Shown here one piece after another: positions 1-64,000 of a stretch of DNA of 64,000 bases (position 1 is its first letter; each line of letters begins with the position of its first letter). The stretch comes from Saturnia japonica. Lineage: Eukaryota; Arthropoda; Insecta; Lepidoptera; Saturniidae. The notes under the pieces are model-generated. The model searched no databases and was not told the DNA's origin. It was given only the letters and a program-made list of their open reading frames with translations. The translations under genes were made by a program, and so were the position numbers. The stretch covers positions 6,262,001-6,326,000 of the forward strand of contig CM065304.1 of the NCBI GenBank assembly GCA_033032175.1, read 5' to 3'.

Positions 1-564
1 GTACTTTTTAAAGATAGTAAAAATGTTACTTTTGCCAGTACTATTAAAGACGTCATAAAGGGAATTGTTAGATTATTCTTAAATAACGGAATGAAAAGTT
101 TAAAGTGCTTCTAAATATCATTTCCAGGTAGATGACATGACATCTATTCAGATTGTTATGTGTAAGATGATACCAAAAGAACAAACTTAACTGTAAAGCC
201 GGTTGCTAATATCCGATCGAATATGCGAAACTACAAGTCTATGAACGAATATGCGATGATTTGACAGCATTCTCGCTTTTCCGTTGGTTTAACGACACGC
301 ATCAAAGTGCGCGATCATTGAACTTTCGCGTAATCTCCCAAACATTCATGCTATATACAAACAACAATAACCAAATACCTATAACAAATATATAGGTATA
401 GGGTATGTAAGTAACATTAAATGGTATATAGTCGTATTATGAAGCACTAAGCTAAGAAGATTATTCGAACATATTTTAGTTATCCAGAGTCGAGGAAAAT
501 TTATACGTTGCATTTATACATCTTTTTGTTTTAAACAGATAGGTACCTAATTAATCTTACTAAT

Positions 565-1065
565 ATAATAAATGTGAAAGTGTGTATGTTTGGATGTTTT
601 GATGTTAGTTACTCAATCACGCGAAAATGGCTTAACGGATTTCTATGAAATTTAGCACACAGATAATCTATGACCTGCAATAACACATAGGCTACTTTTT
701 ATCCAGGTAAAATTCATAGTTTAACCAGTGTTATCTTTAAATATAATAAATGAAAAGTTTGTACCTTTGTTACTCAATCACGCGAAAATGGCTGAGCGGA
801 TTTGGATGAAATTTAGCAGACAGATAGTCTATCACCTGAAAAAACATATAGGATATTTTTATCCCGATAACAGTTATAGCTTAACCAGTGTTATCCTACA
901 AATATCACAAATGTGAGAGTTTGTATGTTTGTTACTAAATCACGCAAAAACGACAGAACGGTTTTGGATAAAATTTTGCAGACAGATAGTCTATAACCTA
1001 GATTAACACATAGCGTACTTTTTATCCTGATAAAATCATAACTTAACCACTGTTATCCTATAAAT
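565..1065. repeat. Three tandem copies of a ~161-bp repeat
   Basis: The phrase 'actcaatcacgcgaaaatgg' recurs at 611 and 772, with a diverged form at 934, so the period is 161-162 bp. Each copy carries the same following blocks ('cacatagg', 'tactttttatcc', 'ttaaccagtgttatc'). A single dispersed copy of the same unit lies at about 33,430-33,535 in a ferlin intron, so this is a transposon-derived repeat rather than a coding array. The short ORF at 728-916 lies inside the second and third copies. Confidence 0.8.
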
Positions 1066-1072
1066 AACCATA

Positions 1073-1385
1073 ACCCATCTGTGATCTTTTTGCTTTGTCG
1101 TGTTTCAAATCAGAAAGTGATGCAGTAATATAGAGAGGTCGTAGGGATCGCGAAGACCATACAGATAACGAAAAACCCATCTATGAATGTTTTTGTTTTT
1201 CGTGTTCCGATATCAGCCGGTGTATATGCAGTAATATAGCGGGGTGGTAGGGATCGGGTCCACTATACACATAGTAACAAACCCATCTATGATTTTCTTT
1301 TGGTTTGTCGTGTTCCGAGATCAATCTGTGTATATCCAATAATACGCAGACTAAGTCTCGTGTACCAGCTAGTCTATAATAATAT
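1073..1385. repeat. Three tandem copies of a ~104-bp repeat
   Basis: Copies start at the phrase 'acccatct' at 1073, 1175 and 1281 (periods 102 and 106). Each carries 'tttgtcgtgtt' or a variant, 'gcagtaatata' and 'gtagggatcg'. It directly follows the 161-bp array. A diverged relative of part of it appears near 32,680-32,880. No coding potential is visible. Confidence 0.7.
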
Positions 1386-1871
1386 AATTGAGACCTTAAT
1401 TACTCTCCACTTGTGTTCGTAAAAGGCGTTGTAGTAGAAAGTTTAGGACTAGTTAATTAATTTTTTTGTGGTCTAATTTTCCTGAATTCGTGTAGTTAAT
1501 TTTATTTTATAATTCTATCGGCTGGCGGTGAAGGAAAATATTGTTGTTATTATATTCCTGAATAGCCATGTAGGACGGAAGTACCGAATTATTAACTACT
1601 TAGTGTCTGAAATTTTCGTCAAGATATTGGCTGGCCTAAAGTACTTTGTCAAAAAGAAGGACGATAATAGGCTGTTAATATTAAATGAAAAGGATGCTTT
1701 AATGTTTTGCGCATGTAGAGAGAATGAATGAAAGAAAAATGACTAAACAGATTTATAAGCCGAATGTGAATGGGAACATTGGAAAAGGAAGGCCTAGACC
1801 CTAGACGAACGTTCAACGTTTCAATTGGGGACGTTCTGGACATATTTCAGGTCAAGAGAACTTTAAACTAG

Positions 1872-2340
1872 AGATGAAACGGATAGTGGTTCGGCCGGAT
1901 ACCGAATACCGGATATTCGGCCAGCTAAGACGCCCGAGCGCCGGATATCCGGCTACCAGATATTTGGCCCTTTATCACGATACATGACGCGATCAGTTTG
2001 ATTTGAATATTGGCGCGGCGAACGAGATCGGAAATAAACTAAACTAACATTTTTGATGTGCGATTATAAAAATAAATGGTATCCATAACCTATAGTAGGT
2101 ACAGACGCCAACGTATATTATTAATAATTGTAAAAAATGATAATTATTATCTTTTGTTTCAATTTGTGTAAAAATAACATATTATGAATTTTATAATTGA
2201 AATAAATTATTATTATTATTGTGTTATGACTTGCCTTGTGTAAAATAATGAGATTTTTTTTTTTAATTTTACTATCCCGAATCCGACCGCATACTGAATT
2301 ACTATCCGGTAGCCGGCCTATCTAGCCGATAGATTACTTA
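1872..2340. mobile_element. Non-autonomous element with GCCGGATAYCGG-type palindromes (hAT-like)
   Basis: The left side (1872-1980) is packed with palindromic pieces such as 'ggccggatacc', 'ccggatattcggcc' and 'gccggatatccgg'. The right side (2276-2335) carries partner pieces 'atccggtagccggcc'. The interior is AT-rich and non-coding. Elements with this sequence style and an 'agagatg-aacgga' left end are common in Lepidoptera and are usually treated as hAT MITEs. That family name is from memory and not tested; the boundaries are approximate. Confidence 0.45.
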
Positions 2341-2429
2341 CTACAAACTTATTTACAAATTTTTCCTCCTTATCATCATCATCATCATCACCATTATTAT
2401 ATTAATAGGTACGTGAAATAAACACTTTC

Positions 2430-2760
2430 TACCCCTTTTTAAGCCTATGGCGTGCACGGAATACTGAGTTTTGGCCTGGTTAAAGTTTATATGGAGGAGT
2501 CGAGAAAGCTAAAATTTATACATAATATTTGTTACTAATATATTAAATAAAATAAATTAATGCTGCGAAGCCTAACCTGACCAGTGCCATTGAACTTAGA
2601 CCCCCCAAAATATTGACATTGCCACTCAACGAAAAGTGACAGCAAGTGAAATAATATTCATTGTTTATGTTTATACAGCAAATGTCAAACAGAAAATAGT
2701 CTATGATTAAAAAGTCGCTGGTCGAATTTCGATTGTTGGGCGACCGCTAATATTAGTTAA
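2430..2760 (+). repeat. Dispersed repeat family A, copy 1
   Basis: It begins around 'tttttaagcctatggcgtgcacggaa' and continues through 'ggttaaagtttatatggaggagt', 'aaagctaaaatttat' and 'aaaaagtcgctggtcgaatttcga'. The same ordered blocks occur at 18,480-18,797 (reverse), 25,228-25,595 and 33,205-33,425. It is non-coding and its class is unknown to me. The four copies in one window are listed because two of them sit against ferlin splice sites. Confidence 0.75.
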
Positions 2761-4789
2761 TATAGATAATCAAAAGAAGACACTATTAAGACAAAGAAAA
2801 ATCTACAGTATAAACCATAGAATTATATATACTGCATCTATGATATAAAATAATAAGAAATAAGGCAACCGCTATAATTTTGGCAGTTCGATGGATGGGT
2901 AAAGAATTCACACGTTTTATAGCGGCCGTGCTCAAAAGCGGAGTTCATTAAAATAGTGTTACTATATAATAAATCGAAGGGAAATATTTTAACAAGACAA
3001 CGTTCACGCTAACATCATGGGCGGTTTGATTGTATCGTACAATGAAATTGGGTCTTTTCGGCATTTTTGTCAATGAAGGGCCTGTCTATGTTGCAATTAT
3101 ATTGATTTAGTGTAAACAGGGAACATCACGACACGCAGCTAAAAATTATAATAGGTACATAGGGAATTTTGAATAGTTCTAATTTTATTTAGATTTATTT
3201 GTATTAAATATTCAATTAAACCCTTCAATCTTATTATATTAAGTGAACAATTCTTTTATATATATAAATATGTAATTGATTTCTTGGAAACGGCTCCAAC
3301 TATTTCGATGAAACTTAACTTTGTATTTAGATAACGTTTTACATTCCAAGTTTACCTAGATAGGTGTTTTTCTTTTTTTGTTAATAAGACACCGAGCACA
3401 GCTGTCAGCTCGGTCGCCCAGATATTTATGTTTAAATGTGCAACAATACTGCGATTATGAATATTTCTAGGTCGGGTAATCAACCCCTTCTGTGCTATAA
3501 TTCGCTATTATAATTATTATACCACTACGTGTATTTAAACAGAAAAATTCTTCACTCGGAAGATCATTATTGTTCACTCCTTATATAAAGTTTAGTGTAA
3601 TTTCTAGGAACTAAGGTAATCGATTAAATCAAACTTTAAACTTACTTAAAATCTATGAGATATTTTATTGCACCTATGATTATTACGTACAATTTTTTAA
3701 TTTTTTTTTCTCTACCGCTTTTTAAGATCATATTTTTGACATGGATTTCATAGTAGGTATGGTATATCAATTGCTTGATGTCTGATATAATTTTTTTTTT
3801 CTTCCAAATAGTACATAGCAAATTTTGTTGCCTAAGTCTGCCTAACCTATTAACATTTATTAACAGGAGAAGAATGAAAATTTTAAAGTATATTATTCAA
3901 TTTAGACAATGCGGAAACTCCTTTTTTATACATATAGCTCTTGAGTTTATTTTCAGATAAAACACTGAAATGCTTATGAATGTTTTTATACAATTTGTTA
4001 CACTTGTTGTACCAAGTCTAAATTACGGATGTATTATACCTCTTAACCAATCAACAAAGAGAATTAATATTGCAACGATCTCCTTAGTATTCCAGTCGTG
4101 AGCCTCAACGACTACTTAAAAAAAAATGAAATATCACAGAACCATCATCGTATATGACATTACATCCACAACAAATTACATACAATTTATAACACAATAA
4201 TAATATGTTGCTAAACAAGTACCAGATGAGACGCAGGCAAAAACCTGTCGGCCAACCGGTCTTCAGAATCGAGAATGAGACCAACCCGGAAGACACGGCC
4301 CAGTATTTTCAGGTTCGATTCTTATAAATTATTTATTTAATAGTCCCTTATTGGTAGACGGGAGATGTGGGCTTATGTTTTTCTTTCGTTCTTGTACAAT
4401 GCATGCCTTTCTTGGACGTTGAGCGGAATATAAATGTGTTTGGCTTTTATTTATGGGTGTAAATGATAGCTCGTGGCTATTTTATAATACATTATGACCA
4501 CTAGCTTAGGTAATATAATGACTTTCATGCGTTTTATAAAAGTAAAGTTTGACACGATTACTGATTATATATACTTAAAATCTCAAAGGAATAGTGCTAG
4601 GAAACAGTTTCTAACTTGAAGAACTAACAATTTCTATTGGCGTTTGTATAATTCCTGGGAACTAATAGACAAACATTTAGACATCATTTTATCTTGCATT
4701 GTAATTAGCAACATTGGTGCTTGGTGCTAGACCTCTCAATCGGACCGCACACTCATGTTATAGCTAGTCAAACGGATACATGCCTTAAC

Positions 4790-4905
4790 ACTAAGCTATG
4801 GTTTCATCCCTTGCTTTCCTTTACCGAAAGCTCAAGACCATTGTGGGATTCGAACCCATGTTCATCGACACAGTATCGTCGGACATCCTATTACTGAGCT
4901 ATTAT
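4790..4905 (-). repeat. tRNA-derived SINE head relic
   Basis: Read on the minus strand, 'atgggttcgaatcccac' (4846-4862 on the plus strand) matches the RNA polymerase III B-box consensus GGTTCGANTCC. The surrounding plus-strand phrase 'cgacacagtatcgtcggacatcctattactgagcta' resembles the 3' half of a tRNA-like fold. It is not an intact tRNA gene, since no acceptor-stem pairing is apparent. A related head lies at 14,580-14,690. Confidence 0.4.
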
Positions 4906-5008
4906 CACTTTAATCCGATGACAAGGAAATTGAAAGGAATAAAAAAGTGGCATTTATCAATTTTGATAGAGATGGTGACGCATACAGGCTGCTCTTTGTG
5001 TTCACCAG

Positions 5009-6233
5009 GTAACAGTAAACGTGCTTGAAGCTTGTAAGTTGGCATGGACAAATCCACATTCTGCCAACTCCTATGTGATCGTTGTTGTTGGAAAAAAGAA
5101 GCAAAGGACAAATATAAAAAGGAACATGGAAGAACCTCTGTATAGAGAGGTTAATATTTTATATCCAGTTTATGATTTTACAGATGATTATAGAATTTTT
5201 GCTTTAGGAAGCATAATATATATTTTTGCCACTATTAGCCAGACCTCTCAGCAAAATAACTTTTCCAGTAGAAAGTGAAGTTTTAAGAATATACATTGTT
5301 TTTGACATCTACAAATTTTTTAAATCAATGCTGATTTCTTTGTAACATATTTGTGGCAATTCATGATTTTAATTAATCGGTGATTTTTTTTTTTAACCAG
5401 TACTTCATGTTTGATTTGTATATGAGCATTCGCAATATCAAATGGACAAACATATGGCTGGCGGTTATGGAACCGAGATGCTGTGCGCCACCGCGGCTGC
5501 TTGGCGAGACCAACGTGGATTTGGGCACAATTTGGACGCAGCCACGTTAGTAAAACAAAAAGGTTTACGAAGAAAATAAAATAAACTCAAGTCCTGCTGT
5601 TTAAATATGACTTCACATTTATAATATCCATCTATTAGATCAGTTTCTATAACACAATTAAAGAATTAATTTACTTGTCAGTTAAACATTTTTATCAAAT
5701 ATTTTGATTTAGGACAATATAATACAAATCACTACGGTTGTTTTCACTCAGCAGTTTTCAGTGGCTAAAAATGATCAAAAAGTGCGATGTTTTAATGATG
5801 CTCTTTGTAAACTGTTTAGCTACGTGACCTTTCTCCTGCACCTGGAAAATTAATAGGGACTACTTTTAAACATTAAGTTCTCGATTAGCACAACAATATG
5901 CATTGAAATATAAAAAAAAATAAGATCACGAGTATATCTTTGATAACACTAACAATTACTCATATTCTCTTGTCGCCTTTAAAGATTGTGTGAAGCAATG
6001 TGAAATAAGCACGTTTATAAGAGAAATTCAAAAGAGTAAGCTACATACATAAACTTGATTCTAACAGAAAAGGGGTTTCCAGATCATCAAGTCTTCCACA
6101 AATGGGCCCAACTGAGCCTACCTCGTGATCCGGCTGCTGGAATTGTGGGCTTCTTAAAGGTGGATATTTCAATTATATTCAAAGGATGTATGCACATCAT
6201 GCATCCAATTAGAAACGATGATAAAGTGGAAGA
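5009..6233 (+). CDS. Ferlin exons 1-3: C2B and start of FerI
   Basis: Exon 5009-5149 (phase 0 to 0) encodes a C2 strand set beginning VTVNVLEACKLAW and ending LYRE. Exon 5401-5545 continues with YFMFDLYM and LLGETNVDLGTIW, the second half of the C2 fold. Exon 6068-6233 carries the FerI-type join HKWAQL and GFLKVDI. The loop that holds calcium aspartates in active C2 domains reads WTNPHSANSY here, so this domain is probably calcium-independent. The donor of exon 2 must be GTTAGT at 5546, because reading on meets a TAG. The donor of exon 3 is GTAAGT at 6234. Confidence 0.85.
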
Positions 6234-9200
6234 GTAAGTTAAATTAGGAATTTTTCTAGTTCGGTATAATATTATGTTCATCCCTAATGAGATCAAAACA
6301 AGCTACAAACTGTAAAAAAAAAGACGTTCAATTTTTAAAATTGCTTGCAGAATTATATTCTTAAAACAATTACATTTCATGCTTTTATAACGTAATTTTT
6401 GGACTTGACGTATTCTTCGATTGCAGTTGAAATTATCTGGTGATTATTTCAGAAATCTCCTCTTACCTTCTGGTTCAGAACAGCAAAGAGCCAATTACTT
6501 GATAACTATTTATGGTGGCTTTGGTCTAACCAATCCGTCTGTAGCTACAAGTGATCGTAATTACGGGAAACCTCCAAACACCTTCGTTAGAGTGACGTTT
6601 TGTGGCCTTACGGTAAGAAACCAAATGTTTTGAAAATTTCACTATTTGATGGCTGCACATTTTCGCCAGTGCCGGTATAATAATGTCAGAATTAATTAAC
6701 GCTATAAGAACATATTTTTAGGCCAAGACTGCTGTTCAAAAACGCAACTACAATCCAATATTTTGCGAGCAAGTATCCATAGTAGAGATGTTTCCCAATA
6801 TGAGTCAGTTGGTTTATCTGGAGTTATGCTCTGGTGATTCTTATTTGAACAAAGTGATCGGCAGTGTCCACTTAAGCTTGGCTCAGATTTCCCATGATGG
6901 TGATAATGGTTAGTTTTGTTTTGGATATAACAAAATTATTCGAAAGTTACTTCATTGAAGATTTCCATAATATAATAGATTCTCTTGGTTTAGTTAAAAT
7001 AGTTCCCATTTTTCATGTCCTAGTATCGCATTTGTTCTGAAAACTTGAAATGTTTGAATTAGCTTAGTCATATTTATATAGTCTTTTTACAAGGCATTAA
7101 GCTCATGCGATCATAAAATTATATCTTGCACGTGAGCTAAATTGCTGGTAAAGGCTAAATGGTAAATGTGTTTTAGGTTTTATCCCAACGTTTGGGCCAT
7201 CACTGCTACATATGTATGGAACATCCTCTCCTGGCAATCCAGGTATTATTAACATAGATGATGGAGCTTTTCATCGAGGAGCTTTACTCGTCTCATTAAA
7301 AACTGTTGTTCCATATTATCATCAATCAATTAGAACAACTAATGTCGAACCCGTTTCTCCTATAAAACTGGTAAGCAGTTCTTCACCTTGTTTGTTAGAG
7401 TTGTTATAATATGTTTTGTTTAGTAATGTCTTAGGTTACGCGTATTGCGTGAAGATTATTAATAATTCTTAGGTAACAAAAAGCAGTATTTCACTGATAA
7501 TGATGATAAAAAAATGCATTTTTTATAGGAAAATTTATGGACTTTGGAAGATTTTTGCATATATTGCCCGATTTTAGAAGTTTCAATGTTGGATCGGCGG
7601 GTTGTTAGGAAATATTGTGGAGTCGCTATCACTGTTGCAGAGATTCCAACTGGTCAAGCGGGAGATGAAGGTGAGTAAATTACTATATACATACATATGT
7701 TAATATTTTTTTTAATTTAAAAATCGTTATCACAAAAATATAATTTTAATTTTCAGAGTTTTTCTCAATGATGACTGAAATACGTAAGTTTACTAAGTTG
7801 TAATAGACGTACGATTCATCTTATATATGTGATACTTAAACTGTACCAATTAGAATAGCGGTAAAATAAAATTCACGGGATCAAACTTCATGATTACAAT
7901 TTCATTACCTACTGATATGTTTATTTCATCTTCCTTTACTTTTTGAACCTATCTACAATTACTTGTCCAGGATCAAGAAAACTTCATTACACCGGATCTA
8001 TGGATGTAATTAAAACTCGTCCCGTATACGGATACTTGCACTTTGCGAATTCTTTCCCTGTACTACAATTAGCGACGCGCCTCCCTGATTTCCGGTTCAG
8101 GATGTACAGAAACAACATGATCTATAGCATAGTTGCTGATTTGGTATTTATAATTATTGTTATGTAACACAAATTAAGTTATATTTAATAAATCGTTCCC
8201 GACGACTTATTGGTCATAAACTTCTGACGACGGCAATAATGCTCAGATGTTAGACTCTAGGCTAGAGCATCGTCGTAGAATAGCTTGCATCTCAGTCTTA
8301 TATAGGCTAAACTTCAGAGAGTGTTCGCAGGAATTATATTTTTCAAATTCACTTTCCCGATTTTTTCACATGACATCTAGACGTTCTCTAAATTTGCAAA
8401 AAGTCATCAGTTTTTAGGGTGCCGTAACTCATAATAAAAAAACTGAACCCTTATAGGATCACTTTGTTGTCCATCTGTCTGTGTGTCTGGCTGGTTATCT
8501 GTCCATGTGGCATGACATTTTGTCTTGAAAACGACTTGAGCTATAAAGTTAAAATGAAAAGTGTGCCCTCATGGTGCTGTAAAAAATAACTTTTCTATTT
8601 TAACGAATTAAACAGATAAGGCACTTCATTGTTAATGAAGAGAGAAAGAAAGAGAATATATTTGTTGCTGTGAAAATACGGAATACGGAAATAACGCTCA
8701 CGAACCGATTAACAAAACTTATATGATACTTTGTTAATTGATTACTTTCTAGGTTAATAACACAATAATAAGATACAGACCTTCATAATAAAAGTTTAAA
8801 AGTCGCAATAGGGTACTTCCCGCAGGCCTACAGTCTTGAAATTTGATACAAAAGAAGGTATTTTAACAAAAGTTAAGGGAAAAATCATAAAGTAAGAAAT
8901 TTATATTCCAGTGTGAAATTATAATGTAGCAAAATTGTATTACGATTATTTCTAGATATTTAAGACAAGAAATACAATTGAAAGTAATATCGAGTACTAA
9001 AATCTATAAGCTCAAATTACTGTAACAAAAATCATGTTTCTAGGTTTATAACCTTTATAATAAAAGTTTCAAAGTCGCACTCAGTGACCAATTATCAAAA
9101 TCTACAGGGTACTTCCAAGCTACACATACAATTTTAAATGCTCTCCTAATGTTTATGCATATTATAATGACATATATCTGTATACTTATAACTTGGGTGG

Positions 9201-12200
9201 TTTCAAACGAAGAATGGATAAGCATCTGAAAGATAATCACTATTCATAATCATTTAAGGTCAAGTGTGTGCCTGTATTATATTTAAAAAAAGCCGAAAAT
9301 ATATTTTTTGTGTTAAATACTGTAAAATTTAGGTAATTAAAAACTGATAGTCTCTTATTATTTGATTTGTATGAATTTCAAGGAGAGATACTGTTTTTCT
9401 ACGCTTTAAGCGTCTCTTATTGTCCAAAAGCAGATAATTTCCTAGGTTAATTAAATTAGTGATTCAGCAGATAAAGTAATAATAAATCTATATTAATAGG
9501 GATTTCATAATTATGTACAAACATTATGAGAATTTATTAAACAATAATCATTAATAAAGTAAAGTGGTCCTTTAAAACATAAATTGCATTTTTTCCCTCA
9601 CAGGAACATATTTTGAAAGATGTGGAAAATCGTCTTAAAAACGTCGATTACTCGACACCAAATGAACTGGTTGGAGAATTGAATAAGGCTATTGATGATA
9701 CCGCCGAAAATATTCTTAAATTTCTCGACGTCATTGAAGATTCCAGTAAAACTAGCACAAATTACGACGATGCTATGCATAAGTACAAATCTGAGTTGGA
9801 CCAAAAACAATTGAATTTGCAAAAGGAAGAGATTGTAAGGTTTATGACTGAGCATAATAAATACTCTAAATGCTATGTGATATATGAATTTAGGGTTTTT
9901 TTCAACACAATTTCTGCACACAATTTTTTATGATCACTTTATTTAAAAAAGAGCTAAAATATTTCTTCAAAATGCTTGTTCCTCTAATGATGATAGCAGC
10001 TTAACTATAACAAGAAATTAAGTGAGTTTCAAGTATTGAGTTTTTTTTAAATCGTTATTGTTATATTTAGCATAATATAGTTACTACCTTTTTTCTCGAT
10101 CTTACTCACTACTACTACTATATTGGGCCTATTTAAAACTGTTAGGGCTTCAAAAGGCATTAAAAGTTGCGTAGGATCGTAACTCTGTTTTTTGAAGATT
10201 ATGATATAATACAGATCTAATAGAGTCTGGAGCAATGGTCCCCAAACTTTTTTGTTTCGTAGACCCTTTACCAATTTTTACTGTATTGGGTAGACCCACA
10301 ATAAATACTTTCTTTACAAAATTGCGAAGACAAATAAACAAGCCTTAACAAGTAATATCGGTACATGTTTTAAAAATTATCTATAAAAATAAATTTATAA
10401 GGTCATCCCACTATCGATCCCGAATATTCCCATGACTGATGCAAGTAATCACGGAATTATCTGAATTTAGCTCCATACCTTCTTATTGTAAAAAAAACGT
10501 ATTATGTAAATACAAATATACCGTTATATTCTATTATTCTATTTATAGAAAGAAAACCAAAGTTTTCGTCACAATTTGCTTAAATGAAATTCACTATTTT
10601 GTCGACCCCCATTTGCAACTCGCGGACCTTCAAGTTTTGTTTCCCCTTGAAGTTCGAAATCGACCCCTAGCGGTCCGTGTGGACTACTTTGAGAATCTAC
10701 GGTCTAGAGATACATCAGGAAACGGAAAAAAGAAGACCTTCAAATTTTGTTTCCCCTTGAAGTTCGAAATCGACCCCTAGCGGTCCATGTGGACTACTTT
10801 GGGAACCTACAGTCTAGAGATACATCAGGAAACGGAAAAAAGAGCGCCCGACCTGGGGTTGTCGTATATATTTTACTATAAAATAATTTATTTAGCTGAT
10901 ATTCTACATAACAAAACAAGCGAGAAATTTCTAAAATCCACCTGTTTGTTGCTAGACATCAATTTCTAGTACCTGTTATAAATAAAAGTAAATTTTTAGT
11001 AAAAAAAATTTGTAGTAAGTTTATAAACTTACTAAAGTCTAGATTTAATGGTAACGTAATCTGTGCTGAGTAAAGTAGGCAATTAATATTTATCGGCAGC
11101 AATAATATTACCACTATCATTTTAAACAATATCAAATATTATTTACCTGAAGAAAATATCAATTTACTTTAATACAAAGAGTGATTTTTATAGAGACTTT
11201 TATTTACAAATATGGGTTAGCGGATACCTGTTTCGTAATCGTCCGATAATATATTTTACCCATATTGTATTCTAGGAAAAAATATATCGGCACATTTCCA
11301 AGAAGAATAAATGGGATTTATCCATTAAAATAACCGAGTCAACTACAACGAATAAGAGTAATAATGTCACTAGAAAAGAAGTTAAATTATTGCTCGCCGA
11401 GACTAAAACAATAGCCCAGAATTTAAAACCTTTGGTGTATAAGGTAAATAATATAGTTATGAAAAATGTAGTACTATAAAATGTGTTTTCTGTATATTTA
11501 TATGTAGGTATATAAAAATGAACGATTCTTTGTTTGTTTGTCTTCTATTCATTCCAAAACCATGCATCCGATTACATAGACATTTTTGGCCTTTTTGTAC
11601 GCACACCAGTTTACAATATTTCGAGTAGGAGTTGTTTCATTTCGAAAACAAAGCGTGGGATACAGCTATCAAATAGTACATAATATAAGAAGTTCATATT
11701 GTAATTCGTATTGACATAATAATATTATACTTCATATGTATATTTTATTCAGAATATTCTTTTTGTATTATTTAAACACGCACTTTATGCGCGACAACGA
11801 AATGAGGCAACAAATTTTACTGGAAAATGTTAAATAAGATTAATTAACAGATATCGAAATAAAGATTATAGATTTTAAAATATTTTTGATAGATAAAAGT
11901 TATGTGATAATCATTAATGTTTTGAAATAACAGACGTATGAGGGGTGGCCTGATATTGTTGTTTGGTTGCTAAATAGCGGTTCAAGAGTGGCGTATGCTA
12001 AAGTACCTGCTGCAGACATAATCTACTCTGTGCTACCTGAACAACGCGGGAAGCTTGTGGTCGAATACAAACTATGAATATGAAGGTATGTTGAAATATT
12101 CACCCTAAATCCATAGTGACATGTGTGACCTTAATTGATTCAGTCTAGGATAATAATCGGGATCTTTAAAACGAAGTTTTTCCACGTTTCAGTTTTAAAA

Positions 12201-15200
12201 AGGGATTACAGAATTACAAGCGTAGAGACCTAATTCTTATTGAGCTAAAACTTTTCAAACATTATGAAGATGCGTATAATAGTCTGTTTAATGTAATAAA
12301 AATTAATATTTAATGTACCTTTTATAAAGAACTAAGTAGCTAGTAGGAAAAATAAACGTTACCATAAACGAATATTGATAGGTATAATGTTCATATAGCA
12401 GATATGGTAGATTTCAATGAAATTTAAAGATTGTCATTCAAAAGTTTTATTATTTATTTATAAAATCTGTAGTTCTGTCTGTACATGCATTTTATTCCTA
12501 ATTTACTAATGCTGTATAAAAGACACTGATCACGAATATACCTTTTTTTGTCTTTTTCTCCGGAATCTACTCAAAAACGGCTTAACCTATTTTATAAAAA
12601 AATTTAAACAGTAAGTTCATGTCATTTATCAATTGATAGACTATATAAATTGTCAATTATAATTATGAGTAAAAATTAAATTACACGAGGAAAATAATTA
12701 CTATGCAATAAAAAATTGCGGAACCGCGGAAACACCGCTAGTGATAAATAAAATTTAAGTAGAATTTGTGCCACGGTTACAGCCGCTGAAATGCTTGAAG
12801 CAGATGCACTCACCTAATACAGGCTGTTTTTGCATTGTTGGCAAAATTGAACTGTCTCTTTGGATGGGTTTGTATAAGGAGTTATCAGCATTCGAAACAT
12901 TCTTGCCTGATGGATATAAAATTAAAATTAAGGACTTCGTCATGTCATTGAAAGCTACAACTGTGGTAAGATAACTTAGATAGATACTAAGTTGCTAAGA
13001 CTCTTGGTTATAAATAAACTAGACAGTAATTCGTAATACCCCAAACTATACAATTAATAAAATTAAAGTGTCTGTTTATAATGTCAAAATAATAGCTTTT
13101 TATTAAATGCATATGACGGTATATACGATACCTATAACAAAAAAAAAAAAACATTTTTTTAAATTTTTGTCTGTCTGTTTGTTCCGGGTAATCTCCGAAA
13201 CGGTTAGACGGACTTTGACGGGACTTTCACTTATATATAGCTGATGTTATAGAGAGTAACTTAGGTTACTTTTATTTTGGAAAAAGAATTAGGGTTCTTC
13301 ACAAAATTTAAAAAAAGTGCTCATGGTGAATCAATCCTGATACTTAAATGGCTTACGATGAGTAAACCATACTAGATTAGCAAATTAATGTATTACATAA
13401 TTGTAGGCATTGAAAAGACCTACAAAAAAGTCACGGAGAGTATACATCTATCTTCTAAGGAACACCCACAATAAGCATTTTTATCTTTAAAATAACCGGG
13501 AGCGGGGGAGCAAGCTTCGCGCGAGCATTCTGTAGTCCACGTGAGCTAAGCCACGGGCACAGCAAGTTTAGTATATTAACTGAAACTAATATTGGAATCG
13601 TTAGCTATGAAGCCAAGACAAAACTATTGTTAGGCGAAATATATGAGTTACAAAACAGTTATACTGGTTTTTACCTAGTAATAAGTACCTACAAAAAATG
13701 TTACAACTCCATAAAATGCTGCTACATGTCTTGGTAATCTAAAGCACTTGTTAAAAGACCAAAGACAATGTTCTCCGTTTTTGTCGATACTAGTATGTTT
13801 GTTTAATAATAATATATGTTATTAATATATTACTACATATTACATAATATTTCAAATTAAAAGTTGTCACGTTAAATAACTCCCGCAACATGGACGCGAA
13901 ACCCATAGAGTAGAGTAATGCATAGTGAGAACCCAGTGCCACAATATCGGACAGTCGACTCTATTTGCGATCACTTGCTGGATGCTGTTGGGTACTGGCC
14001 CTCAAACGCGTCATCACAGATGATATTCGTTTATGTACAATTGCGTGAAAGCTATATGTAATAATAATTTTCCAGGAAATATATCGTGTTTGATTATTAA
14101 CTTTTGAAATGAGTGAAATATTATAATGTCTTTAACATAAAACCTAAAGCAAAATATGCAATTTATAGTCTATAACTAGCCATTACCTATTTTGCTAATA
14201 TTTGATAATGACATTACTATATTTCAGATGTTAGAATGCCGAGCCTTTATTTACAGAGCTAAATTATTGAATATTATTGATAATTCTAATTTGGGTTACA
14301 CTTTTGTAAGAGTGAATACATTGAACACTATAAAAGAAAGCAGGGTTGGTATTTTTTCACTTTTTTTATCTTATAGGTTTAGCGTTGTACGTACAATCTC
14401 ACCTGATCTTAAATGACGATGTGACCCAAGATGGTAGCACGCTAAGCTTAGTGGAAGACTGGCTCTCAAGTGCAGCTGCCGGAACAGACTTATAGGAGTT
14501 TGGCGAGAGATTTTCAATTTGAGGGTGGTAGCTAGCCAGGCGGGCATTAGATAAAGGCTTACCACCATGCTATAGTTTCATCACCATGTTTTCTTTCACC
14601 GAAAGCTCAGGCTCAGGTATTCGAACTCGTGTCAATCGACGCGCAGTCCGCACACGCTACCAACTAAGCCGTCATTGCTTCAGAATTATATTTTCTGTAA
14701 CAGCCAAATATCCTTTAAACGATGTACCTATACAAGACCGCAGTATTAGTTTATCGTTTTCGTTTGTCTATCATCAAAGGATTTAATGTATTGTTCAAAG
14801 GTTATCTTTTAAATTTATATTACCAAAATTTTAAAATTATTATGTATTCTAAAAAATCTAAAACACAAATTGTATATCAAAATTAAAATCAGTTTATTAA
14901 GAATATTAAAAAATTAAGTTACTATTATTTGATTTAGGCAAGGCAAAAGACACTAACGCCTATATGGAACCAGGTTCTCAAAATAAATAAAATAGTTTAT
15001 TCTAGTCAAGAAAGGCTCATTCATAGCCCTCCTGATGTCTTAGTCGAAGTCTGCGATAGCGATTTAACGGTAAGTTAAAGAGTACAACAGATTTTATTTT
15101 TACTTTTTTAGTCCGTCAAGGATCAATGTTACATACACATCATCACGCCTGTATTCCCCGAAGGGTTAGGCAGAGGTATACTATAATGTACACCCACAGT

Positions 15201-18200
15201 TCACCGAGTATGTTTTTAGGTCCCATGTAATAGGGGACGAGCCTATTGCCATTAATCGGGCACAAAGTCAAACTCTGAGCTGCTACTGAGAATTTCATAG
15301 GAAACCCTCAATAACACTTTGCTCGACCTGGGATTGAAACCCAGGACCTCGATCATAGCAGTCGCGCTTACGACCACTAGGCTAACGAGAAAGTTACGCC
15401 CAAACATATTTACATTTAAGTTTCAATATTTACTATAGACAGTAAAAACCAAGCCCGGTGAAGCTGTAAAAGCCGCCTGAGGCTTCAGGGCCCTTCTGGC
15501 TAACAGTATTATAGTCGGATCAAAAAAACCCCCACAAATTAGATAGTAAAATTGGGTGGTTGTAAAACAAGTAGCGGGATGCAAGGGGGAAATGTAGTAT
15601 ATTAGTGGGATGAGCTATCACTAGACCTATCAATCCATGTAAGTTTCAGCTCTAGATATTTTAAGATGAAGCAACAGGGTCTGATTGAAGTTCAGCTTCC
15701 ATGCAACAAGAATCTAATATGACGTTTTTTTACTTAATTATGCATTATTTAAAAATAAGATATACATCAAAAGTCTTATAATTATGGCCTAAGTTAAAGT
15801 AAATAAACAGGTTTTTTTGAAAACGAAAAAAAATAATAATTTAAAATCCTATTTCCTTTAGCGGCAATTTTTAAATGAAATATAGATTTGATGTCCGTAG
15901 GTTCATATCAGGGCGTGTACCAACGAATTTTTCGGCATTCGGGTACATTAACTGTTTTAAATTGGTAACACTATTAGATGACGGTGAAGGAACACATCGA
16001 GAATTCGAATATTTGAAATCGCCAATACATCGTGGGCTGGCGTGGAGATTAAGCCCTCGCCTTGCCTTGGGATGCTGATTTTTGCCCAAAATTGGGTCAC
16101 TTACAGGCTTCTATTATTAATAATTATAATTAATCTCAATAACTTTGTCAGGGTAAAACAGAGTTAATAGGAAGAATCCAAATACAACCCGTTGTCGATG
16201 ATAGACAAGATTACGAATACGCTCCAAAGTTGCAATGGTATGATTTGTATAAAGGGATGGAACACACTGGTCGATTATTGATGTCTCTACAGATATTAAA
16301 GGTATAGGTAATACAATAAATATTTTCGTTACGATACCTATACACCGGTTTTTGAAATTACATACCTTTTTATATTGACGTAATAAAAAAATTTTTTTTT
16401 CTCGCATTTTAATTATTCTAATTCTATACTATTATTTTTATTAATATGTATGTATTAATAATAAAATACAGCGAAGGAGTTTTATCTTTGTTCTCTGGAA
16501 CTACCAGTCGGATTCGGAAAATTCTTTTTCTATATGATAGTCAGATAAACGATAAATAGTATAAGCTCTCTAACATTAAGCTACACCTCTCAGCAAGGCT
16601 TATATATTGGTTTTGTTATGTAATTTTGAAGATAAGGTGCTCCCGAATAGCTTTATCCTCGTGCACTGGATGGCATAATGGTTAGTGATGCGTAAATATA
16701 CAATGCTTTACAAAAAAAATTGGTCTTTAGTACAAAAAAGTCTGTGATAGCATATACCTATCTCATAAACATAAGTCACTATGAGATATTTTACGATTTT
16801 TTTAAAGATAAAAAAATTTATTAATCAGCATTATTTTTAGGGATGGTAAATTAATCCTTATGAACAAAAGTTACTTCATCATAAAGATCATTTTATGAAG
16901 TTAAATTTTGCCCTTAATACATACCTAGTTTAGGGAGATAAAGAAAAATTAAAATAATTCTACACTCGGCTCGGTAGAACAGGTTGCAGTGAAAACCAAT
17001 ATAGTATTATGTATTTTAAAATCACATGTTACTATTGTAAAAATATTGTATTAAACATTATCAGTCAACGATATCTTTTAAATTTTTCGCGGGGCACATC
17101 TATTTTTTATAATATGTTATATTTAATTAAAAATAATGTTGTAGCATTGTATGGTGCGCCATCTATATTTTTACGTAACATTTTGTAACTGTATTGAATA
17201 CTGCGCCATCTATTGTAATGTATACGAAATACATCAATGAAAGCTAACCGTGATAATAATATATAATATTACGAGTATTTAACTTTGCTAGCCTAGTAAT
17301 CCAAGAGATGTCATCGTCGATTCAATTTAGTTTTGTAGTTCGATGAATAAAATCCATTAAAATTAACTATACGGCTCCCGTACATTTATAAAAAAAAAAA
17401 AAAATTATATATATGTTAACCCTAAAATATTCTAATAGCCGTAACACTTTTTTGTACTATAATTCGGGAGTTGATAACTTTTGGACGATTGTTTTAAACA
17501 CTATAAATGTTGAAAATTATACAGATTATGAATAATATTTTTTTCACTAATACACTATAAACAGTGATTTAAAAATGTTTTTTAATTTAAATAAAAAGTA
17601 GGTAACAAAAACGATGTTTTATGGTACCGTCACGTCAACATTCATGTTTATTATTTCCTGAATGATGACTTCGAGTTTTCTAATCGGCGCGGCGTTTCAA
17701 ATCACATGACTCACAGACAAAAATATTAATGTTCTAAAGGGAAAATTGAACAAATAAACAACTACTTTTACCAGATTTGTATTGTGTTGTGTTTTTTATC
17801 TATAGACCAATACTACTCAATAATTTATTTTAATTTTTAAACATGCAGTCAACTCGCGTAGTATATTATAACATTCGAATTGAGTAACCTCCCGTCTATA
17901 TATATAATACATATTATACATATATATATATTTTTTTTTTTCTTTTTTTATGGATGTTCGGCCGTAGGTAACTTCTTTGTTTATGAAACGATTTGGATGA
18001 TTTTTTGTTTGTTAGATAGGGTATTATGTCAAGGGTAGTCCCATTTTAACTTCATTGGTCTTGGACCTTCAACTTTGAAAGTACCTACACAAGAGAACTC
18101 TTCAAAATGATTGAAGTTGTTTTTCTTTTTTGTTGAAATTACCTTGTAATACTAATGTCAAAATATATTTCAATCGGTACTGGTTGAAACAAATACAACA

Positions 18201-21200
18201 GCTACATAAGACTAGCTTATGTCCCCAGCTTTGTCTGCGGTGTTTAGTATATTATCACCACGGCAAGAATACACATCGTTGAACGCTTGCTTATAAAAGT
18301 AGTAGTTTCTTGAAATTTAATATATTTTTATTGAATGAAGATATCGCGTTAAGTTTTTTGTTACATAAGGACAGAGCATCTAAGGAAAAAAAAACATCCA
18401 AACTATCTCTTACCTATCTATTTAGTACATCCTCTCATAGGAAATTCTATTAATAAAATACAGTCTTTCAGAACAGCCTATTTGTTTGAAGTTTGTACTA
18501 AGTTATTAACCCGCTGAATTAACTCATCCTGGGGCGCTCTAAAAGCTTCTATTGACACATCCTATCAACCAATTGTATCCATTTAATAAGATTAGCGGTC
18601 GCCCAATGATCGAAATTAGACTATTTTCTGTTTAGGATTCGCAGTATTAATTTATTTCATTTAATATATTAGTAACAGATATTATAGATAAATTTTAGCT
18701 TTCTGCGCTCCTTTTCCATATAACCTTGCCAAATCTCACAGTCTTCCGTGCACGCAATACGCTTAAATACATAGTTAAGAACATAGTTTTTGCTTCACTT
18801 ATTAATTTATTCCATTTAATAAGATTCCAGAAACGCTTTTTAGAACCACGGATTATGGACCAGTAGAAGAAACATATTTCGTATCAGATATCCAACAACA
18901 AGATGGTGACCATATGGAATCATTACCAGACACCTTCATACCACAGTTCACCACTTACAAGTAATTTTTTTTTAATTCTTAGATTTTAGGACATTTAATG
19001 GAATTCTCAGATTATGTCAACAGCTATGTGACAGTAGTGATAGTATTCTAGCATCGGAGTACAATTAGCGTTTATATATATAAGACGACTATAGTCATTT
19101 AATTGGACATGTGAAATAAACTATAAGCGTTGCTCTGTAAACAAAGTTTTATTTCATTAAATTTAATAATTAAATAATATTTTATAGTAAAATACACTAA
19201 ATAATAATATAATGTTAATTAACAAACCTGTAAACAAAGAAACGACATTAATAGTTTATATTTCTTAATTGTACGTCCTTTCTTTAGTTTTATAATTAAT
19301 TTTGTATTATTTGACACATCAGTCATTTTTAGTATGTCATAATATTATTTTTAATCATATATAAACTATATACAGCCTACACTAATATACATCATATAAA
19401 CCTACGATACTTAAAATAGAATTAAAGGAATATATTTTCTTTACATATATATTTAACTAGCAACCCGTCCCGGCTTCGCACGGGTAGCAGAGTAATAGCT
19501 TTTACGTGGCGCACGCCAGTAAAGCTCCCAGTCGGCATGATTTTTTCCGACATCTTCAACGATCATCGTCATATTTCAGCCAATTTACGCAAAATTTTAA
19601 TGAGTTATACACCTGAACCTTCCTCATGAATCATTCTGTTCAGTTGTAATAACCGTATAAACCTTTCGATAGGTTTTAAGTTTATCGTGTACAGATAGAC
19701 AAAAAGACGCGGCGGGGTACTTTGTTTTATAATAATTTATATTATGAAAGTAACATGCAATTACTTTGATTGCAATTAATTTGAACAGGCTAGCCGCCTC
19801 ATCGGTGGACGTATATCCTTCTATATACAATTAATAAAATTGAAGTGTCTGTTTGTAATTTCAAATAACATATTTGAAAGTATATAATATACCTATAACA
19901 AAACACCCGTTTTTAATATTTATAAGGTATTTTGTTGTGATTTGGGCGACACAGTTATTCAAAACACAATTGAGTTTCTCTGTAATAAAAGAAACGACAT
20001 TTAATGTTATTAATGACAATGTCTATTCCTAAATCACAACTAGGAAACAAAATTAATTATTTTTTATAAGTTTTCAAAAGACAGCTAGCTAGTTAGATGC
20101 TTCATAGATTGTCATTATTCGACCACAGATTACAGAGCGACTAGTATTAGTCTATGTCGCGGTCTAACACGATGACACTTGATGCGTGGAAATCTTAAAA
20201 TTAAAGAAAATTACATTTTTCTTTACATATTGTTTAAATTCTATTTGTTCCGGGTAATCTCCGAAACAGTAAGACCGATTTTGACGGGACTTTCACTGGT
20301 AGATAGTACAATTTTATTAATTTTATAGATATAGATAATGTTGAAGACTATAAACAAAAGACTCCTTGTCTGATGTTATTAATGATAATTATAAAGCTAT
20401 CCTTGTTATAAACGCGATGTTGTGAGCTAAAAAAATATGTTAAATTTACAGACTAGATATCTACTGGTGGGGTTTAAGAGACGTCAATATTACAACAAAA
20501 CCCGGTGTAGTCCTTGAAATTGAGGAACTTACAGTAAAATCTGATATTATTAATGACAAGAAACCAAACTGCAATTTTCCAAAAGGACGGACAACACACA
20601 TTTTTGATGCCCCGCTTGAAGAAGCTTACAGTCCTCCACTCACCATAAGACTTTACGATCAAAGTACCTTTGGAAGAACTCTTTTCTTGGGCACAAATGT
20701 AATCAAAAACCCTAAGAAATATATAGTGTATTGGTATTCTCGAAATGAGAGGGAACTAGCCTTGAAAAACGCAACAATCACATCTTCCAATTATAATGAC
20801 GGTATTTGTTATGTACTTCATAAAGTTAATTCATGTCATTCGAAGAACGTTATATTTAATTATTTTTTTAATTGAGGGACTTTGTATGATAGTCGAGTAA
20901 TATTTCTACAATCGATTTATTAACGCTATTTTTATTCATGTTTTAATTAATTCTAATAAGTGTATTACTTTAACTTGTTTATTTTATATGTAATATCTGG
21001 GTGACCATATGAACATAATTTTTAGTAAAACCTCTTCAGTATGCTAATAACAAAAAAGAACAGAATGAAAGGAAAAAAGAAAATATTAACCAGACGTCAG
21101 ATAAAAATTGTGTAGAGTCTAAGGCAAAGAGGTCGAGGTGGAACAAATTATTTTGGAGAAGAGAGCCAAATGAAGAAGAATACGTATTGCTCCCGATCTT

Positions 21201-24200
21201 TACTAAAGAAAATGATCAAATTAAAAAAGTTACGGATGTAGTCAAAAAATATGAGGACAGTGATTGGTGGATGAGATTTTTATCTTCACAAAAGGTATCT
21301 AATTATGACATAAGTTTTTTTTTAATATATAGCTGCATGTATTTATAATGTAAGCCATTGCTCATGCCACTAGCTACTTCCAGCTGCTCTGCAAAAGTCT
21401 AACTCTATACTATGCTTGTCAAAACGGACTTCTATCGAAATTTCATTAAATATCCATTTAATTCGGTCCTTTTTGAATACTTCTATTTAAGAATAACTTA
21501 GCATGTTGAAAAAGGTGACGTCAGAAATAACGATCAGGCGGTCTGAACACATACTGGTGAAGCTAATGTAGTAAACTCTACCTATATCATACTAATTACT
21601 TATTAGCTTTTAATCAACGATCTCTATTATTTTAGTATCTCTCCTTGTCTACATTCTTACTCAAATAATGTTACTTAAAGTATTTTTTTGTAACGTTTTA
21701 ACAACATGCTAAATATATTCAATCATCTTCCAGCTACCTACCTGCCTTCCTGGTACCTACTACCTGCTTGATATTCATGCTTATGAAATTTATCATAAAA
21801 ACAATTATCATTGTTTTACAGGATACCGACGATTGTAATTTTGCTGATGACAGAATAACGGTTAGTAGTAATAAAGTACAAATAAAATAAACTGATAAGC
21901 AATTTAAGTATTTTATTTATGTTCTACAAGCATTTCTTATACTTATCTTATAGCATATCTTACACGGTTAAACATATTTTGGTTAACTCTTCATCAGATC
22001 TACAATACAGAATTAGAAACGCAACCAGAATTTTCTAAGTTCAAAGACTGGTGTACAACTTTTAAGCTGTATAACGGAAAGAAAACAGGAGTACCTGAGA
22101 AAGATGAGAGGTTGCATTGTGGGTATTTGAAAGCAGGTATAGCTATATATAAATGGCCACCGCCTCAGAATACAACAGCAGTGAGCCTTAGCGGCATCGA
22201 TTTGAGTCTAGGGTCAGTGTCTTATCTATTTATCTATCTTAGTTAAAAATTAAATCTATTTCAATTAAAAAAAATATGGTAGAGTAATTATTGTGTAGAA
22301 ATAGCATATAATAGTATAAACGATTAGATTAAAACACATCATATCTACCATATACTAATCCTGTCATCGCACTGCAGGGTATAAGTTTCTGTTTTACATC
22401 ATTCATCTTATTTAGGTAACAATCTTCAATGACTCACCTAGCTATTGATCTTCCAGTGAACCTACCATATCCAAACAAATGTTTTGCCCATCATTCATTA
22501 TTGAACATGTTAAATACCGTCTTCTTCTTGTCTTTATCTCACCTATGTAGGGTCGGCTCAACAGGTTTTTCTCTTCCATTCTTCTCTATCAGTTGTAATC
22601 GCAGTATTCAATCGTTATATGCACATATTATCTCTCCCACAATCCATGCAAACCATCTTTGTTCTTCCTGTACTCCAGTATGAAGGTGGATAGGTGAAGA
22701 TTCATATTTAACATTGTTTTAGATAAATAACTGAACTCCCTCTTCATAACATGACATGTACCACACTAACCTATTATTCCTCAGTTTTTCTGTAGCTGGT
22801 GCTATTTTCATACTGCCTTTGATATACTCATTTCTTATTTTATAAATTCTAGTTGGACCATACATCCATCATATCATTCGGATCTCTCCCACATGATTGT
22901 GATTTTCTTTCTTTCATCTCTTTCGTTGCCCTTCACTCAGATCCATATATCACAACAGGGCTTTAATCCACCCTGCATTTATTGTATTCATCACATCAAT
23001 GTTACCAATCTGTAACATTTTAAATATTTGTTCCAGATATTTCAACAACCATCCTACTAACGATCCCGCAAAATTTCTCGTAAGAGTCTACATTGTTAAA
23101 GGTGTGGACCTGATTGCTAAAGATTTTACTGGAAAATTAGACCCTTATAGTGTCATCAGTTGTGGTAACAAACATATGGGAGACAGGAACAGTTATATTA
23201 CAAACACTGTAAATCCTGTTTTTGGAAAGTAAGGATTATTAATATTATTTGTGAACTCTTGAATATTGTTGCCAGCTTGGGTGGTCTTGACTTTAAATGA
23301 GAAAAAAGAAAATGGGTCTGGCAAGCTTTAAATGCACTTGCATTGTATATTTAGATTTGAACAAAGTGATCTCTTTTCTGTATTTAATTTTTATTTTTGT
23401 CGTAATATCTGATCCATACTTTACTCTGAAATATTTTTATAGAACTTGAGAGTAGTAAAGATTGCAGAACTACGCGGTTCCTATTTTTATCAACTTTACC
23501 ACAAGGTTTAGGACAGTTTATACAAATGCATGTAAATTATTAAATGTAAATAATACCTGTTTTCCTAATAAACAATCGTTTTAAGTAAATACAAAATTAT
23601 TTAAATAAGAGAATATGTTTATAACATAAAGGATGTACGAGTTTCGCTGTACTTTACCTGAAGATTATCTGCTAACCGTTTCTCTGTATGACTATGACGC
23701 GATGTCTGCAGACGAGCTCATCGGTTCCACCACCATCGACCTGGAAGACAGAATCTACACTAAGCATAGAGCACGTGTTGGGTTACCAATTATTTATAAC
23801 TCGTAAGTATTTTCAAGATAATTTTAATTTTAAGATGTTACAATTTCGATATAATATCACTAGAGTGTCGATATAATGACAATGGTAGATTCCTATATAT
23901 GAAACAGCAGACTGGGCCCCAGGTACTTGATGACAAGTTCCCAACCTGAGGGTAGTAGCGAGTAAGGCGGGTGTTTGAAAGTGACCTACCACCATGCAAA
24001 ATGCATACCTTTACATTTATAGTATTTCATCATAAAAATTACATAATTTTGTTTTACACTAATAGTATTTATTTAATTTATTGATATATTACATTAGATT
24101 TATTTATTAGAAAAATCTTTATTATGGCCACAGATCAGGATCATCGAAGTGGCGAGACTGTATAAAGCCTTCTACAATCCTGGAAGAGTTATGTTCGTCA

Positions 24201-27200
24201 AACAATATTCCGCCACCTACCTACACAAATATGAATAGTATTATTGTAAATAGAGTGGAATATAAATATAATGAAAGACACTGTAAGTGTTACTGAGCAG
24301 TACGTTTTACTAATGCTACATATCCTACCTACCTACATATACCTACTTGTTCATCAAGATCTGGCCTGAATGACACATGTGAAATGTTTATTTTAGAGAT
24401 GTAGTATAACTAACATGGGCAGTTGGTTTTACGATTATCGATTTGTTTTTAGAGCTAAATGTAATTGATAATTCGATTATGCTTTAAATCAATTAAGGGT
24501 AGTGTTGCCTAGACGTCGTAAGCGTGACTGCTATGATCGAGGTCCTGGGTTAGATTCCCAGGTTGAGCAGTGTTATTGGGGTTTTCTATGAAATTCTCAA
24601 TAGCGATTCGGAGTTTGGCATTGTGCCCGATTAATGGCAATAGGCTCGACCCCTATTACATGGGACCTAAAAAACATATCCGGCGAACTGTGGGTGTACA
24701 TTAGTACACCTCTGCCTAACACTTTCGGAACACAGGTGTGATGGTACGTAAGCTGTGTAAATGAAATAGCAAAAATAAACTGTAACATCAATTGATATCA
24801 TTTGAATTATTGTGTGCGCCAAACAACAAGATTAACATTCTCCAGTCAATACTCTTCATTGCTTGTTGCTAAAGTAAAAATGTAGGAATTACATAAATAT
24901 ATAGGTTTATTCGAAATTAAAAAAGAAACCATTTCATTAAATGTACAATTGCGATTGATCAATTTTCCATTCATTGATTTTATTATTATGGTCTATTCTA
25001 GTTTTAAGTACGATTGTAATAACGGTATATGTAAAAAAATCATCATGAAAGAATCACTTATCATTTAATCATGATGTCAAAAAAAAAATGGATGTATTCA
25101 TTTATGTAAAACAGTTCTTCTGAAAACCCTGTTTAAATGAGCTACGATGTTGATATCGATATGTATGTGCCATACAAGTTAAGGTCACATGTTTTTGCTT
25201 AATGCCTGGTATTTATACGCATAATTAATACGCGAGAAGAAAATTTAGACACCTTTTTAAGCGTATTGCGTACACGGAAGACTGTGAGTTTTGGCATGGT
25301 TGAAGTTTATATGGAGAAGGAGTGCAGAAAGCTAAAATTTATCTATAATATCTGTTACTAATATATTAAATAAAATAAATTAATTCTGCGAATCCTAACT
25401 CGACCAGGTCCATTTAACTTAGACCCCCAAAATATTGATATTGTCACTCAACGAAAAGTAAGAGCAAGTAATGTAGATAATAATACTCATTGTTTAAGTT
25501 CGTGAATACTACAAATGTCATACAGAAAATAGTCTATGATCAAAAAGTCGCTGTTCGAATTTCGACCTTAGAGCGACCGTTATTACACATAATTATTTAT
25601 AGAAGCTGGTATAGTTTCAGTGACGTTAAATTAAATTCATGATTACAGCTAAAAGTTACATATCACCGTCGGATATAAAGGAGTGTATATGTTTGAGCTT
25701 GATAAACAAATGGCATACTTTGCCAATTTGCGGTTTTCATCTAGTACCAGAACACGTGGAAACGCGATCCCTGTACAATCCTGAGAAAAAGCATCTTGAA
25801 CAGGTACAAAATGAGAAAACAGATCAACGCTGGTAACAGTATGGTTTTAATATAATTAATCCGTAAAATAAACATCAAGAATTGCTAACATGATGTTATG
25901 GGTAACTTAATATGTAGTATAGAGACTTCAAATCATCTTTGCGCTTGGACCTATGTGTGCGTGAGCTAATAAACATGCTTTTTTTTATTTATATAACAGT
26001 GACGACTGACGCGTCAATCGTCTTGTGATCATCATCTGTTCTATCGATTCATATACGGGCATAGTCGTTAAAAAAAATGTCTGGTTTGCCATGGAGAAAT
26101 GTTTCACCTATCCAGTAGTTGTGCTTTATAATGCGTTTACTATAAATAATAACTAATAAATGACTTGGTGTATATAGTTGAAATTAATACCGAATAATAA
26201 GATTTACGACCTCAAACTACTGTAAAAAAATCAAGTTTGTAGGTTAACGCCATAAAAAGATACAGTCCTTCATAATAAAACTTTAAAATTCGCACGCGGG
26301 CACCAATTTTGGAGTTTAAAATAGAGATGGATTTAAAAAAAAACCTACCGATAGCTTACGATATGACAAATTATTTAATCGAAGGCTAATTAATAGTGAG
26401 ATACAATTGAGATAATAAAAAACACCCAACACTTCTTAAAACAATCTCTCTTAGGATTCCGTTCCGAGAAAAGTAAATGCAAACTCTACACTGTCAGTTC
26501 TACCTTTAATCACACCTGTATTTTTCTTAGCGGGCTTCGCGTAACACAAACCAAGTAAAATAATTTGTAATACCAATATGAATATGTATTTCATTATATG
26601 TTGTTATTTTTTTAAATTATAATCTATACTAATATCATAAAGCTGAAGAATTTGTTTCTTTGGTTGAACACGCTAATCTAACGAACTACAAGTTCGAATG
26701 GTTAAAGTTACGTAACAATCGTGTGTGACAAAATTGGTTTTCTTAAAAATTCGCTATAGCATATGTCTATCTTTTAAGGTTTACTCAATATAACCTTTTT
26801 TATGGTAATAAAATTTGTTCTAAAATAATAAATTATTTACCAAGGTGTTTCTTATAGGTACTTGGTGTAAATCCTTATCGAAATAAATACATTTTTCATC
26901 ACAAGTATTTAATTTTGTATAAAATTGCCCTATACAGTAATTGATTTAAATGAATATCTCAGGAGGTATCACAGTTTTAAAATAACTCGGCAGCAAAATA
27001 ACGATCATGTACCTACCACGAGCACATTTTTATTATGTAGAATGATTTGGGAGGCGGGCGGCACCTATAATTACGTTGCCTACGAGCCACTCTCTCTAAC
27101 CCTTTTTTCTTTCTCTCTTATATGACACAGACGAAGTTTCGCGGGTCAGCTAGTGTAATATATATCTTCAAGAAAATATTAGCATTTTAATTTCCCAAAC

Positions 27201-30200
27201 ACTGCCCAAACGAATCTAAATTGTTTCTGCAGTTGGCCTCCTTTTCAAAGTAGTGCCTACCATTTAGTATTTGATTTAGAAGTAAAATATATTAGCTACA
27301 ATTACATGCTTCCCTCATAGGGCAAAATCCAAATGTGGATTGACATATTTCCGTTTGACAATGGATTATGTGTTCCCATGCCCGTTGATATTACTCCTCG
27401 GAAGATGGAAGACTACGAACTGAGGCTCATAATATGGAACTTATCTATTCAATGGTTTCATGGCGATGCTTTGCATGGAAAGAAACAAGCAGATATGTAT
27501 GTAAAGGCGTAAGTTTTTTTAAACAATATTCTCTTGGATGATAATGTCTGACTACAATTATATCTCACGGATTGTGAATGTATGACTAGGCAATGTCATC
27601 AGCCCAGCTATACAAGCGAGAATACTAGGAGCGCATTGTGCGCTATCCCTTTTATATTTTCAGCAGTAGGGTTAGTATGAATATTTAATAAAGATGTTAT
27701 GTCCAATTATACATTATCTAAATAAAATTTTCCCAGACTTTTTCAATACTGGATCTCTCCTTATCCTCACTGACAATAGATATGACTATGATCGCTAAGG
27801 AGTTTTTAAATAATCACACTTATTTTTATTGAAATAACTACACGCATGCAAAAGAGTATTTAAGTAACATTATATTTTTCCTTACCGTCAAGCGCTAGAC
27901 CAAACCTCTAGCTATGTTTTCGTAATTTCTACTTTTATTTTGTCCGGGATCCCAGGTTAGATAACCCTAATTGAAACATTTAAATTCAACAAATATTAAT
28001 ACTCAAGTCGCTAAACGCTATTAAGTTTGGGCATTCAGCACGAGACTCGTCATGTTATAAGGCGAGTGTTCTGAAGAGCTGGCAACCTTATTCCCTCGTC
28101 TCCTTTTCATAGCAGAATTACACACACTGGAATCATAACTTTACGATAACCTTCACCTTGTTTGGAGATAAAAACCTTGCAATGTAATTCATGCCTTTTC
28201 CTTATCTTGAAGCTGTTGGGCAATCTTCTAGCTAGTGTATTCTCTCTTTATGATATCGGGTATATTAAGCGAAATGTGAGGAGGTATTTATGCACAGCAT
28301 CAACGTGCGATGAAATGTTACTATAAGAAAAAACATTATTTCTATCAATTGAATGTCCAAACTAAAATTAATCCATCACAGATGGATTGGTAGTGAACAA
28401 GAAGCTCAGTATACTGATGTTCACCATTGGAGTAAATCTGGAGAAGGTAGTTTTAATTGGCGTATGATCTTCCATTTTCAATACCAGCACACCGTTGGCA
28501 AGGTTAGTAGTATTTTGACTTCTTTCACTTCCTTCCATAAGGGTTTGCTTATCAATGTAGAAATGATTACACTTTGCAACTCGACTATCCTCAATACTAA
28601 TTGAAATTAAATACTATTTAATCCCACGGAGACTACTTGCTTTATCTGCATCTAAACTAATTGTAATTTTATTATTACTGTTTAGTCAATATGGAAAGCG
28701 TAGTGAGTGATATGTAGTTTAGATTAATACCTATAATATAAAAACTATATTCATACTGGTTTATTAGTGTCAGATAGTGCGCGTTAAATCACGGTTTTAT
28801 TATAAGGGGCCATCCATAAATTACGTCACACGTTAAGGGGTTGGGAGGGAGTTGATGAAGTGGGACATTGTGTGACAAGGGGTGGGGAGGGATCACAAAT
28901 TTTGTGGCATTACATTTTTTTCAAAATATAATATTTTATATCTAAGTACAATAGAACTTCTTTAAGTCGAAAACCTCCCAAACTCGAAAGAATGTGTTCC
29001 CTTTCATTCAAGCCCCAAAACCTTCTTTGCACTAAATCTCAACCGTCTAGTCAAAATAATCAGAGAAAAAATTAAATTGGACTTCTGTATCTCGAACATA
29101 GCAATGTTTTATTTAACAACTTTTACAACTCGATTATTTGAAATTTATTACCTTTATAGTTCGAAGAAAAATAAGTTATAGATTAAGTTTTTATCTTTCA
29201 TTAAAATGATTTTTTTTTATGTTTTGTTAATTTTTATACCTTTGTTTCATTTGATGTCGATTTTATTGAAAAATAATTTAAATGGAAATTAAAATAATTT
29301 CCAAACACTGCTGTTTTAATTTCATAAATTTCTAATTATAAAATTGCAAAATATGTGACATCACACTAGGGGGTCTCACAAATGTGGCCAGCTGTGACAA
29401 GGACGGGGGAGGGGTCAAAAAATCATGAAATTCGTGTGACGTAATTTATGGATGGCCCCTAAGTAGAAATTTACAATGCGTAAAGATCCAGCAATAAATT
29501 AACGAAACCTTTTGTTTACTCAAGTCTGACGTATTACAACGAATTAGAGGTAGTTTGCAGTAATTTTATTAGTTATAAAAGTTATTGCCCTTGGCTGAAA
29601 CCTGAGCATCATTTACAAAGAATCCGCGACGCGTGAAAACCTTGATGACGTCAATCCTACGTCGTATATGTAAGCTATTTATAATTTAAGATACACATAA
29701 TATGTCACATCAGTATAATGCTTGTCGACATCGTTTTATTATAAAGACTGTTACTAGTAGCTCTTTTTTCCCCCATTCGACTATATAATATCTGGTAGGT
29801 AACATGATTAGTCTCTGTCACTTCTCTGACTCCAGTTTCATAATATCTAATAAAAGTCAGATTACAGTATAAATAGGTTCTTATTATATTATGTAATATA
29901 TTATCAAACAAACGAACAGCATACATTTTAAATAATCAAAAAGGAATTTCCCCCAGATTTTTCATATACTATACATTTTTATTAGTATTAAAAAAACGTT
30001 TTAACAGACCTGTAATAATGACTGCTTTTCTTCACAACAAACAAGCTAGTGAAGAAAGAGACGGGTCCTTTCATCGAGTTTGAGGAACTAGCTTCACCGA
30101 TAGTTGTCATACAAGTTTTAGAAAGTGATTCATCACCCCAAGATGATTTTATAGGTAATATAGATATAATTACGATTTTTATTTATTACTCTATCGAAAA

Positions 30201-33200
30201 CGGGACTATGCCTGACACTATCGCTGATAGAAAGTAAAGTTTAAGAAGAACGGTGACTAACGAAGGAATAGTTTATGAATGCTCGCGATCGTAGTGCAAA
30301 CCTTCAAGCATGCAAACATACAAGCATACGAACAGAACGAAAGAAACATAATAGATATACGCAATAGCTTACGATTCTGAAATATTACGCCTTAAAGGGA
30401 ATCGACGACAAAAGCGAAGGTTCGCAAATCACAATTTTGAGAATACTAACACGTCTTATCTATACTAACACTAGAAAAAGGTAAAGTTAGTTTGTTTCTA
30501 GGAGGTAATCTCTGAGATTACTGATTTTATTCTGGAAATTCTTACATTGATACAAGGTAAAGTTCTTCCTGAGTGGCATTCACATAGGTTAATTGATGCC
30601 AGCGAAATTGTGGGTGGTTGCTCTTTATATAAATTATTATTATCGTACGATTTTTCAGCCGCTTTAGCGCTTGATTTAAATGGCATGTCTGAAGGGACTG
30701 ATTCATCACAGCAGTATTCAACGGAATGCAGGAAAACGAAAAAAATCAATCTCTTCTCGACGAGATCAGTTCGGGCTTGGTGGCCGATGTTCGCTCCAGA
30801 TCGGCAAAATGGATTGAATGTCCACGCTGTTAGTGAATAGTAACATTTTCGCTAAAACTGTTGCAAATATAAATTGCTTCTATTCTGATATCTGAGAATA
30901 TATTATTCAATTGAAACATTACATTTAAATAATTATTGCGTAGTAACAAACGCGTGCGAAGCCGCGAGCACACCGCTAGTTATATACTATACATATAAAA
31001 TGTCTTGTCCTGAATGACTGACGGATCAACGCACAGCCTAAACCGCTTGAGACCTTAAACTTGGGGGGTGTGTTCTTTGTATGACGTAGGCATCTGTTAA
31101 GAAAGGATTTTCTGAGGTGAAAAAGGGGGCAAATTTTGTATGGTACAACGTGGTTCCTTGGTCCAATCTACTTCAAATTTTGCATAAACCTTTTTTAAAA
31201 GAATTGACGAAAGATGTGTTTCGTCTTTTATTGAAATTCATCCCCTAACGGGGTTAAAAAGGGTACAAAGTTATTATGGCGGTGATTTAATTCAAAGTTG
31301 ATGTCAATATTCCTTAGTGCTTTTGATTTAAATTACATTTTATTTTGACGCGTGTTTGAAAACTTAATCGGATTTTATTCAAAAAAGGTTGAACTCACTT
31401 CAAAAAGTAAGCAAATACTATTTAAAATTGAAATATCTCAAAAGTCACCGTACTATATTAGTACCTCATTAGAAGGTTTCTAAGCTTAAAGAGGTTATGC
31501 ACTTTTAGGACACTGCCTCATAAGGACGTAGAGTTCGAAATTTGGAATGGTAAGGACTAGAACATTTTGGTTAAAAACTATACGAATCATTCCATATTTA
31601 AAAAAAACGTAAAATCTATATTAATACTTTTTTTACTTTGAAAATTTACAAGTTTATTTTTTTGTTCAAGATATTGTGTTTAGAATAATACGAAGTAATG
31701 GTGTGGTACAGTCGGGAAGATATTTGCAATTTCATACAATTATCATCTGCGTCTGTGGCCCGTGGAATGATTGATGATGTTGATGAATGATAATGAATAG
31801 GTAGCTGTTAATTGGTTGATGACGCCAGATGATAAACATGGTAGAAAAGTATCCACAAAGATAAATAGATTAATACCACGCGTAAAAGAAATAGAGCTTA
31901 AAAAAACGGCTCAAGTTCTATTAAACATTTTTAAGTTTTTCATGATTGAGTTTGTCAGTTTTATATACGAATTTAAAGCAGGCGCTTTACTCATGAGGCT
32001 CTTTAGATTATGTAATACTAATAATATATACTTATGATATAATACTAATACTAATAATATAATAAATAGGAAAAGGTTTTTGTTTGTTTGTTTAAACACG
32101 CTAATCTCTGGAACTATTAGTCGGATTCAAAAAAATCTTTTCTTATATAATAGTCAGACTCACGAGGAATAGTATAAGTTATATAACATTAGGCTACAGT
32201 TTCTAGCTAGCCTTGAATATTGATTTTTGTTACGTAAGTCGGAAGCCGAAGCCCTCCCTGTTTTATCCACGTGCGCTGGCGTTATCGTTAATGATACGAA
32301 AATACAATGTTCTACAAAAATATTAGTCCTTTGTTGAAAAGTGAAAAGTGATTTATAAGGACTATATTATTAATCCTTACGAACAAAAGTTACTTCATCA
32401 TAAACACAATTTTCTGAAATTAAATTATGCTGTTTATAGTATGTTATTTGGATAGATAGTTTAGGAGATAATGAGAAATTAAAATAATTTGTACTTGCGG
32501 GAAGAACAAACCAGCTGTCGTCTGACATCTTTCTGAGTCCTTATGACCTGGTGGCCTTTAAGAAGAGAGCTTATTCTTCCCGTGGAGTACAGCCAGTTAC
32601 CAATATAATGGCATGATGCTCGAAAACAATGTGGTTAAATATATTCGCAGTTTATCACTATTAGTTAAAAGTTGAGTGGTAGGATATGAAAATCACGGTA
32701 ACGCCCGCTATATTAGCAAGGAGAGACGTATTCCGTTCGAGAGTCATACAATCCATACATTCATCCATCCAAGTGAGGTAGTACCCGACTGTATACCGAC
32801 CATCATGTACATAGTGTCCCTCCTTTGGCTTCTTGTGTTTCGGGATCAATCAATATTTATCCAGCCGAGAGTTTTAGAGACGGACATGACAATGGAGACC
32901 AGCTAAAATTGGTTTTTGGGATGTACTGTGCGTACCATCATATACAGTACCCTCACTTTGTCGAGCATCTATATACCTACTATATTTACATAATTAAGAT
33001 TTAAATTCGTTTACGTAACATTTTAATATATGTTTACAAATCAGTTACAACTTATCTACAATACATTATATTTGGTTGCAGGGTATGATTGATTTAGAGA
33101 TGACTTTGCTGCCATCTAAGAAGGCTATATTTTTCCCAGTGGGATTGGGTAGAGATCCTCCTCAACCGCTACCACAACCACAACGGTATGTAATCTATAT

Positions 33201-35095
33201 ATTAATACGTGAAGCAAAAGCTTTCGATACTTTTTAAGCGTATTGCGTGCACGGAAGACTGCAAGATTTGGCATGGTTAAAGTTTATATGGAGGAGTACA
33301 GAAAGCTAAAATTTATCTATAATATCTGTTACTAATATATTAAATTAATACTGCGAATCCTAACTTAACCAGTGCCATTATACTGTGATACTGTGGCGAG
33401 TGAACTAAAGACTATTTGTTGCATTATCGTGGCGACTGAATGTTACTCAATCACGCAAAAACGGCTGAACGTATATCAATGAAATTTGGCACTCCAATAG
33501 TCTATGACCTGGAATAACACATAGGGTACTTTTTATTTCGCTAAATATCAAAGCCTAACAACAACTGTTATCAATTTATATTTGTGGTTAGTTAATGTTC
33601 GCTTGTGAATTATTAATTACTTTCTATTGTTACTTTCACTGTTCTAAATGACAACAAGTAAGGTTTACTTTCTGAATTAAATAATATGTATAAGTATATA
33701 TATCGATACCTAATTAATATGAATTACACCGTAACTTTCATTACAATAAAATGCAGTTTTATCATACTAATATGTATTATAATGTGAAAGTCTGTATGGT
33801 TAGATGTTTTTTTACACAAACATGCAAATAAGACTGAATGGATAGGGATTGAGTACCGAAGTTCACCGAGATTTCGGAGTACGTCATTTTAGCCGTTTTC
33901 ATGAAGACATAGTAAGCGTAGCGCGTAGTGCGCGTAGTGCGCGTAGTGCGCGTAGCACGCGTTACCCTTCCCCGCTAGGCTATAAATAAAAATATTTATA
34001 AAACAGCCTCTTGAGCTTTATGTGTGAAGATTCTACATATAACAACTCTGCGCACCACGGATTCACTCCTGTTAATACTATCCGACAAACACAGCGCCGC
34101 CAACGCATCCGTGTAGTCTATCATAATTGCTTCCTCCCGCAAGTACCAAATTATTTTAATTTTTCATTATCTACTAAACTATATTTATGTGTACTTCATA
34201 AAATTGCCTTTATCATGAAGTAACTTTTGTTTGTAATGATTAATATGCCAAGTCTAAAAATAACGCTTATAAATCACTTTTTAATTTTCTTCAAATTTTA
34301 CCTTACCTTACTTTACCTTTGCAACAACCTACCTGTATCGGAACGAAACTCGACGTGAAGTTGCTCCCACACGAACATCACTCTCAACGGAAAGGCTTTT
34401 TGAACGCGCACGGTCATTAACAATTGTCACTGTAAAATGTATTGTACTAGTTGAAATTAAAAATATTTCACGCTATAAAGTTTTCTTTTTTATACGTCCA
34501 CCAAATTAGTAATGGGTCATCGCATCCGCCGCCGCACTACCTTATTGTGGCTTTTTATAAGAGATACGCATATGTTATCGCTGATTTTTTTTAGATATAC
34601 TAAGGACCAATATTTTTGTAGAACATTATATTTCCGTACCTATCATTAACGATTACGCCAGCGCATGCGGATAAAGCAGCTCGGGAGGGCCTCAACTTCC
34701 GACTTACGTAACAAAAATTAATATTTAAGGCTAGTTGAGAGTTTTAGCCTTATGTTAGAAGCCTACACTATCCCTCGTGAGTGTATCTATAACATACAAA
34801 AAAAAATTAATCCGACTGGTAATTCCAGAGATTAACGCGTTTAAACAAAAAAACTCTTCTGCTTTATTATATTAGTATAGTATAGATAGCTTATTAATAT
34901 TGCAAATACAATTGTAGAATATTGTTTTGCAGATCGAAGCTGAAAGGATCGAAGCATTTTCCATTATTGGAGAGTTTGGTACGTTACGGCGGTCTGGAGT
35001 ATGCACTAATTGGAGCAATTCTTATTATAACTTTAACAATTCTCTGTTTATATTCTGATATCCCTAAAACAGTACTCGAGTATTTTTTCGATTAG
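5009..35095 (+). CDS. Ferlin family membrane protein, 5' incomplete, 31 exons
   Basis: Ferlins are large tail-anchored proteins with many C2 domains that act in calcium-triggered membrane fusion and repair. I assembled these exons: 5009-5149, 5401-5545, 6068-6233, 6453-6612, 6722-6908, 7177-7370, 7529-7670, 7757-7783, 7971-8143, 9604-9834, 11276-11443, 11934-12085, 12783-12965, 14228-14344, 14938-15069, 16152-16301, 18824-18960, 20452-20801, 21026-21294, 21822-21860, 21998-22212, 23037-23228, 23632-23802, 24134-24282, 25649-25803, 27321-27508, 28382-28502, 30046-30154, 30659-30828, 33082-33185, 34933-35095. All introns are GT-AG and phases agree except at exon 12, which lacks one base. The total is 5,000 nt. 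The order C2B, FerI, C2C, Fer helical region, C2D, C2E, C2F, C2G, membrane anchor matches the family; no DysF is seen. N-terminal C2A and the start codon are missing. Insect misfire/fer-1-like or otoferlin-like are the likely subfamilies; I cannot separate them. Confidence 0.93.
6453..6908 (+). CDS. Ferlin exons 4-5: C2C domain
   Basis: The acceptor is 'gattatttcag' at 6442-6452, chosen because it restores the phase left by exon 3 and gives the family motif E-N-L-L-L-P ahead of C2C. A stronger-looking AG at 6425-6426 would break the frame. Exon 6453-6612 gives the N-terminal strands (NTFVRVTFCGLT). Exon 6722-6908 gives NYNPIFCEQVSIVEMFP and the closing strands IGSVHLSLAQIS. No acidic calcium cluster is visible in the first loop. 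Confidence 0.85.
7177..8143 (+). CDS. Ferlin exons 6-9: post-C2C linker region
   Basis: Exon 7177-7370 opens with GFIPTFGPSLLHMYG, a strongly conserved ferlin stretch that follows C2C, and contains FHRGALLVSL. Exons 7529-7670, 7757-7783 and 7971-8143 continue the segment before the helical Fer domains, including the motif LPDFRFRMYRNNMI. Exon 8 is only 27 nt and was placed by phase: it reads through between donor GTGAGT at 7671 and donor GTAAGT at 7784. In dysferlin-type proteins DysF would come later than this; no tryptophan-arginine DysF signature is found in the following exons. Confidence 0.85.
9604..11443 (+). CDS. Ferlin exons 10-11: helical FerA/FerB-like region
   Basis: Exons 9604-9834 (77 codons) and 11276-11443 (56 codons), both phase 0 to 0, encode a charged, leucine-patterned, mostly helical segment (for example LVGELNKAIDDTAENILKFL and VKLLLAETKTIAQNLKPLVY). 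Its position between the post-C2C linker and the W-P-D segment fits FerA/FerB. Sequence similarity to those domains is weak by eye, so the domain name rests on order. A 1.4-kb intron separates the two exons. Confidence 0.75.
10229..10865. mobile_element. Probable hAT-type MITE in a ferlin intron
   Basis: The left edge 'caatggtccccaaactttttt' resembles the CAGTGGTTCTCAAACTTT terminus of many hAT elements, followed by a 'gtagaccctttacc' block. The right edge around 'cgacctggggttg' could be the degenerate partner. It encloses a 110-bp tandem duplication. No transposase coding is seen. Boundaries and class are inferred from the terminus alone. Confidence 0.35.
10627..10845. repeat. 110-bp direct tandem duplication
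   Basis: Two adjacent copies (10,627-10,736 and 10,737-10,845) share 'gttcgaaatcgacccctagcggtcc' and 'tctagagatacatcaggaaa' (split here into short quotes), with about eight differences. The period is not a multiple of three. It lies wholly inside the intron between ferlin exons 10 and 11. Confidence 0.85.
11934..12965 (+). CDS. Ferlin exons 12-13, with an apparent one-base frameshift in exon 12
   Basis: Exon 12 (11,934-12,085) starts TYEGWPDIVVWLL, the conserved ferlin W-P-D segment, and reads to RGK at 12,051-12,053. From 12,056 the family-like reading moves to another frame (CGRIQTMNMK) and runs into a good donor, GTATGT at 12,086. In the original frame a TGA follows at once. The exon is 152 nt and one base short of in-phase. 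Exon 13 (12,783-12,965) is phase 0 and encodes GKIELSLWMGL and FLPDGYKI, which precede C2D. Either this allele is frameshifted or a base was lost in assembly. Confidence 0.85.
13046..13567 (+). mobile_element. Non-autonomous Helitron, full-length type
   Basis: The 5' end 'ctatacaattaataaaatt' followed by 'aagtgtctgtt' and the 3' end 'cacgggcacagcaagt' match other copies in the window (minus strand 37,877-38,348; truncated at 43,441-43,719). Helitrons start with TC and end CTRR after a short hairpin without terminal inverted repeats or target duplications; here the ends have drifted to AC and CAAG. It is non-coding and lies in the intron between ferlin exons 13 and 14. Confidence 0.6.
14228..16301 (+). 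CDS. Ferlin exons 14-16: C2D domain
   Basis: Exons 14,228-14,344, 14,938-15,069 and 16,152-16,301 are all phase 0 to 0. They encode ECRAFIYRAKLL, then KTLTPIWNQVLKI, then GKTELIGRIQIQPVV and KLQWYDLYKG, the usual C2D pattern. The first calcium loop, D-x-D-S-F-S-D-P-Y in vertebrate ferlins, is replaced by IDNSNLGYTFV, so calcium binding here is doubtful. The donor of exon 14 is GTTGGT at 14,345, a weaker site than its neighbours. Confidence 0.88.
14395..14690. repeat. Dispersed repeat with tRNA-like segment
   Basis: The segment contains 'aaagctcaggctcaggtattcgaactcgtg' (a degenerate pol III B-box context on the minus strand) and 'cacgctaccaactaagccg', which resembles the anticodon side of a tRNA. 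A related head occurs at 4,790-4,905. The left part has 'ggtggtagctagccaggcggg', also seen in altered form at 23,950-23,990. It is intronic and non-coding. Confidence 0.4.
15117..15393 (-). repeat. tRNA-headed SINE, copy 1 (minus)
   Basis: On the minus strand the head reads 'gactgctatgatcgaggtcc' followed by 'tgggtttcaatcccagg', a pol III B-box inside a tRNA-like arm. The body continues through 'gcccgattaatggcaatagg' and ends near 'acaggcgtgatg'. The same element is found on the plus strand at 24,505-24,750. Both are in ferlin introns. Confidence 0.7.
15456..15530 (+). repeat. Non-LTR retrotransposon 3' tail motif, copy 1
   Basis: The motif 'cggtgaagctgtaaaagcc', a short inverted GC pair around 'gcctgaggcttcaggg', then 'ctaacagta' and an A-rich end. 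The same motif occurs twice at 40,281-40,450 and in weaker form at 35,905-35,975. It is short, hairpin-forming and always followed by an A run, as expected for the 3' end of LINE-type insertions. Confidence 0.55.
16468..16950 (+). repeat. Dispersed repeat family B, copy 1
   Basis: Shared ordered blocks with 32,046-32,460 and, reversed, 34,200-34,888: 'ctctggaacta-cagtcggatt', 'tatgatagtcaga', 'gtgcactgg', 'aatacaatgctttac' and 'gaacaaaagttacttcatca'. It is non-coding. The reversed copy ends in 'tattagtatagtatagat', which resembles a lepidopteran Helitron 5' end, so the family may be Helitron-derived. Confidence 0.65.
18480..18797 (-). repeat. Dispersed repeat family A, copy 2, ending 27 nt before a ferlin acceptor
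   Basis: Reverse complement of family A: 'cttccgtgcacgcaatacgc', 'ctttctgcgctcc', 'agattagcggtcgcccaa'. Its end 'tttttgcttcac' (to 18,797) is 27 nt before the exon start at 18,824. The acceptor tract 'ttattaatttattccatttaataag' therefore lies at the junction. Confidence 0.75.
18824..21860 (+). CDS. Ferlin exons 17-20: C2E domain and linker
   Basis: Exon 18,824-18,960 is a linker (ends FTTYK). Exon 20,452-20,801, the longest at 350 nt, begins DIYWWGLRDVNI, the W-G-L-R hallmark that opens ferlin C2E, and contains LTIRLYDQSTFGR. Exon 21,026-21,294 is a charged linker ending in the conserved D-W-W motif (SDWWMRFLSS). Exon 21,822-21,860 is a 13-codon acidic microexon. The acceptor of exon 17 follows a repeat copy by only about 27 nt. 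Confidence 0.88.
21998..24282 (+). CDS. Ferlin exons 21-24: C2F domain with intact calcium site
   Basis: Exons 21,998-22,212, 23,037-23,228, 23,632-23,802 and 24,134-24,282. The C2 core reads FLVRVYIVKGVDLIAKDFTG then KLDPYSVISCG, keeping both aspartates of calcium loop 1, and LYDYDAMSADELIGS, keeping the loop 3 aspartates. This is the only C2 in the gene where the full acidic set is obvious. Exon 24 has the conserved W-R-D segment (SKWRDCIKPS). The family name C2F uses the seven-C2 dysferlin scheme. Confidence 0.9.
22430..22690. repeat. Probable LINE 3'-end fragment
   Basis: The phrases 'cttcttgtctttatctcacc', 'gggtcggctcaacaggttttt' and 'cttccattcttctctatca' resemble a widespread lepidopteran LINE tail I recall as RTE-like. 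No reverse transcriptase reading frame is visible in this short piece. It sits in the intron before ferlin exon 22. Confidence 0.35.
24505..24750 (+). repeat. tRNA-headed SINE, copy 2 (plus)
   Basis: Plus-strand version of the element at 15,117-15,393. The head is 'gactgctatgatcgaggtcc' then 'tgggttagattcccagg'. The body has 'gtgcccgattaatggcaata' and 'ggcgaactgtgggtgtacat'. The tRNA-like head would carry pol III A and B boxes, but no full cloverleaf is kept. Confidence 0.7.
25228..25595 (+). repeat. Dispersed repeat family A, copy 3
   Basis: Begins near 'ttaatacgcgagaag' and follows family A order: 'taagcgtattgcgtacacgg', 'ggttgaagtttatatgg', 'cactcaacgaaaagtaa', 'aaaaagtcgctgttcgaatt'. It ends about 50 nt before ferlin exon 25 (25,649). 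Confidence 0.75.
25649..30828 (+). CDS. Ferlin exons 25-29: C2G domain
   Basis: Exons 25,649-25,803 (LVPEHVETRSLYNP, a ferlin signature), 27,321-27,508 (QMWIDIFPFD and LRLIIWNLS), 28,382-28,502 (GEGSFNWRMIFHFQY), 30,046-30,154 and 30,659-30,828 (LALDLNGMSEG, then INLFSTRSVRAWWPMFA). The acceptor of exon 29 is 'gatttttcag' ending at 30,658. It is the only nearby site that continues phase 1 from exon 28. The open frame upstream of it (30,502-30,658) cannot be joined in phase. Calcium loop residues are only partly kept. Confidence 0.87.
26451..26594 (-). CDS. Candidate small secreted peptide (47 codons), nested antisense in a ferlin intron
   Basis: The minus-strand ORF runs from ATG at 26,594 to TAA at 26,451. 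The first 19 residues, MKYIFILVLQIILLGLCYA, form a near-ideal signal peptide: a positive N-region (K2), hydrophobic core and small residues before a likely cleavage after C-Y-A. The predicted mature part is 28 residues, starting KPAKKNTG and ending FLGTES, basic then mixed, with no cysteines. I do not recognise it. It could be a short hormone or immune-type peptide, or the first exon of something longer. It lies between ferlin exons 25 and 26 on the opposite strand. A Helitron 5' end starts 29 bp upstream of its ATG (at 26,623), so its native promoter may be lost or replaced. Confidence 0.45.
   Translation of the reverse strand: MKYIFILVLQIILLGLCYAKPAKKNTGVIKGRTDSVEFAFTFLGTES
26623..27154 (+). 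mobile_element. Non-autonomous Helitron
   Basis: The 5' end 'tctatactaatatcataaag' (TC start) and 3' end 'gaagtttcgcgggtcagctagt' (CTAG-T) match lepidopteran Helitron ends. The same 3' end recurs at 47,080-47,108. The interior shares 'gtaacaatcgtgtgtga' and 'tgggaggcgggcg-cacctat' with that copy. It is non-coding; the ORF at 26,925-27,125 is part of the element. Confidence 0.7.
28210..28310 (+). pseudogene. Relic of a non-LTR reverse transcriptase C-terminus
   Basis: One frame reads KLLGNLLASVFSLYDIGYIK then RNVRRYL, matching in pattern the tail at 38,600-38,688 (KLWNHLPGNVF, YDIGSFKRNV). This L-W-N-x-L-P, Y-D-x-G, F-K-R pattern is typical of the last residues of LINE ORF2 in insects. The preceding 150 bp may be more of the same ORF but carries stops. 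It is intronic, between ferlin exons 26 and 27. Confidence 0.55.
28805..29460. mobile_element. MITE with long terminal inverted repeats
   Basis: The left end 'aggggccatccataaattac' plus 'gtcacacg' is mirrored by the right end 'cgtgtgac' plus 'gtaatttatggatggcccct'. That gives 28-bp near-perfect terminal inverted repeats at a spacing of 656 bp. Subterminal G-rich blocks ('ggggttgggaggg', 'gggtggggaggg', 'ggacgggggaggggtc') flank an AT-rich core. No transposase ORF is present. This terminal sequence is widespread in arthropod genomes as far as I recall; the superfamily is uncertain. It is intronic (ferlin exons 27-28). Confidence 0.85.
32046..32460 (+). repeat. Dispersed repeat family B, copy 2
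   Basis: Shares ordered blocks with 16,468-16,950: 'ctctggaactattagtcgga', 'tataatagtcagac', 'ttaggctacag', 'acaatgttctacaaaaatat' and 'gaacaaaagttacttcatca'. It is in the intron before ferlin exon 30. Confidence 0.65.
33082..35095 (+). CDS. Ferlin exons 30-31: C-terminal membrane anchor
   Basis: Exon 33,082-33,185 encodes GMIDLEMTLL followed by the conserved ferlin segment before the anchor. Exon 34,933-35,095 encodes a single hydrophobic span, YALIGAILIITLTILCLYS, then a short luminal tail and TAG at 35,093-35,095. A cytosolic multi-C2 body with one C-terminal span is the standard ferlin topology. The donor of exon 30 is followed after about 20 nt by a copy of repeat family A. Confidence 0.92.
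33205..33425 (+). repeat. Dispersed repeat family A, copy 4, starting 20 nt after a ferlin donor
   Basis: Starts 'ttaatacgtgaagcaaaagc' and follows the family order ('taagcgtattgcgtgcacgg', 'ggttaaagtttatatggagg') before truncation at about 33,425, where a copy of the 161-bp unit begins. The preceding exon donor is at 33,186. Confidence 0.75.
33915..33961. repeat. Short tandem repeat of 'gcgtagtgc'
   Basis: About five copies of a 10-bp unit (agcgcgtagtgcgcgtagtg, continuing to cgtagcacgcg), much richer in CG than its surroundings. It lies in the last ferlin intron. Confidence 0.85.
34200..34888 (-). repeat. Dispersed repeat family B, copy 3 (reverse, interrupted)
   Basis: Reverse complement of family B with blocks 'atgaagtaacttttgtttg' (34,215), 'ctaaggaccaatatttttgt' (34,600) and 'taattccagagattaacgcg' (34,820). 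It ends 'tattagtatagtatagat', like a Helitron 5' end in reverse. About 340 bp of unrelated sequence splits it. It ends 45 bp before the last ferlin exon. Confidence 0.6.
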
Positions 35096-35422
35096 TTCTT
35101 TGTTTTTAGTTTATAATCAGTTCTGTGAGATCTATTTTTGAAAAGATCATTAAGTCACTCATATTAACGATTTAAGCGGAATGAAAAACTCTTTATAATG
35201 ACGTGCTAAGGCGTTTCGTTTTTTTCAGTCCAGCATTATAACGGTCACTTCAGTAATTTTATAGTGTACAATTTAATATAAGATGAAGCGTTGAAATTCA
35301 GAAAAAACTAATAATAACACCAGCCTGTAAATAATTCGAAATAACGGAACTCCAGGCTGAACTAAAGGTGTCTCGCGACCTCATGCAAAGTTTAATTTGC
35401 CGCCCCTATACAATATAGACAT

Positions 35423-35428
35423 AATAAA
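35423..35428 (+). terminator. Candidate polyadenylation signal for the ferlin gene
   Basis: The first canonical AATAAA after the ferlin stop codon lies 328 nt downstream ('acataataaatgttaa'). AATAAA is common by chance in AT-rich DNA, so this is a candidate only. A second lies at 35,763. Confidence 0.3.
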
Positions 35429-36937
35429 TGTTAATTGTATGGCTGCGTAGCCGCCAGAGATGTGTGAGGTAAACTTGACGGTGCCGCGGCGCAAGTATTT
35501 GTAGCGACCGCGGCACTGTGAAACGGTGTGATGGCTTTCACCAGGGATAATCAACCTATAACTCTTGCATTTCTTCGAAACATCGAATGTCTGCTTGCCT
35601 ACTTAAAAATAATGTGATATCTTTGTATTAAGTTACCTGGAAAAAGTCAGATACCGATGATATGAATAAAAATGTACCTAGGCACCTGTTATAGTTAAAG
35701 CCTCTATCTAACTTTTATCTTAAAAACATACACAGGCTGCCTATTTCAAAATAATAGAGAATAAATAAAGACAAAACTGTAATAACAACTGAGATTTAGA
35801 AATAGCATTTCCTACTTTTATTCTCGTGGCCCGATTTCCATTTTTTTATTTTGTAATACCTAGTATGTTCTCGCTCGGGTGCTGCGCACCCTTTGCTCTC
35901 TCGACTCCACGGTAAAAGCCTCTGTGGCTCGAGGACCCTTATAGCAAACAGTATAAACATTTTTTTTAAAAAAACACCCCCGACAATGCTGAGCCGTGGC
36001 AGTATTTATATAAAAGGCAAATCAAAATTGCAAAAAAGAAATCAGTGTTCAATCAAGATTATTTACTATTTCATTTGTACCTAACACTTAGATATACATA
36101 TTTTAGAGGCGACTTAAGTGAAATGTAATTGGGTTTCATATTTATTTCACTAGAACGCTCGTGGATATATTGGGCGATGTTATATGTTTCTATTTTTACT
36201 TTTATATTTATTAAGTTTTACTACATAGTAACTCTTGAATATATATTTTTAATAATTAATATTATTTAATAAGTAAAAAAAGTATTTTATTTCCTAACAA
36301 ATCGTATTCTATTAATTTCATCATTACCTGTTATCATTATCAGTGACGTTCTGATTTTTTTCTTATCATGCCAATTTGCATCACATAACACACCTTTAAT
36401 TGATTTCCTTATTTTATTGTTATTTAAAAAAAAAGTTAATTAAAAATACATAAATATTTAAATTAAATAGAAAAATTCTTTAAAAGCTAAATGATAATAG
36501 TATATAGGTAATAAATATTATAGTTAATAATTAAAATAATAGCTAAATGTAGTTTATATTATTGATTTTGAAGCTGTGAATTTTATTAAATAAATAAATA
36601 TTACGGTAAGTACCTACAAAACAATCCAAATACAAGGACGACCTCCAATAGATCGGCACTTCAATGCCAGCCTGCAAGCCTGCAAAACACGACTATCAAA
36701 ATAGAATCATTGTAATGAGTTCAAAAAATCTAATAAAAATAATCTTTAGGTATTCAATTTTGGCCCTAAGAAGGCACTTATAAATGGAAAAATACTACTA
36801 CCGGTTCGGTAAACATCCCAGTCAACGAGAAGAACCGGTAAAAATCTCAATCGGATTTATCTTATTTTTTCATCTGTACAAATAGTAATATAGTAAGTAT
36901 AATAATAATAATTTTGTTTATGCAGAGAGAGAGGGAA
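35429..36937. other. Intergenic spacer without a recognised gene
   Basis: AT-rich spacer. At 35,880-35,990 there is a GC-richer fragment with 'cacggtaaaagcctctgtgg' and 'aggacccttatagcaaacag', a weak relative of the non-LTR tail motif seen at 15,456 and 40,281. The ORF at 35,893-36,084 runs across that fragment. Nothing else stands out. Confidence 0.6.
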
Positions 36938-37180
36938 TCACTTCCAGGCATCACCATCATTCACATAATGATCCACCCCATAATAACCTTTTGACAGTAA
37001 AACCTGCTTGACATGGTCCTTGAACTTACTTTCCGGCAAATCGGTAATGTGTTTCGGAATCTTACTATAGAATCGAACACTATTACCTACAAAACTTTTA
37101 ATAATCTTACTAAGTCTAAAATACGATACAACTAATTTACCTAGTGTTGATTTTTGAAAAAACCTAACGTATATACCATA
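36938..37180 (-). pseudogene. C-terminus of a CR1/L2-like non-LTR reverse transcriptase
   Basis: The minus strand is open from about 37,180 to a TGA at 36,938-36,940. It reads LVVSYFRLSKIIKSFVGNSV, then RFYSKIPKHITDLPESKFKD and HVKQVLLSKGYYGVDHYV. This R-F-x-x-K-I-P, L-P, F-K, L-L-x-K-G-Y-Y pattern is the usual end of insect CR1/L2-type LINE ORF2 proteins. Everything upstream of it (the catalytic domains) is absent, as expected for a 5'-truncated insertion read from its 3' end. About 80 residues remain, without a stop. Confidence 0.7.
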
Positions 37181-37239
37181 TTACTGGAATTTGTTTTTTA
37201 GTGATTCCTAGGTCTCAAATTGCCCGCTTTTGTGCTTCA

Positions 37240-37259
37240 CCCCCCCCCCCCCCCCCCCC
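37240..37259. repeat. 20-nt poly-C tract
   Basis: An uninterrupted run of 20 C in AT-rich spacer, about 60 bp outside the 5' end of the minus-strand reverse transcriptase relic. On the minus strand this is a G run, comparable with the 26-G run at 56,015 and the 14-G run at 60,208. Confidence 0.9.
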
Positions 37260-37876
37260 AACCAACACGTGACATTAATAAAATTCCGATACTATTTAAT
37301 AAAAACAAATTCGGAGTTTACTTCTTAACAATCAATTTACATATTATAAGAACCCCGTTATGGAAATTTTATGAAGAGTTTAATTTGAGGAACTGAGTTG
37401 GAGATCCCGAGAGTAGCAAAGGATTCTAGAGTAGAATTCCTAGTGTAGCCAAGAATTCTAAAGTAGAATCCTGAGCGGAGCGAGGGCTGCAAGGCCCGAG
37501 ATTTTTTTTTTTTCACAAGTTATGTACTCTACTTTTTATCAATGACTACGGGAAAACTTCATAGACAGTGATACCTCTGGTTTGTCGCACTTAGAGATCA
37601 GTCTGGGTAAGAGCGGTAATAAAACGGGTTATAAAAAGAGAAAACTGAAAGAAGGAAAGAGAGAAACATAGAAAATACATTTATCGCCTTGAAAATACGG
37701 GCACACAGTTTTTACAAAGAAAATTAACATTTCACTGAACACTAAAATAAAAAAAAATTAAGATAAAGATGATAAATATCGTGACCACCACACACATAGT
37801 AATAAATTTATCAATTAATTTTATTTCAAAAAGTTGCACTTGTATCACATATACGTGCTTTTTTTAAAATATGTAA

Positions 37877-38348
37877 ATAGCTGTGCCCGTGGCTTCACTC
37901 ACAAGGACTACAGAATGCCTACGCGAATCTTGCTCCTTCGCTCCCGGCTATTTTAAAGTTTTTTAGGTCTTTTTAATGCCTACAATTATGTAGTTCATAA
38001 GTTTGCTATATCTCTTATGGTTTACTCAGCGTAAGCCATTTAAGCGCCCGAATTGATTCACCATGATCAGATTTTTTTATTTGTGTGGAACTCTAATCCT
38101 TTTTCTAAAATAAAAGTAGCCTAAGTTACTACCTATATCATCAGCTATCTATCAGTGAAAGTCCCGTCAAAATCGGTCCAACCGCTTCGGAGATTATCCA
38201 GAACAAAAAGAGAGACAGACAGACTGACAAAAATTTTAAAAATGGACTTTTTTTATGGGTATCGTATGTCCTTTCATATGCATTTAGTAAAAAAAACTGT
38301 TATTTTGACATTACAAACAGATACTTTAATTTTATTAATGGTATAGAT
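37877..38348 (-). mobile_element. Non-autonomous Helitron, minus strand
   Basis: Reverse orientation of the family at 13,046-13,567: it begins 'tagctgtgcccgtggcttca' (reverse of the 3' hairpin end), carries 'taagccatttaagcgcccga' and 'gattcaccatgatcag', and ends 'cattacaaacagatacttta' then 'attaatggtatagat' (reverse of the TC 5' end). It is 472 bp and non-coding; the ORF at 38,155-38,346 is internal to it. Confidence 0.7.
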
Positions 38349-38511
38349 AAATCATCATTCAGTGATTTCTTTTAAATTATATGCGGGTGAAACCGCGGGG
38401 CACAGTTACTCTATACATAAACAAATAAAATAAATTGTAGGTATTAAGATTAAATTATAGGCACCGACTGAAGATCTGTTCGATCTAATTCCCTCTTCTC
38501 TTCTTCACAAC

Positions 38512-38688
38512 AGAACAACAAACCTTGGGCTTCGGAGTCACAGTAATACGATATCCTCCATCCCGTCACGAACTAAAAAGTTCTCTATGACTTATCTTCC
38601 TCGTACCATTAAACTGTGGAACCATCTCCCGGGCAATGTGTTCCCACCTTTTTACGATATCGGATCCTTCAAGCGTAACGTGAAGTGA
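38512..38688 (+). pseudogene. Non-LTR reverse transcriptase C-terminal tail
   Basis: An open frame of 58 residues ends at TGA 38,686-38,688: RTTNLGLRSHSNTISS, then MTYLPRTIKLWNHLPGNVFP and YDIGSFKRNVK. The L-W-N-x-L-P and Y-D-I-G-S-F-K-R motifs mark the very end of a LINE ORF2. A 3' UTR with 'gggtgaccgtcgttagattt' follows to about 38,800 and runs straight into the Jockey-type fragment. The same tail in decayed form is at 28,210. Confidence 0.7.
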
Positions 38689-38811
38689 TATTAATTTATG
38701 CAGGCCGTCGCCGGAATGACAGCGGGTGACCGTCGTTAGATTTCGATCTCTAGATGGTCATCGTAGTTTTTGGATTGTATTGTGCTTACCATCAGGTACC
38801 GCAAAAAAAAA

Positions 38812-39852
38812 CGAACTGTACTCAGAGATGGCGCTAGTTGTGAGTTTCGCTATAGAGTGGAAGGTGAATTATCTACGCCCCGTCCTATACGCTCAGGCGT
38901 TCCCCAAGGTTCGATCCTGGCTCCTAGCCTTTTCAACCTGTACGTCAGTGATCTACCTAGACTCCCGCAGGTCAAGGTAGGGCTATACGCTGACGATACA
39001 GTCATATATGCCTCAAGAAGGAATAGATTCCACTTCAGACACAAAGTCCAACGCGCCGTGACCACTCTCGGGAAGTGGTTTAACGAGTGGCGAATAGCAA
39101 GAAATCCCTCGAAGAGCGCCGCGATGCTCTTCGATGCGGACTCATCACGGTTGCCGTGGAGACTCAAACCTCTTGAACTCTACCGTAATCCGATTCCCTT
39201 TGTGAGAGAGACCAAATATCTAGGTGTAACCCTAGATAGTCGGCTCTCTTTTAGACCTTACACCCGTAGAGTTAGGAACAGGGCCGCGTGGGTCCTGGGC
39301 CGTTTACATCCTCTGTTGTGTTCGGTGAGGAAAATGTCTACGCGACATAAGCTCACGCTCTACAAGATGTGCATCCGACCAATTTTGACATATAGTTGCG
39401 CTGCGTTCGCACATATGTCCGAGTCAAATTTTAGACGGTTACAAGTTATACAGAACAGGTCTCTTTATCGTCTCATCGGGGCCCCTAGGTATATTCGAAG
39501 CGAAGGTCTCCATAGAAATATGGAACTTCTTTCGATTCATGCCTACGTTAAACAGCTCTCATGATCGTATTTCGACACCGCGTCGAATCACGCGAACCCG
39601 CTAATTAAAGCAGCAGCTACTTATGTCGCGGTACCCACCACCACCCGGCATAAACGCCGGCTGTGCAATATTTTTACCGACCCAGACGATCGCATTGACA
39701 ATGCTAATAAATACTACTCATCCGTCTCTCCAAACAGAGCATGCCAGCGCCCACGACCGCGTAACCACCGTTCTCTCCGCAGAGGACGGGCGGTAAATTT
39801 CGCTCCCGCACACCTCCCACGTCCACCCTCTCCAGCGGTAACCCAAACCTAG
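38812..39852 (+). pseudogene. Jockey-type reverse transcriptase, 5'-truncated, one in-frame stop
   Basis: This is the C-terminal half of a LINE ORF2. It contains the conserved R-S-G-V-P-Q-G-S segment, the catalytic YADD box (38,986-38,997), the K-Y-L-G-V-T-L-D segment and a thumb region. The frame is open to a TGA at 39,562-39,564. Beyond it, the same frame stays open for 95 more codons (through RRLCNIFTDPDDRIDNANKY) to TAG at 39,850-39,852, so the TGA looks like a point nonsense change inside a longer ORF. The 5' end is cut inside the palm domain, typical of incomplete target-primed reverse transcription. GC content is well above the flanks. Confidence 0.85.
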
Positions 39853-39959
39853 GTCCGTTTCCTCGGCGTGAAACCCTTGGGTCAGGCAACCGCCCGCGCG
39901 ATACAAGTGACACTATACGTGCATCATTTAGCTACCTACATATAATATTACATATGTAT

Positions 39960-40280
39960 GAACACACACACGTGCACACCACATAGGTACATAGGTGCTA
40001 TGAGGGACCTTTTTTTCTTCTTTTTTTGCGCTAGTTAGTGTCGAAAACATTTCCGTTTACTAAATGCACATACGCATGTTTCCTTCCTTCCTCCCAGGAG
40101 GAAGGGAACGTGCCTATGAGTATATTTAAGTTAGCCCGAATCGTAGGTGTAGGGATTCGATTAGATCGCGACTTAGTTGCGAACGCGACGACCGCCCGAG
40201 CCGAGGTCCGGCCACTTTGGCACCCTCGTGCGAGTCGTCCTATTAACTTTCGCGGCTGAGTGCCCTCTGTGCTCGCCCCC
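39960..40280. other. Spacer after the Jockey fragment
   Basis: Contains a short 'acacacacacgtgcacacc' microsatellite, a T-rich stretch and a GC-richer block with small ORFs on both strands (40,031-40,300). I see no conserved protein features in them. The block may be the 5' part of the insertion whose tail is at 40,281. Confidence 0.5.
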
Positions 40281-40450
40281 AAGTCCGGTGAAGCTGTCAA
40301 AGCCGGCAGCGGCTTTAGGTCCCCTAAGGCTAACAGTGTAGAAAGCTCTAAAAAAAAAAAAAAAAAAATGTTTCCAAGTTCGGTGAAGCTGTAAAAGCCG
40401 CAGCGGCTCCAGGCTCGGCTAAGGCTAACAGTGTAGTCAGTTCAAAAAAA
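40281..40450 (+). repeat. Two adjacent non-LTR 3' tail motifs, each with an A run
   Basis: 'cggtgaagctgtcaaagcc' followed by 'ggctttaggtcccctaaggc', 'taacagtgta' and 19 A; then, directly after, 'cggtgaagctgtaaaagccg' with 'aggctcggctaaggctaaca' and 9 A. Two tails in tandem suggest two insertions at the same A-rich target or a tail duplication. The same motif is at 15,456. Confidence 0.65.
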
Positions 40451-40595
40451 AAGTGTCTTGAAAATTTCAAGAAATCCATTCAATTTTTGTAAGCTCAAAT
40501 CTTTCGAAAGATTGATGGGCATTAGAGGTGTTATATTATATAGTAGGGAAAGAACTAGAGGTGTTATATTAGACTGATATTTTGATATTGCTGAT

Positions 40596-40685
40596 CTATA
40601 CAATTAATAAAATTGAAGTGTCTGTTTGTAATGTCAAAATAAAAGTTTATTACTAAAAGCTTATGAAAGTATATACGATAGCACA
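40596..40685 (+). mobile_element. Helitron 5'-end fragment
   Basis: 'tctatacaattaataaaatt' then 'gaagtgtctgtttgtaatgt' is the 5' terminus of the Helitron family at 13,046. The copy breaks off near 'gtatatacgatag'. A further 5' fragment in the same orientation is at about 19,822-19,900 in a ferlin intron. Confidence 0.65.
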
Positions 40686-41220
40686 GAACACTATCACTCC
40701 TAGCGGAAAGTGAAGTTCGTGCGAAAGCAATTTCACTTCATAAATGTTACGTTCCGAAACATACCCCGATCCATCTTGAAGTAGTAGAGGTTAGGTCCGA
40801 AACATTTAGTATAATATCAATATTGATCAAAATCAAGGATAATAAATATTTACTATACCGGTAAAGTTTATAAACAAATAAGTCCATAATAGGCCTACGG
40901 AATGTCCACCTCACTATGACACAACAATATGATAGGTTTCACGAATGTAGACAGCTCCGCATCGGGTCCACGAACAAGGAACCGTCGCCTTTGTCGATCG
41001 GAGCAGAACCGTTGCTTCAAGCAATCAGGACACCAAAATAATGTCGTTTCTGGAGATTTCGAACCATATGCAAAAGAATGGATATGGACATTATTATTAA
41101 ATCGGAATAAGACCTCTCCGACGTTTTCAATTATTCTTCAAACAATATACAATATACTTTTGGTATTTCACTATACCATTTGCTATATAGAATTAATTTT
41201 AAAAATATAATTATTTTCAA

Positions 41221-41787
41221 TTATCAAAAATTTGTCGCTCCGACTCCTAATATCTGTCGTACCACAGATTTTGGAGGTAACCTCGTCGTCACCAGAGCCG
41301 GGGCTGTATCTATAACCACAAGACGACCAGACTGCAGAGGCAGGACACTGCCTCCGATAACCACCGTCGAAGAGGTGCCATCATCGTCACTGATGGCGCC
41401 TGCCAATAAACCGGTGCAGCGAGACGGCAGGCCCCGACCCACAAAGAAATGCCCATTGAGGAGGAAGTCAGAGGTCCATGGCGCCAAAGTGCCATCTGCA
41501 CCCTCCTGACCACTGGACGCTCGAGACACAGAAGCCCTGGTGCAAACCAAAAAGATTCTCCAAAGCACCATCGAAGTAGACCTGATGTCCTATATATGAA
41601 GAGCCCTAAACGAAATTACCACAGAACTAGCCTAGAGAGGAGGAAAACCGAACGCGCACACCGCAGCAGATCCAGCCCCTACATCTAGCAGGTGGCTAGC
41701 GACTGAACATCACCGTCAATCCACAGATGTCACCCGTTTATCGGGCAACTTCCTAACGAAAACATAAAGCACCCACCATAGCGGGTG
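41221..41787 (+). pseudogene. Decayed GC-rich ORF, origin unknown
   Basis: One frame stays coding-like for about 190 codons if three stops (the first is TGA at 41,507-41,509) are read through. It is rich in P, R, T and S and includes DTEALVQTKKILQSTIEVDL and later RWLATEHHRQSTDVTRLSGN before TAA near 41,785. The composition and repeated in-frame stops suggest a transposon gag-like protein or a dead host gene. I do not recognise it, and it has no CCHC knuckle. A hairpin 'gcacccaccatagcgggtgc' follows at 41,768. Confidence 0.4.
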
Positions 41788-41799
41788 CCGAAGACTGCA

Positions 41800-43440
41800 A
41801 CCAAAGAGAGTTCTCTCTGAAATGATTTCCCCGTGCAACATGCGCGAGAAGAATTCGATTGTGGTGGACTCGTCGTCATTTCGTTTTAGAACTTAAACAC
41901 TATACTACGGAATTGAATCATATTTTAAACACTTGAACAGTTCTGCCTCGCCTTCAGCTGCCCTGCCGTGAACTAATACTGGATTTTATTTGAAGCGGAT
42001 TCGAATGTGAACTTATGGCTCGCACACACTACGGCCGCAGCGCGTCACATAGCAAAATTGCTTCAAAGCACACTAGGAGACGCGTCGCGCCTGTTGTGTG
42101 CGATGGTTCATATAAAATATACGAAAGTGATCTAGGAGGATTTTTGTTATTCAATGCGGTGCGGTGCGCCCCGCCCCGCCTTAATGTGCGCGAGCCTTTA
42201 AAGCCCTAGGAAAGTTAAATATGTGCAACCCGCACACTTACAGTCATCGAACCACAGGTTTTAATCGTTGCTATACAATTAAAATTATACATAATATTAT
42301 TTAATAATGAAATGAAACTTAAAAAGAATTGTACAATATTAGAGTTTTAACAAACAAATTTATAAAATACAAGAACCTAAACGACCTTCATATATACAGG
42401 TTGTCCGGTTTAAGAATGGATAACCTTGAAATGACTCGTAGCAGAACTTATAGCCGTTCAGAAAAAAAAATGTGAAACAATATATCCTGGGTAGTACCTA
42501 AGATATGATTTTTTAAAATAAAAAACTACAAAATATTAAATAAAAAATATTTTAGCAAATTTCTCACAGAAAAATTTATTCATTTTTTTTTTAATAGTAC
42601 CACATCTAGTCAAACTATTTACTGCTTATCGATTGGCATAGTTAGCGTTTAATAATAGATTAACAAAAAACCGATAGAATTCAGTCATTTGTAGTGTACA
42701 AGAATGTAAAACAAGGTAAAAATTTGTAGTTTTTTATTTTAATATATATTATATATACATATATACTTACTGAAAATGATTGGTCTGACCGTCAATCATA
42801 ACAACGTCAGAAGTAAAAACTTCTGAGTTTCATAAACCTGGAAATAATATTTTTGGCTTATTTATGAAATATTTTTTTATTATTTTCTTCGTTTCATTAA
42901 TATATTTATATAACTGTATATGTATATGTATGTATCTGGGCGTGAAGTCACGCGACTTCAATGCTTTTTCTCCATCCCAAAAGTGCCAAAAGTGCCGAAT
43001 GTGCCTAAAGAAGTATTCACTGCAAGAAAAGCTCCATACAGGTGCCTATTGTATCGTACAATGTGGCAAAGGGCTTTTAGTTCGCCTGTGTTCGCCTCAG
43101 GTGTATTCTTATTCGCAAATTTAGTATTAAAATTTGGCTTAGGCTTAAGTACCTACCTATAATAATATAATATCAGCCCGACAACACTATTACCTAAAAA
43201 TCTTATTGGTCTTACTAAATTACAGTTCCTAAATATTATATAAATATACATTTAATACTGCCATCTGTGTTTAAATATACGCACTAAATAACACAACAGG
43301 AATATAAAGGAAAGTTGTAAACAGCTCTGGAATACAGATAGTACAAACAAAATACACTGATGGCACCACTTGGCCTACCGCTAACCTTTCCTATGTCCGA
43401 TTCTACAATGCGTTAAATAAACTTTTATTTTAGAAATAAA
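41800..43440. other. Spacer with short GC-rich fragments
   Basis: Holds a GC-rich fragment at 42,010-42,210 ('acggccgcagcgcgtcacat', 'gcggtgcggtgcgccccgcc') that looks MITE-like, a piece with 'acaggttgtccggtttaaga' at 42,398, and AT-rich sequence. Short overlapping ORFs at 42,864-43,162 show no recognisable domain. No gene is supported. Confidence 0.5.
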
Positions 43441-43719
43441 ATTATGGTCCCGCACAAATAAAAAAAACCGATCATGGTGAATCAATTCGGGCGTTTAAAT
43501 GGCTTATGCTGAGTAAACCATAAGAGGCATAGCAAATTAATGTAGAACATAATTATAGGCATTAAAGAGACCTACAAAAAAGTTCGGGAGAGTATACATC
43601 TATCTTCTAAGGAACACCCACAATAAGCATTTTTGTCTTTAAAATAGCCGGGAGCGGGGGAGCAAGATTCGCGTGGGCCTTCTGTAGTCTACGTGAGCGA
43701 AGCCACGGGCACAGCTAGT
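43441..43719 (+). mobile_element. Helitron, 5'-truncated
   Basis: Matches the 3' two-thirds of the family at 13,046: 'catggtgaatcaattcgggc', 'gaacacccacaataagcatt', 'gccgggagcgggggagcaag', ending 'gcgaagccacgggcacagct' then agt. The hairpin and CTAG-T terminus are intact at 43,695-43,719. Confidence 0.75.
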
Positions 43720-44069
43720 TTATAAATAAAAACGCGTTTTTAAAAAGATTTTTTAAAATATGTTATATTAAATTACATTGATACAATTAGTATGACTATA
43801 GATTAATTATTGGTCGTAGTTCTCGCTACAACTAGATGACTTCGACGTACTGTAACAAATCGGCTATCAAAATCACGCCGAAATCGGCGTACTCATGTCA
43901 GTATCATTCCGACAACACTGTCACGTTGACAAGTAGCGTATTTTACTAAGAAATCCAAAGATAATGCCAGTATGCGTAGTGAAACTATGAAAAACAACAC
44001 TGCAATAAATAATAAAGATACTGGGAATGCTGGGATCACATAGAATACTATCAGTAAGTATGTATTAAA

Positions 44070-45598
44070 TGAGGGGTTTAAAAGCAAAGACGCTTCAGTC
44101 ACAAAACACGTAAATTGAGATATTTATGATTTTCTGTTATGGCGTAGGAAATTGATTTAATAGCAAGAGTTTGGTATACATTGGTTAATTAGAACTTATT
44201 ATTGAAACAACATAGCTAGAAATATATAAAAATACAATAAATTGTTTAAAAATTCACAAATAGTTTTGGACTAAGGTGTCTTTGCATTTTAACATTGGAT
44301 CGAAGCATGTTTGCTTCTCATAGCTTTGGATCGAAGCGAATTTGCATCTCGCTGTTTTATTTGTCAACTGTCACAAAATGCCATTGACGTAAGGTACTGA
44401 CTGCAAATTAAAACAAGTTTTGGCAAAAATATGATATATTTAATTATAAAATTCTCTTGGGCATGATTTGAATAGAGTTATCCAGAAATTTTTGTGGTAA
44501 CCTGTCACATTCTTGAATGACGACTTACCTGATATCTGACAGGATCTGTAGAGGTGGCGGCCGATTCCAAAAAAGCATCTTGTGTGTGCTCTATGGAGTT
44601 TAATTCAGACGAGTCAGCAGACCAATCTAATTGTGCGATATTGTATTCATGAAGAACCGCGTTTACACATCCAGCTCAAAGTGCCAGTGCGTTATCATTA
44701 ATAAACATGAATTGGTGCCCTTAATTGTTCTGAACGCCCACCCTGACGATTCCATCGATAACAGCTGTTTTGTACTTTCTAGTCATATAACATAATCCAA
44801 ATTGGTGTATGTAAGCAATTCAGAATGATTTGGGTGCTAATTTCACATCCAGTAGTAGCAAGAAGCAACACCGATATTATTTTATCACGGGCAGGTAGCA
44901 GTCAATGAACGTTATAATATTCTTGCATTAGCCAAAGCTACGTTTTCACACTTTTAAATACCTTTTTATTATGTTGGCATGCAGGTAATTGCGAAAAATA
45001 TTTTGCAGAATACCTTAACCAAAAAAAACCGTCACGAAAAGCAAACTGTATAACATATTGTACACATACCTAATAGGATAATATGCAAAAGAAAATGTTA
45101 ATAGTAAATTATTGTAGAATGCTTCTGCAGACCGTAGCACAACGAACAAAATGCTAGTGAATTATTTGTTATCTTTCTGCCTTCTTCCATGTTTGCCGCC
45201 ATTGGTGTTAATATCTGAAACATTTTGTACCTTGTCCTGCACGAGCAGGTTGAATATTTTTTTCCATTACACTCAAAATTAACCAGAAAACACATAAAGA
45301 GCAGACACGATCTACAATCGACTTCCTAAGTTACAAATTCGCCATCTTATAAATTTTGAAATGGCGGGCTTCTGATTGGTTGACTGTGACAGAAGTGTAT
45401 TGGCTCCTAACAAATTTTGGATCGAAGCGGTTTTGCATTTGAACGCCACTTTTAAAGTACATTTTGTCTTGGATCAAGGTGGATTTGCTATTTCGTGTTT
45501 TTAATATAGTGTTGCTGCTTTCGAATACTACAATCTGGTATACTCAATTTAAAAAATGACCATTTTGGACTGAAGCGCTTTTGCTTCTATACCCCTCA
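44070..45598 (-). mobile_element. Complete but decayed Tc1/mariner-like transposon
   Basis: The terminal inverted repeats match: left 'tgaggggtttaaaagcaaag' plus 'acgcttcagtc' (44,070-44,100), right 'gactgaagcgcttttgcttc' plus 'tatacccctca' (45,568-45,598). They are 31 bp and the element is 1,529 bp. Inside both ends are further copies of 'ggatcgaagcgnntttgc' (near 44,300, 44,330, 45,418 and 45,470). On the minus strand a transposase relic (about 44,760-44,560) reads VLHEYNIAQLDWSADSSELN then SIEHTQDAFLES, the D-W-P-A-x-S-P-D-L-N-P-I-E catalytic end of Tc1 transposases, preceded by a degenerate N-D-N-A box. Frameshifts and stops show it is inactive. Confidence 0.8.
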
Positions 45599-46675
45599 AA
45601 TAATGACAACGTAAAATAACATGAGCCAAAAAATATTAAATGGCGGCATTCAGTGTTACCGCGTAAATAACAACAACTTTCTTATTATGTTACTAATTAT
45701 ATTTTAACCAAATTAACAGTTTTTTCTATTAAAATTCAAAGATATTTATGTCAGGATTAATTCATGTAAAAGGAGATTTAATTTATACCTATATAAACCT
45801 ACTTACTGTTTAAAGGAAGAACCGAATAAAATTAGCTATCAATGTTATAATATGACTTGGTAAATGAATATATTTTCTACCAACAGTTTTGCCGTATATT
45901 TGTACATAAAATAGCACCTGTTACCTACTGTCCTACCTACCTAACGTACTCTACTACCTAGAACCAGGTAACGCGGACTCAAATTACAGTGCAAGTTCCC
46001 ATGTGAAATATCGGAAATCGCTGACCATGTGAAATAAACACTTCGTGGGACAATGGCACGATGACAAAAGGACAACCTCGCTCTATCGCTTGAGCTTGGA
46101 GGTTCACACCTTAGTTTAAGTTATATATTGTAATCAATTAATTTTATTATAAGTTTTTGTAAAGGACTAAAAATTGCCTTTCTTTTAAAAACCTCCTACG
46201 GACGGTCAACTACGTAATTCACCATATTCTGTTATCGTCAAAATAATACGGTGCCGAATAAATTATTTGCCATCTTTCACAAGTTGTGTGTTCTTTTTTT
46301 CTCTCAAAACTTAATAATTCAAGCACTAACACACGTATAAATAAATGTAATATTTTTGAAAGTTTTATATTTAATAACCAATCTACTACACATTATATAT
46401 AGAATATAAAGATACTTCTTCAATTTATTTATTATTCATCATTTATGTATTTTTAAGCTACATTTATAAAATTAATTATTCATTGGTTTGTATAAAATAT
46501 TTTTCCTATTAATAGGGTAAAGTGTAGAAGAGGGGTCCGCAACACTATTTTGCTCACGCAAACTAGCATCATTTCAATAGTAACTACGCGCAACGATATG
46601 AATTTGGCGTATTCTTGGAGCTATTGTTTGTAAGTAGCGCAGCATCTATTTAATCTACGGGTATGACGTTACACC
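45599..46675. other. AT-rich spacer
   Basis: No gene, RNA or well-formed repeat recognised. Short ORFs only. Confidence 0.6.
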
Positions 46676-47108
46676 CTAACTAATATTATAAATGCGAATG
46701 TGAGTTTGTTTGTTTGCTTTCACGCGTAAACTATTCGACCGATCATCCTGAAATTTTGTACACGTGTTCTCTAGGGTATATTCAAGTATATAGGCTATAT
46801 AATATCACGCTACGACTAATAGGAGCAGAGCATCAATGAAAAATGTTGCAAAAACGGGGGAAATTTATTCCTTTTTGAGAGCTTCCACTGCGTGCGTTGC
46901 GTGATTGTTTAAAGTTAGCAACAATCGTGTGTGATGGAGTTGTTTATCTTATTAAAAAAAAAAAGTATTGTGAGCCCATATTTATTAAGCAGAATAATGT
47001 GGGAGGCGGGCGATACCTATGTATAATACAGTGCCTACGACCCACTCTCTCTAACCCTTTCTCTCTCTCTCTTATATGACGCAGACGAAGTTGCGCGGGT
47101 CAGCTAGT
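46676..47108 (+). mobile_element. Non-autonomous Helitron
   Basis: 5' 'cctaactaatattataaatg' followed by 'cgaatgtgagtttgtttgtt'; 3' 'gaagttgcgcgggtcagcta' then gt. It shares 'tagcaacaatcgtgtgtgat' and 'gtgggaggcgggcga' with the copy at 26,623-27,154. It is non-coding, and a CT microsatellite lies just inside the 3' end. Confidence 0.7.
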
Positions 47109-48450
47109 GATTGTATAAATGTAAATATATACTTCAATGAAAGTAGTTGTAGGTACATTACACAAACTGGCCTGATTAGATGTAGTTCTGGACTTTCCGG
47201 TAGTTAATCACCCTACCACAGCGCCCTCTATCGAGTCTAGATATAGGTAATAAAGGTTACAAATTAATATTTTAAATTAAATAGTACTGTATAATTATAT
47301 TACAACGATCATTGTTATAGAATTTTGACCCCTCAAACCATTGACTTGGTCATTGAATGAAAAGTAACACAAGCAATATTCATCTTTAACGTTCATACTC
47401 ACGATACGAACGATAAACAAATTATCAATTCCCAATACTTTTTTGACAGAATGTATGTGTAATCAGAAAAGTATCTCTTTAATTCAATCAAAATAAATAG
47501 TAATGTGGGGGAATTTTTGGCGAGATCTTAAAGTGACATCTTCTGGTTTTTATTTTTTATTCATTACCTTAGGTTTTTTGACCGTATATTATTTAATATT
47601 GGTGTCAATTTGCGTGTTATAGTTTGGTTGTTGTGCACAAGTGAAGTGTATTAAAAATATAATATAAAGCGGTAAACATACATTTTGGGATGTCATAATA
47701 ACTCCCCAGATAGTTCCGATAAGAGAACCACAATCTTGTCAAAAGACCCAACTTTGTTTAATATAGGAAAATGTTACGAAGGCTTAAAACACAAACAAAA
47801 ACAAGACACTGGCAAGTGCTTTTTGTGGCGCCAAAACAAGAAGAAGAAGAAGTAATGTGGGAATAACTACATAAAATCATCATAATTATGTTTTCTAATA
47901 TCTCTGTTTTGAAATTGGCATTAATATCTTTGCCTGAATTTTTACAAATAAAAAGAAATAGCTTACCGCCAAATTTCGATATATAACCTTTTTCTTTTTC
48001 AAAAAGACACCGCGTGGCGACAAATACAATTGCTTTAAAAAAAATCGAAGTTATTATTTAACTGCGTATGTTATGTTAATAAGTTGACATCAATTCAACA
48101 AAAAATAATTTATTTCAGTATATATAATAATATATAATAATATATAATAATATTATCGCTATATTATAATACTCAATGTTTTTACATATTGTTAATTAAT
48201 GGACATAAAATACAGAATAACAAATTAAAAATGCATTAGGCAGAACAGATTTAAATTCCTTTGCCATTTAACTAAACATTGTATGAAAAAAAAACGTGTT
48301 CATATTTCAAATTGACTTACGTACCTACCTACTTCCTTCCTATAAAGTGAACAGTGAACAAATCTCCGGAGCGTCAGTGAAGAGATACGTGTTACGTAAC
48401 TATAAATTAACGTAATAGTTTTTGTCATATTTAATATATTTCCCTGTATA
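47109..48450. other. Spacer and presumed upstream region of the tandem-exon gene
   Basis: AT-rich, with a 'tatataataa' microsatellite at 48,119-48,150. A TCAGT pentamer at 48,374-48,378, 75 nt before the ATG at 48,451, fits the arthropod initiator consensus, but I see no DPE or TATA element at the right spacing. No other gene is supported. Confidence 0.5.
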
Positions 48451-48935
48451 ATGTCTAATTCGAGTTCATCTATTCATTCTGAAGAGGAGGAATCGGTTAT
48501 TCATTATGCAGCGGAAAGAAATAATCTTAAAAAGATTATATTTCAATGGCGGCAAAGCGAACAGACACCATGTGAGTTCATTTGAAATATTTTTGTACAA
48601 TTTATTTATATGGTTTATGTTTTGTTATGATACTTTATAATTATATTCATATTTTTATATATCGTTAAGTTGCTTTTTTAGACTGGACACCGCCGCGTCA
48701 ATGTGATATGTCGACACAACCTCCACTGGAGGTACCTCTTTCAGGTAATTCAGATGAAATACTTTCTATTGTCTTGCAATATATAATGTTCTCAGTAATT
48801 CATTTACATTCTGTCATCTGTAAAAAGATTCGTGTTCCTGTACGTCGAGCCCTCCACCACCACTATTAATAGAACGAGAGCCTGAAGTGAATCGACACGA
48901 CGATCCGGAGCGTAACCAACTGGAATCTGAGTCTG
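48451..48935 (+). CDS. Leader exons 1-3 of the tandem-exon gene
   Basis: ATG at 48,451 follows 'tccctgtata'. Exon 1 (121 nt) ends at donor GTGAGT (48,572) with QWRQSEQTP. Exon 2 (48,682-48,744) reads YWTPPRQCDMSTQPPLEVPL. Exon 3 (48,828-48,935) reads DSCSCTSSPPPPLLI and ends QLESES before GTAAGT. Each junction leaves one base, so phase 1 is set from exon 1 onward and matches the repeat exons. The ATG was chosen because the frame joins through both introns without a stop. Confidence 0.6.
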
Positions 48936-51900
48936 GTAAGTTTTTGTTATTGTATTAATGTTCACACTTGACCACAAAACTCAATGATGACAGTATAATA
49001 ATCCATGAAGGTTCATTGAAGGTGGTACGATGTCCACTGTACAGGGTACGTTTTAGCTATTCCTGCTCCCCTGGGGTAATTAAGTGTTCCGATGTTGCAG
49101 GAGCTATAGCATAAATCTTGGGCCACATTGTCACTTAAAATCAGGTGAGATTGTTAAACCAACCGCTAAACGCTAAAACTATCATCGGATAGGACTGCAG
49201 TCTTCCTTAATAAATTGTTACGAATTTCCGTAGCTACTTCTATTATTGATCTTCGACTCTGTCAGCCACCTAGTTTTCGAGTCAACTACCAACATCTCGG
49301 TGCTCACCATTATTTTTGGATCGTTATGTTATCGTAAGCTACAGTGCCGTGATGCAATAAAACTCCTAGATAGATAAAAATTGAAAAAAAAAAACTCAAA
49401 CTATATGTTTACATTTCTCTCCGTATTTGTGAAGCTCTTATTAAAATATAATTACACAGGAATGTAGTTTAATAGCATTTATTTATTCATGACGTTATTT
49501 CTGCAGACACGTCGGCAATTGAAGAAGAAGATGTACCAGATGCATCAAGATCTGACCAGGAGACTGTAATAGTATCAGGTAGGTTAGATCCATTCGATCA
49601 TATTTTATTTATGACTTCTCTAGGAAATCATCGTTTTTAGTTTCGAGTGCGATATTTTCTTTTTTCCTTTGTGAGTGATAAAATTGGTTAGGTTTCATAA
49701 CGCACGAGCCGAGCGGACGGTGGGAGCGGCTGGCGATTGCTAAAAACAAATAATTATTCGTTAAAAATTGATACCAAACTCCTAGATGGATAGACTTACG
49801 TCTATCTAATCAGTTATGAGGGCATTCAAAATTAAAACACAGCTCAATTACTACTTTTTCACATTTCTCTCCGTATTTGTGAAGCTCTTATTAAAATATA
49901 ATACACATGAATGTAGTTTAATAGCATTTATTTATTCATAACGTTGTTTCTTCAGACACGTCGGCAATGGAAGAAGAAGATGTACCAGATGCATCAATAT
50001 CTGACCAGGAGACTGTAATACTATCAGGTAGGTTAGATTCATTCGATCATATTTTATTTATGACTTCTCTAGGAAATCATCGTTTTTAGTTTCGAGTGCG
50101 ATATTTTCTTTTTTCCTTTGTGAGTGATAAAATTGGTTAGGTTAGGTTTGAACAGCGATCATAACGCACGAGCCGAGCGGACGGTGGGAGCGGCTGGCGA
50201 TTGTTAAAAACAAATAATTATTCGTTAAAAATTCATACCAAACTCCTAGATGGATAGACTTACGTCTATCTAATCAGTTATGAGGGCATTCCAAATTAAA
50301 ACAAAGCTCAATTACTACTTTTTCACATTTCTCTCCGTATTTGTGAAGCTCTTATTAAAATATAATACACATGAATGTAGTTTAATAGCATTTTTTTATT
50401 CATGACGTTGTTTCTTCAGACATGTCGGATATGGAAGAAGAAGATATACCAGATGCAACAATATCTGACCAGGAGACTGTAATACTATCAGGTAGGTTAG
50501 ATTCATTCGATCATATTTTATTTATGACTTCTCTAGGAAATCATCGTTTTTAGTTTCGAGTGCGATATTTTCTTTTTTCCTTTGTGAGTGATAAAATTGG
50601 TTAGGTTAGGTTTGAACAGCGATCATAACGCACGAGCCGAGCGGACGGTGGGAGCGGCTGGCGATTGTTAAAAACAAATAATTATTCGTTAAAAATTCAT
50701 ACCAAACTCCTAGATGGATAGACTTACGTCTATCTAATCAGTTATGAGGGCATTCCAAATTAAAACAAAGCTCAATTACTACTTTTTCACATTTCTCTCC
50801 GTATTTGTGAAGCTCTTATTAAAATATAATACACATGAATGTAGTTTAATAGCATTTTTTTATTCATGACGTTGTTTCTTCAGACATGTCGGATATGGAA
50901 GAAGAAGATATACCAGATGCAACAATATCTGACCAGGAGACTGTAATACTATCAGGTAGGTTAGATTCATTCGATCATATTTTATTTATGACTTCTCTAG
51001 GAAATCATCGTTTTTTGTTTCGAGTGCGATATTTTCTTTTTTCCTTTGTGAGTGATAAAATTGGTTAGGTTAGGTTTGAACAGCGATCATAACGCACGAG
51101 CCGAGCGGACGGTGGGAGCGGCTGGCGATTGTTAAAAACAAATAATTATTCGTTAAAAATTCATACCAAACTCCTAGATGGATAGACTTACGTCTATCTA
51201 ATCAGTTATGAGGGCATTCCAAATTAAAACAAAGCTCAATTACTACTTTTTCACATTTCTCTCCGTATTTGTGAAGCTCTTATTAAAATATAATACACAT
51301 GAATGTAGTTTAATAGCATTTTTTTATTCATGACGTTGTTTCTTCAGACATGTCGGATATGGAAGAAGAAGATATACCAGATGCAACAATATCTGACCAG
51401 GAGACTGTAATACTATCAGGTAGGTTAGATTCATTCGATCATATTTTATTTATGACTTCTCTAGGAAATCATCGTTTTTTGTTTCGAGTGCGATATTTTC
51501 TTTTTTCCTTTGTGAGTGATAAAATTGGTTAGGTTAGGTTTCAACAGCGATCATAACGCACGAGCCGAGCGGACGGTGGGAGCGGCTGGCGATTGTTGAA
51601 AACAAATAATTATTCGTTGAAAATTCATACAAAACTCCTAGATGGATAGACTTACGTCTATCTAATCAGTTATGAGGGTATTCAAAATTAAAAAAAGCTC
51701 AATTACTATTATACTTTTTCATATTTCTCTCCGTATTTGTGAAGCTCTTATTAAAATATAATAAACATGAATGTAGTTTAATAGCATTTATTTATTCATG
51801 ACGTTGTTTCTTCAGACACGTCGGCAATTGATGAAGAAGATGTACCAGATGCATCAATATCTGACCAGGAGACTGTAATACTATCAGGTAGGTTAGATTC

Positions 51901-54522
51901 ATTCGATCATATTTTATTTATGACTTCTCTAGGAAATCATCGTTTTTTGTTTCGAGTGCGATATTTTTTTTTCCTTTGTGAGTGATAAAATTGGTTAGGT
52001 TAGGTTTCAACAGCGATCATAACGCACGAGCCGAGCGGACGGTGGGAGCGGCTGGCGATTGTTGAAAACAAATAATTATTCGTTGAAAATTCATACAAAA
52101 CTCCTAGATGGATAGACCTACGTCTATCTAATCAGTTATGAGGGTATTCAAAATTAAAAAAAGCTCAATTACTGTTATACTTTTTCATATTTCTCTCCGT
52201 ATTTGTGAAGCTCTTATTAAAATATAATACACATGAATGTAGTTTAATAGCATTTATTTATTCATGACGTTGTTTCTTCAGACACGTCGGCAATTGATGA
52301 AGAAGATGTACCAGATGCATCAATATCTGACCAGGAGACTGTAATACTATCAGGTAGGTTAGATTCGTTCGATCATATTTTATTTATGACTTCTCTAGGA
52401 AATCATCGTTTTTTGTTTCGAGTGCGATATTTTCTTTTTTCGTTTGTGAGTGATAAAATTGGTTAGGTTAGGTTTGAACAGCGATCATAACGCACGAGCC
52501 GAGCGGACGGTGGGAGCGGCTGGCGATTGTTGAAAACAAATAATTATTCGTTGAAAATTCATACAAAACTCCTAGATGGATAGACCTACGTCTATCTAAT
52601 CAGTTATGAGTGTATTCAAAATTAAAAAAAGCTCAATTACTATTATACTTTTTCATATTTCTCTCCGTATTTGTGAAGCTCTTATTAAAATATAATACAC
52701 ATGAATGTAGTTTAATAGCATTTATTTATTCATGACGTTGTTTCTTCAGACACGTCGGCAATTGAAGAAGAAGATGTACCAGATGCAGCAATGTCTGACC
52801 AGGAGACTGTAATACTATCAGGTAGGTTAGATTCATTCGATCATATTTTATTTATGACTTCTCTAGGAAATCATCGTTTTTTGTTTCGAGTGCGATATTT
52901 TCTTTTTCCCTTTGTGAGTGATAAAATTGGTTAGGTTCGAGCCGAGCAGACAGCGGGAGCGGCTGGTGATTGCTAAAAACAAATAATTATTCGTTAAAAA
53001 ATCATACCAAACTCCTAGATGGATAGACTTACGTCTATCTAATCAGTTATGAGGGTATTCAAAATTAAAACAAAGCTCAATTACTACTTTTTCACATTTC
53101 TCTCCGTATTTGTGAAGCTCTTATTAAAATATAATACACATGAATGTAGTTTAATAGCATTTATTTATTCATGACGTTGTTTCTTCAGACACGTCGGCAA
53201 TTGAAGAAGAAGATGTACCAGATGCAGCAATGTCTGACCAGGAGACTGTAATACTATCAGGTAGGTTAGATTCATTCGATCATATTTTATTTATGACTTC
53301 TCTAGGAAATCATCGTTTTTTGTTTCGAGTGCGATATTTTCTTTTTCCCTTTGTGAGTGATAAAATTGGTTAGGTTAGGTTTGAACAGCGATCATAACGC
53401 ACGAGCCGAGCGGACGGTGGGAGCGGCTGGCGATTGTTGAAAACAAATAATTATTCGTTGAAAATTCATACAAAACTCCTAGATGGATAGACCTACGTCT
53501 ATCTAATCAGTTATGAGGGTATTCAAAATTAAAAAAAGCTCAATTACTACTTTTTCACATTTCTCTCCGTATTTGTGAAGCTCTTATTAAAATATAATAC
53601 ACATGAATGTAGTTTAATAGCATTTATTTATTCATGACGTTGTTTCTTCAGACAGAACAGCGATCATAACGCACGAGCCGAGCGGACCGCGGGAGCGGCT
53701 GGCGATTGTTAAAAACAAATAATTATTCGTTAAAAATTCATACCAAACTCCTAGATGGATAGACTTACGTCTATCTAATCAGTTATGAGGGTATTCAAAA
53801 TTAAAACAAAGCTCAATTACTATAATACTTTTTCACATTTCTCTCCGTATTTGTGAAGCTCTTATTAAAATATAATACACATGAATGTAGTTTAATAGCA
53901 TTTATTTATTCATGACGTTGTTTCTTCAGACACGTCGGCAATGGAAGAAGAAGATGTATCAGATGCATAAAGATCTGACCAAGAGATAATAAAACAATCA
54001 GGTAGGTTAGATGCATTCGATCTAATTTTATTGGTAAAATATAAAATTTCTCTAGTAAATCATCGTATGGTTTTGGAAATTTTTTTGAACTAGCGACAAA
54101 ATGAATAGTTGACTCCAAAAACGTGGCAGTGACCGGCTCAGTTTTAGAACCGCTATTGTCGAGTTCAGACTCCTAAATTTTTTTTCATTGTATTTTGTAA
54201 TTTTTTAGGTACATGGGTATTGTGTTAGGTTCTATAATAAACTTCCTAAGTACGTGAAGCCAGTTTTATTGTAGAATAAGTATTAAAGGATGGATCATTC
54301 ATTACGTGAATGCCGGTGATGTCTCGAAATAACTTCCTCTCTTTACATCAAATGAAAATAATAATGACTTTAATACAATATAAATGTATATAAATAAAAT
54401 GATTGTTGTTTGCATGTGCGCGCATCAAGCTAAAACGACTGGTTAGATCTTGATATTTTCTTTTTGTCTATCGAACAGATTCGTCCGGGTCTTCAAGTTC
54501 CTTGCCGTCGTTGATAATTTGA
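48451..54522 (+). CDS. Unrecognised gene built on a tandem array of 72-nt exons
   Basis: Predicted exons: 48,451-48,571, 48,682-48,744, 48,828-48,935, then nine 72-nt exons starting at 49,507, 49,956, 50,420, 50,884, 51,348, 51,816, 52,282, 52,750 and 53,189, then 54,479-54,522 (TGA at 54,520-54,522). All junctions are GT-AG and all internal introns after exon 1 are phase 1. The total is 984 nt, 327 residues. The leader is serine- and glutamate-rich (MSNSSSSIHSEEEESVIHYA), then proline-rich (SSPPPPLLIEREPEVNRHDD). The repeat is an acidic 24-mer such as DTSAIEEEDVPDASISDQET plus VILS. The end is DSSGSSSSLPSLII. No signal peptide, membrane span or known domain is visible. The product may be an intrinsically disordered acidic protein; its function is unknown to me. 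A decayed copy of the repeat exon (53,930-54,001) must be skipped for the terminal exon to be used. Confidence 0.6.
53640..53929 (+). pseudogene. Array unit that has lost its exon
   Basis: The acceptor and first exon bases ('ttgtttcttcagacag') are followed directly by the intron phrase 'aacagcgatcataacgcacg'. The exon body, the donor and the first part of the intron are deleted. The rest of the unit is normal. This leaves an acceptor without a paired donor. Confidence 0.85.
53930..54001 (+). pseudogene. Last array exon, with an in-frame stop
   Basis: Still 72 nt with intact acceptor and donor 'gtaggttag', but the 14th codon is TAA (53,968-53,970), a serine, threonine or alanine codon in other copies. 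The end has drifted to QEIIKQS. Phase is 1 to 1, so skipping it keeps the frame into the terminal exon; including it would end the protein at DTSAMEEEDVSDA. Confidence 0.8.
54479..54522 (+). CDS. Probable terminal exon of the tandem-exon gene
   Basis: A strong acceptor, 'ttttctttttgtctatcgaacag', precedes a phase-1 start that reads DSSGSSSSLPSLII and TGA (54,520-54,522). The serine-rich style resembles exon 3. The copia LTR begins 39 bp later, at 54,562. Confidence 0.5.
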
Positions 54523-54561
54523 GCCTCAGAAAAAAAAGCACGATGAACCTGGTCGAGAAAC

Positions 54562-54760
54562 TGTTATGTAACGAGAATGTCGGTTCAATAAAGTATTTTA
54601 TAGAATTATATATGGCAACCCCGACACTAGACATATTCTGTTTTCCCATGGACGCCGCACGAACTGTAAGTGCATTAAGTAAATTGTCTTCATATATATA
54701 GTCTTCATTAATAAAGCAGTGATTTGGCCATACGCTACTTTTATTAACAAAGTCCTAACA
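54562..54760 (+). repeat. Copia 5' LTR
   Basis: 199 bp, TG to CA (TGTTATG ... CCTAACA). It holds two AATAAA signals (54,587 and 54,711). Because the neighbouring gene's stop is 39 bp upstream and in the same orientation, these could serve as its polyadenylation signals. Confidence 0.92.
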
Positions 54761-54778
54761 GGTTATGGGCCCAGTAAA
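54761..54778 (+). promoter_or_regulatory. Copia primer-binding site
   Basis: 'ggttatgggcccagtaaa' directly after the left LTR. It is close to the primer-binding site of Drosophila copia, which pairs with an internal part of initiator methionine tRNA. Confidence 0.7.
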
Positions 54779-54965
54779 GGCCGTAACACTGTTTTAGGTG
54801 AAGACGGGTGTGGCGTGAAACGAGGCGGCGTGGGTGGTTGGTTAGGTTACCGGTGGCGGCTGCGTCGGGCAATGCGTTCTGAGGTGAAGATACCAGGTGC
54901 AGGTATTAATCAGAAAATCAGGCGTTGGTGTTGTCGAACGGTAAAATTTTTTTGTTGATAAAGTC

Positions 54966-55937
54966 ATGGATCAGCAAGGGAATACAACCACGGGAGTCAT
55001 CAAGCTGGAGGAACTACGAAATTGGAACATGTGAAAATTTCAGATATCAGTTCTGATGAGGAGCATGGAGGTATTTTCAGTAGTAAATAGTACTGAAGTG
55101 AAAACTGATAAGAACAATGAAGAGTGGAATAAAAAGGATATAAAAGCTCAGAGTCTTATCGTTACGAGGCTCAGTGAAGGTGCTATGGTACACATCTTAA
55201 CATGTGGGACGGCTTCAGATATGTGGAACAAGCTACACAGCGTCTATGAGCAGAAAAGTAGTACGAGTATACATATGTTGCAACAGCGCATCTTCAATTT
55301 TAAGTTTGATGAAGGGAAAGATATGCCAACATTTCTGGCTCATGTACAAGAGATGACAAGTCAACTTAAGGAAGCTGGAGAAGGTGTTTCAGATAAGTTC
55401 ATAGTAACAAAGGTGCTGATGTCTCTGCCGGACAAGTACAAGCATTTCATCTCAGCGTGGGAGTCTGTGGATCCTGCAAGACAGTCGTACGATGAGCTTG
55501 TTGGTCGACTCTTGGTGGAGGAAGACCGAATGAAGTCGAGAGGCAGTGACGGTTGTGAAGAAGATGTTGCTATGGTTACAGCTAAAGGTAGAAGTAATTT
55601 TAAATGCCCCAAATGCGGTCGTCCTGGACATTTTATTAAAAATTGTAAAAGTAGTGATAACCATACCAGTAAAAGTAATATAAAAAAATGTTTTACATGT
55701 AACCAGATAGGTCATTTTAAAAGGGAATGTCCTAAGCGTAACGGTAATGTTATGAATAGTAATAGTAATGCATTCATTGTAAACGCGTTTCTGAACGAAT
55801 TAAATCAAAGTAATCATAGTTGGTTAGCTGACAGCGGAGCTAGTGAGCACATGACGTTTGAGAGAAATGTTTTTGTTACCTATAATACGATGTTAGAACA
55901 AAATAGATTTGTTAATGTTGGTGATGGTGACCAAAAA
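54966..55937 (+). pseudogene. Copia gag and protease, broken
   Basis: ATG at 54,966. An in-frame TGA at 55,032-55,034 interrupts the N-terminus; the same frame then stays open. Copia gag features are visible (EWNKKDIKAQSLIVTRLSEG, MPTFLAHVQEMTSQL). There are two CCHC zinc knuckles, CPKCGRPGHFIKNC and CFTCNQIGHFKREC, then the aspartic protease active site SWLADSGASEHMT. The coding sequence stops being copia-like at about 55,937, where the nested element begins. Confidence 0.88.
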
Positions 55938-56014
55938 AATTACTACCCCAGGAGGGTACCAGCTCTGCTGGAGAATCCCTCCCCGGGCAAAGCCTGGGCT
56001 GCCCCACGTTTTCT

Positions 56015-56040
56015 GGGGGGGGGGGGGGGGGGGGGGGGGG
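56015..56040 (+). repeat. 26-nt poly-G tract
   Basis: An uninterrupted G26 run in the 5' region of the R1-clade element, between 'cacgttttct' and 'caaagttttg'. Such a run can form stacked quadruplexes and is prone to length errors in sequencing. Confidence 0.9.
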
Positions 56041-56227
56041 CAAAGTTTTGCACGATGATTTAAATACGACGACTAAGGCGAACTTAAGGACTGACGGAAA
56101 AGCTAAAACGATAACTCTGGCAAATCCACAACTGACAACTGAGGTGCCCACTGTGGTCCTGGAGAGGGACGTACCGCTTGACCGATTTGCGGTCCAGCAC
56201 TGGTCCGAAACCTCCAGTAGCCTAGCG

Positions 56228-58012
56228 ATGTCGTCTGCTGATTGCAGAAAGCGGACACATATAGAGGATGGTGCCGATGCGAAAGGGGCGGAAATTCCGC
56301 CTCCTAGCAAAGTAACCACGGCGCAAAGAGGTAAAACCCGTGTCCCGGGCTCATCTGCTAGGGTAACACGTACTGTAGTGGTAGGCGAGGCAAGAGAGGC
56401 GTCTGATGTTGCGGATCCGGTGGTGCTTGAGAGGATTGAACACCTCGACCCAGAGAGTCTCAGGGCGCTTGCCAACGAGAAGACGGACGCGATCCTTGAC
56501 GTGGCCAAGAAATCTGGCCACCTAAAGGGTACGTTCGTCAAAGCTCTAAAGGAAGCGGCCTGGACTCTTCAGGAGGTTACTGCCACTGCCCTTGCGCGCA
56601 CGGTGGCTCAGGAGACCCTCATCCTCCGGCACGAGATGAGGAAACTCCGTCAGGAGCTCGATAAGCTCAAGGCGGAGCTCGAATCGTTACGCGGACGGAG
56701 TGAGGTTCTACCTGCGCCTTCATTGCCGCAAGCGCCGGAATCTCGGGGACATGAACCTCTAATGGAAAAGATAATGGACGCTATGGGGGCCCAAATGGAG
56801 AGGATGGAGCGGTCCCTTCGGGTCTCAATGCGGGAGGTTGTGGCCGCCCGCATTGAGGCCCTAGATGATCGGCTTCTCCCCGCCAAAGTGGTTCGCCCCC
56901 CATTGGCTGCCGATAGGAAGCCAGATGCATGTGGCGCTACCTCAAGGCCTGTTGGCCCCAAGGCTTCACGACGCAAGGCCGCGAGGCTGAAAGTTGCGAT
57001 ACCCGACTCTGCACCTCGTGTGGAGGGTGAGGATTCTGCCGAACATCCCCAGGAGCCTCTGGGAATGGAGTGGGCAATGCCGGGGGCTAGTGCACCTGCT
57101 GCAGTCCCTGCAGCTGCTGATGTTGTCGGATGGACTACTGTGTCCCGCCGCCGTCGGAAAAAGAAGCCTTTAGCGATGCCGGGGGCTGCCACCGCTGTGG
57201 CTCCTGCTACCGTTGGGAGGGTGCTTGGGTGTAAGCCCAATGCGAAGCTCCCCTCGACACCACGCTCAGCTGCAGTGGTCATCACACTGCAACCAGAGGC
57301 CTTGGCGGGGGGACTAAGCTACAGGGACGCTTTCTTAAAGGTACGAGAGCATGTAGCGTTGGCGGACCTCGGCATCGAGGCTATTTCAAGTCGGTCCACA
57401 GCCACGGGATCTAGGGTCATCATTATCCTTGGCTCTCGTGGTTCCGAGCAGGCGGATCAGTTGGCTGAACAGTTACGGACAGCACTCGGGGACGTGGCCA
57501 CCGTGGCCAGGCATATCAAAAAGGCGAACATACGTGTGCTGGGGATTGATGACTCGGTGTCAGTCGAGGAGGTGGTGGCAGCTGCGGCCAAGAAAGGAGG
57601 CTGTGAGCCAGCCCTTATCAGAGCTGGTGAAATACGCACATATGGCAGGGGCATGGGAGCGGTGCACTTATCGCTCCCAGTCGCCGCTGCACGGGCGCTG
57701 GTTGAGGCAGGCCGTCTGTTGGTCGGGTGGAGTTCGGCGCGTGTGCGCCTTTTGGAGAGTGGGCCCATGCGCTGTTTCAAGTGCATGGGTGTGGGACACA
57801 CGCGCCCGCTCTGCCCGTCAACAGTGGACCGAGGGGAGCTGTGCTTCAGATGCGGGCAAGCCGGACATAAGGCGTTCAGTTGCAAAGCTGAAAAGCTTAA
57901 CTGCGCCTTGTGCGCTGACGCTGGCAGGCCGTCGGGGCACTACATGGGGGGAGCGGCTTGCAGGCCGCCAGACCCATCCAAGCGAGGAGCACCAGCACCG
58001 AGACCTCCTTAG
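56228..58012 (+). CDS. R1-clade ORF1 (gag-like) protein, intact
   Basis: Starting at the ATG at 56,228 gives 594 residues (the frame is open from 56,048). A coiled coil lies at about residues 128-158 (HEMRKLRQELDKLKAELESL). Three C-terminal zinc knuckles begin at about residue 516: CFKCMGVGHTRPLC, CFRCGQAGHKAFSC, then CALCADAGRPSGHYMGGAAC. This triple set with the preceding L-L-V-G-W-x-x-A-R-V segment is the hallmark of R1/TRAS/SART ORF1, an RNA-binding protein that packages the element transcript. There is no stop or frameshift, in contrast to the copia around it. The start is a choice; a non-ATG upstream start is possible. Confidence 0.85.
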   Translation: MSSADCRKRTHIEDGADAKGAEIPPPSKVTTAQRGKTRVPGSSARVTRTVVVGEAREASDVADPVVLERIEHLDPESLRALANEKTDAILDVAKKSGHLKGTFVKALKEAAWTLQEVTATALARTVAQETLILRHEMRKLRQELDKLKAELESLRGRSEVLPAPSLPQAPESRGHEPLMEKIMDAMGAQMERMERSLRVSMREVVAARIEALDDRLLPAKVVRPPLAADRKPDACGATSRPVGPKASRRKAARLKVAIPDSAPRVEGEDSAEHPQEPLGMEWAMPGASAPAAVPAAADVVGWTTVSRRRRKKKPLAMPGAATAVAPATVGRVLGCKPNAKLPSTPRSAAVVITLQPEALAGGLSYRDAFLKVREHVALADLGIEAISSRSTATGSRVIIILGSRGSEQADQLAEQLRTALGDVATVARHIKKANIRVLGIDDSVSVEEVVAAAAKKGGCEPALIRAGEIRTYGRGMGAVHLSLPVAAARALVEAGRLLVGWSSARVRLLESGPMRCFKCMGVGHTRPLCPSTVDRGELCFRCGQAGHKAFSCKAEKLNCALCADAGRPSGHYMGGAACRPPDPSKRGAPAPRPP

Positions 58013-58360
58013 GGGGGTTGTGTAGACGGTTGGTGGTAGGAGTAGGCGGTTTTCGCCTCCTTCTTCTGCCCTAGCTGAACCAAGGGGAGACGGGTTGGGG
58101 TGCCCGTCTTCCTATTGCACTGGTTCAGCCGTCTGAGATACAGTTGGGGTTGTACCAGACTGTCTCTCTTTAGCGCCGAGGCCCGACTGGGGCCGGCCGC
58201 CGGGGCGACGTGGCTGATTGCAACCGCAGTGCCCGCAGCGTCCCACTATGGTGGCCGATGGTACACCGTGGAGTTTTAGTGAGTAGGAGTCTCACATAAC
58301 CACTCGTCCCCTTGGGCGGGTGTGTACGTATGACGGGATTCTCCACGTCAAAAAAAAAAA

Positions 58361-60077
58361 ATAGGGAAGAAATGGTGAGAGAGAGAGCAGTAGTACTGGA
58401 TTGAAGGAAGGGAGAGCGTCATTTGACTTTGACCAGGAGGTGGAAACTCAGGAGTTCTTTACTCATGAAGGTAGTAGTGAGGAAAGTTTAGATAAGATTT
58501 TTGAGATAAATAAAATAGTAAAAACTAGAAGTGGAAGGGTGATAAAAAAACCTAGAAAGTATGATTATGGTATGATAGTGTTAGAAAATGAACGTCAAAG
58601 TTATAGGGAAGCGATGAATTCTGAAAAAGCAGGTAAATGACAAGAGGCTATTGACTTAGAGCTCCAACAGCTGACTGAGAATAATACTTGGACGTTGTTA
58701 TCCGAGATGCCAAAAGGAAAGGAAAAGAAAGGGGAAAACAATGAAAGTAAATTTAAAGCTAGGTTAGTAGCTAGGGGCTTTGAACAAAGTTGTGATGATA
58801 TTTATGATTTGTATGCACCTGTGGCAAAATTAAATACTTTTAGAGTTTTTATAGCTGTTGCCACCAAGTTAAATTTGCAAGTAGGTCAAATGGATGTTGT
58901 GTAGTGCTTTTCTTAACAGTGATATTAATGAAGAGGTGTACTTAAAGTTGCCAGAGGGTGTTAATTTAGAACCGTATTGTAAGCTTAATAAGTCAATCTA
59001 TGGACTTAAAAGGTCTCCAAAATATTGGAATTGTACTTTTGATAATGTTATGCTATCCATGGGGTTTAAGAAGTCTGAGAAAGATAGTTGTTTATATAGT
59101 AAGTGTGAGAATAATAAGAGAACTTTTCTATTTTTATATGTAGATGATGTAATTTATTTTGGAAATTATCAAAAAGAATTAACACAGTTAAGAAATATGT
59201 TGTTAAATACGTTTAAAATGAAAGATATGGGGAAAATTAATAAGTTTTTAGGTATTGAGGTCAACCAAGATTTAAGTAAAGAATGTACAACCATAGGTCA
59301 AAGGGAATACTTGGAAATTTTATTAAATATGTATGGAATGTCCTATTGTAAACCATTATTGTTACCTATAGATAAAAACTTTAAGTTTGATTTATAAAAA
59401 GAGAAAAGTCTGAAAATAAAGAATTAGAGTTTAAGTGTAGAAAACTTATAGGAAATTTAATGTATGCTCTATCAGGGTCAAGGCCAGATTTATGTGCTGT
59501 TGTTACAATGTTAAGTAGATATCAGGCAAAAGCAAGTAAATTATTATATAAGTTATTGTTAAATGTATTAAGATATGTAAAGGGAACTTTGAATATGTGT
59601 TTAATTTACTATAGGCATAAAAGTAATGTAGAGGGCTATGTTGACAGTGACTGGGGTGGAAGTGATGACCGTAGGTGAACGACAGGCTGTTGTTTCAAGG
59701 TTTTTGGCTGTTCAGTTATTTGGTTCACAAAGAAACAACAATCAGTCGCACTGTCATCAACTGAAGCTGAGTATGTTGCTTTATGTCATGCCACAAGTGA
59801 GGCTTGTTGGCTTCAACAATTATTATTAGTTTTTGGGTTCTCTGTGTGTCCTATCACTATGTATGAGGACAATCAGTCCACTATGAAGATAGCCCATATG
59901 GCTGGTAATTGTCGAGTGAAACATTTAGCAATTAAGCAAAGTTTTGTTAAAGAGAAGTTGAATGCCGGAATTATTAAGTTATTTTATCTTTGTACAAATG
60001 AGCAACTAGGTGATATGTTTACAAAGCCATTGGGTGGGGTTCAGTTTACGAAATTTAGGGATAAATTGTTTAATTAG
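58361..60077 (+). pseudogene. Copia reverse transcriptase and RNase H, broken
   Basis: It begins after the integrase region with KTRSGRVIKKPRKYDYG, then the reverse transcriptase: FKARLVARGF, the SAFLNSDI segment, IYGLKRSPKYWN and the catalytic YVDD (59,137-59,148). RNase H follows with the SSTEAEY box, DNQS, and the closing KPLGG. Breaks: in-frame TGA at 58,638-58,640, a +1 shift at about 58,902, another shift at about 59,393-59,400, and TGA at 59,676-59,678. Stop at about 60,075. Confidence 0.88.
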
Positions 60078-60221
60078 CGTAAAGTGATTGTCATTTTTTT
60101 TAACTAGGGTTGCTAGGGTTGTGTTTTTGGGTATGGAAATTATATAGGTAGTGTTAATTTCATGTACTTTTGTTATAGTGTTTAGTAGTTATAAAATATT
60201 TTATTGAGGGGGGGGGGGGGG

Positions 60222-60416
60222 TGTTATGTAACGAGAATGTCGGTTCAAAAAAGTATTTTATAGAATTATATATGGCAGCCCCGAAACTAGACATATTCTG
60301 TTTTCCCATGGACGCCGCACGAAATGTAAGTGCATTAAGTAAATTGTCTTCATATAGTCTTCATTAATAAAGCAGTGATTTGGCCATACGCTACTTTTAT
60401 TAACAAAGTCCTAACT
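60222..60416 (+). repeat. Copia 3' LTR
   Basis: 195 bp, preceded by a 14-G polypurine tract. It differs from the left LTR by loss of 'atat' and single changes, one of which turns the first AATAAA into AAAAAA. It ends CCTAACT rather than CCTAACA. Confidence 0.92.
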
Positions 60417-61042
60417 AAAACTCTTACGCACGTTTAAGCTATCAGCATAATATGTCTGTAAAAGGTGCGACCTTTTACTAGAACGTACTTACTTTTACTT
60501 TTTTTTTAGAACTAGAGTTCATACGATGATCTCGAATCGTTCAAACTTTACATGGAAACAATGTTTATTTATACATAGTACAATTATTTTTAAACATTAA
60601 AAATAATTCTGTTTTGTTACAAGAAGTATCACTTCTTACGAGCCACAGAGAAAGAGCCTCCACCAGTAGTACCGCGACCTGTACCTCCACTCCTCAAAAA
60701 AATATTTGTATCTTTTTTAAACATTTTTTTGATTAATAGTTTTATTATTTAATTAAAAACAAATATCTGCTACAATAATCTATATATACATATAATAAAA
60801 ACGTAACTGATCGATGTCTGTACATAGAATATATATATGAAAAAAACTATTATTGGGGGCCATTATCAACGCAGTAGAACCCAAAACAATGATTGTTATA
60901 ACTTTTGTCTGTTTGACTGAGTTTGTGTGTGCTAATCTCAGAAACGACCCAACCGATTTGGCTGCGGTTTTCGGGAATGTTAAATTTTTATAGGCCTCAT
61001 CTACCCAATTTAGCTTCCTAGCAGTGCGAACTAAATAGGTAT
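60417..61042. other. Spacer between the copia and gypsy elements
   Basis: AT-rich. At 60,634-60,690 the phrase 'cttacgagccacagagaaag' and 'gtaccgcgacctgtacctcc' might be a coding fragment but is too short to call. No gene recognised. Confidence 0.5.
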
Positions 61043-62758
61043 TTGGTAAACGCTAAGAAAAATGATAAAAGAAAAATCAGTTGGACAGAAATTTCAGAAA
61101 ATGCATTTTTACAATGTAAGGCAGGCCTTCAGCAAGCCGTAACCTTGACACATCCGTTACCAAATGTACCACTCTCATCCATGACCGATGCATCGAATAC
61201 TTGCATAGGCGCGGTATTACAACAAAAAATAAATTGTTCTTGGAAGCCTCTAGGATACTTTTCTAAGAAATTAACATCAACGGAACAAAAGTAGGTATTC
61301 TATAATACATATGACCGCGAGTTGCTAGCTATATACAAGTCCATTAAATATTTTCAAAAATTATTTGAAGACCGACCATAAGCCACTATGTCACGCTTTT
61401 TCAAAATTTGGTAAGGACGATAAGGAGACGCCTAGAAGGACAACTTATTTTTATTAGCGAATTTACAGTCGACATACAACATATTACCGGTATAAGATAA
61501 TATTGTAGCCGACACATTATCACGTTTAGAAACAATTTTTTGTCTGAGCGTACTAGACTACGTTGCACTTGCTGACGCGCAAGTGAAAGATGAGTACATA
61601 TCGCATCAGGTACAAAGTTCAAGTAGTGACAATAACATTAATTTAAAGCGAATTAAGTTACGTATTTGTCGCAAAGCGATTTATTGCTAAACTTCTAATG
61701 ATATTATTAGGCCTTACTTAACAGAAAAGTTTAGAAAAATTGCCTTTGATAGTATACATAATTTAAGCCATCCAGGTATACGTACCACGAGGAAAATGAT
61801 TTCAAAACAGTATTTTTGGCCTGGCATGAACATAGATATAGGGCGATGGGCCACAGGTTGTATACAGTGTCAAAGAGTAAAGGTCAACCGCCACGTCATC
61901 TCAGACTTAGGAGTATTTCAAAAGGTCGAACGTTTTGAGCATATCCACGTGGATATTTTTGGTCCATTACCAACGTCTCAACAAGGATTAAGATACTTAA
62001 TTACTATAGTAGATAGATGAACTCGTTGGCCAGAAGCTTTCCCAGTGCAAGACATTACCGCCGACGTAGTTGCAAAATGTATATACAAAGGATGGATAGT
62101 TAGGTATGGTTGTCCTGTTCGAATTACTAGCGATCAAGGACGACAGTTTGAGTCGAATTTATTTTCAAAATTAATGAGATTCTTAGGAATACACAAAATT
62201 CGTACCACCCCTTATCATCCCCAGAGTAACGGGATGGTGGAAAGATGGCATAGGTCGCGGAAAGCAGCGCTTATGGCTCGTTTACTCGATAGTAATACTA
62301 CTTGGTCAGATGAATTGCCTACAGTTTTACTAGGTCTTCGCACCGCGATACTAACCGATAGTGGAGTTAGTGCAGGAGAATTAGCCTTCGGAAAAACTTT
62401 ACGTTTTCCTGGGCAATTCTATGACAGTTCGAAGAATAGAGACCCGAACGATCTGTACAGTATAGTCGAAAAGATTCGTGAGAGTATCAATAGTTATCGT
62501 CCAACGAGAGACAAACTAGGTTCGTGAAAAATATTTATTCATTCTGCATTTAAGGTGTTGAAAAGAAGTCCTAAAATGTTCAAAATACAATTACCCGGTC
62601 GCGAAGCTCACATTTCAATAGATAGATTGAAGCCAGCTTTCGTCATTAAAGATTTTGAAACGCCAGTATATAGTATACCAAACAACAAGAGTACTGAGAA
62701 ATTACAGGAATCGTCGCAACAACTGTCACACAAGCATCATATAATTAGGAGCGGTTGA
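61043..62758 (+). pseudogene. Ty3/gypsy pol remnant: RNase H and integrase
   Basis: The fragment begins inside the end of reverse transcriptase (SENAFLQCKAGLQQAVTL) and shows RNase H (TDASNTCIGAVLQQ, PLGYFSKKLTSTEQ). The integrase follows: zinc-binding H-H-C-C region (HNLSHPGIRTTRKMI, then CIQCQRV), core aspartates HVDIFGPLP and TSDQGRQFESN, and glutamate GMVERWH, then the C-terminal region (PGREAHISIDRLKPAF). In-frame stops and shifts occur, including TGA at 62,018-62,020 and several between 61,291 and 61,690. No gag, protease or most of the reverse transcriptase is present; the 5' part is missing. Confidence 0.88.
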
Positions 62759-63414
62759 ATAATCCGATCTCCTGTGAGATTTATGCTTTAGGTATTGTCT
62801 AGCATAAGTGAATATACTCGTATTATATAACGTAGGTAGATACTATATTACAAATTATTCCCTGAAATATATTATATTTAATGTTAGTTGTTTTTTTAAT
62901 TTTTATTTTTTGATAATATATAGTTATACAACTTATATAATAGATAACATACATTTTTTTTTCTCGATAACTTAGGTAGACAGTCGAATGCAAACTAGAT
63001 TTAAATTTATAATGAGTTGATATTAGGTATATATAGATTTAATATTATTATGATATACAGTTTAATTTTAAGTTAATGCATAACAATTTAATGTTATGAT
63101 TACAATTCTGGAATGTTACTGCATTAAATAGGATAGTATGAACTACGATGTAATATTAAATAAAGTTTTATTATTTTATTTAGCTAATAATTTTTTTTTA
63201 ATGAACCTATAGGAATCTTATTTCAATATTTTCATTACATATTTGCGACTATATTACGAAACTGTAAGGTGGATATAACTGTGTAAGCATTTACTTATTG
63301 TGTAATAAATATTAAATACGTATTTTGTCCACTCTGCCTTGCATATTCATAAATTTAGTTATTATAGCGTCAGTAAGCGTAGCAAGAGGTTATTTTAGTT
63401 ACTTTAATAAAATA
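62759..63414. other. AT-rich gap between integrase and the small ORF
   Basis: No conserved coding. The last 90 bases before the ATG at 63,415 are open in the same frame (hydrophobic reading FINLVIIASVSVARGYFSYF) but contain no ATG. An acceptor-like 'ggttattttag' at 63,388-63,398 could join an upstream exon. Confidence 0.5.
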
Positions 63415-63711
63415 ATGGGAGGATATCAATCTAAGGATAACACCGCAGTGGCTCAGGCTCAAGTGAACACTGGGGATTTGAGCCAGAAAATGAATTTAAT
63501 GGGCATCGTACTCATGGTTATGGCAGTGATCGTAATTGGCGTGGTGTTATATGGCATACGATTACTATGGCACCGCCGCGTCAAAAGTTGGCTTCGCCGG
63601 GAAATAATCACGGCAAATACGAACGCACCTGTGGTGCGGGTCCAGACTGTACAGCAACAGTCCGCCACCGCTGCCGGTACCTCAACCGCTGCGCACTCAG
63701 TATACATCTAG
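63415..63711 (+). CDS. 98-residue myristoylated-type single-span protein, probable third ORF of the gypsy element
   Basis: ATG at 63,415 in good context (aataATGgga). The N-terminus MGGYQSK fits the N-myristoylation pattern (glycine 2, small or polar residue 6, lysine 7). A single hydrophobic span, NLMGIVLMVMAVIVIGVVLY, is followed by basic HRRVKSWLRR, so the C-terminal half (S-, T-, A- and Q-rich) probably faces the cytosol. It has no stop or frameshift even though the adjacent pol is decayed. It sits between integrase and the putative 3' LTR, where envelope or accessory genes sit in such elements, but it has no envelope features (no furin site, no cysteine-rich ectodomain). I do not recognise the family. 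Confidence 0.6.
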   Translation: MGGYQSKDNTAVAQAQVNTGDLSQKMNLMGIVLMVMAVIVIGVVLYGIRLLWHRRVKSWLRREIITANTNAPVVRVQTVQQQSATAAGTSTAAHSVYI

Positions 63712-63927
63712 CGAAGCTTAAGGTATCGGATGTCGCGGTACGCGTTATACAATATGTGCGCAAGAGTGGACAGTTTAATTAAAATTTCATAATATCATTG
63801 TATGAACCATTTGTTAATAATACATATTACTATTAATTTAATTTAAGTATGTTTACTCATGGTTTTATTTTTTTATTTAAGCATCTGTGTTATTTTTTTG
63901 ATATTTTTTTTTTTGGAAGGTGAATGG

Positions 63928-64000
63928 TGTAGGGACACACACATGCTCATCTATAAAGTGCACGTTATGGATGGGTAGGTGTCAAGTGTCACTCATCATT
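63928..64000 (+). repeat. Putative start of the gypsy 3' LTR
   Basis: A purine-rich 'ggaaggtgaatgg' is followed by TGTAGGGACACACACATGC to the window end. TG after a polypurine tract, downstream of integrase, is what a 3' LTR start looks like. The other LTR is not in the window, so this cannot be confirmed here. Confidence 0.4.

Follow-up and report, generated by a model that had tools for sequence, protein, structure and literature searches.

The locus examined here, which lies within a 64-kb stretch of insect DNA (the window), raises the question of whether a 72-nt exon that recurs in tandem together with its intron forms the body of a protein-coding gene, or whether the array is better explained as a decaying sequence, a set of alternative exons or an error of assembly. 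The sequence supports a gene built around tandem exons that keep the frame, and we consider it moderately probable that the region 48451-54522 harbours a protein-coding insect gene, probably lepidopteran to judge by the style of the sequence, centred on repeated copies of one phase-symmetric 72-nt exon and its intron. The predicted gene, in which nine intact copies of the exon lie on the forward strand, is composed of the following elements:

48401-48406, forward strand: TATAAA, possible core promoter found by eye, 50 nt upstream of the ATG
48451-48571, forward strand: leader exon 1 with the ATG, 40 codons plus 1 nt; donor 9.07 bits
48682-48744, forward strand: leader exon 2, 63 nt; acceptor 4.28 bits, donor 8.75 bits
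48828-48935, forward strand: leader exon 3, 108 nt; weak acceptor of 0.2 bits, donor 11.07 bits
49507-49578, forward strand: repeat exon R1, from sequence; acceptor 7.23 bits
49956-50027, forward strand: repeat exon R2
50420-50491, forward strand: repeat exon R3
50884-50955, forward strand: repeat exon R4, identical to R3
51348-51419, forward strand: repeat exon R5, identical to R3
51816-51887, forward strand: repeat exon R6
52282-52353, forward strand: repeat exon R7, identical to R6
52750-52821, forward strand: repeat exon R8
53189-53260, forward strand: repeat exon R9, identical to R8
54479-54522, forward strand: proposed last exon with a TGA; acceptor 6.35 bits

When the leader, the nine repeats and the last exon are joined, they yield one open frame of 984 nt with a single terminal stop, encoding 327 aa, which bears out the proposal, made in a sequence-only reading of this DNA, of nine in-phase 72-nt exons preceded by three 5' exons and followed by a short 3' exon. 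GT-AG borders are found at every junction of the 13-exon model, and the repeat exons share the acceptor CAG/ACA and the donor CAG/GTAGGT in nine of nine cases. Each of the 11 internal exons begins at codon position 2, and since their lengths (63, 108 and nine times 72 nt) are divisible by three, the frame is kept at any repeat number; as claimed, each unit would add 24 residues without a frame break. Splice sites were scored with weight matrices for the metazoan consensus. The donors of the model, including that of the repeat exon (11.48 bits), range from 8.75 to 11.48 bits and lie above the 99th percentile of the GT sites in the window (8.27 bits, n=3539), while the 0.2-bit acceptor of exon 3 counts against the model.

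Dinucleotide shuffling of the leader region, repeated 1000 times, never produced a leader-type chain (three exons with an ATG, the needed phase and all donors reaching 8.5 bits), and among 215 other segments of the window, on both strands, none contained such a chain of at least 250 nt. These figures are supporting rather than clean P values, because the thresholds were set after the leader had been seen. With the donor threshold relaxed to at least 4.4 bits, some chain appeared in 25 of 300 shuffles, and a length of 292 nt was reached in one of 300. A chance origin of the leader chain is unlikely. The model employed here uses a 292-nt leader; the longest chain found by program measures 304 nt, with an exon 2 that is 12 nt longer. 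The end exons had also been described as unique, which stands, if narrowly: set against the start of exon 3, the opening 42 nt of the last exon agree at 16 of 42 positions, a likeness that 576 of 10000 shuffles equalled or bettered, and homology between the two was dropped on that account.

The array itself consists of exon-intron units of 449, 464, 464, 464, 468, 466, 468, 439 and 463 bp, in order, and the measured range of 439-468 bp agrees with the 440-470 bp first proposed. Tandem Repeats Finder reports a period of 464, 9.2 copies and 96% matches. Pairwise comparison of the nine unit introns, across 397 aligned columns, gives 0-15 substitutions, with zero substitutions between introns 2 and 3 and one in intron 4, and the nine intact exons fall into five types. 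Three further elements, none of them mentioned in the sequence-only reading, bear on how the array arose:

49377-49506, forward strand: end of intron 3, akin to the unit intron by sequence comparison (87% against unit 1), the old left edge of the array
53652-53929, forward strand: exon-less unit recognised by sequence comparison, in which the exon and the first part of the intron are lost and the acceptor is kept
53930-54001, forward strand: tenth exon copy, R10, with intact acceptor and donor and an in-frame TAA after 13 codons; either a skipped pseudo-exon or the true last coding exon

At the right edge, R10 and the start of its intron are 81% identical to unit 1, and the stretch past R10 alone 76%. 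Unequal crossing-over is expected to leave a young inside and older edges, and the inside of this array is young and its edges older. The array had been called recent, and this holds for the inner units and not for the edges, where identity goes down to 87%, 81% and 76%. It may be proposed that the array grows and shrinks through unequal crossing-over and conversion between the near-identical introns, in which case alleles would differ in steps of 24 residues with the frame intact. Shared bases at the deletion joint of the exon-less unit are not supported by the analysis. Each unit intron also carries the near-palindrome AACAAATAATTATTCGTT or a close form of it (50209-50270 and matching places in other units), and a GATAGAC..GTCTATC hairpin occurs in each fully sequenced unit intron; that of unit 2, of 66 nt, has a folding energy of -13.3 kcal/mol (z -2.40), with 3 of 200 shuffles as good.

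The place where the gene ends admits two versions. The acceptor of R10 scores 6.66 bits and its donor 11.48 bits, and its TAA follows DTSAMEEEDVSDA, 31 nt upstream of the donor. Both splice sites are good and the stop is in frame, so translation may finish in R10 and not reach the proposed last exon. If R10 is spliced in, the predicted product may measure 326 aa, with the proposed last exon untranslated. The AATAAA copies near the two possible ends are the following:

54236-54241, forward strand: AATAAA downstream of R10 and upstream of the proposed last exon, with a second copy at 54393
54562-54759, forward strand: long terminal repeat (LTR) of copia type, starting 40 nt past the stop, with AATAAA at 54587 and 54710

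Either the AATAAA at 54236 or that at 54393 could mark the end of a transcript terminated by R10. No poly(A) signal belonging to the gene itself was found just past the TGA, the copies at 54587 and 54710 belonging to the copia LTR. The copia element, likewise absent from the sequence-only reading, is recognised by its gag (E 1.1e-33) and RVT_2 (E 2.1e-36) domains in Pfam and by LTRs at 54562-54759 and 60222-60415 that are 96% identical; the bases on its two sides, GAAAC and AAAAC, point to a target duplication that differs at one base, provided that the LTR extends one base past the aligned part.

The stop in R10, the unit that has lost its exon, and the copia element so close to the end of the frame, in a transposon-rich stretch, are also what one would expect of a decaying gene or pseudogene, in which the leader was once real, the array has turned into a 464-bp satellite with the exon as a passenger, and the locus is no longer expressed. 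The nine open exons could then be explained by recent duplication alone, and the failure to find a homologue, in a protein collection apparently poor in insects, points in the same direction. The distribution of changes speaks on the other side. The nine exons are free of stops and indels, as against four or so indels in the introns, the leader frames and donors are intact, and the 11 changes at the 10 variable sites of the nine intact exons are all nonsynonymous (11/11) and are placed unlike those of R10. We regard decay as unlikely, while giving it more weight than the other rival explanations.

The figures behind this judgement come from few sites, picked post hoc, in copies that share a common history: the all-nonsynonymous pattern has a chance of 0.026-0.049 without selection, over the transition/transversion ratios tried; variable sites make up 10 of 72 in the exon and 26 of 397 in the intron (p 0.05); and where two or more copies carry the minor base, the counts are 8 of 72 and 12 of 397 (p 0.006). 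Within the same limits, codons 1-15 hold nine of the ten variable sites of the intact copies (p 0.08 against length alone), and of the eight changes seen in R10 alone six fall within codons 16-24, a contrast with the intact copies of p 0.013. Units 2 and 3 differ at five exon positions, at none in the following intron and at seven in the preceding one; since R3-R5 are linked to the preceding intron, a contrast with the following intron alone is exaggerated. The codon pattern agrees with a constrained second half of the repeat (SDQETVILSD) and a first half that is free or diversifying, and the excess of exon over intron variation, together with the all-nonsynonymous changes, lends weak support to translation.

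Another explanation, which we hold to be quite improbable, is that the copies are mutually exclusive or otherwise alternatively included, so that each transcript takes up one or some of them and the locus encodes a set of variants instead of a single long protein. The tandem, homologous, equal-sized exons, of five types among nine, would suit such a scheme, as would the GATAGAC...GTCTATC-type hairpin in each fully sequenced unit intron, and Dscam-type mutually exclusive exons offer an insect precedent for homologous exons in tandem (excerpt of PMC1397879). The present array differs from that system in that its frame tolerates several copies per transcript and that identical copies occur among them: a length of 72 nt, a multiple of three, makes joint inclusion harmless, and selection among identical copies adds nothing. 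In addition, no clear docking site with selectors was seen among the longest 25 of 67 inverted pairs, which are mostly copies of one near-palindrome. An assembly artefact, by which copy number was inflated or the order of units confused, would fit the near-identity of some units (zero substitutions between introns 2 and 3, one in intron 4) and is very improbable: the exons fall into five types, the introns differ by several indels and the edges are unlike, all of which indicates that several copies exist.

If the favoured reading of a gene with a jointly spliced exon array is followed, the product can be described from its predicted sequence. The 327-aa protein has a pI of 4.05, and its 216 repeat residues lack K, C, F, W and Y altogether and R almost entirely, with an excess of acidic over basic residues of 7 to 9 per repeat; the acidic character proposed at the outset is confirmed by the pI and by the make-up of the repeats. 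From its composition the product is probably disordered, and an N-terminus without a signal peptide, as judged by eye, would indicate an intracellular protein. The product may thus be pictured as a strongly acidic protein of 326 or 327 aa that is not secreted and is probably disordered, each repeat of which would serve as a further copy of a single short binding module. In that picture the contact would be made by the conserved half SDQETVILSD, with its three aliphatic residues, S-D and surrounding CK2-type sites, leaving the first half free to vary.

That the module could bind SUMO is suggested by several features: the pattern hhhS[DE] is present in nine of nine repeats (as against 358 of 20000 shuffles of a single unit), the protein holds 27 S/T-x-x-D/E sites of CK2 type, and the acidic or phosphorylatable flank beside an aliphatic stretch that characterises SUMO-interacting motifs (SIMs) is present. 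In its three closing aliphatic residues and the S-D after them, the repeat resembles the end of the DAXX SUMO-binding motif IIVLSDSD, in which, according to the excerpted text of PMC8616421, CK2 phosphorylation of the serines raises affinity for SUMO-1. DAXX-type and multi-SIM SUMO-binding proteins (DAXX, RNF4 and Degringolade) are like the moth repeat in having aliphatic residues followed by S-D, acidic or phosphorylatable residues, and several copies (PMC8616421). The moth repeat differs from DAXX-type motifs in that the first core place is occupied by T; the strict core hhXh or hXhh (I, V, L) has zero matches to either pattern in the whole 327-aa protein, which, unlike DAXX, RNF4 and Degringolade, also shows no RING or other domain at Pfam cut-offs. 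Because the strict four-residue core fails, we do not count the protein among the SIM proteins. Since not every SIM matches the consensus (PMC8616421, excerpt), SUMO binding by SDQETVILSD is kept as the most specific proposal, if a doubtful one; a multivalent module with no specified partner is likelier. The fullest version of the scheme, in which a lineage-restricted protein would consist almost entirely of variable-number, SUMO-binding-like, CK2-regulated modules, with diversifying selection in the variable half and constraint in the contact half, exon copy number tuning allele length as an evolvable valency dial and R10 providing a second, stop-bearing end, is distinctly speculative and improbable as a whole.

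Searches for relatives returned nothing that would place the protein in a known family. In a protein collection that, like the viral contigs, seems to contain little from insects, the 327-aa model had no relative at E up to 10 among the 7992 candidates scored, a capped set. A 135-aa version with one repeat, for which 64 candidates were scored, likewise had none up to that E value; a control, a 98-aa stretch of another open reading frame of the window, recovered two relatives among three candidates, so that some related material is in the collection, yet the absence of homologues stays weak evidence. In viral contigs, two DNA patterns gave zero stretches, and two protein queries gave 24 and 10 pattern-bearing stretches with no relative among them. 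Exon 1 and a three-repeat piece found no PDB sequence at E up to 10, Rfam nothing at gathering scores in the 64-kb window, and Pfam nothing for either exon 1 or the leader up to an E of 10, and four hits, all under their cut-offs, for the full protein. An ankyrin-like look of exon 1 (VIHYAAERNNLKKI), judged against what we take to be the consensus, is left unsupported by the Pfam result for exon 1 and the leader.

Bicycle exons of aphids are not known to form a near-identical array, and bicycle proteins are secreted; schistosome micro-exons are mostly shorter and not known to be near-identical, and their products are likewise secreted. Bicycle genes do offer an insect example of many small internal exons, the first base of which falls almost always at codon position 2 (PMC9168663, excerpt), and the moth model shares with them small exons and a codon position 2 start in 11 of 11 internal exons; membership was rejected with the published classifier coefficients (logit -6.28; same source, in part). 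Schistosome micro-exon genes, with their serial small symmetric exons (excerpt of PMC5825161), are alike in that small symmetric exons follow one another in series. The closest precedent in design is human LPA KIV-2, where coding exon-intron units stand in tandem within one gene and their number sets protein length (PMC7613587, in excerpt), the unit being 5.6-kb long (PMC6314250, in excerpt). Both genes have tandem in-frame exon-intron units inside one gene, here nine exons in one frame; LPA KIV-2 differs in encoding folded kringle domains of a secreted protein, in units about twelve times longer, and in its known length variation and function, as opposed to a 24-residue acidic unit and no signal peptide by eye in the moth gene. 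The statement that no gene of this design with this sequence had been described consequently holds for the sequence, as far as it could be searched, and not for the design, which LPA KIV-2 precedes (PMC7613587, excerpt). Among the papers listed, from a literature that takes in few subscription journals, no gene with this sequence was recognised, nor a lepidopteran gene of this design. What looks new is the protein, the tandem-exon design being already known.

At present this is a predicted gene model from one window. If it is transcribed, it would provide a compact natural system in which to watch an exon array alter protein length in whole steps, one whose exons seemingly diverge faster than the flanking introns, and would allow the effects of copy number and selection on disordered multivalent proteins to be measured.

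The surrounding window holds further recognisable sequences. A ferlin-like exon with a C2 domain lies at 22903-23232 (Pfam C2 E 3.6e-06; best PDB match dysferlin, E 4.8e-14), and a reverse transcriptase frame at 38767-39564 (Pfam RVT_1 E 9.4e-18) probably belongs to a non-LTR element. The coding region of the copia-type element (54562-60415) is interrupted by other sequence and includes a 26-base G run at 56015-56040; an open frame of 693 codons that encodes a CCHC knuckle (55931-58012) also lies there and perhaps represents a nested element. At 62021-62527, an integrase-like frame (Pfam rve E 7.2e-06, 26.6 bits, below the cut-off of 32.6) is perhaps part of a gypsy-type element. Finally, an open frame at 63316-63711, with a possible membrane segment and no Pfam family at cut-off, has two relatives of metagenome source at 55-57% identity.
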